From NCBI GenBank assembly GCA_021730945.1, contig JAKFYH010000041.1:1-42185 (forward strand): a stretch of 42,185 nt of DNA. Reading direction: 5' to 3'. The translations under genes were made by a program, and so were the position numbers. The notes beneath the pieces were generated by a model. That model was not told the origin of the DNA. It ran no database searches and worked only from the letters and a program-made list of their open reading frames with translations. Below, piece after piece: positions 1-42,185 of this stretch. Each line of letters opens with the position of its first letter. Positions within the stretch are counted from its first letter, which is position 1. The stretch is from Acidobacteriota bacterium (GTDB taxonomy: Bacteria; Acidobacteriota; Vicinamibacteria; Vicinamibacterales; UBA2999).

Positions 1-32
1 CCACCCGCCCCACCCGCCTCAGTTACGAGCTC

Positions 33-93
33 GACTCCTGTGGGGGAGTCCTGTCGGGAGGGGCCAAACCAACGCTGGCTCCTCCCGTTTTTT
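33..93 (+). terminator. Rho-independent terminator or attenuator ahead of the kinase gene
   Basis: Arms GGGAGGGGCCA (56-66) and TGGCTCCTCCC (76-86) pair over 11 bp with one G-U, around a 9-nt loop, and are followed by G and six T (88-93). A smaller hairpin (GACTCC 33-38 with GGAGTC 45-50) lies just upstream. It either ends a transcript entering from the left or acts as a leader attenuator for the histidine kinase gene starting at 125. The sequence alone does not separate the two. Confidence 0.7.
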
Positions 94-124
94 CCGTCGG
101 GCACTGCCGACCGGTGCGAGTAAC

Positions 125-1504
125 ATGCCCCTTGCCGTGACGAGCCGTGCCCCCCTCGAACGTCTCTCGATTCGTGCGGCCCTGGCCCTGGGGATTGGCG
201 TGACGTTGGGGCTGTGGCTGTTCACCAGTTACACCTTTACCCGCCGCATCAGCGAGGTCGAACAGCAAGCCTCCGCGGTAGCCTCGCGCTACACCCGTGC
301 CCAAGACCTGCTGTCAACGGTGCGCGCCCAGGTGCTGCTCAGCTCCGTGCGGGTGCGGGACGCGCTTCTCAATCCCGATCCCTCGTCTGTCAGTGGATAT
401 CGCGTCGAACTGCAGCGGATCCACGACGTGATCAATGCCGCATTGGACGACTACCAACCCGTTCTCGAGACGGCGCCGGGACAGGAGCACGTGCGGAACC
501 TGCGGATCGAGGTCGACCAATTTCACCAGACCAGCCTGGCGGTGCTGGCCACTGCCGGGGCGCCGTCCAACGCCGTGGTTCGCGAACTCCTGAACCGGCG
601 CATCATTCCCAGGCGGGAGGCGGCCATCAAGATTTCGGATGACATCCAAAGCCTGAACCGGCTGGCGTTTGTTCGCCAGCAGGATGATATTCGAGAGATC
701 CACCGGGTGGCTGAGTCGGAAAGCTGGCGCCGCCTGGGGTTCGCCCTGGCATTGAGCCTCGGCGTACTCCTGATCGTCGCGATGTATTCCGGACGACTCG
801 AGGCACGCCTTCGCCGCCAGATGGAGCGCGACGCCCTGATCTCGGACCAGCTGCACGACGCCAACATCAAGTTGATTCACGCGCAGGAAGACGAACGCCG
901 AACCATCGCGCGTGAGTTGCACGACGAAGTCGGTCAGGTGCTGACCGCCCTTAAGGTGGAACTCGGCCTCGCCCATCGCCGGCTGGCGGCCGCCGGCGTT
1001 TCCGCCGACCCGCTGCTGGAAGCGAGCACGCTGGCCGACGGCGCCCTGGCCACCGTCCGGGATCTGTCGCAGTTGGTGCGCCCGGCCGTGCTGGACGACC
1101 TGGGCCTGCCGGCGGCGATTGACGCATCCCTGCGCGGCCTGGCGAGGCGCCACGAGATCAAAGTGGAACTATCGCAGTCCGGCATGCAAGAACGGCTGGC
1201 GCCGGAAACCGAGATCGCGGTCTATCGCATCGTGCAGGAGGCGCTCACCAACGTCGCCCGGCACGCGGCGGCCGCGCACTGCTGGGTCCGCCTGATGCGG
1301 TGGCCCGACGTCCTGCGCGTCGAAATCGAAGACGACGGCAGCGGTTTCAACGTGGATGGTTCGCCGGTCACGGCCACCGGGTCTGGACTGGTCGGCATGC
1401 GTGAACGGGCGACGATGCTCGGCGGCCAGTTGACCATTCGAAGCGCTCCCGGCACCGGCACCCGGCTGTTTGTCGAGTTGCCGATGGAGGTGGCCCGTGG
1501 CTAA
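125..1504 (+). CDS. Membrane sensor histidine kinase, NarX/DegS (HisKA_3) type
   Basis: 459 aa. Two membrane helices (about residues 16-36 and 200-222) bracket a helical extracytoplasmic sensor of about 165 residues with no recognised ligand motif. The cytoplasmic part has the HisKA_3 dimerisation/phosphoacceptor motif ARELHDEVGQ with His266, then an HATPase_c domain with an N box (IVQEALTNVARHA) and glycine boxes (DDGSGF, GSGLVGMRERA). Family knowledge: such kinases autophosphorylate and pass phosphate to NarL-type regulators, and the next gene, overlapping by 8 nt, encodes exactly such a protein. The signal sensed is unknown. A terminator-like hairpin ends 31 nt before the ATG. Confidence 0.92.
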   Translation: MPLAVTSRAPLERLSIRAALALGIGVTLGLWLFTSYTFTRRISEVEQQASAVASRYTRAQDLLSTVRAQVLLSSVRVRDALLNPDPSSVSGYRVELQRIHDVINAALDDYQPVLETAPGQEHVRNLRIEVDQFHQTSLAVLATAGAPSNAVVRELLNRRIIPRREAAIKISDDIQSLNRLAFVRQQDDIREIHRVAESESWRRLGFALALSLGVLLIVAMYSGRLEARLRRQMERDALISDQLHDANIKLIHAQEDERRTIARELHDEVGQVLTALKVELGLAHRRLAAAGVSADPLLEASTLADGALATVRDLSQLVRPAVLDDLGLPAAIDASLRGLARRHEIKVELSQSGMQERLAPETEIAVYRIVQEALTNVARHAAAAHCWVRLMRWPDVLRVEIEDDGSGFNVDGSPVTATGSGLVGMRERATMLGGQLTIRSAPGTGTRLFVELPMEVARG

Positions 1505-2147
1505 CCTGCGCTTGTTGATCGGCGACGACCACATGCTGGTGCGGCAGGGGTTCCGCAAGATCCTCGAGGAACGCCCGGAATGGGAAGTGGTGGCCGAGGT
1601 CGGTGACGGCCGCGAGGCGGTGCGCAAGGCGATTGCGCTCAAGCCTGACGTGGCGATTCTCGACGTCGGAATGCCGCAGCTCAACGGGATCGACGCGACC
1701 CAACAGATTGTCCGCAAAGTGCCGGAGACGCGCGTCCTGATCCTCAGCATGCATTCGGACGAGGCGTACGTCACGCGGGCGCTGCAGGCGGGGGCGACCG
1801 GGTACATGCTGAAAGACGCGGCCGGCAAGGACCTGCTCAAAGGCGTGGCCGCGGTTGCCGAAGGGCAGTCGTACTTCAGTCCGGCGGTGACCCGACTCAT
1901 GCTCGATGACTACGTGCGGCGGGTTTCCGGCACCGGCGTGGCCGATCGCTTCGACTCGCTGTCGGCGCGGGAACGTGAGATCTTCCAGTTGGTGGCCGAA
2001 GGGCGCACCAATCGCGAAGTGGCCGAGTTGCTCCAGATCAGTCCGGCGACGGTCGAGACGCACCGCGCGCACATCCTGCAGAAGCTCGACATTCACAACA
2101 CAGCGGAGCTGGTGCTCTACGCAGTGCGGCGCGGGGTCATTTCGTAG
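1497..2147 (+). CDS. NarL/FixJ-family response regulator
   Basis: 216 aa from a GTG at 1497. I chose it because GGAGG (1486-1490) lies 6 nt upstream and it overlaps the kinase stop by 8 nt, the usual coupling for such pairs. An upstream TTG at 1470 would add a nonsense-looking Arg/Trp stretch. The receiver domain has the acidic pair Asp10-Asp11 and phosphoacceptor Asp56 in LDVGMP. The C-terminal LuxR-type helix-turn-helix starts near residue 147 (LSAREREIFQLVAEGRTNREVA). It is the cognate output of the kinase at 125-1504. Targets cannot be read from this window. Confidence 0.93.
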   Translation: MANLRLLIGDDHMLVRQGFRKILEERPEWEVVAEVGDGREAVRKAIALKPDVAILDVGMPQLNGIDATQQIVRKVPETRVLILSMHSDEAYVTRALQAGATGYMLKDAAGKDLLKGVAAVAEGQSYFSPAVTRLMLDDYVRRVSGTGVADRFDSLSAREREIFQLVAEGRTNREVAELLQISPATVETHRAHILQKLDIHNTAELVLYAVRRGVIS

Positions 2148-2163
2148 GCTTGGGCCCGGGGCC

Positions 2164-2184
2164 TGGGTCTTGGGTCTTGGGTCC
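2164..2184. repeat. Three tandem 7-bp units (TGGGTCT/C)
   Basis: TGGGTCT at 2164 and 2171, then TGGGTCC at 2178, just downstream of the response-regulator stop. A G/C-rich stretch precedes it and the 29-bp repeat block follows. No gene or terminator is visible here. Confidence 0.7.
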
Positions 2185-2196
2185 TGCGACCCCTTC

Positions 2197-2331
2197 GATC
2201 TGCGTCATCGGTGTCATCTGCGGCTGATCTGCGTCAGCGGTGTCAGCTGCGGCTGATCTGCGTCAGCGGTGTCAGCTGCGGCTGATCTGCGTCAGCTGCG
2301 GCTGATCTGCGTCATCGGTGTCATCTGCGGC
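2197..2331. repeat. Tandem 29-bp repeat block, core GATCTGCGTCA...GTCA
   Basis: Five direct units start at 2197, 2226, 2255, 2284 and 2304. Three are 29 bp, the fourth is a 20-bp deletion form, and the last is 28 bp. Units differ at coupled positions (GTCATCGGTGTCATC versus GTCAGCGGTGTCAGC), which suggests duplication or conversion of whole units. The reverse complement (CCGCAGATGACACCGATGAC) matches the repeat at 34143-34240. There are no unique spacers, so it is not a CRISPR array. Confidence 0.9.
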
Positions 2332-2362
2332 CCTGGTGAATCTTGTATCCGGTCGCCTGCGT

Positions 2363-2917
2363 TCATCGTTCTTGTCTGAGTCGGCGGAACTGTTCGAGTT
2401 CCGCCGCCCTCTGTGTTCGCATGGCGCGGTCGGTGTGGAGCAGCCAGATCAGGAAGGCGGCATGTGGGACGCCGAGGGCGGCCAGCTCAATCGGCGCGGC
2501 CGGCGGCTGCGCCAGCAGCACCGGCAGGGTGTTGGCGATCGTGGCCAGGAAGAAGCTGGGAACAAACAGCGGGTGACCGCCGGTGCCGGGAACCGCGCTG
2601 ACCCGCATGGCAACCCGTTCCCAGGATGGTGTCTCAGCCAGCGGCCGTTCGGCCTGGCCGTCTTCCTCGTAAAACACCTGCAAATAGCGGCCGATTCGCT
2701 CCGCGCCGAAGTGTAAAGGCCTGATTACCTCGAAGGTGACCAACAGCAGGAGCAGCGGGATCACCGCAGCGACCGGGTAGGGAATCCACACCAGGACCAT
2801 GGCCAGGAGCACGGCCCACAGCCCCAGGCCGGCCAGGGCCAGCACGGGCCGGAGGCTGCCCCTGGCGGCAATGGTTTCCCTGAGGACGCGGTACTCGGTC
2901 GCAGCCGGTCGTTCCAT
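2363..2917 (-). CDS. Hypothetical membrane protein
   Basis: 184 aa, family not recognised. A short basic N-terminus leads into two adjacent hydrophobic helices (about residues 25-60), then a soluble stretch of about 45 residues with FGAERIGRYLQVFYEEDGQAE. Another pair of hydrophobic segments follows (about 115-160), and the tail is Arg/Glu/Gln-rich and probably helical. Probably three or four membrane passes with charged ends in the cytoplasm. Codon use matches the neighbours, which supports a real gene. It diverges from the carboxypeptidase gene with 80 bp between starts, and no clear ribosome-binding site precedes the ATG. Confidence 0.7.
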   Translation of the reverse strand: MERPAATEYRVLRETIAARGSLRPVLALAGLGLWAVLLAMVLVWIPYPVAAVIPLLLLLVTFEVIRPLHFGAERIGRYLQVFYEEDGQAERPLAETPSWERVAMRVSAVPGTGGHPLFVPSFFLATIANTLPVLLAQPPAAPIELAALGVPHAAFLIWLLHTDRAMRTQRAAELEQFRRLRQER

Positions 2918-2953
2918 TAGGGGTTAGCTTAACTCAGAGAACCATAAACCCTA

Positions 2954-2982
2954 TTGATTCTTGAAGATACTGTGGCTACAAT
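2954..2982 (+). promoter_or_regulatory. Sigma-70-like promoter for the carboxypeptidase gene
   Basis: TTGATT (2954-2959), 17-bp spacer, TACAAT (2977-2982). The predicted start of transcription is near 2989, only about 9 nt before the ATG at 2998. No Shine-Dalgarno sequence fits in between, so the mRNA would be nearly leaderless. Confidence 0.55.
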
Positions 2983-2997
2983 GCCCGCAACTTACCA

Positions 2998-4092
2998 ATG
3001 AAGAAGACCATCGGCCTCCCCAAGCTGATCGTGTCGCTGGCGATCTTTGCCGCGGCGATGGCTGTCATGCCGCCATCGGCAACGGCAGCGCGGGCGCAGG
3101 CGAAGGGAACAACCGCCAAGGCGACCCCCGCCAAGCAAGCCGCGCCCAAGCGGGCGGCGACGAAGGCTCCGGTCAAGAAGCCAACCTATTCCGCGACCAC
3201 GGCCAAAGCGCGCCGTGCCCAGTTGGCGCGTGCACGCGCCGCGGCCGCGGCACGCGAGCAGCGCGAAGTCCAGACGCCGCGCTTCCGCGTGGATGAATTT
3301 GGTCGCGAAGTTCCGGACGTGCGAGCGGAAGCCGCGATCATTTACAACCCGACCACCGGCGAGGTGCTGTGGGAAGACCACGCGCAGGATCAACGGTCGA
3401 TTGCCAGCATCACCAAGGTCATGACGGCGCTGGTGTTCCTCGAGAGCGGCGCGCCGCTCAGCACGCCGATGACGGTGGTGCGCGCCGATGTGTCCCGCGC
3501 CTCGACCACCTACCTGCGAACCGGCTTCAAGTTGACAGCCGACGATCTGCTGAACCTGCTGCTGGTCGGCTCCGACAATGCCGCGGCCCGGGCGCTGGCG
3601 CGGATCTCGCCGTATGGCAGCGCTGGATTCATCGCCAAGATGAACGACAAGGCCGCGGAGTTGGGACTGGTGAGCACCCGCTATGCCGATCCCTCCGGGC
3701 TGCTGGCCGAGAACGTGTCGTCGGCCTACGATCAGGCCCGGCTGATTGCCCATGCCGCCGCCGACGAGCGCGTCGGCGGCATCATGCGCAAGACGTCCTA
3801 CACCACGCAGTCAGGCAAGTCCACGATCAGCGCTCGCAGCACCAATCAGATCGTCCGCAACGGTGATATCGATGTCGTCGGCGGCAAGACCGGTTTCATC
3901 AGCCGCGCCGGTTACTGCCTGGTGACGCTGCTGCGCCTGCCCCAGTCGGGCGAGGAAGTGGCGGTGGTCGTCCTGGGCGCCAAGTCGAATGCCAGCCGCT
4001 TCTGGGAAACGCGCCACCTGTTCAACTGGATGAGCGCCCGTACCAAGGCCTTGCTCGAAGGCGACGCCCAGCACCAGCAGGAAGAAAATTGA
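2998..4092 (+). CDS. D-alanyl-D-alanine carboxypeptidase (peptidase S11, PBP5/6 type)
   Basis: 364 aa. A signal peptide (KK, hydrophobic run, cleavage near ATAARA-QA) is followed by about 60 residues rich in Lys/Ala/Pro/Arg that resemble a histone-H1 tail, then the S11 catalytic domain. The three penicillin-binding motifs are intact: Ser137-Ile-Thr-Lys140, Ser192-Asp-Asn194 and Lys297-Thr-Gly299. It should trim the terminal D-Ala from peptidoglycan stem peptides in the periplasm. The PBP5 C-terminal beta domain and membrane-anchoring helix are not evident, so it may be soluble or held to the wall by the basic linker. Convergent with the fdhE-like gene. Confidence 0.93.
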   Translation: MKKTIGLPKLIVSLAIFAAAMAVMPPSATAARAQAKGTTAKATPAKQAAPKRAATKAPVKKPTYSATTAKARRAQLARARAAAAAREQREVQTPRFRVDEFGREVPDVRAEAAIIYNPTTGEVLWEDHAQDQRSIASITKVMTALVFLESGAPLSTPMTVVRADVSRASTTYLRTGFKLTADDLLNLLLVGSDNAAARALARISPYGSAGFIAKMNDKAAELGLVSTRYADPSGLLAENVSSAYDQARLIAHAAADERVGGIMRKTSYTTQSGKSTISARSTNQIVRNGDIDVVGGKTGFISRAGYCLVTLLRLPQSGEEVAVVVLGAKSNASRFWETRHLFNWMSARTKALLEGDAQHQQEEN

Positions 4093-4114
4093 CAAGAGAT
4101 TAACAAGAGATAAG

Positions 4115-4144
4115 GAGATGAGGAGTAACTCTGCTCCTGATCTC
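4115..4144. terminator. Stem-loop between convergent genes
   Basis: Arms GAGATGAGGAG (4115-4125) and CTCCTGATCTC (4134-4144) pair over 11 positions with one mismatch and an 8-nt loop. It sits 22 nt after the carboxypeptidase stop and 19 nt from the stop of the convergent gene, so it could end transcription both ways. It lies in a purine-rich AGGAG/GATAAG repetitive stretch, and there is no strong T-run. Confidence 0.45.
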
Positions 4145-4163
4145 ATTAACTCCTGTTTACTCG

Positions 4164-5078
4164 TTACCTCGCTCTTCGCATCACCGCCGCATCAAGCGGC
4201 AGCGTCATAATCGGATCAGCATAGGGTAGCAGTGGCCGGTCGGCCTTGCGGGTGTCGAGCGCCTTGAGATAGCGTCCGCACGGCTGGCAGATCAGCACGC
4301 GGTAGATGCCGTCGGCGGTCGCCATCGAGGTAATCGTGGAGCGATCGTGGTTGCCGCAGTACGGGCAGTCGGTGGCGGCAAAGGCCCATCGCACGAGGCA
4401 GCGACCGCAAACCAACTGACGCTGACCATTCGCGGTAATCACCGAGAAGTCGGGCTCGCCGGCGCAGACCGGGCAGGTGGGCCGGCCCCAGGCCTCAAAC
4501 GTGACCCGTTGCTGAAGGACCTCGGCCGTGCGTTGCAGGTACGGCCGTGCCGCCCACACCAGGACTTCGTCCAGCATCTCGACGTCGGGCGACGGGATTC
4601 CGGCAAACCACGCGCGCATGCGCTCGGGCAGGTCAGCGGCCCGGCCGGCGTTGTGCAGGGCGGTCACGCCATCGGCGTCGACTGCGTCATAGCGCCGCAA
4701 GATATCCGCGATCTGCCGGATTAGCAGCCGCACGTCATTCCATTCGAACGGGATCTGATCGAAGGCGAGCAGCGGCACGCCTCGGGCCAGACTGGCGGCC
4801 AGTTCGTCGCTGGTCGCGCTGACCCAGGGCGTGGTCAACCGCCCCTGGACCCGCCGGATCGTTTCAAGCAGGCTGATCTGCAGTTCGGCCGCCGGCGCCA
4901 GTTCAGGCTGGCGCTGGGCCAGCGCCTTCAACTCGGCAATATCGCGAGGCAGCGCCCGCGCGCTGGTAGGGGAGGAGCCGGACACTTGGCGATCATACCG
5001 GCAGTCGGGAGGCGGGAGTCCGGGAACCGTCTCCCGGCTCCCGGCAGGTTCGGTGAGGTGCAATACTGGATGAGTCAT
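4164..5078 (-). CDS. fdhE: FdhE-like formate dehydrogenase accessory protein
   Basis: 304 aa from the ATG at 5078. The C-terminal third carries four CxxC pairs (Cys202/205, 224/227, 238/241, 264/267) in the rubredoxin-like knuckle arrangement of FdhE, for example CPVCAGEPDF and CPYCGNHD. The N-terminal half is helical. FdhE helps formate dehydrogenase maturation, but no fdh gene is in this window, so its partner must be elsewhere. The start is uncertain. The ATG at 5078 overlaps the divergent glgA ATG (shared CATG), a longer frame to 5204 would run into glgA, and a GTG near 4987 is also possible. No clear ribosome-binding site is seen. Confidence 0.75.
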   Translation of the reverse strand: MTHPVLHLTEPAGSRETVPGLPPPDCRYDRQVSGSSPTSARALPRDIAELKALAQRQPELAPAAELQISLLETIRRVQGRLTTPWVSATSDELAASLARGVPLLAFDQIPFEWNDVRLLIRQIADILRRYDAVDADGVTALHNAGRAADLPERMRAWFAGIPSPDVEMLDEVLVWAARPYLQRTAEVLQQRVTFEAWGRPTCPVCAGEPDFSVITANGQRQLVCGRCLVRWAFAATDCPYCGNHDRSTITSMATADGIYRVLICQPCGRYLKALDTRKADRPLLPYADPIMTLPLDAAVMRRAR

Positions 5079-6594
5079 GGCGAAGATAGCAAAACGGAAA
5101 GCTGCGGCGCCCCCGCGGCGCCTCCGAATACTCATGATTGCGTCCGAGGCCCAGCCATTCTCGAAGACCGGTGGCCTGGCCGATGTGGCGGCCGCCTTGC
5201 CCAAGGCGCTGGCCCGGCTCGGGCACGACGTGACGTTGGTGACGCCTCGGTATCGGGGCGCGCCGGATGGCCCGGTCGTGGGCAGCGTCGGCCTCGAAGT
5301 GGCCGGCCATTGGTTCCAGGCGCGGTTGCTCGAGCAGCCACTTGGGCGCGGCGCGCGCGCGTTGCTGCTTGATTGTCCGGAACTCTACGATCGCGACGGC
5401 ATCTACTACGAGGCCGGTATCGACTACCCCGACAATCCGATTCGGTTTGCCTTCCTGTCGGCGGCGGCGATCGACTTTGCCGCGCAGCAGGCCACGCCGT
5501 TCGACGTCATCCACACGCACGACTGGCAGGGCGGGCTGGCGCCGATTTATGCGCGCGCCCTCGGGGCAGTGCCGACGGTCCTGACCATCCACAATCTTGC
5601 CTATCAGGGCGTGTTCGACAAGGCCTGGGTCCCTCGGCTGGGCCTGCGCTGGGAAGACTTCACCCTGGGCGGCTTTGAGTTCTTTGACCGGCTGGGTTTC
5701 CTGAAGGCCGGCATCAACTTCAGCGCCGCCATCACCACCGTGAGCCCGACCTATGCCGACGAGATTCAACGGCCCGAGTACGGGCAGGGCCTCGACGGGG
5801 TCATCCGCAGCCGGGGCGCTCACCTCACGGGCATCCTGAACGGCATCGACTTCGATGAGTGGAATCCGGCCACTGACCCGCACTTGCCGGCGCCGTTTGA
5901 TCGGGAACGCCTCGGCGCGAAGGCGGCGTCGAAGCGCGCGATGCTGGAGCGCTTCGGGATTGCGGTGACCGATCAGTCGCTGGCCCGTCCCGTGGTCGGC
6001 ATGGTGTCGCGGATGGTCGACCAGAAAGGGCTCGACCTGCTTGCCGCCCTCGCCGGCGCCGGCGCGTTTGCCGCCCTCGACGCGACCTTCATCGTCGTTG
6101 GAACCGGTGAACCGCGCTATCAGGACATGTGGCGCTTTCTGTCGCAACGCCATCCCGATCGCATCAGTGTGTTTGTGGGTTTTGACGAATCACGGGCGCA
6201 CCTGGTCGAGGCCGGCGCCGACATGTTCCTGATGCCGTCGCGATTCGAACCATGCGGGCTGAACCAGATGTACAGCCTGCGCTATGGCACGGTGCCGATC
6301 GTGCGCGCGGTGGGCGGCCTGGTGGACACGGTGCGGCCCTACAACCCGAAGAACGGCCAGGGGACGGGGTTCCTGTTCTCCGACTACGAACCAGGGGCGC
6401 TGCTGCGCACGCTGGAGACGGCGCTGGCCACGTTCGCGAACAAGAAAATCTGGAACCGGCTCCAGAAAAACGGGATGCGTGCCGACTACTCGTGGGACCG
6501 GTCAGCCGCCGAGTATGTCAAAATATACACGCGCTTGCGGCCCGCGCGTACCACGCGGCGGACACCGGCATCCAAAGGACAGAGGGACAGTTAA
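5077..6594 (+). CDS. glgA: Glycogen synthase (ADP-glucose starch/glycogen synthase, GT5)
   Basis: 505 aa. The N-terminal GT5 motif K30-T-G-G-L-A-D-V binds ADP-glucose. The C-terminal GT-B domain has the SRFEPCGLNQ...YGT motif with its catalytic Glu. It elongates alpha-1,4-glucan in the cytoplasm. The first 15 residues are basic and outside the family core, so the ATG at residue 20 is an alternative start. No other glg gene is in the window. It is followed by trxA with TAATG overlap, so the three genes glgA, trxA and trxB are probably co-transcribed. Confidence 0.95.
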   Translation: MAKIAKRKAAAPPRRLRILMIASEAQPFSKTGGLADVAAALPKALARLGHDVTLVTPRYRGAPDGPVVGSVGLEVAGHWFQARLLEQPLGRGARALLLDCPELYDRDGIYYEAGIDYPDNPIRFAFLSAAAIDFAAQQATPFDVIHTHDWQGGLAPIYARALGAVPTVLTIHNLAYQGVFDKAWVPRLGLRWEDFTLGGFEFFDRLGFLKAGINFSAAITTVSPTYADEIQRPEYGQGLDGVIRSRGAHLTGILNGIDFDEWNPATDPHLPAPFDRERLGAKAASKRAMLERFGIAVTDQSLARPVVGMVSRMVDQKGLDLLAALAGAGAFAALDATFIVVGTGEPRYQDMWRFLSQRHPDRISVFVGFDESRAHLVEAGADMFLMPSRFEPCGLNQMYSLRYGTVPIVRAVGGLVDTVRPYNPKNGQGTGFLFSDYEPGALLRTLETALATFANKKIWNRLQKNGMRADYSWDRSAAEYVKIYTRLRPARTTRRTPASKGQRDS

Positions 6595-6917
6595 TGGCAT
6601 CCGAGAATGTGAAGACACTGACTGACGGTGATTTTGGCGAGTCAGTGAAGAAGGGCGTCGTGCTGGTGGATTTCTGGGCGACCTGGTGCGCGCCGTGCCG
6701 GCGGATTGCGCCAATCGTGGATCAGCTGGCCGATGAGTACAGCGGCCGCGCCACGGTGGCCAAGGTCGATATCGACGTCAACCCGATGACGCCCAGCAAG
6801 TTCATGGTGCGCGGCATCCCGACCCTGCTGTTGTTCAAGGATGGCGACCTGAAGGAAACCGTGGTCGGTCTGGCCAACAAGGACGATCTGGCCCGCATGA
6901 TCGACAAGCACCTGTGA
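6594..6917 (+). CDS. trxA: Thioredoxin with a WCAPC active site
   Basis: 107 aa, the normal thioredoxin length. The start is the ATG sharing its A with the glgA stop (TAATG), with AGAGGGA 6 to 7 nt upstream. The active site is Trp31-Cys-Ala-Pro-Cys35 where canonical thioredoxin 1 has WCGPC. The cis-proline is in GIPTLLLF. It reduces cytosolic disulfides and is itself reduced by the thioredoxin reductase encoded immediately downstream, whose GTG overlaps its stop (GTGA). Confidence 0.95.
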   Translation: MASENVKTLTDGDFGESVKKGVVLVDFWATWCAPCRRIAPIVDQLADEYSGRATVAKVDIDVNPMTPSKFMVRGIPTLLLFKDGDLKETVVGLANKDDLARMIDKHL

Positions 6918-7888
6918 GCGAGCGACAAGTCGTCATCATCGGCTCCGGCCCCGCCGGACTCACCGCCGCGCTCTACGCCGCGCGCGCCAACCTGAAACCC
7001 CTCGTGATCGAAGGCATCGAGGCCGGCGGACAGCTCATGCTGACCACCATGGTCGAGAACTGGCCGGGCTATCGCGACGGCATCATGGGGCCGGACCTCA
7101 TGGCCGAACTGCGCGCGCAAGCCGAACGCTTCGGCGCCGAGATCATCCAGGGCGACGTGTCGTCCGTGGACCTGTCACAGCGGCCGTTCGTCGTCTCGAT
7201 GGGCAAGACGGCCTACACCGCGCAGACCCTGATCGTCGCCACCGGCGCGTCGGCCAAGTGGCTCGACCTGGGCGTCGACAAGAAACTGTCGGGACGCGGC
7301 GTCTCGACCTGCGCGACCTGCGACGGCTTCTTCTTCAAGGGCCGCCCGGTGGCCGTGATCGGCGGCGGCGACACCGCGATGGAAGAAGCGATCTACCTGT
7401 CGAAGCTGGCCACCTCGGTCACCGTCATCCATCGCCGCGACAGCCTGCGGGCCTCGAAGGTCATGCAGGACAAGGCCATGTCGATGTCCAACATCTCGTT
7501 TGTGTGGAACACCGAGGTAACCGACATCAAGGATCTCGCCAAGGGGGAAGTGACCGCGCTCGTGCTCAAGAACACGCAGACCGGCGTGACCAGCGAACTG
7601 GCGGTCGACGGCGTGTTCATCGGGATCGGTCACGTGCCGAACACCGCGCTGTTCAAGGGCCAGTTGGCCATGCACGACAACGGCTACCTGAAGACCCACG
7701 AGGGTTCGCGCACCAGCGTCCACGGCGTGTTCGCCGCCGGCGATGTCCAGGATCATGTCTATCGGCAGGCGGTGACCGCCGCCGGTTCCGGCTGCATGGC
7801 CGCAATCGATGCCGAGCGGTTCCTGTCAGGGACGCTGCACGAAGCTCAGTCGATCCACCCGCCGCCAATGACTTCGTCGCCGTCGTAG
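6914..7888 (+). CDS. trxB: Thioredoxin reductase (NADPH, FAD)
   Basis: 324 aa from a GTG overlapping the trxA stop by 4 nt. It has an N-terminal FAD-binding GSGPAGLTAALYAARA, the redox CATC motif (Cys133, Cys136), the NADPH-binding GGGDTAMEEA, and a C-terminal FAD motif ending GVFAAGDVQD. It transfers electrons from NADPH to the adjacent thioredoxin. The last 14 codons overlap the 3' end of the convergent mnmA gene by 43 bp, giving a Pro/Ser-rich tail not typical of the family. Confidence 0.96.
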   Translation: MSERQVVIIGSGPAGLTAALYAARANLKPLVIEGIEAGGQLMLTTMVENWPGYRDGIMGPDLMAELRAQAERFGAEIIQGDVSSVDLSQRPFVVSMGKTAYTAQTLIVATGASAKWLDLGVDKKLSGRGVSTCATCDGFFFKGRPVAVIGGGDTAMEEAIYLSKLATSVTVIHRRDSLRASKVMQDKAMSMSNISFVWNTEVTDIKDLAKGEVTALVLKNTQTGVTSELAVDGVFIGIGHVPNTALFKGQLAMHDNGYLKTHEGSRTSVHGVFAAGDVQDHVYRQAVTAAGSGCMAAIDAERFLSGTLHEAQSIHPPPMTSSPS

Positions 7889-8919
7889 AAGACGACTGCC
7901 TGGCCGGGCGTCACCGCAGTCTGGGGCGCGTCGAACTCGAGTTCGGCGCGCCCTTCGTCGTGAGCGCGCACGCGCGCCGGCGCGGCGGCGTGGCGATGGC
8001 GAATCTGGGCGGTCACCGGCTGCCAGTCTGAGGGCGCGAGGCCGCTGACCCAATTGACCGTCGAGGCGGTCAGATGCGTCCGGTCCAGCGCGCCCTTGGG
8101 CCCGACGACCACCTGGGCCTGGTCCGGCTTGATCTCCAACACATAAAGCGGCTCGCGTGACGACAGTCCCAGTCCCTTGCGCTGGCCGATCGTGAAGCGA
8201 TGGACGCCGCCGTGGCCGCCGAGGACCTGGCCAGCACCATCGACCACCGTGCCCGGCCGTAACGCGTCGGGCGCCTTGCGCTCGATGAAGGCGGCATAGT
8301 CGCCGTCGGGCACGAAACAGATCTCCTGGCTGTCGGGCTTGCTGGCGACACCGAGCTTGAGCCGATGGGCGTGCGCGCGCACCGTCTCCTTGTCGAGGTG
8401 ACCCACCGGGAAGGCCGCGCGGGCCAGTTGCGGCTGGGTCAGCGAGAACAGGAAGTAGGTCTGGTCCTTGGAATTGTCGGCGCCGCGAAACAGCCGGTAG
8501 CGTCCGCCGGCATCCTGCTCGATGCGGGCATAATGTCCGGTCGCCAGCCGGTCGGCATCGTACGCGGTGGCGCGGTCGAGCAGCTCGGCAAATTTCAGGT
8601 CGCTGTTGCAGTGCGAGCAGGGGATTGGCGTGCGGCCGGCCATGTACTCGCGGACAAAGTTCGACACCACATGCTCGCCGAACTGTGACTCGAAGTTAAC
8701 GATGTAGTGGGGGATGCCGATGGCCGCGGCGACCCGGCGCGCGTCGTAGAGGTCGTCGATCGTGCAGCAGGTGCCGAAGGCCTTCTGGCCGGCCGCGGTG
8801 GTCTGGCCCTGGTCGTAGAGCTGCATCGACACACCAATCACGTCATGACCTTGCTCGGCGAGCAGGGCCGCGGCGACCGAGGAATCGACGCCGCCCGACA
8901 TGGCTACAACAATGCGCAT
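7846..8919 (-). CDS. mnmA: tRNA-specific 2-thiouridylase MnmA
   Basis: 357 aa. The PP-loop SGGVDSS (residues 8-14) adenylates U34 of Lys, Glu and Gln tRNAs. Cys101 (PCSHCN) and Cys201 (EICFVPDGDY) match the two catalytic cysteines of the family, and a beta-barrel C-terminal domain completes the protein. The ATG follows directly on the stop of the upstream cysteine desulfurase gene (TAGATG), so translation is probably coupled. The pair resembles Bacillus yrvO-mnmA, where the desulfurase feeds sulfur straight to MnmA without Tus relay proteins. Confidence 0.96.
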   Translation of the reverse strand: MRIVVAMSGGVDSSVAAALLAEQGHDVIGVSMQLYDQGQTTAAGQKAFGTCCTIDDLYDARRVAAAIGIPHYIVNFESQFGEHVVSNFVREYMAGRTPIPCSHCNSDLKFAELLDRATAYDADRLATGHYARIEQDAGGRYRLFRGADNSKDQTYFLFSLTQPQLARAAFPVGHLDKETVRAHAHRLKLGVASKPDSQEICFVPDGDYAAFIERKAPDALRPGTVVDGAGQVLGGHGGVHRFTIGQRKGLGLSSREPLYVLEIKPDQAQVVVGPKGALDRTHLTASTVNWVSGLAPSDWQPVTAQIRHRHAAAPARVRAHDEGRAELEFDAPQTAVTPGQAVVFYDGDEVIGGGWID

Positions 8920-10083
8920 CTATTTTCTGCCGCCGACACTCGTCAGGCTCCGCAGCTTCTCGATCAGCGGCGGCAGCACCGCGATCACGCGCTCGATGTC
9001 GGCGTCGGTATTCGAGGTCCCCAGACTGAACCGGATCGACCCGAGGGTGCGGCCGTGCGGCAGGCCCATCGCCTTCAGCACGTGCGACGGCTCCAGCGTG
9101 CCAGACGAGCAGGCCGATCCGGATGACACGGCGATGCCGGCCAGGTCGAGGCCAATCAACACCGACTCCGATTCGACGCCCTCGATGCTGAGGTTGGCGG
9201 TATTGGGCACCCGCGGATGGGCGGCGCCGTTACGGACTGAGCCCGGCACGGCCGCCAGCAGGCCGGCCTCCAGGCGATCGCGCAGCGCTTCCAGGCGCGC
9301 GCCCTCAGTCGACAGCTTCTGGCGGGCGAGCTCGGCGGCGACGCCCAGGCCGACCAGTGCCGGCACGTTCTCGGTGCCGGCGCGGCGGTTGCGCTCCTGC
9401 CGGCCACCGCTCGTGGGCGGCAACAACCGCACGCCGCGGCGCAACCACAGGGCGCCGGTGCCCTTCGGTCCGTAGAACTTGTGCCCGGCAATCGACGCCA
9501 GGTCGACGCCCAGGGCGTGCACATCGAGGGGCACCTTGCCGGCCGACTGCACCGCATCGGTGTGAAACAGCGCGCCCTGCGCGTGGGCAATCTCGGCCAG
9601 CTCGGCCACTGGCTGGATGGTGCCCAGTTCGTTGTTGGCATGCATCACCGACACCAGCGCGGTCTCGGCGGTGATGGCCGCCCGCAGGCGATCCGGCGAG
9701 ACGATGCCCGTGGCGTCGACGGCGAGGACGGTCACCTGCCACCCGCGCCGGCCAAGCGCCTTCATGGTGTTGAGTACGGCCTCGTGTTCGATCGCGCTGG
9801 TAATCAGGTGGCGCCGGCCGGCAGGTTCGAGGGCTTCGGCGGCGCCGCGAATGGCGAGGTTGTCGCTTTCGGTTCCGCCGGCGGTAAAGACCACTTCGGA
9901 CGGGTCGGCGGCCAGCAGGGCCGCGACCGATCCGCGCGCCTCGTCCAACGCCGCTTTGGCCTGCTGGCCGAAATGGTGGACGCTCGATGCGTTGCCCCAC
10001 ACGTCGCGCATGGCCTGGATCATCCGCTCGACCACAAGGGGGGCGATCGGGGTCGTGGCGTTATGGTCCAGATAGATGCGCAT
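8920..10083 (-). CDS. Cysteine desulfurase, YrvO/IscS-like, partner of MnmA
   Basis: 387 aa from the ATG at 10083, where the conserved N-terminus RIYLDHNATTP begins. An in-frame ATG at 10107 is less likely. PLP lysine Lys202 lies in AGHKFYGPKG and the persulfide Cys325 in SSGSACSSG, which marks the NifS/IscS group rather than SufS. It takes sulfur from cysteine and hands it on as persulfide. No iscU, iscA or nifU is adjacent, while mnmA is fused in operon, so tRNA thiolation is the likely main job. It could also supply Fe-S assembly. Confidence 0.92.
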   Translation of the reverse strand: MRIYLDHNATTPIAPLVVERMIQAMRDVWGNASSVHHFGQQAKAALDEARGSVAALLAADPSEVVFTAGGTESDNLAIRGAAEALEPAGRRHLITSAIEHEAVLNTMKALGRRGWQVTVLAVDATGIVSPDRLRAAITAETALVSVMHANNELGTIQPVAELAEIAHAQGALFHTDAVQSAGKVPLDVHALGVDLASIAGHKFYGPKGTGALWLRRGVRLLPPTSGGRQERNRRAGTENVPALVGLGVAAELARQKLSTEGARLEALRDRLEAGLLAAVPGSVRNGAAHPRVPNTANLSIEGVESESVLIGLDLAGIAVSSGSACSSGTLEPSHVLKAMGLPHGRTLGSIRFSLGTSNTDADIERVIAVLPPLIEKLRSLTSVGGRK

Positions 10084-10122
10084 GGGTGGAAAACGTGATC
10101 GTAGCATTCCTGCTAACTCTCA

Positions 10123-10151
10123 GCAATAAAAGGACTAGACAACGGTTTCAA
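10123..10151 (-). promoter_or_regulatory. Candidate promoter for the desulfurase-mnmA operon
   Basis: Read on the minus strand: TTGAAA (10151-10146), 17-bp spacer, TATTGC (10128-10123). It overlaps the -35 side of the plus-strand bactofilin promoter, so the two divergent units could compete for polymerase. The -10 matches the consensus at only 3 of 6 positions. Confidence 0.35.
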
Positions 10152-10165
10152 CGGGCTTCTATACT
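10136..10165 (+). promoter_or_regulatory. Sigma-70-like promoter for the bactofilin operon
   Basis: TAGACA (10136-10141), 18-bp spacer, TATACT (10160-10165), each with 5 of 6 consensus bases. The predicted transcript start near 10172 gives a leader of about 86 nt before the bactofilin ATG. Confidence 0.55.
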
Positions 10166-10257
10166 GGCTGAACTTCAGTCCTGAGACCCACTTCCCCGGG
10201 TTTCATAACTTATTGGTACCCTCGAGCGGATGTTCAGCAGGGGGGGAGGATTCAGCG

Positions 10258-10773
10258 ATGTGGAAGCGGGATGAGTCGGTCAAACCGGCCACGCCACCGG
10301 CACACACACCGGGGGCAACGCCATCGGCGCCGGTTGCAACAGCGACGGCGCCAGCTGCCAGCGAGCCGCGCACCCAACTTGGGAGAGACAACGTGAATAT
10401 CGGAAAGTCGGTCATCATCAAGGGCGAGTTGAGCGGCAGCGAAGACCTGACGATCGAAGGCCATGTCGAAGGCCGGATCGACCTGAAGGACAACGTCTTG
10501 ACGATTGGCCCGAACGGCAAGATCAAGGCCGAGGTCTTCGCCAAGGCGGTGGTAGTGCTCGGCGAAGTGACCGGCAATGTCACGGCGTCAGAGAAGGTTG
10601 ATATCCGCGACAACGGTTCGGTGGACGGCGACATCGCGTCACCGCGCGTCGCCATTGCCGAGGGCGCGCATTTCCGCGGCGCGGTCGACATGCAGCGCTC
10701 GGGCGTCAAGCCGGCAGCCAAGCCGGCGGTGCCGGGCCAGCCACAGCCGCAGGGCCAGAAGGTCGGCGCGTAA
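10258..10773 (+). CDS. Bactofilin (polymer-forming cytoskeletal protein)
   Basis: 171 aa. Start at the ATG beginning MWKRDES, preceded by GGGGGGAGGA (10241-10250) at 7 nt. The N-terminal 45 residues are Pro/Ala/Thr-rich and disordered. The central right-handed beta-helix repeats of the bactofilin family follow (IGKSVIIKGEL, LTIEGHVEGRI, LTIGPNGKIKAEV, VVLGEVTGNV, VDGDI, FRGAVDM), and the C-terminus is Pro/Lys/Gln-rich. Such proteins polymerise without nucleotide and scaffold envelope or shape-determining enzymes. The gene downstream encodes a small methyltransferase-like protein, possibly functionally linked. Confidence 0.93.
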   Translation: MWKRDESVKPATPPAHTPGATPSAPVATATAPAASEPRTQLGRDNVNIGKSVIIKGELSGSEDLTIEGHVEGRIDLKDNVLTIGPNGKIKAEVFAKAVVVLGEVTGNVTASEKVDIRDNGSVDGDIASPRVAIAEGAHFRGAVDMQRSGVKPAAKPAVPGQPQPQGQKVGA

Positions 10774-10782
10774 ACCAGACGT

Positions 10783-11463
10783 ATGGCCGACGCCAGGTCG
10801 CTCACCGATTTGTTCGGGATACTTGGACCACGCCGCGCGAGCGAGGCGGCTAGCGTTGCGGATTCCTCCGTGACGCAGGTCACGGAGGCCTCGTATCCGA
10901 CCAAGGCGCTGCAGAAGTTCCTCACCTGCCTCAACGGCGCCAGTAATCCCCTCATTCTCGACCTCGGCCCGGTCGTCGGCAGCAATGTCACGTTCTTCGG
11001 TGAGCAGTTGGGCTGCCGCATTCGGGTCGAGGATGTCGCGGCCGACATCGACCGCCACGTAAAAGAGGGCCGGCTCGAACAACTCCCGGCCTTCTTCGCC
11101 AGCCGCTTCACCCAGGACGCCGGCTCGGTCGACGGCATCTTGTGCTGGGACATCCTCGACTACCTCGATCGCCCGGCCGCGCAGGAACTGGCGACCGCCC
11201 TGTGCCGGCTGCTGAAGGCCGATGGCTGTCTGCTCGGGCTGTTCAGCACCGCCGAGACCAGCGACCAGGTCTACACCAAGTACGTCGTCGTCGATGAGTC
11301 CACGCTTCGCTATCGAACCTATCCGGCGCTCAGACCGCGGCAGCGCAGCCTGTTGAACGGCGACATCATCAAGCTGTTCAAAGACCTGCGAGTCAGCGAT
11401 TCCTTCCTGATGAAGAGCAAGCTGCGCGAGATGCTCTTCCGCAAGCCCGCACCGCGAGCCTAG
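10783..11463 (+). CDS. Class I SAM-dependent methyltransferase-like protein
   Basis: 226 aa. A Rossmann-like core is visible: ILDLGPVVGSNVTFF at motif I (Gly-poor compared with DxGxGxG), RIRVEDVAADI at motif II, and DGILCWDILDYLD at motif IV. The basic C-terminus ends KLREMLFRKP. The degenerate motif I leaves open whether it still binds SAM. It starts 9 nt after the bactofilin stop, so they are probably one operon. A perfect 10-bp hairpin lies in the codons for residues 28-36. Substrate unknown. Confidence 0.7.
   Translation: MADARSLTDLFGILGPRRASEAASVADSSVTQVTEASYPTKALQKFLTCLNGASNPLILDLGPVVGSNVTFFGEQLGCRIRVEDVAADIDRHVKEGRLEQLPAFFASRFTQDAGSVDGILCWDILDYLDRPAAQELATALCRLLKADGCLLGLFSTAETSDQVYTKYVVVDESTLRYRTYPALRPRQRSLLNGDIIKLFKDLRVSDSFLMKSKLREMLFRKPAPRA
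10865..10888 (+). repeat. Perfect intragenic hairpin
   Basis: CCTCCGTGAC (10865-10874), loop GCAG, GTCACGGAGG (10879-10888). It lies about 80 nt inside the methyltransferase-like gene. No T-run follows, so it is not a classical terminator. It could pause ribosomes or polymerase, stabilise the mRNA end, or be a protein-binding palindrome. Confidence 0.75.
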
Positions 11464-11477
11464 GGTCCGGGCAGCCC

Positions 11478-12269
11478 ATGGCCCGACCGATCGTGGCGTT
11501 CCTCAGTGACTTTGGCTTGCGCGATCACTATGCCGGCACCCTGAAGGGCGTGGTGCTGGGCGTGTGTCCCGACGCGACCCTGGTCGACATCGCTCACGAC
11601 ATCCCCGCGCACGACGTGATGGCCGGGGCGCTGGAGTTGGCGGCCTGTTACCGCTACTTCCCCCCGGGCACGGTGTTCCTGGCCGTAGTGGATCCCGGCG
11701 TGGGCTCGTCGCGGCGCGGCATTGCCGCCGACACCGGCGACTACCGCTTCGTGGCGCCGGACAACGGGGTGCTGTCGGCGGTGTTCCAGGAGTCGGCACC
11801 GCGCAAGGTGGTGGAGTTGACCGAGCGGAAGTACGCGCGGCCGACGGTCAGCCGCACGTTCGAGGGCCGCGATCGGTTTGCGCCCGCGGCCGGGTGGCTG
11901 GCGAAGGGGATCGCCCTGACCGCGCTTGGCAAGGGCATCAGCGATTTCGTCGTGATCGACCTGCCGCGCCCGCTGGCTGATGCCGGCCAGATCAGCGGGG
12001 AGGTGGTACGGGTCGATCGGTTTGGCAACTTGATTTCCAATATCGACCGCCGCGCCTTTGAGCACCTGGCCAGTAGCGGCGACATTGCCGTGCATGCCGG
12101 CACCCACGGCATCGCCCGTGTGGTGGCGACCTATGCCGAAGCCCCGGCCGGCGAATTGTGCGCCTTGTTCGGCAGTACCGACCACCTGGAGATTGCCGTC
12201 AACGGCGGCGACGCCGCGGCGCGACTGGCGCTGTCGCGCGGCGCCGCCTTGACCGTGCGCCGGGTGTAG
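11478..12269 (+). CDS. SAM hydroxide adenosyltransferase (DUF62, chlorinase/fluorinase fold)
   Basis: 263 aa, the usual family length. N-terminal FLSDFGLRDHYAGTLKGV, then DIAHDIPAHDV and VVDPGVGSSRRGIA hold the Asp, His and Arg of the hydroxide-activating set. The C-terminal half has the barrel-like domain with VDRFGNLISNID. Family knowledge: the common bacterial members hydrolyse SAM to adenosine and methionine, and only a few halogenate. No halogenation neighbours are present. It follows the methyltransferase-like gene by 14 nt, so a SAM-related grouping is possible. Confidence 0.9.
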   Translation: MARPIVAFLSDFGLRDHYAGTLKGVVLGVCPDATLVDIAHDIPAHDVMAGALELAACYRYFPPGTVFLAVVDPGVGSSRRGIAADTGDYRFVAPDNGVLSAVFQESAPRKVVELTERKYARPTVSRTFEGRDRFAPAAGWLAKGIALTALGKGISDFVVIDLPRPLADAGQISGEVVRVDRFGNLISNIDRRAFEHLASSGDIAVHAGTHGIARVVATYAEAPAGELCALFGSTDHLEIAVNGGDAAARLALSRGAALTVRRV

Positions 12270-12316
12270 CGGATTTGATACGATTGGCCGTTTCCCCGTA
12301 GCCTCAGGACATGCCC

Positions 12317-13306
<990 letters not shown>

Positions 13307-14530
13307 TTGGACGAGCGCCAGGGCCAGCGAAACGTGCTCGCCGCGGCCGCGGCCGGCTGCATCGGCTTCACCGGGTTCACCCTGGTGATGCCGTTCCTGC
13401 CGCTCTACATTGCCGAACTGGGCACCACCGACGTCGGTGAGATCGCGATGTGGACCGGGCTCACGCTCGGTGCCACCCCCACCGTCACCGCGATTTCCGC
13501 TCCGCTCTGGGGCCGGGTCGGCGACAAGTACGGCAGCAAACTCCTGGTCATCCGATCGCTGACCGCGTTCATCCTTACCAAGGCCGGGATGGCCTTTGTC
13601 ACGGCGCCCTGGCAGTTGTTTGCGTTGCGGGCCTTGCTGGGAGTGTTTGCCGGATATGGGGCGCTCACCATCTCGATGGCCGCGCAATCGGTGCCGCGCG
13701 ATCGGATGGCGCGGGCGATTGGCACGGTGCAGACCGGGCATCGGCTGGGGCCGGCCATCGGGCCGGTAATCGGGGGGCTGCTGGCGCCGCTGGTGGGACT
13801 ACGCAATTCGTTCCTGTTTGCCGCGGGGTTCTATGCCGTGGCCATGGTCCTGATCCTGATCGTCTACAAGGATCCGCCGGTGGTGCGGTCCCCGCAGGCT
13901 CGTCGCGACGGTTGGGCGGTGTTTGCGCATCTGCTGCGGCTGCCCGGGTTTGTGCTCGCGCTGTTTGTGATCTTCGGGCTCCAGACCGTCGACCGCAGCT
14001 TCGGGCCGGTACTCCCGCTGTTTGTCGCGCAGGTGGGCGTGGAGCCGTCGCGCATACCGATCGTCTCCGGTGTCCTGTTTTCGCTGGCCGCCGTATCGGC
14101 CGCGTTTGGTTCGCAGTTGGCGGCGCGCCTGTTGAAGGATCGCCGGGCCAAGGACGTAATCGTGGCCGGCGCGGCGACCGCGGCGGTCGCGCTGGCGGCG
14201 ATCGTGATGGCGCCGGCGTTATGGCTGGTGGCGGCGTCGATGGCGGCCGTCGGGCTGGCGATTGGCGTGGCCACGACCAGCATCTATTCGGTGGCCGGGG
14301 CGCTCCTGCCGGCCGACGCGCACGCTACCGGATTCGGAATCATGACCACTGCCTCGCTCATGGGCCTGGCGGTGAGTCCGGTGGTGGCCGGGTTCATTGG
14401 CGGGTCCGGCCTGCGCATTGTCTTTGTCGCCGACGCGGCGCTCCTGGTGATTGTCGCGGTGCTGGTCGCGCGCTACTTGCGATCGGCGCCGATCGGCGAT
14501 GCCACCGGCGCCCCGGTGGCCGGCAGCTAG
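13307..14530 (+). CDS. MFS exporter, MdtG/drug:H+ antiporter-like
   Basis: 407 aa, about 12 membrane helices. Motif A-like WGRVGDKYGSKLLVIRSL lies between helices 2 and 3, and the antiporter motif C-like GPAIGPVIGGLLAPLVG is in helix 5. Both support proton-driven export of a small molecule, substrate unknown. The start is a TTG directly after the glpX stop. A GTG at 13333 is an alternative. The stop TAG lies within a CTAG that also holds the stop of the convergent antiporter gene. Confidence 0.88.
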   Translation: MDERQGQRNVLAAAAAGCIGFTGFTLVMPFLPLYIAELGTTDVGEIAMWTGLTLGATPTVTAISAPLWGRVGDKYGSKLLVIRSLTAFILTKAGMAFVTAPWQLFALRALLGVFAGYGALTISMAAQSVPRDRMARAIGTVQTGHRLGPAIGPVIGGLLAPLVGLRNSFLFAAGFYAVAMVLILIVYKDPPVVRSPQARRDGWAVFAHLLRLPGFVLALFVIFGLQTVDRSFGPVLPLFVAQVGVEPSRIPIVSGVLFSLAAVSAAFGSQLAARLLKDRRAKDVIVAGAATAAVALAAIVMAPALWLVAASMAAVGLAIGVATTSIYSVAGALLPADAHATGFGIMTTASLMGLAVSPVVAGFIGGSGLRIVFVADAALLVIVAVLVARYLRSAPIGDATGAPVAGS

Positions 14531-15963
14531 AACAGGCGGAACGCGGCGGCCGCGATCAGGGTCGGAATGGCGGCGGCCATCAGCAGCTTGATCGGGTCGA
14601 TCGAATTGTCGAAGAACCGGCCGAGCAACGCCTGTCCGGCGGGGTTGGGAGCATTGGCAATCACCGTCAGGCCACCGCCGGTGACCGCGCCTTCGACGAC
14701 CGCGGTCTTCAGGCCGTCGCTCAGGTTGGGGACCAGGGTCGCCAGGTAGGTAATCAACGCATTGTCGTTGAAGGCCGTCAGCAACGTGGCGCCCCAGAAT
14801 AGCGGGGTCTCACTGAGGCTCGACAACACCGGCGCGATCCACCAGGCCTGCAGTCCGCCGTGGATCACCAGGCCGGCCAGGAAGAAGCCGACCAGCAGCG
14901 GCGTCTTGATGTCGACCGCCGCCTGGTAAGCGGCGGTGGCCACCGTGAAACCCAGGAAAAACAGGAAGCCTCCGATCACCAGCGCCGGGTAGTGCAGGTT
15001 GGCGACCGTCCACGCCATGAAGCTCAGGTGGACAGCCGTGACCCACCAGGGGATGGGCAACAATCTCCGGTTGCCCTCGGCCTCACGGGCGGGAATCTCG
15101 ATTTCCGGCATCGGGGCCCGCGTGGCCAGCAGCTTGAATTCGGCGCGAAAGGCGATGGAGAACGCCAGCGTCGAGGCGATGATCGCCGCGGCCGCGCGCA
15201 GGCCAAAATGGCTGAGCATGAACGGCGTGTCCCAGCCCCACTCGGAGGCCACCATCAGGACGGGTGGCGCGGCAAAATGGGTCAGCGTGCCGCCGATGGA
15301 AATATTCACGAACAGCAGGCCGAGTGTCGCGTAGGCGAGCAAGGCCGACGGCTTGAGGTCATAGAACTGCCGCGCCAGCAGCAGGGCGGCGATGGTCATT
15401 GCCGCCGCCTCGGTGATGACCGACCCGAGTAGTGGCGCCAGGATCAGGATGGTCATCCACCAGGCGAGCGGTGTGCAACGGCCGACGCTGGCCACCCGCC
15501 GCAGAATCCTCTCGGCCAACTGCACGACCGGCCGCGTCGACGCCAGGGCCATGATGACGACCACGAACATCGCCTCCTGGTAGTTGACCACATCGTTCAC
15601 GTAGTAGACCGCGGTGTGCCAGTCTCGCGAGAGGGCGATGGCAAACAACAGGGGGATGCCCCAGAGCGCGAATACCACCTCGACTTCGCCGAGAAAGTGC
15701 AGCAGTTCGGCCAGCACGCTCGGCTGGGCCGGCTGGCCGGCGGCGGCGGTGCGCTGGTCCTGCCGTTGCTGCGCGTGGTGCGCGGCCGCCTTGAAGCGGG
15801 CCGAGAAGAAGGTGTGAACCACGGCGAGGGCGAAGATCAGCGTGGCGATCGCGTTGAAGGGATCCGCGGCGACTCGCCCGGACAGCACCTCCCACAGGGA
15901 CTGGCCGGCGGTGGACGGGTAGGACGACAGCTCTCGCGGGAAGACGTGGGTCAGCTCTTGCAT
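14527..15963 (-). CDS. Putative Na+/H+ antiporter (Na_H_antiport_3-like, ion transporter superfamily)
   Basis: 478 aa with about 11 to 13 hydrophobic segments. The features recall the putative Na+/H+ antiporter family within the IT superfamily: a long N-terminal hydrophilic insert (about residues 57-85), PLLGSVITEAAAMTIAALLLA, and FNDNALITYLATLVPN near the C-terminus with buried Asp/Asn. It probably exchanges Na+ for H+ at the inner membrane. Transport direction and ion cannot be read from sequence. It is divergent from hflX with 41 bp between starts and shares a 4-bp stop overlap with the MFS gene. Confidence 0.8.
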   Translation of the reverse strand: MQELTHVFPRELSSYPSTAGQSLWEVLSGRVAADPFNAIATLIFALAVVHTFFSARFKAAAHHAQQRQDQRTAAAGQPAQPSVLAELLHFLGEVEVVFALWGIPLLFAIALSRDWHTAVYYVNDVVNYQEAMFVVVIMALASTRPVVQLAERILRRVASVGRCTPLAWWMTILILAPLLGSVITEAAAMTIAALLLARQFYDLKPSALLAYATLGLLFVNISIGGTLTHFAAPPVLMVASEWGWDTPFMLSHFGLRAAAAIIASTLAFSIAFRAEFKLLATRAPMPEIEIPAREAEGNRRLLPIPWWVTAVHLSFMAWTVANLHYPALVIGGFLFFLGFTVATAAYQAAVDIKTPLLVGFFLAGLVIHGGLQAWWIAPVLSSLSETPLFWGATLLTAFNDNALITYLATLVPNLSDGLKTAVVEGAVTGGGLTVIANAPNPAGQALLGRFFDNSIDPIKLLMAAAIPTLIAAAAFRLF

Positions 15964-15972
15964 CGGCAGTTC

Positions 15973-15978
15973 ATTATA
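15973..15978 (-). promoter_or_regulatory. Consensus -10 element for the antiporter gene
   Basis: Perfect TATAAT on the minus strand (15978-15973), 9 nt before the ATG at 15963. No matching -35 is seen at 16 to 18 bp. If used, transcription would begin 2 to 4 nt before the start codon. Confidence 0.3.
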
Positions 15979-16004
15979 AGTTGTGGAGTAAGATCGACTG
16001 AGAA

Positions 16005-17306
16005 ATGAGTGCCCGGCGTCCCGTACTCATCGAGCGAGCTGCGCTCGTCGGCCTGGTCACCGGCGGGGCCCGCCGGATCGATGCGGAGCACTCCTTGGAA
16101 GAGCTGGGCGGTCTGGCGGAAGCGGCCAATGCCCGCGTGGTGCTACGCGTGCTGCAGGAGCGTCCCAAGCCGGACTCGGCCACCTTCCTCGGCAGCGGCA
16201 AGGTCGAGGTGCTGGCGGCGGCCGCCGCCGAGGCCGAGGCCGACGTCGTGATCTTCGACAACGAACTGTCGCCGGCGCAACTGCGTGAGCTCACCAAGCG
16301 GCTCGACCGCCGGGTGGTTGACCGCACCCAGTTAATCCTCGACATCTTCGCCCGCCGCGCCCGCACGCGAGAGGGCAAACTCCAGGTTGAACTGGCGCAA
16401 CTGAAGTACCTGTTGCCGCGCCTGGTCGGCGCCACCGCGGGACTCTCGCAGCAGGGTGGCGGCATCGGCACCCGCGGACCCGGTGAAACCAAGCTCGAAG
16501 CCGACCGCCGGCGGATTCGCGTTCGCATGAAAGTGCTGGCCGACGACATCGACGTGGTGCGCCGTCGCCGCACGCAGCTGCGTGAGCGCCGCCACAAGAT
16601 GGACGCGCCCACCGTGGCGCTGGTCGGCTACACCAACGCCGGCAAGACGACGTTGTTCAACCGGTTGACCAAGTCGGAGGCCGAGGCCTCAGACGCGCTG
16701 TTTGTGACCCTCGACCCCTTGGTGCGGCGGGTGGCGCTGCCCGATCGGCGGGAACTGCTGGTCAGCGACACGGTCGGGTTCATCGACCGCTTGCCGCACA
16801 CGCTGGTGGCGGCGTTTCGAGCCACGCTGGAAGAGACGGCCGACGCCGACCTGGTGCTGCACGTCATTGACGCGGCCAATCCCGAGCGCGAGCGGCACAT
16901 GGCGGCGGTCACCCGCGTGCTGGAGGAGGTCGGCGCCCACCTGGTGCCGCGCATCGAGGTCTACAACAAGGTCGATCAACTGTCGTCGGACGAGCGGCGG
17001 CGGCTGCAGGAGGCCGACCCCTCGGCGCTGCTGATTTCCGCCGTCACCGGCCAGGGCTGCGGCGACCTGCTCGAGAGCGTCGCCTCGCGGCTGGCCCTGG
17101 ATCAGCAGCGCGTCACCCTCGATCTCGACCTTTCGGATCCGGCGCAGGCCGAGCGGCTGGCGTGGGTCTATCGCCATGCCACCGTGCACAGCCACGCCAC
17201 CATGGGCGACCATGCGACCCTCGAGGTCGACCTGCCGCGCCGCCTGCTGCCCAAGGTCGGCATGGCGACACCTGCCGCGCCCAAACTGCGAGGCCGCCTT
17301 GCGTAG
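16005..17306 (+). CDS. hflX: Ribosome-associated GTPase HflX
   Basis: 433 aa. The N-terminal HflX domain ends in the glycine-rich GGGIGTRGPGETKLEADRRR stretch. The G domain follows with P-loop GYTNAGKT (208-215), switch II DTVGF and NKVD. The C-terminal domain is ubiquitin-like. HflX splits stalled or stressed 70S ribosomes and binds the 50S subunit. A weak GAGA is the only candidate ribosome-binding site. The lipoprotein gene downstream starts 1 nt after its stop. Confidence 0.95.
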   Translation: MSARRPVLIERAALVGLVTGGARRIDAEHSLEELGGLAEAANARVVLRVLQERPKPDSATFLGSGKVEVLAAAAAEAEADVVIFDNELSPAQLRELTKRLDRRVVDRTQLILDIFARRARTREGKLQVELAQLKYLLPRLVGATAGLSQQGGGIGTRGPGETKLEADRRRIRVRMKVLADDIDVVRRRRTQLRERRHKMDAPTVALVGYTNAGKTTLFNRLTKSEAEASDALFVTLDPLVRRVALPDRRELLVSDTVGFIDRLPHTLVAAFRATLEETADADLVLHVIDAANPERERHMAAVTRVLEEVGAHLVPRIEVYNKVDQLSSDERRRLQEADPSALLISAVTGQGCGDLLESVASRLALDQQRVTLDLDLSDPAQAERLAWVYRHATVHSHATMGDHATLEVDLPRRLLPKVGMATPAAPKLRGRLA

Positions 17307-17307
17307 C

Positions 17308-18645
17308 GTGCGCATCGCCACCGGCCTGTGCGTGGCCGGATTGCTGGCCCTCGCGGCCTGTGCCCCCAAGGCGCCACCAGATCTGGCCGGCGCCCCTCGG
17401 CACCCCGAGTTCATGTTTCCGGTGGTGCCGGCGGGCACACCGGCCGATCTGGCGGCACGGCTCGATCGCGGCTGGCGATACCTGCAACTGGACGACTTGC
17501 GCAGTGCCGAGCGGGAGTTCGCCGCCGCCCTCAAGCAGCAGTCCGGGTTCTATCCGGCCGATGCCGCCCTGGCCTACCTGACGCTCGCCCGACGCAGCGA
17601 AACCGATGCCTTGACGCGCTTCGATCGCGTGCTGGCGGCCGACGCAGCCTACGTGCCCGCGCTGGTGGGCCGCGGGCAGACGTTGCTGGCCATGGACCGG
17701 GTCGGCGAGGCGCTCGGCAGTTTCGAGGCTGCGCTCGTGGCCGATCCGTCGCTGGTTGATCTCAAGGGACGCGTCGAGGTGCTGCGGTTCCGGGCCACAC
17801 AGGATCTGCTGGCCCGCGCGAAGGCGGCCGCCGACCAACGCCGCTGGGACGAAGCCCGGATGGTCTACCAGCAAGCCATTGCCGCCTCCCCTGAGTCGGC
17901 GTTCCTCTATCGCGACCTGGCCGCCGTCGAGCAGAAGGCCGGCGATGGCGCCGCCGCGCTCGACCGATACCGCCAGGCGGTGGATCTGGATGCCAGCGAT
18001 GCCCAGTCGCTGTCGGCGATTGGCGGACTGCTGGAAGCTGCCGATGATGTGGTTGGCGCACTGTCGGCCTACGAACGCGCCCGTGCCATTGACCTGGGAG
18101 CGGTGCCCGATAGCGCCATCTCGCGCGTGCGCGCCCGCGCAGCGCTCCTGAAGTTGCCGGCGCCCTACCGTGCGATACCCGGCAACTCCGGCATCGCGCG
18201 CGGCGAAGTTGCCGCCCTGATTGGCGTGCGCCTGGAGGCACTGGTTGCCCGGGCGCGGACCCGGCAGTTGGTGATCACCGATATCCGCGGGCATTGGGCG
18301 CAGCAATGGATTGCCGCGGTCGCGCGCGCGGGAATCATGGATCCGCTGCCCAACTACGAGTTCCAGCCCGGCCAGCCCGTGCGGCGTGGCGAACTGGCGC
18401 TGACGGTCTCGCGGTTGCTGGGACTAATCGGCGCGGCCAAGCCCGACCTGTTGGCGAAATGGCAGGCGGCGACGGTGACGGTGAACGACGTGCCGGCCAG
18501 CCACTTGAGTTACCCCTTCGTGGCGCAGGCGGTGGCGGCCGGGGCGATGCAGCTATCCGCCGGTAACTTTGATCTGTTGCGCGCCGTGACCGGCGCCGAA
18601 GCCATCGAAATCATCGGCCGCCTCGAGGCGCTGGCCCGGCCATGA
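17308..18645 (+). CDS. TPR lipoprotein with C-terminal SLH-like repeats
   Basis: 445 aa from the GTG at 17308, 1 nt after the hflX stop. This start gives a clean lipoprotein signal peptide with lipobox Leu15-Ala-Ala-Cys18. Residues 45-290 form TPR-like helical pairs (for example ARLDRGWRYLQLDDLRSAEREF and ALDRYRQAVDLDASDAQSLS). Two SLH-like modules follow, at about 323-372 (ITDIRGHWAQQWIAAVARAG) and 392-445 (VNDVPASHLSYPFVAQAVAAG). The lipid anchor plus SLH suggests an envelope protein that tethers membrane to wall or surface polymer while its TPRs bind a partner. Function not known. The next gene overlaps by ATGA. Confidence 0.85.
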   Translation: MRIATGLCVAGLLALAACAPKAPPDLAGAPRHPEFMFPVVPAGTPADLAARLDRGWRYLQLDDLRSAEREFAAALKQQSGFYPADAALAYLTLARRSETDALTRFDRVLAADAAYVPALVGRGQTLLAMDRVGEALGSFEAALVADPSLVDLKGRVEVLRFRATQDLLARAKAAADQRRWDEARMVYQQAIAASPESAFLYRDLAAVEQKAGDGAAALDRYRQAVDLDASDAQSLSAIGGLLEAADDVVGALSAYERARAIDLGAVPDSAISRVRARAALLKLPAPYRAIPGNSGIARGEVAALIGVRLEALVARARTRQLVITDIRGHWAQQWIAAVARAGIMDPLPNYEFQPGQPVRRGELALTVSRLLGLIGAAKPDLLAKWQAATVTVNDVPASHLSYPFVAQAVAAGAMQLSAGNFDLLRAVTGAEAIEIIGRLEALARP

Positions 18646-19199
18646 GCACGCAGGTCTTTACGCTGGCCAATCAGCTCACCATCCTGCGGATGCTGCTGGT
18701 GCCGGTGTTTGTGCTGCTGACGCTCTACGGCAATGTCGGCTGGGCGCTCCTGACCTTCATGTTCGCCGGCCTCACCGACCTGCTGGATGGCCTCGCCGCG
18801 CGCAAGACCAGTGGCAAGACCGACCTGGGCGCCTGGCTCGATCCGATTGCCGACAAGCTCCTGATCGGCGCGACCTTCGTGGTGCTGACGCTGCCCAACA
18901 GCGGCCTGGTCAATCGCCTGCCGCTGTGGCTGACCGTCACCGTTATCAGCCGTGACGTCGGCATCCTGCTCACCGTCGCCATCGTCAATCTGGCCATCGG
19001 CCCGCGGACGTTCCGGCCCTCACCGCTCGGGAAGCTGGCGACGGCGGTGTTTGTGATGGCGTGCGTGGTGGTGATGTTCTTCAATTACCTGGGTCACACG
19101 TCGGTATGGGTGGACGTTGTGATCTGGCTGTCGCTGGCCATCACCCTGGCGTCGTGGGTGGACTACGTGTGGCGGCTGGCGCGGATCATTAACAAGTAG
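18642..19199 (+). CDS. pgsA: CDP-diacylglycerol-glycerol-3-phosphate phosphatidyltransferase-like
   Basis: 185 aa, multi-spanning. It has the CDP-alcohol phosphatidyltransferase motif D-G-x2-A-R-x8-G-x3-D-x3-D (DGLAARKTSGKTDLGAWLDPIADK). Length and N-terminus (LANQLTILRMLLVPVFVLL) fit PgsA, the phosphatidylglycerophosphate synthase of phosphatidylglycerol synthesis at the inner membrane. Another acceptor alcohol cannot be excluded. Its ATG overlaps the upstream lipoprotein stop. A large hairpin begins 2 nt after its TAG. Confidence 0.88.
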   Translation: MSTQVFTLANQLTILRMLLVPVFVLLTLYGNVGWALLTFMFAGLTDLLDGLAARKTSGKTDLGAWLDPIADKLLIGATFVVLTLPNSGLVNRLPLWLTVTVISRDVGILLTVAIVNLAIGPRTFRPSPLGKLATAVFVMACVVVMFFNYLGHTSVWVDVVIWLSLAITLASWVDYVWRLARIINK

Positions 19200-19200
19200 G

Positions 19201-19228
19201 CGCGGACCGGGCTGCGCCCGGGTCCGCG
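19201..19228 (+). terminator. Strong hairpin after pgsA, first stem of array A
   Basis: CGCGGACC (19201-19208) pairs with GGTCCGCG (19221-19228), and GGGC (19209-19212) with GCCC (19216-19219). The loop is TGC and one G is bulged. There is no T-run. It could end the hflX-pgsA transcript or protect its 3' end. Confidence 0.5.
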
Positions 19229-19298
19229 TGGGGCGCCTCGCTGCGCTCGGCGTGGGGCTCGGCGCTTTGCGCCTCGTAAGGCTCGCGCCCTTCGGCGC
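19201..19298 (+). repeat. Mini-hairpin array A (plus orientation)
   Basis: Array of short GC hairpins joined by conserved linkers of the type TCGTGGGGCTC. Stems: 19201-19228, GGCGC/GCGCC at 19261-19273 (loop TTT) and GCGCC/GGCGC at 19285-19298 (loop CTTC). Between the first two lies a 24-bp block (19230-19253) that recurs exactly, inverted, at 24849-24872 in array D. See arrays B, C and D. Confidence 0.8.
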
Positions 19299-19317
19299 TC
19301 GTGGGGAACAGTCCGAG

Positions 19318-19584
19318 GTGATCGGCACGGTCCACTCATTTCTGCGGTTTCCGTCCGGTTGGCGGTTTGGCGAGTTCATTCAGCCGCAGGTGTTCTTAAA
19401 CCTGCACGCGCGCGACGGACGTCGACGCGTGGCAGATATTGGACTACCGGAACTGCCGGTAGGCCGGGATGCCGACGGATTGTATGTGGTCGATTACGGC
19501 GAGAAGGGCCGTCAGGGCAGTCACCTCGAGGTGTCGATTCTGAGGATCCCGGTGAAGATTGGGACGGAGGGCTTCCGCCGCTAA
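19318..19584 (+). CDS. Orphan hypothetical ORF between inverted hairpin arrays
   Basis: 88 aa from a GTG at 19318. The frame stays open upstream into array A (to 19228), but that part only translates the repeat. The peptide is hydrophilic and looks beta-rich (for example PQVFLNLHARDGRRRVADIG and GLYVVDYGEKG), with no family I recognise. Third codon positions are visibly less GC-rich than in neighbouring genes. It may be a real small gene, a decaying gene or chance. It lies exactly between arrays A and B. Confidence 0.4.
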   Translation: MIGTVHSFLRFPSGWRFGEFIQPQVFLNLHARDGRRRVADIGLPELPVGRDADGLYVVDYGEKGRQGSHLEVSILRIPVKIGTEGFRR

Positions 19585-19592
19585 CCCAAGGA

Positions 19593-19686
19593 GGCCGGCT
19601 TGGCCGGCCGACCCCCACGATGGCGCATTAGCGCCGAGCCCTACGAGGCGCATGAGCGCCGAGCCCTACGAGCGGCGCAGCCGCTC
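19593..19686 (-). repeat. Mini-hairpin array B (minus orientation)
   Basis: Four perfect hairpins: GGCCGGC/GCCGGCC (19593-19609, loop TTG), GGCGC/GCGCC (19622-19635, loop ATTA), GGCGC/GCGCC (19647-19660, loop ATGA) and GAGCGGC/GCCGCTC (19670-19686, loop GCA). The linkers GAGCCCTACGA at 19636 and GAGCCCTACG at 19661 are the reverse complement of the array A linker, so A and B face each other across the 19318-19584 ORF. The deaD stop is 7 nt further on. Confidence 0.85.
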
Positions 19687-19692
19687 GCCCCC

Positions 19693-21006
19693 TTACGTCC
19701 GTCCGCGTCGGCCAGTCGGGCCGCTACGACGACCACCGGGCCCACGCGGACGCCATGACCCGCCGCCCCCGCTTCCGCCGGGCCGATGCCCGCCAGGACG
19801 CGCATGCGATCGGCCGCCGCCGGGCGGCCGATTGCCGAGGGGCGCGGCCGAACGATCGCCGGCCGCGACCGGGTGCGGCGTGTTGGCCACGAATCCCTCA
19901 AGCTTGCGGCGGGCGATGCCTCGACCGAGAAACTTCTCCAGCCGGCGCAGGTCGTCCATCTCGTCGTGCGAGACAAAGCTGATGGCGTCGCCAATGGCCT
20001 GGGCGCGTCCGGTCCGGCCAATGCGGTGCACGTAGTCTTCCGGCTGCGGCGGGAAGTCGTAGTTGATGACGTGGGAGATCCCGTCGACGTCGATGCCGCG
20101 CGCGGCGATGTCGGTGGCGACCAGGCAGCGGACCTCACCTGACTTGAAGCGCTTAAGCGCGAGGATGCGCTGGCCCTGGGTGCGGTTCGAGTGCAGCGTC
20201 GCGCACTTGATGCCGGCGCTCTCCAGCTTGCGGGCAATGCGATCGGCGCCGTGCTTGGTCCGCGAAAACACCAACACCGACTCCAGGGCCGCATCCTGCA
20301 GCAGGTGCACGAGGGCCGGCACCTTGGCCGCCTGCGACAGTTCGACAATCCACTGCGCGACCGCTTCGACTGGCGTCGATCGCGCGCCAATCTCGACCAG
20401 CACCGGGGTCTTGAGAAATTCCTTCGAGACCGCCTCGATCTCCTTCGACAGGGTGGCGGAGAACAGCAGGGTCTGGCGCACCTTGGGCGTGGCCGCGACA
20501 ATCTTGCGAATCGGCGGCAAAAATCCCATGTCGAGCATGCGGTCGGCCTCGTCCAGCACGAGCACCTGCAGGTCGGCGAAGTTGACGTGGCGCTGCTGCA
20601 TCAGATCCAGCAGCCGTCCGGGCGTGGCCACCGCGATGTCGACGCCGCGGCCGAGCGCCTGAATCTGCGGCCCTTCGCCGACGCCGCCGAAGATGGTGGC
20701 GTAGCGCAGGTGCAGGTGGCGGCCGTAGGCGCGGATGTTCTCCTCGATCTGTGCCACCAGCTCGCGGGTCGGCGCGACCACCAGCGCCCGCATGTGTTTC
20801 TGTGACGGCGACGCGCTCAGGCGCTCGAGCAGCGGCAGCACGAATGCCGCGGTCTTGCCGGTGCCGGTTTGCGCCACGCCAATGATGTCGCGGCCTTCGA
20901 GGATGACGGGAATGGCCTTGGCCTGGATCGGCGTCGGCTCGACGTAGCCCTGCTCCTGAAGTGCGGTGGTGATTTTCGGTCCGAGCCCGAGGGTCGTGAA
21001 CGGCAA
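19693..21006 (-). CDS. DEAD-box RNA helicase, RhlE-like
   Basis: 437 aa from a TTG directly after the upstream stop (TAGTTG). The start fits the family N-terminus (FTTLGL...YVEPTPIQ). All core motifs are present: Q motif, AQTGTGKT, PTRELVAQ, TPGR, DEAD, SAT, and HRIGRTGR of domain 2. The tail after about residue 375 is Gly/Arg/Pro-rich, which in RhlE-type proteins binds RNA nonspecifically. It should unwind short RNA duplexes in ribosome assembly or decay. Its place as last gene of a polysaccharide operon is unusual. Confidence 0.93.
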   Translation of the reverse strand: MPFTTLGLGPKITTALQEQGYVEPTPIQAKAIPVILEGRDIIGVAQTGTGKTAAFVLPLLERLSASPSQKHMRALVVAPTRELVAQIEENIRAYGRHLHLRYATIFGGVGEGPQIQALGRGVDIAVATPGRLLDLMQQRHVNFADLQVLVLDEADRMLDMGFLPPIRKIVAATPKVRQTLLFSATLSKEIEAVSKEFLKTPVLVEIGARSTPVEAVAQWIVELSQAAKVPALVHLLQDAALESVLVFSRTKHGADRIARKLESAGIKCATLHSNRTQGQRILALKRFKSGEVRCLVATDIAARGIDVDGISHVINYDFPPQPEDYVHRIGRTGRAQAIGDAISFVSHDEMDDLRRLEKFLGRGIARRKLEGFVANTPHPVAAGDRSAAPLGNRPPGGGRSHARPGGHRPGGSGGGGSWRPRGPGGRRSGPTGRRGRT

Positions 21007-21948
21007 CTACGAGCCCAGGACCTTTGCCCTGAAGTAGTCGATGGTGCGGCCGAGGCCCTCGTCCAGCGAGACTTTCGGTTCCCATCCAAGCAACGTGCGG
21101 GCGCGCGTGATGTCGGGCTGGCGCACCTTGGGGTCGTCGGTCGGCAGCGGCTTGTAGATAATCTTGCTGCTCGATCCGGTCATGGCAATGATCTGGCGCG
21201 CGATCTGCTCGATCGTCATCTCCTGCGGATTGCCGATGTTGATCGGATCGTTCTCCTTGGAGAGCATGAGCCGGATCAGGCCGTCGACCAGGTCGCTGAT
21301 GTAGCAGAAGCTGCGGGTCTGGCTGCCGTCGCCGAACACCGTGACATCCTGGTTGAGCAGGGCCTGCGACATGAACGCCGGTACCGCGCGGCCGTCGCGG
21401 ATGCGCATGCGGGGGCCATAGGTGTTGAAGATGCGGACGATCTTGGTGTCGAGGTTGTGAAAGCGCCGATAGGCGACGGTCATCGCCTCGGCAAACCGCT
21501 TGGCCTCGTCGTAAACGCCGCGCGGGCCGATCGGATTGACGTTGCCCCAGTAGGTTTCCTTCTGCGGGTGCTCGAGCGGATCGCCGTAGACCTCCGAGGT
21601 GGAGGCAATCATGAACACCGCGCCCTTCGCCTTGGCCAGGCCGAGCGCCTTGTGCGTGCCGAGCGCGCCGACCTTCAGGGTTGGAATCGGCAGTTCGAGA
21701 TAGTCGATCGGGCTGGCCGGACTGGCCCAGTGCAGCACGAAGTCCACCGGACCGTCGACGTCGATGTAGTTGGTGACGTCGTGGCGGATGAACTGGAAGT
21801 CGCGATCGCGCAGGTGCGCGATGTTGGCCAGGTCGCCGGTCAGCAGGTTGTCGATGCCGACCACCGAGAAGCCGCGGTCGAGCAGGGCCTCCGACAAGTG
21901 CGAGCCAATGAAGCCGGCGGCGCCGGTAATGACCACTCGTGGCATCAT
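21007..21948 (-). CDS. UDP-glucuronate decarboxylase (UDP-xylose synthase)
   Basis: 313 aa from the ATG at 21948, overlapping the upstream stop (ATGA). The next ATG at 21945 has better spacing from GGAG. An extended SDR with [10 protein letters not shown] for NAD binding, and STSEVYGDP plus the catalytic YDEAKR. The family hallmarks [18 protein letters not shown] and [11 protein letters not shown] identify UXS over other epimerase-like SDRs. It converts UDP-glucuronate to UDP-xylose, and its substrate would come from the Ugd encoded at 29109-30407. Confidence 0.92.
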
Positions 21949-23384
21949 GCCGCTCCGCGGTTGGGGGTAAGCACGCGCAGAAGAGTCAGCCACATGATCT
22001 TGATATCCAGGGTTACCGACCAGTTCTCGATGTAGTACAGGTCGTACTCGATTCGCTTCTCGAGCGAGGTATTGCCGCGCCAGCCGTTCACCTGGGCCCA
22101 GCCGGTGATGCCGGCCTTGACCTTGTGCCGCAGCATGTACTGCGGGATGCGGTGCTTGAATTGCTCGACGAAGAAGGGCCGCTCGGGCCGCGGCCCGACG
22201 ATCGACATCTCGCCCACCAGCACGTTCCAGAACTGCGGCCACTCGTCGAGGTCGTGCGCGCGCAGCCAGGCGCCGACACCGGTGGCGCGCGGATCGTTCT
22301 CGTCCGACCACACCGGGCCCTCCCGTTCGGCATCAATCGGCATGGTGCGGAACTTGTAGACGTTGAACTGCTTGCCGTCCAGCCCCATCCGCTCCTGGGT
22401 GTAGAAGATTGGTCCCGGCGATCCGCGCTTGATCAGCCACGAAATCAGCAACCCCGGAATTGCCATCGCCGCCAGCGCGCCCATCGAAATCAGGATGTCG
22501 AGCGTTCGCTTGATGAAGGCGCTCACGCCCTGGAGCGGTACGTCGTTCAGGTTGATCACCGGGACGCCGTCGAGGTCTTCGAGCCGCGCGCGCAGGGCGA
22601 TGAACTGCAGCAGATCCGGCACCACCTTGACGTCGACGCCTTCACGGCTGGTCGACTCGACCAGGTCGAGCAGCTTCATGTGCTCTTCGAGCGGCAAGGC
22701 CACGTAGAGATCGTCGATCTTCTCGTTGGCAACAATGTCGGCGGCCTCGCTGAGCGAGCCGAGCAGCGGCAGGCCGCGGTAGCCCAGGTGATCGCCGCCC
22801 GCCTTGTCGTCGACGAAGCCGACCAACTGGTAGCCCAGCTCGCGGTGTTCGAGCATGCGGTCGGCCACGACCCGGCCCAGTTCGCCGGCCCCGGCAATCA
22901 GGATGCGCCGCAGGCCGACGCCAGCCAGCCAGCGCCGTTCGAGCGCCTCGCGAATAAACTTGCGCGACAAATAGCCGAACGCGATGTTGCAGACCAGGAA
23001 CAGGCCCCAGACCAGGCGTGAGACCTCGAACGCGCCGATGTTGCGCTGCACGTCAGACGCGTAGTAGGCCTGGAAGTACAGGGTGCTGACGATGCCGAAG
23101 ACCACGGCGAAGATGCTGCCGACCAGCACGTTGAAGAAGTCATCAATGCGCGAGCGGCCGCGGCGCAGGCGGTACAAGCCCTGGAAGTGAAAGCCGATCG
23201 GCACCACCAGGGCGACAAACGGCAGCACCATGAAGTACTGCTCGATCGGCGGCTGGCCGCGGGTGATCTCGAACAGCCCGGCTTCAAAGCGCAGGACGTA
23301 GGCCAGCACGAAGGCCACCATGCCCATCACGGCGTCGGTGCCGACGTGAAAGGCCACCAGCAGGCGGTTATGTCGCCTTACCAT
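21945..23384 (-). CDS. Polyprenyl-phosphate sugar-1-phosphate transferase (WcaJ/WbaP-like)
   Basis: 479 aa from the ATG at 23384, overlapping the upstream glycosyltransferase gene by 7 nt. There are four N-terminal membrane helices (to about residue 145), a Rossmann-type CoA-binding-like domain ([20 protein letters not shown]), another membrane segment, and the C-terminal catalytic Bac_transf domain ([55 protein letters not shown]-type end). It starts glycan assembly by moving a sugar-1-phosphate from a UDP-sugar onto undecaprenyl phosphate. Confidence 0.94.
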
Positions 23385-24514
23385 CGGGTCCCCGCCGGCG
23401 CGCGCATCGTGTCGTCCACGATCTGTTCGACCTCGGTCACGAACCGGCCGCGCGAAAAGGTTTCGGCGTGAGCGCGAATGCGCGCCGGATTCCACGGCGT
23501 CGCCGCGGCGCGCTGCAGGGCGCCGGCCAGCGAGTCGACGGTACCTTCGCCGAACAGCACGCCGGTCTCGCCGTCAATCACGGTATCCAGGGCGCCGCCG
23601 CGCCCAAAGGCGACCACCGGGCGGCCACACGCTTGCGCCTCGACCGGCACGATACCAAAATCCTCTTCACCGGGAAGGATGGCCGCGGTGCAGCTGCGAT
23701 ACAGCGTGCGAATCTCGTCGTCTGAACGCCAGCCGGCCAGTTCGATGCCGTCACCGGTGAGCCGCTCGAGTGCCTGGCGTTCCGGGCCGCTGCCGACCAC
23801 GGTGAGGCGGACGCCCGCCCGCCTGGCCGCCATCATGGCCAGATCGACACGCTTGTAGGGCACCAGGGCCGACACCACGAGGAAATGAGGCGACGCGCTC
23901 ACCGAAGGCTCCGATGGCGGTGGGCTGGCGGCGTCAGGGGCGTAGTACTCCGTATCGACCGGTGGATAGACAAGGGTCGACTCACGATTATAGTACAGCG
24001 CGATCCTCCGCGCAACATATTGAGAGATAGCGAGATAGCGGTGTACCCGGCCCTCGGTGGCGCGGTCCCACCGGGCCAGCCCGGCCAGTACCGGCCGGAG
24101 CAGGGCGCTTGGCAGCGCCCCCACCCGATCGGGGCCGAAATAGGCGTCGAACTGGTCCCAGGCGTAGCGCATCGGGGTGAGGCAATAGCAGAGGTGGCGG
24201 GCGCGGCCCGTGACCACCACCGACTTGGCGGCACAGTGGCTGGTGCTGATCACCAGGTCGTAGTCATCGAGGTCGAACTGCTCGATCGCCATGGGGAACA
24301 GCGGCAGGTATTGCCGGTAGAGCCTGCCGGCCATGGGCAGCCAGTGGATCGGCGACTTCTTCACCAGCCGCCGTTCGATCACCGGCGTGACCGTGCCCTT
24401 CAGGTAGACCAGGGTAAACAGATCCGCGGCGGGGAAGACCTCGCAAAACACCTCGAGGGCCTTCTCGCCGCCACGCATGCCGGTGATCCAGTCGTGGATG
24501 AGGGCGACGCGCAC
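23378..24514 (-). CDS. Glycosyltransferase family 4, WbaZ-like
   Basis: 378 aa from a GTG at 24514. N-terminus RVALIHDWITGMRGGEKALE is typical of WbaZ-like GT4 enzymes. The GT-B C-terminal domain has a donor-binding LPGEEDFGIVPVEAQACG, an E-x7-E type motif. It adds a sugar to the lipid-linked glycan in the cytoplasm, and donor and acceptor are not predictable. A TATGAT -10 element (24526-24521) sits 6 nt before the GTG with no Shine-Dalgarno, so a leaderless transcript is possible. First gene of the wcaJ-like/uxs/deaD unit. Confidence 0.88.
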   Translation of the reverse strand: MRVALIHDWITGMRGGEKALEVFCEVFPAADLFTLVYLKGTVTPVIERRLVKKSPIHWLPMAGRLYRQYLPLFPMAIEQFDLDDYDLVISTSHCAAKSVVVTGRARHLCYCLTPMRYAWDQFDAYFGPDRVGALPSALLRPVLAGLARWDRATEGRVHRYLAISQYVARRIALYYNRESTLVYPPVDTEYYAPDAASPPPSEPSVSASPHFLVVSALVPYKRVDLAMMAARRAGVRLTVVGSGPERQALERLTGDGIELAGWRSDDEIRTLYRSCTAAILPGEEDFGIVPVEAQACGRPVVAFGRGGALDTVIDGETGVLFGEGTVDSLAGALQRAAATPWNPARIRAHAETFSRGRFVTEVEQIVDDTMRAPAGTRW

Positions 24515-24539
24515 TTGGGGATCATACAGGGGCTCGCGG

Positions 24540-24639
24540 CGCCCCGTGTGGGGCGGGGGCTTCGCCCCCGTAGGGCTCGCGGCTGGCGCCGCTCGTGGGG
24601 CTCGGGGCTTCGCCCCTTGTAGGGTCGGCGCTTCGCGCC
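24540..24639 (+). repeat. Mini-hairpin array C (plus orientation)
   Basis: Five hairpins: CGCCCC/GGGGCG (24540-24555), CGGGGGC/GCCCCCG (24554-24570, loop TTC), GCGGC/GCCGC (24579-24592), GGGGC/GCCCC (24604-24616, loop TTC) and GGCGC/GCGCC (24627-24639, loop TTC). Linkers TAGGGCTC, TCGTGGGGCTC and TTGTAGGGTC repeat the array A linker. Stems differ between units yet always pair. Confidence 0.85.
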
Positions 24640-24651
24640 TCGTGGGGGGGC

Positions 24652-24680
24652 TTGACCCAAGCAGACGTCACGCGGATGAT
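24652..24680 (+). promoter_or_regulatory. Promoter of the TatA-like peptide ORF
   Basis: TTGACC (24652-24657), 17-bp spacer, GATGAT (24675-24680). The predicted transcript start is at or beside the ATG at 24687, so the mRNA would be leaderless. Confidence 0.4.
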
Positions 24681-24686
24681 TCGTCC

Positions 24687-24773
24687 ATGCCCGCCGGGTT
24701 GTCCCTGTCGCAGCTTGTGCTCTTGATGGTGGTGGCCCTGATCGTGTTCGGCCCGCGGTATCGCTCTCGTTGA
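24687..24773 (+). CDS. 28-aa TatA-like peptide (fragment or microprotein)
   Basis: One hydrophobic helix (LSLSQLVLLMVVALIVFG) followed by the FGP hinge and a basic end (RYRSR). This matches the first 20 to 25 residues of TatA/TatB, membrane subunits of the twin-arginine translocase, but the amphipathic helix and tail are missing. The reading frame stops 5 nt before array D, so a tatA gene may have been cut there. Alternatively it is a complete single-span microprotein. It has a candidate promoter and sits exactly between arrays C and D. No tatC or other tat gene is in the window. Confidence 0.4.
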   Translation: MPAGLSLSQLVLLMVVALIVFGPRYRSR

Positions 24774-24778
24774 CCCGA

Positions 24779-24872
24779 CGAGGGGCGCAGCCTCGAGCCC
24801 CACGACCGCGAAGCGGTCGCCCCACGAGGCGCGTGAGCGCCAAGCCCTACGCCGAGCGCAGCGAGGCGCCCC
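24779..24872 (-). repeat. Mini-hairpin array D (minus orientation)
   Basis: Hairpins CGAGG/CCTCG (24779-24795), CGACCGC/GCGGTCG (24803-24819, loop GAA) and GGCGC/GCGCC (24828-24841, loop GTGA). Linkers AGCCCCA and AAGCCCTACG are array A/C linkers inverted. 24849-24872 is an exact inverted copy of the 24-bp block at 19230-19253. With array C it brackets the TatA-like peptide. Confidence 0.85.
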
Positions 24873-25985
24873 CTACCGGTTCGCGACTTCCATGTAGATC
24901 TCGTGAATCTTGGCGACGCTCTGCTTCCACGAAAAATCGTGGGCGCGCGCCAGGCCCTTGGCGATCAGGTCGTGGCGCACCGCTTCGTCGGTCACGGCAC
25001 TGACAATGCCGCCGGCAATGGCCTCGGCATCGTAGGGGTCCACCAGCAGCGCCGCGCCGCCCGCGACCTCGGGCAGCGACGAGACATTCGAGGTGACCAC
25101 CGGCGTGCCGCACGCCATGGCCTCGAGCGGCGGCAGGCCGAAGCCCTCATAAAGCGACGGGAACACGAATGCGCGCGCGAGCCGGTAGAACGCCGCCAGC
25201 GTCTCCTGCGGCTGGAAGCCGAGGAAGCGCACGTGCTTGTCGAGCTTGTGGCGATGCACGGATTGCCGCAGCACCGGATACTTCGACAACTCGTCGCCGA
25301 TGATGATCAGTTTGAGATCATCGGGGGCGTGGCGCCTGGCGAGGGCGAAGGCTTCCACCAGCCGCTCGACGTTCTTGTGCGGCTTGATGTTGCCGACATA
25401 GAGCACGAACGGATGGTCCAACTGGTAGCGCTGCCGCGTCAGGTCCATCCGAGTCGGGTCGGCGGCGCCGAGGAAGCGCTCGTCGATGGCGTTGTAAATG
25501 ACCTCGACCCGTTCGGGCGGGATGTCGAAGAACCGGAGGATGTCGCGCTTCGACGCTTCCGACACCGTGAGCACGCGGTCGGCCGTGCGGGTCGCACTCC
25601 ACATCGAGGCCTTCGCGTAGGCGAAGGCCAGCCGGCTGGGCAGGTACTGCGGGAACATCAAGTGGATGCAGTCGTGGATGGTCACGACCGAACGGCAGCG
25701 AATGGCCGGCGGCAGCACGTAGTGCGGCTCGTGTACCAGTTGGACGCGCTCCCGCGCCAGCGCCAGCGGGATCCGGAATTGCTCCGCCACTGAATAGGTG
25801 GGAGCCGTCTCCGGCACCATGCGGAAATTGCGCCCCAGGACCTCGCCCGACTCCAGATCATCCGGGCGGCACAGCACCACGTACTCCGTCGCCTGATCGC
25901 GGCGCGACAGCTCGATCAGGATGTTGCGGATGTAGGTGCCGATGCCGAAGTCGCGCAGTTTACGCGCGTCGATCGCGATGCGCAT
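24873..25985 (-). CDS. Glycosyltransferase family 4
   Basis: 370 aa from the ATG at 25985 ([22 protein letters not shown]), 2 nt after the upstream stop. GT-B fold: the N-terminal acceptor domain has HEPHYVLPP and [13 protein letters not shown], and the C-terminal donor domain has [10 protein letters not shown] and [21 protein letters not shown] (E-x7-E). It probably transfers mannose, glucose or a related sugar to a surface glycan. The exact donor is not readable. It is the distal gene of the four-gene minus unit 29013-24873 and ends 1 nt from array D. Confidence 0.9.
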
Positions 25986-25987
25986 TG

Positions 25988-26818
25988 TCAGTCCGCGATC
26001 GACTTGCCGGTCAGCTTCAGGTAGACGCGAAGCAGTCCGGCCCAGCGCGGCAGGTGCTTCCGGTAATAGGCGATCTGGCTCTTGCGGTAGAGCCGCTCGG
26101 TCGCCGGGTTGCGAGCCGCCGACCTGCCGCGGTGATGCAGCACCTCGGCGCCGGCTACGTACAGCACGGTGCGGCCGCGCTTGCGCATCGCCATGCACAG
26201 GTCGACATCCTCGGTGTACATGAAATACCGCTCGTCGAGCAGGCCGACCGCTTCGAGGTCGGGGCGGCGAATCACCATGCAGGCGCCGCTGACCCACGCC
26301 ACTTCCCGCGCCTGCCGGCTCAACTTGTCGATCTTGCGGACAATGCGGCGGACCTTGCGGTGGTAGAGCGTCGTCAGCACCTTGCGCTTGAGTTCATTCC
26401 AGGGGCCGATCGGTTCGCCCCAGGACAGTTCCGGAAAGCCGCGTTCGCTCAGCATCCGGGCGCCGGCGATGGCGGCATCCGGGTGGGCCGCCAAGCCGCG
26501 CACCAGCGTTTGGATGGCCCCGGGCGGGGCCACCGTGTCGGGATTGATCAACAGCACGTAGTCACCACGGGTGGCGCGGATGCCCAGGTTGTTGGCCGAC
26601 GAGAAGCCGACATTGGCCGGAGACGCAATCAACTGCACGCTGGGCCACTGTTGCCGCACCAGGTCCGCGGTGCCGTCGGTCGAAGCGTTGTCGACCACGG
26701 TGATGGTGGTCGGAAAGGGGGCGGTGTGGCCGACCAGCGAGTCGAGACAGGGGCCAATTTCCGTGGCGGAGTTGTAGGTGACGACGATGATCGCCAGTGA
26801 GAACAGGTTATCGGCCAA
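25988..26818 (-). CDS. Glycosyltransferase family 2, rhamnosyltransferase-like
   Basis: 276 aa from a TTG overlapping the upstream stop by 11 nt. The GT-A fold is visible in AIIVVTYNSATEIGPCLDSL, VVDNASTDGT, the DxD-like LINPDTVAPP and VSGACMVIRRPDLEAVG...DERYFMYTEDVDLCMAMRKRG. The last segments are typical of WbbL/WfgD-like rhamnosyl- or related transferases. The C-terminus is basic with amphipathic helices and may touch the membrane. Part of the glycan-assembly operon. Confidence 0.9.
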   Translation of the reverse strand: MADNLFSLAIIVVTYNSATEIGPCLDSLVGHTAPFPTTITVVDNASTDGTADLVRQQWPSVQLIASPANVGFSSANNLGIRATRGDYVLLINPDTVAPPGAIQTLVRGLAAHPDAAIAGARMLSERGFPELSWGEPIGPWNELKRKVLTTLYHRKVRRIVRKIDKLSRQAREVAWVSGACMVIRRPDLEAVGLLDERYFMYTEDVDLCMAMRKRGRTVLYVAGAEVLHHRGRSAARNPATERLYRKSQIAYYRKHLPRWAGLLRVYLKLTGKSIAD

Positions 26819-27905
26819 CAGCAGCTCCCTCGATTGCAGCCAGGGTGCGCGCCGCCGTGCCCTGCCAGTGGTATTGCGCCAGCACGCCTGGCGCCTGAGC
26901 CAGCAGATCGCGCCGAAAGTCCGCGTCGGTGAGGGCGCGGATCACGGTGGAAGCGATGGCCTCACGACTCGCCGTGGGCGGCACATAGGCGGCCGCGCCG
27001 CCGGCCGTCTCGCGCGCGACCGGAGTGTCGAGCAGCACCGGCGGCACGCCGGCCGCCAGCGCTTCCAGCGGCGTGAAGCCAAAGCCCTCGTATTCAGACA
27101 GGAACGCAAAGACCGACGCGGTGGCGTACAGGCGGGCCAGCGTCGGGTCGTCGACGTAATCGCGCAGGTGAATGCGATCGGGATAACGCGATTGTTGGCG
27201 CAGCGCCTCCAGATCGATCCGGGGCCGGCGCGTGCGGTTCTCGCCGACGACCTGCAGTTGTGCCAAGGGCACCTGGTCGGCCACCGTGTCGAAGGCCGCC
27301 ATCAGTTGATCCACCCGTCGTCGCTCAAACACCGAGCCAACGTATAACACGATTGGTTCCCGGGGAACGGCCGCGTCACCTGGTGGCGCAGGCGGGGCCG
27401 TGCGCATCCCGAGCGGAATCACCGACACGTGCGCCGCCGGCAGCCCGATGTGCCTGGCGATCTCGCCCTGGGAGAAGGCCGTGTCGGTCAGCACCCGCCG
27501 GGCGCGCCGGGCCGACCACGCGGTCAGGCCGCGCCGGCGCATCCCCTCGCGCGCCGAGAACCATTCCGGGTGGGCGAAGAACGACACATCGTGAATCGTC
27601 AGCACGACCGGAGCCGGCGAAGTCAACGGCGCGGAGTAGGCCGGCGCAAAGACGACGTCGGGCCGATCGGAGACGAGCGCGCGGCCGAAGGTCCACTGCT
27701 CCCACCACGTTCCCCCGGTTCCGGGAAGCACCCGCACTCGGGACTGCCAGGCCGCGGGCACCTGCGGTTGGGCGTGCGCATAAAGGGTCCACTGGTGGCG
27801 ACCGGCGCCGGCATCTGCCGCCCATTCGGTGAGCAACTCGTGCAGATAGCGCCCAACCCCGGTCGGGCGCCCACAAAGTTCGCGCGCGTCAATGGCGATG
27901 CGCAT
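26808..27905 (-). CDS. Glycosyltransferase family 4
   Basis: 365 aa from the ATG at 27905 (RIAIDARELCGRPTGVGRYLHEL), overlapping the upstream gene by 17 nt. GT-B with VVLTIHDVSFFAHPEWF in the acceptor domain and VLYVGSVFERRRVDQLM plus SEYEGFGFTPLEALAAGVPPVL (E-x7-E) in the donor domain. It resembles the neighbouring GT4 proteins at 24873 and 27889, suggesting family expansion within the locus. Specificity unknown. Confidence 0.9.
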   Translation of the reverse strand: MRIAIDARELCGRPTGVGRYLHELLTEWAADAGAGRHQWTLYAHAQPQVPAAWQSRVRVLPGTGGTWWEQWTFGRALVSDRPDVVFAPAYSAPLTSPAPVVLTIHDVSFFAHPEWFSAREGMRRRGLTAWSARRARRVLTDTAFSQGEIARHIGLPAAHVSVIPLGMRTAPPAPPGDAAVPREPIVLYVGSVFERRRVDQLMAAFDTVADQVPLAQLQVVGENRTRRPRIDLEALRQQSRYPDRIHLRDYVDDPTLARLYATASVFAFLSEYEGFGFTPLEALAAGVPPVLLDTPVARETAGGAAAYVPPTASREAIASTVIRALTDADFRRDLLAQAPGVLAQYHWQGTAARTLAAIEGAAVGR

Positions 27906-29013
27906 GAACCTCCAGGGCCGAGGCGTACGCATGACGCGCTGCCGCCGCGCACGCCGCCCAGCTGAACTGCGAGGACTGCAGCAACCCGCTCTGCGCGGCC
28001 GACTCCGCTGCGTGATCGTCGAGCAGGGCCCGCATCCTGGCGGCCAGGGCCTCCACATCATCGGGATCGACAGGCTGGGCCGCGCCGCCGGCGACCTCCG
28101 GCAGCGACCCGCGTGACGACACCACCACGGGTACACCGCAGGCCATGGCTTCGAGCACCGGCAGGCCGAAGCCCTCGTCGTAGGACGGCAGCACCAGCAT
28201 GCGGGCATTGGCAAAGAGCTCGATGCGCCTCGCGGTGTCGACGTAGCCGGTGATCTCGACATGGCCGGCGAGTGGCGCCTCGGTCGCGCGGGCTTCCCAC
28301 TGGGCCGATGCCGGTGTGGCCTGGCCGGCCAGAACGAGTCGCGGCGCGTCTGCGACCTGGGCCCGCAGCTGGGCGTAGGCCTCAAGCAGCGTCCCGACGT
28401 TCTTGCGCTGGTTCAGTGTGCCGACGAACAGAATGGTGGCGCCGCGACGAGCGGCCTGCCGCGCGGCGACCGCGGCGGCCCAGTCAGGGCAGCCCGGGGG
28501 GCACACATGTACCCGCGACGGCGTCACGCCGAGTTCGCGGGTGACCTCGGCCGCCGCGTAGCGCGACGACACCACCACGGCGTCGGCGCGGCAGGCATGC
28601 GCGCGCGCCAGCCCCGGATAGTCCCGCTGAATCTCAGCCGCCATCTGGCCGGGGTGGCGGAGGAAATCCAGGTCGTGGACGGTCACCACGCGAGCGGCGG
28701 AGGAGCTCGGAATGAGCAAAGGGCTTTGGCTGTGAACGACGTCGTGCTCGCCGGCAAGCCACTCGACGGGCGGCCATTCCAGGCGATTCCAGCTCCAGAC
28801 CAGGGCCCGCACCGGGACTTTCACGTCGACAATCCGGGCTGACGGCATCTCTCTGGCCAGCAATCGCGACGGCCGGTCCTTCCAGGAATTGGTGAAAAGG
28901 GCGACCTCGTCGCTCGAATCGGTTGCGCACAGGGCCTTGGCCAGCCCGTGAACAAACTCGCCGACGCCCGTCCGCTGGCGCAGCGCCGGACGATAATCGA
29001 CCAGGATCCGCAC
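27889..29013 (-). CDS. Glycosyltransferase family 4, first gene of the minus glycan operon
   Basis: 374 aa from a GTG at 29013 (RILVDYRPALRQRTGVGEFVHGLA), aligned with the start of its paralogues. The open frame continues to 29190 but that part is the ugd promoter region. Donor-domain motif PSYDEGFGLPVLEAMACGVPVVV. No Shine-Dalgarno is visible before the GTG. A 10+10 bp inverted repeat (29024-29054) lies just upstream and probably regulates it together with divergent ugd. Confidence 0.88.
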   Translation of the reverse strand: MRILVDYRPALRQRTGVGEFVHGLAKALCATDSSDEVALFTNSWKDRPSRLLAREMPSARIVDVKVPVRALVWSWNRLEWPPVEWLAGEHDVVHSQSPLLIPSSSAARVVTVHDLDFLRHPGQMAAEIQRDYPGLARAHACRADAVVVSSRYAAAEVTRELGVTPSRVHVCPPGCPDWAAAVAARQAARRGATILFVGTLNQRKNVGTLLEAYAQLRAQVADAPRLVLAGQATPASAQWEARATEAPLAGHVEITGYVDTARRIELFANARMLVLPSYDEGFGLPVLEAMACGVPVVVSSRGSLPEVAGGAAQPVDPDDVEALAARMRALLDDHAAESAAQSGLLQSSQFSWAACAAAARHAYASALEVHAHRH

Positions 29014-29023
29014 GGCCAAGAGA

Positions 29024-29054
29024 GTACCACAAGACCGGCAAGTCCTTGTGGTAC
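29024..29054. promoter_or_regulatory. Perfect inverted repeat between divergent glycan operons (operator candidate)
   Basis: GTACCACAAG (29024-29033) and CTTGTGGTAC (29045-29054), 11-nt spacer, half-site centres 21 bp apart, that is two helical turns. It starts 10 nt before the glycosyltransferase GTG and ends 6 nt before the ugd -35 element, so one bound dimer could control both directions. It could instead form an RNA hairpin in a read-through transcript. Confidence 0.55.
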
Positions 29055-29060
29055 AGTATG

Positions 29061-29089
29061 TTGACAGCATTATCCTCGGGTGATACGCT
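29061..29089 (+). promoter_or_regulatory. Promoter for the ugd operon
   Basis: Perfect TTGACA (29061-29066), 17-bp spacer, TACGCT (29084-29089) preceded by the extended -10 TGA. Predicted start near 29096, 13 nt before the ATG at 29109. Confidence 0.6.
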
Positions 29090-29108
29090 TCCATGTTTTG
29101 GGGGTGGG

Positions 29109-30407
29109 ATGAAGATCGCGGTTGTCGGGACTGGGTATGTAGGCTTGGTGCTTGGCGCATGCATGGCTGAGTCGGGCAACGACGTGACATGCGTCGACAA
29201 GGACGCGGCGAAAGTCCGCATGCTGCGCCGCGGCAAGGTACCCATCTACGAACCGGGCCTCGAGGAGATGGTCAAGCGCAACAAGACCGAGGGGCGGTTG
29301 GTCTTTACCACCGAGCTGCCCCGGGCGGTCCGCGCGGCCGAGGTGGTGTTCATTGCGGTCGGGACGCCGCAGGGCGAGGATGGCTCGGCCGACTTGCGAC
29401 ACGTCATGGCAGTGGCGAGCGAGATCGCCCGCGCGATGAATGGCTACAAGGTGATCGTCAACAAGAGCACGGTCCCGGTCGGGACTGCCGAGAAGGTGCG
29501 CGAGGTGGTGCGCCGCGAGACGACCCACCCGTTCAGCGTGGTCAGCAATCCCGAGTTCCTCAAGCAGGGCGCGGCGGTGGACGACTTCATGAAGCCCGAT
29601 CGGGTGGTGATTGGCGCCGAGGATCCGCGCGCGGCCGAGTTAATGGTCAAGCTCCACAAGCCGTTCACGCGCACCGGCGCGCCGATCATGGTGATGGACT
29701 GTGCCAGTGCCGAGTTGTCCAAGTACGCCTCGAACGCGTTTCTGGCCACCAAGATTTCGTTCATGAACGAGATTGCCAATGTCTGCGACCTGTTTGGCGC
29801 CGATGTTGACCGCGTGCGCCAGGCCGTCGGGTCGGATCGCCGCATCGGCACCTCGTTCCTGTTCCCGGGCGTGGGCTACGGCGGCAGCTGCTTTCCCAAG
29901 GACGTCAAGGCCGTGACCAAGTTCTCGGCCGACAAGAAGTACGACTTCAAGATCCTGAAAGCCGTCGACGCCGTCAACGAGAGCCAGAAGCGCGTGCTGG
30001 TCAAGAAGATCGAGGCCCACTTCGGCGCCAATCTCAAGGGCAAGACCATCGCGGTGTGGGGCCTGGCCTTCAAGCCCAAGACCGACGACATGCGCGAGGC
30101 GCCGTCGGTGCCGATTATCGAGGCCCTGCTCGCCAAGGGCGCGAAGATCCAGGCCTACGATCCCGAAGCCATGCAGGTGGCCAAGGGAATCTTTGGCACC
30201 CGCATCACCTACGCCAAGCGCAACTACGATGCCCTCAAGGGGGCCGACGCGCTGGCCGTCATCACCGAATGGCAGGAGTTTCGCGAGCCGGACTTTTCGC
30301 GCATGAAGAAGCTGATGCGGACGCCGATTCTGTTCGATGGCCGTAATATCTACCAGCCGGACCAGATGAAGGCGCAGGGCTTTACCTACTTCTCGATCGG
30401 ACGGTAG
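29109..30407 (+). CDS. ugd: UDP-glucose 6-dehydrogenase
   Basis: 432 aa. ATG preceded by GGGGGTGGG. It has an N-terminal Rossmann GTGYVGLVLGACMAE for NAD, STVPVGT, the central dimer domain with NEIANVCDLFGAD, and the active-site Cys261 in GYGGSCFPKD. The C-terminal domain has KPKTDDMREAPS. It oxidises UDP-glucose to UDP-glucuronate with two NAD+. It leads a galE-msbA run and would supply the UDP-xylose synthase encoded at 21007-21948. Confidence 0.96.
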   Translation: MKIAVVGTGYVGLVLGACMAESGNDVTCVDKDAAKVRMLRRGKVPIYEPGLEEMVKRNKTEGRLVFTTELPRAVRAAEVVFIAVGTPQGEDGSADLRHVMAVASEIARAMNGYKVIVNKSTVPVGTAEKVREVVRRETTHPFSVVSNPEFLKQGAAVDDFMKPDRVVIGAEDPRAAELMVKLHKPFTRTGAPIMVMDCASAELSKYASNAFLATKISFMNEIANVCDLFGADVDRVRQAVGSDRRIGTSFLFPGVGYGGSCFPKDVKAVTKFSADKKYDFKILKAVDAVNESQKRVLVKKIEAHFGANLKGKTIAVWGLAFKPKTDDMREAPSVPIIEALLAKGAKIQAYDPEAMQVAKGIFGTRITYAKRNYDALKGADALAVITEWQEFREPDFSRMKKLMRTPILFDGRNIYQPDQMKAQGFTYFSIGR

Positions 30408-30409
30408 CC

Positions 30410-31411
30410 ATGTCTCGCGTGGTCGTGACCGGGGGCGCGGGTTACATCGGCAGCCACGCGGTGCGCGCGCTGGTGGATGCCGGCCACGCCGTGGCGGTGC
30501 TCGACGATCTGTCCGCCGGCCATGCGGCGGCGGTGCCGGCCGGTGTGCCGCTGGTGCAAGCGGCGATTCACGACATTGAGACGGTCCGGCGCGTCCTGGC
30601 CGATCACCGCGCCGACGCGGTGATGCATTTTGCCGCCTGGCTCGCGGTGGGCGAGTCGGTGCAGCGGCCGATCGACTACTACCAGAACAACGTGGTGGGG
30701 ACGCTGGGCGTGCTCGAGGCCATGCGGGCCGAGGGCGTGCGGCGCCTGGTGTTCTCGTCGACCTGCGCGGTCTACGGCGAGCCGGCGCAGGTGCCGATCA
30801 CCGAAGCGCTGGCCACGCGGCCGATCAATGCCTACGGCGAAACCAAGCTCGCGATCGAGTGCGCGCTCCCGCATCTCGAACGGGCCCACGGGTTGAAGTG
30901 GATGGCGCTGCGCTACTTCAACGCCGCCGGCGCCCACCCCGATGGCTCGATCGGCGAAGACCACGCCGATGAGATTCACCTCATCCCGCTGGCGATTCGC
31001 GCCGCGACCGGCGGGCCGCCCTTGAAGGTGTTTGGCGAAGATTACCCGACGCCGGACGGCACCTGCCAACGCGACTACATTCATGTCTGCGATCTTGCCG
31101 GGGCGCATTTGTGCGCCCTGTCGGCGCTCGAGTCCGGCGCCGCCTCGTCGGCCTACAACATCGGCACCGGCACGCCCCACTCGGTGCGGGCGGTGATCGA
31201 CACGGTCAGCCGGGTAGTCGGCCGCCCGGTGGCCTGGCAGGCCGCGCCGCGGCGGGCCGGCGACCCCGCCCGGTTGTTCGCCGCGAGCGACCGCGCCCAG
31301 CGCGAGTTGGGGTGGCGGCCACAGTACGCGCAGCTCGAGGTCATCGTGCGCCACGCCTGGCAGTGGCATGCGACCCATCCGGGCGGCTACCGGGGGTCAG
31401 AACTCCGCTGA
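30410..31411 (+). CDS. galE: UDP-glucose 4-epimerase
   Basis: 333 aa, starting 2 nt after the ugd stop. SDR fold with GGAGYIGSHAVRAL for NAD, SSTCAVYG with the catalytic Ser/Thr, and Tyr142-x3-Lys146 (NAYGETK). YFNAAGAHPDGSIGEDH and QRDYIHVCDLA are GalE hallmarks. It interconverts UDP-glucose and UDP-galactose for glycan synthesis. Its stop shares an A with the start of the ABC gene (TGATG). Confidence 0.94.
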   Translation: MSRVVVTGGAGYIGSHAVRALVDAGHAVAVLDDLSAGHAAAVPAGVPLVQAAIHDIETVRRVLADHRADAVMHFAAWLAVGESVQRPIDYYQNNVVGTLGVLEAMRAEGVRRLVFSSTCAVYGEPAQVPITEALATRPINAYGETKLAIECALPHLERAHGLKWMALRYFNAAGAHPDGSIGEDHADEIHLIPLAIRAATGGPPLKVFGEDYPTPDGTCQRDYIHVCDLAGAHLCALSALESGAASSAYNIGTGTPHSVRAVIDTVSRVVGRPVAWQAAPRRAGDPARLFAASDRAQRELGWRPQYAQLEVIVRHAWQWHATHPGGYRGSELR

Positions 31412-33228
31412 TGAATCCCTTTCTCCGCCTCCTGCGCTACGCGACGCCGCACAAGGCCGTGATTGCCGGCGCCGCCGTCGCCATGGTCGTCTACGGCGCC
31501 GCCTCGGCGGCGTTGGCGTACCTGATCAAGCCGATCATCGACGACGTCCTGACGACGACGGCCGGCGGCAACCTTGGCTATGTCACCACCGCGATCCTGA
31601 TTGTCTATTTGCTGAAAGGCCTCGGCGCGTATTTCTCCAGCTACCTGATGGAGGGCCTGGGCCACCGCGTCGTGATGGTGGTGCGCAACCAGTTGTTCCG
31701 CCACATGCTGGATCAATCGGCGGCGTTCTTCGCCCGCCGCACCGCGGGCCAGTTGCTGTCGCGCATCAACAACGATGTCGGCATGGTGCAGCGCGCGGTG
31801 TCGGAAACCATCGGCGACCTGGCGCGCGAATCGCTGACCTTGGTCGGCTGCGCCGGCCTGCTGTTCTACTACGACGCCAAGCTGGCGCTGGTGTGCATGA
31901 CCGCGGCGCCGCTGGTGGTCTACCCGATCGTCCGCCTGGGCAAGCGGGTGCGGACGGTGTCGCGCTGGAGCCAGGAGGCGCAAGAACACATGTCCCACGT
32001 GGCCGGCGAAGCCTTCACCGGCCACCGCATCGTCAAGGCGTTTGGCGCCGAAGGCCGCGAGGCGGCGAAGTTCGAGCGGGCATCGTCCAAGTTGTTCCGC
32101 ACCAACCTGAAGGTGACCCGCGTCCTGGCGACCCTGCCGCCCTTGATGGAGTTTCTCGGCGGTCTGGCCATCTCCGGAGCGCTGTGGTACGGCAGCCGCG
32201 AAATTGCCGACGGCCGCCTCACCGCCGGTGAGTTCACGTCGTTTCTGGCCGCCTTGCTGCTGATGTACGGGCCGATCAAGAAGCTGTCGCGGGTCAATGC
32301 CAACCTGCAGCAGGCGATGGCCGCGTCGGAGCGCATCTTCGAGTTGCTCGATACCCACACCGAAGTGCAGGAGCGCGCCGGCGCCGTGGTGCTGCCACCC
32401 TTCACCGGCGCGATCGATTTTACCGACGTCAGCTTTGGCTACGAGGATGGTCATGGCCGCAACACCCTGCGCGGCGTGTCGTTCTCGATCCGTGCCGGAC
32501 AAATGGTGGCGATTGTCGGACGCAGTGGCGCCGGCAAGACGACGCTGGTCAATCTGTTGCCCCGGTTTTACGACGTGACCCGCGGCGCCATTACCATCGA
32601 CGGCCGCGATATCCGCGACGTGACGCTGGCCTCGTTGCGGGCGCAGATCGGCATGGTCACGCAGGAGACGGTGCTGTTTGACGACACCATCGCGGCCAAC
32701 ATCAGTTACGGCACCCCGGGGGCGGCGATGCCGGCGATCGAGGCGGCGGCCCGCGCCGCCAACGCCCACGACTTCATCGTCTCGCAGCCCCAGGGCTACG
32801 AGACCACGATTGGCGAGCGTGGCCAGCGCCTGTCGGGCGGCCAGCGCCAGCGCCTGGCGATCGCGCGGGCCCTGCTCAAGAACTCGCCGCTGTTGATTCT
32901 CGACGAGGCCACCTCGGCACTCGATTCCGAATCGGAGCGGCTGGTTCAGCAGGCGCTGGCGACGCTGATGATGAACCGCACTTCGTTTGTCATCGCCCAC
33001 CGGCTGTCCACCGTGCAGAAGGCCGATGCGATCATCGTGCTCGAGCGCGGCCGCGTGGTCGAGATCGGCAAGCATGACGAGCTGGTCGATCGGCCCGGCG
33101 GCGTCTACGCCCGGCTGCACCAGATGCAGCTGCTCGAGACTCGGCCCGACGCCAAGGACACCGTGGCCGAGGGGCCGTCGCCGATCGCGAAGAGCGGCCG
33201 CCGGCCGAAAGCCGAGAGCACCCTATGA
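31411..33228 (+). CDS. msbA: ABC exporter, MsbA-like lipid flippase
   Basis: 605 aa, the usual half-transporter length. Six membrane helices (residues 1-310), then the nucleotide-binding domain with Walker A GRSGAGKT (370-377), Q-loop VTQET, signature LSGGQRQR, Walker B LLILDEATSALD and the H-loop His in VIAHRLST. MsbA-type exporters flip lipid A core or lipid-linked glycans across the inner membrane. Next to ugd-galE and the glycosyltransferases, a lipid-linked oligosaccharide is an equally likely cargo. Overlaps yicC by ATGA. Confidence 0.92.
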   Translation: MNPFLRLLRYATPHKAVIAGAAVAMVVYGAASAALAYLIKPIIDDVLTTTAGGNLGYVTTAILIVYLLKGLGAYFSSYLMEGLGHRVVMVVRNQLFRHMLDQSAAFFARRTAGQLLSRINNDVGMVQRAVSETIGDLARESLTLVGCAGLLFYYDAKLALVCMTAAPLVVYPIVRLGKRVRTVSRWSQEAQEHMSHVAGEAFTGHRIVKAFGAEGREAAKFERASSKLFRTNLKVTRVLATLPPLMEFLGGLAISGALWYGSREIADGRLTAGEFTSFLAALLLMYGPIKKLSRVNANLQQAMAASERIFELLDTHTEVQERAGAVVLPPFTGAIDFTDVSFGYEDGHGRNTLRGVSFSIRAGQMVAIVGRSGAGKTTLVNLLPRFYDVTRGAITIDGRDIRDVTLASLRAQIGMVTQETVLFDDTIAANISYGTPGAAMPAIEAAARAANAHDFIVSQPQGYETTIGERGQRLSGGQRQRLAIARALLKNSPLLILDEATSALDSESERLVQQALATLMMNRTSFVIAHRLSTVQKADAIIVLERGRVVEIGKHDELVDRPGGVYARLHQMQLLETRPDAKDTVAEGPSPIAKSGRRPKAESTL

Positions 33229-34115
33229 TCAAGAGCATGACCGGTTTTGCCTCACTGACGCGCGACGATGAGCGCGGCACGATCGGCGTGACGATTCGCG
33301 CGGTCAACCACCGTTTTCTCGACTTGCAGTTGCGGCTGCCGGCGCCGCTGGCCTCGCTCGAGCCGCCGCTGCGCGCGCTGGTGCAGAAGCGGCTGGGCCG
33401 CGGCCGGGTGGAGATTGGCGTGTCGCTGCAGACCCGCCACGTCGCGGCGCCGCGCATCGAGCTCAACGCCGCGTTCGCGCAGGCGCTCTCGGCGGCGATG
33501 GAGCAGGCCCGCGTGCAGGGCCTGATCAGTGGCGGCCTGACGCCGGGCGACCTGTTGCGCCTGCCCCAGGCGCTGACCATTCACGAACAGATGCCCGAGT
33601 CGGGGGCACTCGCCGAAGCGCTCGGCGGCCCCGTGGAGTCGGCGGTCGACGCCGCGATCGTCCAGTTGGAGACCATGCGGGTACGAGAAGGCGAGCACCT
33701 GCGGGTTGATCTCGACGCCCGGAAGGCGCTGCTGGCCAGCTTGATCTTGCGGATCGCCGGCGCCGCCGACACCGGCCGCGCCCAACTCGAAGCCCGCCTG
33801 CTCGAACGAGCCCGAGAACTGGCTGGGGCTCTGCCGATCGATCAGGCGGCGTTGTCGCAGGAAGTAGTGCGCGTGGCGCAGCGCTCGGACATCAGCGAGG
33901 AAGTCACCCGCTTTCACGGCCACCTGGCGCACTGGGATGCACTGTCCGACAGCGCGGAGCCGTGCGGGCGAAAGCTCGACTTCCTGCTGCAGGAGATGAA
34001 TCGCGAGGTCAACACGATCGGCTCGAAGGCCGATGGCCTGCAGGTGTCAGAAGTGGTGATCCAGGCCAAGGCTGAGATGGAGAAGATGCGCGAGCAGGTG
34101 CAGAATGTTGAGTGA
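33225..34115 (+). CDS. yicC: YicC-family endoribonuclease
   Basis: 296 aa. Start MIKSMTGFAS and the conserved AVNHRFLDLQLRLP of the YicC N-terminal domain. The C-terminal DUF1732 is marked by GRKLDFLLQEMNREVNTIGSKA and ends VVIQAKAEMEKMREQVQNVE. YicC proteins cut structured RNA and in E. coli promote decay of a small RNA. The usual partner gmk follows, here separated by a 109-nt stretch holding three copies of a 38-bp repeat. Confidence 0.94.
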   Translation: MIKSMTGFASLTRDDERGTIGVTIRAVNHRFLDLQLRLPAPLASLEPPLRALVQKRLGRGRVEIGVSLQTRHVAAPRIELNAAFAQALSAAMEQARVQGLISGGLTPGDLLRLPQALTIHEQMPESGALAEALGGPVESAVDAAIVQLETMRVREGEHLRVDLDARKALLASLILRIAGAADTGRAQLEARLLERARELAGALPIDQAALSQEVVRVAQRSDISEEVTRFHGHLAHWDALSDSAEPCGRKLDFLLQEMNREVNTIGSKADGLQVSEVVIQAKAEMEKMREQVQNVE

Positions 34116-34142
34116 CGGCCCGACACCGATGGTGTGCCGGGG

Positions 34143-34240
34143 CCGCAGATGACACAGATGACGCAGAGGGGCGGCCGGGGCCGCAGATGACACAGATGAC
34201 GCAGAGGGGCGGCCGGGGCCGCAGATGACACAGATGACTC
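34143..34240. repeat. 38-bp tandem repeat, core CCGCAGATGACACAGATGAC
   Basis: Units begin at 34143, 34181 and 34219. The first two are complete and identical over 38 bp, and the third diverges after ATGAC into the gmk coding sequence. The core is the reverse complement of the 2197-2331 repeat, so this is a dispersed family in both orientations. Its ATG triplets supply the first in-frame start codons of gmk (34225 and 34234). Confidence 0.9.
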
Positions 34241-34857
34241 AGAAGGAGCGCGGGCTGCTGTTCATCATCTCGGCCGCCTCGGGGACCGGCAAGACGACGC
34301 TGGTGGAGCGGCTGGTGCAGATTCTGCCCAACCTGCGCATGTCGCGGTCGTATACCTCGCGGCCGGCGCGGGCCGGCGAGCGCCAGGGCGTCGACTATAA
34401 TTTTGTCAGCCGCGACCAGTTCGACCAGATGATCGCGCGCGGCGAATTTCTCGAGTGGGCCGATGTCTTCGGCAACCTCTACGGGACCTCGCGCGTCGAT
34501 ACCGAGCGGTTGCTGGCCTCGGGTCAGGATGTCGTGCTGACGATCGATGTGCAGGGCGTGTTCCAGGTGAAGGCGGCCGGCATCGACTACACCGGCATCT
34601 TCGTGCTGCCGCCGTCCTTCGAAGTGCTCGAACGCCGGCTGCGCGGCCGCAGTGCCGACAGCGAGGCGTCGATCCAGCGCCGGCTGCAGACCGCGCGGCG
34701 CGAGGTGCTGCACTATGCCGAGTACGAGTTCGTGGTCATTAACGACCAGCTCGAGCCGGCCACCGTGCGCCTGCAGGAGATTATTGCCGCCGCCCGCTCG
34801 CGGACGCCGCGGATGCAGCCGATTGCGCTCAAGATTATCGAGAGCTTTCACGGGTAA
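34225..34857 (+). CDS. gmk: Guanylate kinase
   Basis: 210 aa from 34225 (207 from the ATG at 34234). P-loop SGTGKTT (19-25), GMP-binding SYTSRPARAGERQGVDYNFV and GEFLEWADVFGNLYGT. It phosphorylates GMP to GDP. Both ATG candidates lie inside the third unit of the upstream repeat. AAGGAG occurs at 34243-34248, within the gene, 6 nt before a CTG codon that would begin at the family core (LLFIISAASG), so a non-AUG start is conceivable. Confidence 0.93.
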   Translation: MTQMTQKERGLLFIISAASGTGKTTLVERLVQILPNLRMSRSYTSRPARAGERQGVDYNFVSRDQFDQMIARGEFLEWADVFGNLYGTSRVDTERLLASGQDVVLTIDVQGVFQVKAAGIDYTGIFVLPPSFEVLERRLRGRSADSEASIQRRLQTARREVLHYAEYEFVVINDQLEPATVRLQEIIAAARSRTPRMQPIALKIIESFHG

Positions 34858-34865
34858 GGACAGCC

Positions 34866-36107
34866 ATGGCATTCATCGCACTCGGCGTGACCGGCGGCAT
34901 TGGCGCCTACAAGGCGGTGGAGATCGCGCGCGGCCTGCAGAAGAACGGCCACGAAGTGATGGCGATCATGACCCGTGCCGCCACCCAGTTTGTCGGCCCG
35001 CTCACCTTCGAGGCGATCACCCGCCGCGAGGTCATCACCGACCAGTGGAAGAGCGGCGCCAACGCCGACATTGAACATATTTCGTTGGCGTCGACGATCG
35101 ACCTGCTGGTGGTCGCACCGGCCACTGCCAACGCCGTCGGCAAATTCGCCAACGGCCTGGCCGACGACTTCCTGTCGTCGCTGTTCATCGCCACCCGGGC
35201 GCCCGTGCTGCTGGCGCCGGCCATGAACACCAACATGTTCGAGCACCCCGCGGTGGTAAAGAATCTCGAGACGCTCATGGCGCGTGGCGTGCAGATCGTC
35301 GATCCGGGTTCCGGCTATCTGGCCTGCGGCTGGATCGGCAAGGGCCGCCTGGCCGAGCCGGAGGACGTCGTGGCCGCGGCCGAGCAGGTGTTGCGCGCGA
35401 CGCCGATCGGCGAACGCGGCACCCTGGCCGGTCGGCGGATCCTGGTGACGGCCGGGCCAACCTACGAGGACATCGATCCGGTGCGGTTTGTCGGCAACCG
35501 GTCGAGCGGGCGCATGGGGTTCGCGCTGGCCATCGAGGCGGCGCGCCGGGGGGCGGCGGTCACGCTGGTGACCGGCCCGACCCGGCTGGCGGCGCCTCCG
35601 GGTGTTGCCGTCGTGGCCATCCGCAGCGCCGCCGACATGCACGCCGCGGTGATGTCGCGGGTGGCCGAACAGGACGCGTTGATCATGGCGGCCGCGGTCG
35701 CCGACTACACCCTCGCGGGGCCGTCGGCGCAGAAGGTCAAGAAGCAGGATGGCGACCTGACCCTCACGTTGACGAGGACGAAGGACATTCTTGGCGAGGT
35801 CGGCCGCCTGCCGTCGCGGACCCAGGGCCTCCCGGTCCTGGTCGGGTTTGCCGCCGAGACCCACGACGTCGTGAACTACGCGAAGGGCAAGCTCGAGAAG
35901 AAACGCGCTGACCTGATCGTGGCCAACGATGTCTCGCGCGCCGATGCTGGTTTCGACGTCGACACCAATGCCGTCTCGCTCGTGTCGGCCTCCGGCGTCG
36001 AAGACGTGCCCCTGCAGAGCAAGGCCGCCGTGGCCGGGCGCATCCTGGATCGGGTCGAGCAGTTGCTGTTGGCCGTCCCCGCGCGCAACGCCGCGGCCAA
36101 AGCCTAG
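34866..36107 (+). CDS. coaBC: Bifunctional phosphopantothenoylcysteine decarboxylase/ligase CoaBC
   Basis: 413 aa. ATG with AAGGA (34856-34860) at 5 nt, overlapping the gmk stop. The N-terminal flavoprotein decarboxylase has His71 (IEHISLA), PAMNTNMF and the redox Cys154 in [10 protein letters not shown]. The C-terminal CTP-dependent ligase has [28 protein letters not shown] and KVKKQDG. Together they make 4'-phosphopantetheine from phosphopantothenate for coenzyme A. rpoZ, often found before this gene, is missing. Confidence 0.95.
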
Positions 36108-36111
36108 CGCC

Positions 36112-36819
36112 ATGTCACGAGAAGTTGCCGATCACCTGCGTTACTACGCCGAGCTGGGCGTGACCGGACTCGCCCGCGACCCGGCATGGCGCGCGCGCGC
36201 GACGGTGTCTGACACCGCCGCCGCTGCGGTCGCACCGCCGGTGTCAGGCACTGGCGCGAGCGAAACCCTCGACGACATCCAGACCGAGATCGGGCCGGCC
36301 TGCACCCGCTGCAAGCTGTGCACGCTGGGCCGCTCGCAGATCGTGTTTGGGGTGGGCCATCCCAGGGCGCGCCTGATGTTCGTGGGCGAGGCGCCGGGCG
36401 AGGAAGAGGACAAGCGCGGCGAGCCGTTCGTTGGCCGCGCCGGGCAGTTGCTGACCAAGATCATCGAGGCGATCGGGATGTCGCGCGAGCAGGTTTACAT
36501 CGCCAACGTGATCAAGTGCCGGCCGCCCGACAACCGCAATCCCGAACCGGACGAAGTGGCGGCCTGCGAACCCTTCCTGTTCCGCCAGATCGACGTCATC
36601 CAGCCGGCCGTGATCGTGCCGCTCGGCAAGTTCGCCGCGCAGTGCCTGCTGAAGACCACCGACCCGATCACCCGGCTGCGGGGACGGCGATTCGACTACC
36701 GCGGCACCACGCTGATCCCGACGTTCCATCCCGCCTACCTGTTGCGCAATCCGTCAGCGAAGCGCGAAGTGTGGGAAGACATGAAGCTGGTGCGCGCCAT
36801 TCTCCAGGGCGACGCGTAG
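36112..36819 (+). CDS. Family 4 uracil-DNA glycosylase (Fe-S)
   Basis: 235 aa. Motif [23 protein letters not shown] and C-terminal HPAYLLRNP place it in family 4. Cys64, Cys67, Cys136 (NVIKC) and Cys152 have the spacing of the family's 4Fe-4S ligands. It excises uracil from DNA. The linker after the N-terminal helix (residues about 31-47, [18 protein letters not shown]) is encoded by a palindromic repeat pair, apparently inserted without breaking the frame. It sits 8 nt before priA. Confidence 0.94.
36204..36252. repeat. Palindromic repeat pair inside the glycosylase gene
   Basis: GGTGTC-T-GACACC (36204-36216) is a perfect 13-nt palindrome. A second, imperfect copy GGTGTCAGGCACT lies at 36240-36252. 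They are preceded by (GC)n. The encoded linker is Ala/Thr/Ser-rich and lies outside the conserved fold. Confidence 0.7.
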
Positions 36820-36827
36820 GCGGCACC

Positions 36828-39122
36828 GTGAACGATCGTCTCGTCTCCGTCGCGGTGCCGGTCCCCGCGCTCGGATTGCTCACCTATCGCGTCCCGCCCG
36901 AATGGCCCATGCCCGTGCCCGGCGCGCGGGTCGTCGTACCGCTCGGGCCGCGCAAGCTGACCGGCGTGGCCGTCGGCCAGGTGCGCGCCGCCGACGTGTC
37001 CTTCACGTTGAAGAACATCGTCCAGGTGCTCGATGACGCCGCCTTTGTGCCGGCCGACGTGATTCAGCTCACCCAGTGGGTGTCGGACTACTACCTGGCC
37101 GGGCCCGGCGCGGCGCTGTCGGCGGCGCTGCCGCCCTATGGACTGAGCCACCGCGTCGATCGCTTCAAGACCGTGCGCGTGGTGTCGCTGACACCGGCCG
37201 GCCTCGATACCGCGGAGCGGCTCGCCACGCATCCCCGTTGTGCGGGCGACGACGGGCAAGCGGACGGCCCAACGCTGGGCAGCAAGCAGAAGCAGGCCCT
37301 GCAGCTGCTGAAGGCCGTGCCGGACGGCATGTCGGTGCCCGACCTGGCCGAGCGGGGCATTGCCGCGGCGACCGTCACGCGGCTGCACGGCCTGGGCTAT
37401 GTGGCGATTGGTCACGCCCGCATCGACCGCGATCCGTTTGAGCATGCCGTCGGCGCGCACCTGCCGGCGGCGTTGCCGTTGAGGGCGTTGACCACTGAGC
37501 AACTGGCGGCACTCGAGCACCTGACGCCGCTGGCGGCGGCCGGAGCCTTTCACGTCGCGCTCGTGCACGGCGTGACCGGCAGCGGCAAGACCGAGGTCTA
37601 CCTGCGGTTGGCCGACGCCGTGCGGCGCCGTGGCCGCGGAGTGCTGATGCTGGTGCCGGAGATCGCCCTCACGCCGCAAGTCGCGGCGCTGTTCCGGGCA
37701 CGCTTCGGCGCCGCCGTGGCCATTCAGCACAGCGGGCTGTCCGACGGCGAGCGTCACGACCAGTGGCACCGCATTCGCCGGGGCGAGGTCGATGTCGTCA
37801 TTGGCACCCGCTCGGCGGTGTTCGCGCCGCTGGCCAATCCCGGATTGATCATCGTGGACGAGGAGCACGACTCGTCATACAAGCAGGACGAGACGCCGCG
37901 CTACCACGGCCGCGATGTCGCGATCATGCGCGGCAAGTTCACCGGCGCGCTGGTGGTGATTGGCTCGGCGACCCCAACGCTCGAGTCGTATGCCAACGCA
38001 CTGTCCGGCCGGTATTCGCTCGTGACGCTGAATCGGCGCGTACTCGACCGGCCGATGGCCGAGGTGCAGGTGGTCAACATGCGTGAGGAGATCGCCGCCG
38101 CCGGCACCGAGGTGGTCTTGAGCCGGGCGCTGCGCCAGGCGATCGCGGCACGGTTGGACGAGGGGCAGCAGTCGTTGATTCTGCTCAACCGGCGTGGCTT
38201 TGCCAATTCGGTGTTGTGCCGGCAGTGCGGCGCCAGCCTGGAGTGCCCGAATTGCAGTGTCACGCTGACCGTGCACACCAACCACGATCGGTCGAGCCGC
38301 GGCAGTGAGCCCGCCGGCTGGCGGGGCCGCTGCCACTACTGCAACTTCACCCGCCTGGTGCCGAAGGTGTGCGAGAAGTGCGCCGCGCCCTACATGGAAC
38401 GCATCGGGTTCGGCACCGAGCGGGTCGAAGCCGAGGTGCGCGCGGCGTTTCCCGCGGCGCGGGTGGCGCGCGTCGACCGCGACACCGTGCGCCGCAAGGG
38501 CAGCCTGGTGGCGATGCTCGAGCAGGTGGCGCGGCGTGAGATCGATGTCCTGATCGGCACGCAGATGATCGCCAAGGGGCACGACTTTCCGGAGTGCACG
38601 CTGGTCGGCGTGATCTCGGCCGATGTCGGCCTCGGGCTGGCCGACTTTCGATCGGCCGAGCGCACCTTTCAGTTGCTGACGCAGGTGGCGGGCCGGGCCG
38701 GGCGCGGTGAGCGTCCGGGCCAGGCCATCATCCAGTCACTGGTGCCCGAGCACTACAGCGTGCGGCTGGCGTGCGACCAGGACTACCGCGCGTTCTACGA
38801 AAAGGAAGTGGCGTTTCGCCGGGCCATGCGCTATCCGCCGCAAGTCGCGATGGTTAACGTGGTGGTGCGCGGCCGCACGTTCAACCAAGCCATCGACGGC
38901 GCGCATGAACTGGCCGACGCCGCCCGCGGCGGGCACGGCTTTGTCGTGGTCGGTCCGGCGCCGGCGCCCTTGACCAAGTTGCGCGGCGAACACCGGGCGC
39001 AGTTCTTCCTGAAAGGCACGAGCCGAAAGGCCATGCGCGAGGCGCTGCAACTGGCGCTGTCACGCACGCCGGCATTGTCCAAGCGGTTGTCGGTCGATGT
39101 CGATCCGCTGACGATGCTGTGA
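36828..39122 (+). CDS. priA: Primosomal replication restart helicase PriA
   Basis: 764 aa from a GTG 8 nt after the glycosylase stop. N-terminal 3'-DNA-binding domain (VAVPVPALGLLTYRVP, GARVVVPLGPRKLTGVAVG), helicase core with Walker A GVTGSGKT (248-255) and DEEH (344-347), then the inserted zinc-binding module (CRQCG, CPNC, CHYC, CEKC). The C-terminal helicase half has GTQMIAKGHDFP and QVAGRAGRGERPG. It reloads the replisome at stalled forks. The module holds a longer insert (TNHDRSSRGSEPAGWRGR) than usual. Confidence 0.96.
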   Translation: MNDRLVSVAVPVPALGLLTYRVPPEWPMPVPGARVVVPLGPRKLTGVAVGQVRAADVSFTLKNIVQVLDDAAFVPADVIQLTQWVSDYYLAGPGAALSAALPPYGLSHRVDRFKTVRVVSLTPAGLDTAERLATHPRCAGDDGQADGPTLGSKQKQALQLLKAVPDGMSVPDLAERGIAAATVTRLHGLGYVAIGHARIDRDPFEHAVGAHLPAALPLRALTTEQLAALEHLTPLAAAGAFHVALVHGVTGSGKTEVYLRLADAVRRRGRGVLMLVPEIALTPQVAALFRARFGAAVAIQHSGLSDGERHDQWHRIRRGEVDVVIGTRSAVFAPLANPGLIIVDEEHDSSYKQDETPRYHGRDVAIMRGKFTGALVVIGSATPTLESYANALSGRYSLVTLNRRVLDRPMAEVQVVNMREEIAAAGTEVVLSRALRQAIAARLDEGQQSLILLNRRGFANSVLCRQCGASLECPNCSVTLTVHTNHDRSSRGSEPAGWRGRCHYCNFTRLVPKVCEKCAAPYMERIGFGTERVEAEVRAAFPAARVARVDRDTVRRKGSLVAMLEQVARREIDVLIGTQMIAKGHDFPECTLVGVISADVGLGLADFRSAERTFQLLTQVAGRAGRGERPGQAIIQSLVPEHYSVRLACDQDYRAFYEKEVAFRRAMRYPPQVAMVNVVVRGRTFNQAIDGAHELADAARGGHGFVVVGPAPAPLTKLRGEHRAQFFLKGTSRKAMREALQLALSRTPALSKRLSVDVDPLTML

Positions 39123-39128
39123 CGGACA

Positions 39129-39174
39129 TTAGCCACGAAGGACACTGAGGACGCCGAGGAATCCTTGTCAGGAT
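39129..39174. repeat. Degenerate 9-bp periodic repeat with small hairpin between convergent genes
   Basis: GAAGGACAC, TGAGGACGC and CGAGGAATC follow each other at 39138-39164. ATCCT (39161-39165) pairs with AGGAT (39170-39174) around TGTC. It fills the 66-nt gap between the convergent priA and M50 stops. A bidirectional terminator is possible but weak, since no T-run is present. Confidence 0.4.
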
Positions 39175-39188
39175 GCGTTCTCTGAGGC

Positions 39189-40208
39189 TTATGTGGTTCC
39201 GAGGAACGGCCCGATCGGCGCCGGCGTGAAGCAGCCGACCAGGATCACCAGTGCCACGGCGGCCAGCAGCAGGCGTGGGCGATCGAGCGGCTCGTCCTCG
39301 TCCATCGTCGGCGGATGCGTCGGTCCCATCATCACGATCATGATGACCAGCAGCACCGTCCAGGCGATCCAGCTGGACGAGACAAAGGTGAGGCCGATGG
39401 CCACGCCGATCATCACGATGGTGATCATGGTCGACCGCCGGCCGAACACGGCATAACTGATGTGGCCGCCATCGAGCTGCGCGATGGGAAACAGGTTCAG
39501 GGCCGTCGCCAGCAACCCGAACCACGCGGCAAAGGCCATGGGGTGCATGTTGATGGTGTAGCCGTCGGCCACCGAGCCCCATACCAGCCATGCCGCGACC
39601 CGGAAGAACAGCGGTTCCCCCAGTTCCATCAGGTTCGAGGCGTCCTCCGGCAGGCGATCGATGCGCGACATCCACAGCCCGATGAACAGGGCCGGCACGG
39701 CGACCACGAAGCCGGCCAGCGGACCGGCAATGCCGATGTCGAAGAGCGCGATCTTGTTGGGGATGCGCGAGCGAATGCGGATGAAAGCGCCGAGTGTCCC
39801 CGTCAGCGGCAGCGGGGCGGGCAGGAAATAGGGCCGCGTGACATCGACGCCGTAGTGCAGGCAGGCGAGATAGTGCCCCATCTCGTGGCAGCCGAGGATG
39901 GCCAGGATCGTGAGGCTGTACCAGAGGCCGCTCAGCCAGAACATCGGGGCGAGCAACAGCGACTGGGTCGACGGCTCGGGCGGCAGTTGGTTGATGGTCG
40001 CCAGGTCAATGGCAAAGCTGTAGAAATGGCAGCCGCCGACCAGCGTGGTGGTAACCAGTGTGGCGATTAGAAGAGTGATCTGGACCCATAGCCGGCCATG
40101 GTCGGGAGGCGCCGGCGGGGCGACGTGCACCGGTACGAACTCGTCGTACCGATCGATGGAGGTTGGTGGCGCAGACGGGGGACCGTCAGGTCCCAAGGGC
40201 GGGTACAC
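39189..40208 (-). CDS. M50 site-2-protease family metalloprotease
   Basis: 339 aa from a GTG at 40208, 5 nt after the HU stop. The Pro-rich cytoplasmic N-terminus is followed by about seven or eight membrane helices. Zinc ligands are His108-Glu-Met-Gly-His112 and the distal Asp246 in LNLFPIAQLDGGH. PYFLPAPLPLTGTLGAFIR between the helices is typical of the EGY-like subgroup of long M50 proteins that lack a PDZ domain. It cleaves membrane-embedded substrates. The target is unknown, and no anti-sigma factor is nearby. Confidence 0.9.
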   Translation of the reverse strand: MYPPLGPDGPPSAPPTSIDRYDEFVPVHVAPPAPPDHGRLWVQITLLIATLVTTTLVGGCHFYSFAIDLATINQLPPEPSTQSLLLAPMFWLSGLWYSLTILAILGCHEMGHYLACLHYGVDVTRPYFLPAPLPLTGTLGAFIRIRSRIPNKIALFDIGIAGPLAGFVVAVPALFIGLWMSRIDRLPEDASNLMELGEPLFFRVAAWLVWGSVADGYTINMHPMAFAAWFGLLATALNLFPIAQLDGGHISYAVFGRRSTMITIVMIGVAIGLTFVSSSWIAWTVLLVIMIVMMGPTHPPTMDEDEPLDRPRLLLAAVALVILVGCFTPAPIGPFLGTT

Positions 40209-40213
40209 GGGTA

Positions 40214-40483
40214 TTAACCGATGTTCTGCAGTTCCTTGCCGGGCTTGAAGCGGATCGTCCGGCCAGGCGGGATGCGGACTTCCTTGCCGGTGCGCGGATT
40301 TCGACCGATCCCGCGCTTTCGGGGCTTCACCTGAAACACGCCAAACCCTCGCAGCTCAATACGTTCGCCGCGCTGCATCGAATGACGCATCGCCTCGAAA
40401 ACCGCATCCACTGCCAGTTCGGCCTTGACCTTGGTGACGTCCGCCACCCGCGAGACCTCGTTCACGATGTCGACCTTAATCAT
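40214..40483 (-). CDS. HU/IHF-family DNA-binding protein
   Basis: 89 aa. N-terminal helical dimerisation part (VDIVNEVSRVADVTKVKAELAVDAVFEAM), then ELRGFGVFQVKPRKRGIGRNPRTGKEVRIPPGRTIRFKPGKEL, the beta-ribbon arm with Arg-Asn-Pro at the tip that kinks DNA. The protein shapes the nucleoid. HU and IHF subunits cannot be told apart with certainty here. GAGGAG lies about 12 nt before the ATG. It is the first gene of a two-gene unit with the M50 protease. Confidence 0.94.
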   Translation of the reverse strand: MIKVDIVNEVSRVADVTKVKAELAVDAVFEAMRHSMQRGERIELRGFGVFQVKPRKRGIGRNPRTGKEVRIPPGRTIRFKPGKELQNIG

Positions 40484-40514
40484 TCAGCCTGGTCGCTCCT
40501 CGATCAGTGTAACT

Positions 40515-40543
40515 AGTTTAAATCAGGGCACTTACGCTGTCAA
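40515..40543 (-). promoter_or_regulatory. Promoter for the HU-protease unit
   Basis: On the minus strand: perfect TTGACA (40543-40538), 17-bp spacer, TAAACT (40520-40515). Predicted start near 40508 gives a leader of about 25 nt containing GAGGAG. The rest of the 163-bp gap up to der (40484-40646) shows A/T-richer sequence, including TAAGAT at 40631-40636 that may be a der -10 element, but no convincing -35 partner. Confidence 0.6.
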
Positions 40544-40646
40544 ACGGATAAGTGCTTTGTCTGGATGTATTTATCGGCAGTGCTGTGCAGCCCTGTAGGG
40601 GACTTTGCCGCGCAAGCCCTTTTATACCTGTAAGATAGAGCAAATC

Positions 40647-42185
40647 GTGTCGCAACAGGCCTTACCCCGCGTCGTGCTGGTCGGACGCCCCAATGTGGGC
40701 AAGTCGACGCTGTTCAATCGGTTGAGCGGCGCTCGGCGCTCCATTGTCACGGCCATTGCCGGGACGACTCGTGACGTCATTACCCACCCGGTGACCTGGG
40801 GCGAGGCGCGCTTTGAGCTCACGGACACCGGCGGCCTGTTCGGAGCCAGTGAGGACCCGCTTCATGCGCTGGTGGTCGAACGGGGGCAGCGCGCGCTGAA
40901 GTCGGCGGATCTGGTGATCTTCGTGGTCGATGGCCGCGAGGGGTTGATTTCGGGCGACCTGGAAATTGCCGCCGCGGCCCGCGAGACCGGTGTGCCGGTG
41001 GTGCTGGCGATCAACAAGATGGACGATCGCCGCGGCCGCGACGGCGCGCTGGAGCTCTACCGGTTGGGTTTCGACTCGGTGGTTGAAATCAGTGCCGAGC
41101 ATGGACAAGCGGTGGGCGACCTGCTCGAGGTCATCATCGCGATCCTGCCGCAGGCCCGTTCGCGCGCGGTCGAGTCCGATGCCGGGCCCGACGGCGCCGA
41201 GGAAGCTGAGCCTGCCGAGACCGCCATCGCCATTGTCGGGCGTCCCAATGCCGGCAAGTCGTCGCTCGTGAACCGGCTGCTGCGCGAGGAGCGGATGATC
41301 GTGTCCGAGATGCCGGGCACCACGCGCGACTCGGTCGACTCGCTGCTCACCTGGCATCGCCGCCAGTTCCGCATTGTCGATACCGCCGGCATCCGCAAGC
41401 CCGGCAAGGTGTCGAAGTCGGGGCAGGTGGAGACGCTCAGCGTGATGCTGGCCAAGCGCGCGATCGAGCGCGCCGACGTCGTCGTGCTGGTGATCGACGC
41501 AACCGTCGGGCCCACCGACCAGGATGGCGCGATCGCCGGTGCGGCCAAGGACGCCGGCCGCGGCGTGATCGTGGCCGCCAACAAGTGGGACCTGATGAAA
41601 GAGCAGGGGCCCGAGGCGGCGAAGGTGTTCGACGAGAACCTGCGCTACCAGTTGAAGTTTCTCGACTTCGCGCCGATTCTGCATATCTCGGCCGCCACCG
41701 GCGAGCGCACCCCCAAGTTGCTGGAGACGGTGGATCGCGTCTACGCGGCCACCCGAAAGCGCGTGCCGACCGGCGAGTTGAACCGATTCATCGAAAAGAT
41801 CACCGGCGCGTCGCCGCCGGTTACCGCGAGCCGCCGCAACATGCGCGTGATGTATGCGGCGCAGGCGGCGGTGGCGCCACCCACGTTCATCCTGTTCACG
41901 AACAGCACGACGAAGCTGCATTTCTCGTACGAGCGGTTTCTCGAGAATCGCCTGCGCGAGGAGTACGGGTTTGTCGGCGCGCCGATTCGCATCCAGATTC
42001 GCGGGCGCGCCGAGCAGCGCGGCGATGACGCGCGCAAGACCGCGCGCGAGCGGGCGCCCGAGCGTCGCAGTCCCGTTCGCAAGGGGCCGGGTTCGGCGCC
42101 GTCCAAGCACGAGCGGCTGAAGGCGAAGAGCAAGTCGGGCAACCAGGGCGCGTGGGACAAACCTGTTCACGGGCGTGGGGCGGGT
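40647..42185 (+). CDS. der: Ribosome-biogenesis GTPase Der/EngA (3' end outside window)
   Basis: 513 codons from a GTG, open to the end of the window. Two tandem G domains: GRPNVGKST with DTGG and NKMD, then GRPNAGKSS with DTAGIRK and NKWD. The C-terminal KH-like domain follows (PTGELNRFIEKITG, PPTFILFTNS...YERFLENRLREEYGF). Der binds the maturing 50S subunit. The protein already exceeds the usual 440 to 490 residues, and its tail is Arg/Lys-rich. That is known in several phyla but is long here. Confidence 0.95.
   Translation, partial: MSQQALPRVVLVGRPNVGKSTLFNRLSGARRSIVTAIAGTTRDVITHPVTWGEARFELTDTGGLFGASEDPLHALVVERGQRALKSADLVIFVVDGREGLISGDLEIAAAARETGVPVVLAINKMDDRRGRDGALELYRLGFDSVVEISAEHGQAVGDLLEVIIAILPQARSRAVESDAGPDGAEEAEPAETAIAIVGRPNAGKSSLVNRLLREERMIVSEMPGTTRDSVDSLLTWHRRQFRIVDTAGIRKPGKVSKSGQVETLSVMLAKRAIERADVVVLVIDATVGPTDQDGAIAGAAKDAGRGVIVAANKWDLMKEQGPEAAKVFDENLRYQLKFLDFAPILHISAATGERTPKLLETVDRVYAATRKRVPTGELNRFIEKITGASPPVTASRRNMRVMYAAQAAVAPPTFILFTNSTTKLHFSYERFLENRLREEYGFVGAPIRIQIRGRAEQRGDDARKTARERAPERRSPVRKGPGSAPSKHERLKAKSKSGNQGAWDKPVHGRGAG

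Follow-up and report, generated by a model that had tools for sequence, protein, structure and literature searches.

The window analyzed here, a stretch of 42,185 nt from an Acidobacteriota genome, raises the question of whether a 28-residue open reading frame (ORF) that resembles the N-terminus of TatA, and that lies between two glycosyltransferase genes (GT1 and GT2), is a gene in its own right or the leftover of one. As read from the sequence, the region from GT1 to GT2 consists of array C, a core of ~125 nt containing the ORF (mini-TatA) and array D, which is inverted relative to C (Table 1). A sequence-only reading of the locus had described a TTGACC-N17-GATGAT promoter, a TatA-type helix ending at FGP and a stop codon some 5 nt ahead of array D. 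Its coordinates, the promoter-like letters and the helix up to FGP were all confirmed by direct reading and profile matches, and the coordinates place the stop where it had put it. Arrays C and D share inverted-repeat pairs of 37, 33, 27 and 14 nt, and the products of GT1 and GT2 both match Glycos_transf_1 in a profile search. At the RNA level, the ORF is unstructured (z 1.52 vs shuffles) and the folding advantage of arrays C and D over shuffles is only mild (z -0.95 to -2.07). No intrinsic terminator was found in 24500-24900, and an Rfam scan over 19000-26000 returned two matches at E≤1, both below the gathering score. The genome of the window is referred to as G000, and the other genomes of the same genus (nine in all) as G001-G008.

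Table 1. Features of the region between and including the two glycosyltransferase genes (window coordinates).
Feature	Position	Strand	Evidence and remarks
GT1 glycosyltransferase, 378 aa	23378-24514	-	TATGAT at 24526-24521, 6 nt before its GTG start
Array C	about 24540-24650	+	Head-to-tail units of ~24 nt: linker CTCGT[AG]GGGCTCG plus short variable palindrome, e.g. GGGGCTTCGCCCC
Promoter-like TTGACC-17-GATGAT, 6 nt before ATG (leaderless arrangement)	24652-24680	+	Sequence and promoter scan; TTGACC 24652-24657, 17-nt spacer, GATGAT 24675-24680, then 6 nt
Mini-TatA ORF, 28 aa, MPAGLSLSQLVLLMVVALIVFGPRYRSR and stop	24687-24773	+	Sequence, profile matches, G001 homologue, codon test; ATG at 24687, TGA 24771-24773
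Array D, inverted relative to C	about 24776-24872	-	Minus-strand start directly after the TAG stop of GT2
GT2 glycosyltransferase, 370 aa from ATG	24873-25985	-	Ancestral upstream neighbour of GT1

Mini-TatA scores 20.7 bits against PF02416 (TatA_B_E; cut-off 21, E 0.00025), with residues 5-23 aligned to profile positions 1-19, and its homologue in G001, described below, scores 17.9 bits against the same cut-off. The best NCBIfam match of mini-TatA is the TatA model NF011430 (E 2.8e-5, 23.5 bits, cut-off 62). For each of the two peptides, the best Pfam and the best NCBIfam match is a TatA model, and both peptides score below the curated cut-offs of all TatA models. When the whole G000 genome was searched in six frames with PF02416, mini-TatA ranked third (E 0.0019, in this one genome) behind two separate TatA-type genes on other contigs (79.2 and 64.8 bits); G001 also carries separate TatA-type genes (79.3 and 66.9 bits). 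That tatA might be present only as the mini-TatA fragment was ruled out, as PF02416 finds matches above its cut-off in 42 of the 43 family genomes, two of them in G000.

Like TatA/TatE proteins (PF02416, TIGR01411, NF011430), mini-TatA has an N-terminal transmembrane helix, a polar residue near its start (a Gln near the N-terminal end of the helix) and an FGP hinge followed by a basic residue. Both peptides contain a strongly hydrophobic stretch of 17 residues (Kyte-Doolittle 2.68 and 2.71), and the FG(P/T) hinge is present as FGPR in G000 and G001 and as GPR in a remnant in G006. In mini-TatA, the hinge is followed by a short basic tail, RxRxR. Unlike TatA/TatE, mini-TatA lacks the amphipathic helix and the C-terminal region, since the stop comes 5 codons after FGP in both G000 and G001; it also differs in its length of 25-28 aa, in scoring below curated cut-offs and in adjoining glycosyltransferase genes. 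According to passages of one published account, TatA and TatB need both a membrane anchor and an amphipathic helix (PMC13186574), and therefore mini-TatA should not act as TatA. Judged by its predicted architecture, mini-TatA is not a TatA, the amphipathic helix being absent.

The same site was compared across relatives through GT2, which was sought in 60 genomes including G000 and matched at E≤1e-60 in 56. The best 30 of 59 listed GT2 matches were examined with 1.5-kb flanks where the contig allowed, and 29 of these loci were from other genomes. A second copy of mini-TatA at E≤1e-5 was present in one of the 29, in G001 (MIPLPQLVLLLVLALIVFGPRPRLR and stop), where it adjoins GT2 in the same orientation and is bracketed by inverted arrays of G001's own version of the repeat; about 75 nt of other sequence separates its stop from the array. 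Nucleotide comparison alone also recovers this copy (50/72, E 8e-7), and among 80 named loci mini-TatA stands beside GT2 in one (L154, the G001 contig). At this site, G006 has one gene with a PIN domain (55 bits) and one that is VapB-like (25.7 bits, short of the 27.9 cut-off), at L025 2673-3307. After these genes, and directly against the array, lies a remnant in which 35/41 nt match the end of the mini-ORF and the start of the array (GPRYRCR and stop; E 3e-7 in 43 kb). The tail thus reads GPRYRSR, GPRYRCR or GPRPRLR across the three species, each time followed by the stop. The site differs in the other genomes: G003 has no insert, with GT2 and GT1 overlapping (TAATG); G004 and G008 have a Y1_Tnp gene directly beside GT2; and, by eye, G007 has VapC-like sequence between the contig start and the array, without the remnant, G002 has transposase-like sequence and G005 has other genes. 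Nucleotide scans found no trace of the insert sequence at the site in G002, G003, G004, G005, G007 or G008 (best E 0.11 and 0.40).

Over 24 aligned codons, the G000 and G001 copies differ at 26/72 nt, 15 of the 26 at third positions, and at 7/24 residues; identity is 17/24 in the ORF frame vs 8/23 and 5/23 in the other frames. The Nei-Gojobori proportions are pS 0.76 and pN 0.19. A neutral simulation (20,000 runs with the same number of random changes, stops disallowed) gave a mean of 14.2 residue changes, with 7 or fewer at P 0.00015 and the third-position count at P 0.0012. The start, stop and basic tail are kept without frameshift in both genomes. This codon pattern suggests selection on the peptide, in a test that compares two sequences of which the homologue was first noticed through its protein match. 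Part of the divergence between G000 and G001 could predate the truncation, which is less likely given the stop and tail shared by three species. A chance ORF is ruled out by the same-site homologue and the frame-specific conservation. The sequence-only reading had left a choice between a tatA gene truncated by array insertion and a captured microprotein gene, and the second option gains from the shared site, the array bracketing in a second species and the codon pattern. Tentatively, then, we prefer to read the insert as a small inherited coding gene whose product would be a TatA-derived, helix-only microprotein that enters Tat assemblies and tunes them, an explanation that we hold as possible and with less than even confidence.

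No second promoter-like site was found on either strand in 24500-24900, where shuffled sequence gave a mean of 0.0. The leaderless arrangement was assessed in 159 kb of G000 with four hexamer classes and two start codons. Strict -10-like hexamers lay exactly 6 nt before ATG/GTG in 7 cases, against a mean of 0.84 at the other 25 spacings (Poisson P 2.8e-5, uncorrected, for one of eight hexamer-start combinations tried), and TA...T hexamers before ATG gave a low peak at 6-9 nt. The remaining combinations showed no excess at 6 nt in these 159 kb, including the NATGAT class to which the actual mini-TatA hexamer belongs (1 case 6 nt before ATG). In the G001 copy, a Shine-Dalgarno-like GAGGAG stands in place of the G000 arrangement, such that promoter and start context differ between the species. 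The start codon that the sequence-only reading placed at the predicted transcript start is plausible in light of the excess of strict hexamers at 6 nt, whereas the NATGAT class and the GAGGAG of G001 speak against it; leaderless expression of mini-TatA is possible. The VapB promoter of G006 and the mini-TatA promoter both read TTGACC-17-NATGAT-6-ATG, and by eye the letters between agree about as well as by chance. A second leaderless-looking start lies beside array C, where TATGAT stands 6 nt before the GTG of GT1 (window 24512-24526), and it recurs in G006.

Array-like repeats recur well beyond this site: the 343-bp stretch has 86 matches at E≤1, the window included. The linker motif CTCGTRGGRSTCG was counted at 49 sites in G000 (6 for the reversed-pattern control), 57 in G001 (control 3) and 24 in G006 (control 5), compared with 2 to 15 in the six remaining genomes of the genus (control 0 to 9). 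The array-rich genomes are those with mini-TatA or its remnant (3/3 vs 0/6, Fisher P 0.012), a grouping of nine genomes defined after the counts were known. Arrays with two or more motif matches, 27 in all, were surveyed for their position in the window and in 34 G000 loci, which were taken from the listed matches and include part of a set of 142 places, with open frames called mechanically; arrays A (described below), C and D fell outside this two-motif filter. Nineteen of the 27 begin no more than about 110 nt past the stop codon of an open frame with at least 150 codons. The stop is TAG in 13 of the 19, and in 8 of the 13 it continues as TAGGGC, like the repeat; these are raw counts not set against general stop usage, and one of the 13 (L138) sits inside its array.

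In these respects, the arrays recall GT[AG]G REP elements and BIMEs. Part of one report has GTAG REPs mainly downstream of coding regions, where they often supply the TAG stop (PMC3733652), and part of another describes a 5' GT[AG]G in canonical REPs (PMC6006769). The arrays likewise carry a GT[AG]G tag that precedes a short palindrome, are dispersed in many copies, form pairs in opposite orientation and lie mostly after gene ends, where they often give the TAG stop; they are unlike those elements in being built of head-to-tail 24-nt units with variable palindromes. Given the tag, the palindromes, the gene-end location and the TAG stops, the arrays are best filed as REP-like, and by their makeup they would thus resemble an already known kind of element. 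G000 has 5 Y1_Tnp matches, and no array motif was found in the 1.5-kb flanks at the three of these five loci that were scanned; across the genus, the motif occurred at 1 of 20 tyrosine-transposase loci scanned, as a single match in G007. The titles and opening lines of abstracts among the papers listed, mostly outside the subscription literature, describe neither a helix-only TatA gene nor these arrays.

The rival that survives best takes mini-TatA for the 5' part of an old tatA-like gene that no longer functions and was stranded between REP-like arrays as these expanded. Support for it comes from the same window, where arrays A (about 19204-19306) and B (about 19590-19690) bracket a stretch of 88 codons. 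In five relatives, this A/B core aligns with the C-terminal end of an open frame, of 419 codons in G001, 408 in G002, 434 in G036, 397 in G013 and 395 in G064; it was matched in 6 of 42 other family genomes, the sixth of which, G032, does not have the same protein in the translated frame. The A/B core is a C-terminal remnant of a protein of ~400 aa, and by these matches the arrays do bracket gene remnants.

The distribution of mini-TatA can also be read in favor of debris, as most relatives lack the gene and G006 has it in broken form. The mini-TatA form was found in 2 of 43 family genomes and in 2 of 162 order genomes (71.9 bits in G000 and 53 bits in G001; the other listed matches reach at most 31 bits). 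A phylum sample of 396 genomes yielded no further copy at E≤1e-6, the matches being G000 and two full-length TatAs, and there was no mini-TatA match in phages and plasmids. Pattern searches returned 170 stretches in wider genome contigs and 146 in viral contigs, and none was confirmed by tblastn at E 1e-3, a threshold that a 28-aa query can fail and by which the G001 contig was missed too in the former set. Of the order matches listed, four whose open frames are short were inspected: G102 (cut by the contig end) and G056 are full TatA starts, G093 (L261, G093:C950) has a TatA-like frame, MHSSFRSIGLPELVILFLIALILFGPRAFGPGGPFSK, that stops or drifts right after the hinge, and G151 (L262, G151:C31) has a drifting second TatA-like copy beside a full TatA. 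The latter two belong to other families of the order and are unlike mini-TatA in sequence; frames ending at the hinge suggest that TatA fragments do arise. The short family frames in G015 and G022 are complete second TatAs. The debris reading stands at odds with the codon pattern between G000 and G001, and with the start, stop and basic tail that both retain in frame. Because arrays A and B bracket a remnant, and because mini-TatA has two intact copies only, we still regard it as a serious, if doubtful, possibility.

The age of the insert can be approached through GT2 and GT1. The sequence-only reading had the insert split two glycosyltransferase transcription units, and the split of the two genes is supported by the order of the pair elsewhere, since in 76 of the 80 named loci GT2 has GT1 downstream of it, and in 53 of the 80 the gap is at most 50 nt. 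The pair was therefore adjacent before the insert separated GT2 from GT1. In the GT2 tree, G000, G005, G006 and (G007, G003) fall together, G001 falls with G002, and G004 with G008. With mini-TatA in G000 and G001 and its remnant in G006, this tree calls either for a single gain that predates the split of the first two clades, followed by several losses, or for transfer between species. G003, with its GT2-GT1 overlap, is nested within a clade, and thus under one ancient gain this genome must have undergone precise loss or recombination.

Toxins offer a further alternative. Peptides of the type I toxin kind are small, with a single hydrophobic helix and a charged tail. Mini-TatA matches this class in all three features, and its site carries PIN-domain and VapB-like genes in G006 and VapC-like sequence in G007 (by eye), so the insert might encode a small hydrophobic toxin at a VapBC-like site, with its TatA likeness due to descent or to chance. 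The consistent TatA matches, TatA-type FGP hinge included, count against such a toxin, as does the promoter scan, in which the single promoter type scanned occurs on the + strand only in 24500-24900, with none for an antisense RNA; we consider this reading improbable. More improbable still is the other origin offered by the sequence-only reading, in which array D would have inserted recently into a full tatA copy at this place in G000 and cut it short. Such an event would fit a TatA-like frame that ends 5 nt before the array and is disfavoured by the short form in G001 with its separate spacer, by the same 3' end and stop in G006, and by the two TatA-type genes found elsewhere in G000, of which the one at C31 is just 41% identical to mini-TatA over 22 residues.

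Under the preferred reading of an inherited microprotein gene, mini-TatA would have kept the transmembrane helix with its Gln, the FGP hinge and the RxRxR tail and lost the amphipathic helix. It would be transcribed from its own promoter as a leaderless or nearly leaderless mRNA. TatA has an N-out/C-in topology, and mini-TatA may insert into the membrane in the same way. It could then join the helices of TatA or TatBC, thereby limiting, tuning or blocking Tat assembly. In an NMR study of the TatA dimer, the transmembrane helices are reported to make the stronger contacts with each other (PMC4121141), and a helix-only form could therefore still bind TatA/TatBC assemblies. The REP-like arrays at gene ends that bracket mini-TatA may insulate its transcript from that of GT2. 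The arrays would also be likely boundaries where cargo was gained and exchanged, with mini-TatA in two species and VapBC-like genes in two others. A bolder version would make mini-TatA a dedicated TatA decoy, that is, a selected leaderless gene carried as cargo between REP-like arrays that regulates the export of folded proteins, at a site that serves as an exchange point for small cargo; this version seems unlikely. Should the peptide be produced, it would be a helix-only TatA of natural origin, and it could serve as a tool for asking what share of TatA assembly the helix by itself accounts for and whether decoy subunits are used by cells to control the Tat pathway. It would likewise show that gene finders, with their usual length limits, can miss a conserved gene, and that in this Acidobacteriota genus REP-like arrays enclose a conserved mini-gene in one place and a gene remnant in another.

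Repeats of other kinds occur in these genomes as well. In G000, a palindromic repeat of another type, GAGAGCGACGGCTTTAGCCGTCGCT, stands in many copies around a tyrosine-transposase gene that it flanks (L257, G000:C10:45507 region), in a REPtron-like arrangement. The window itself contains a tandem 38-nt repeat with GCAGATGACACAGATGACGCAGA at 34136-34243, and in G036 (L033) a similar repeat, GCAGATGACGCAG, fills the gap between GT2 and GT1.
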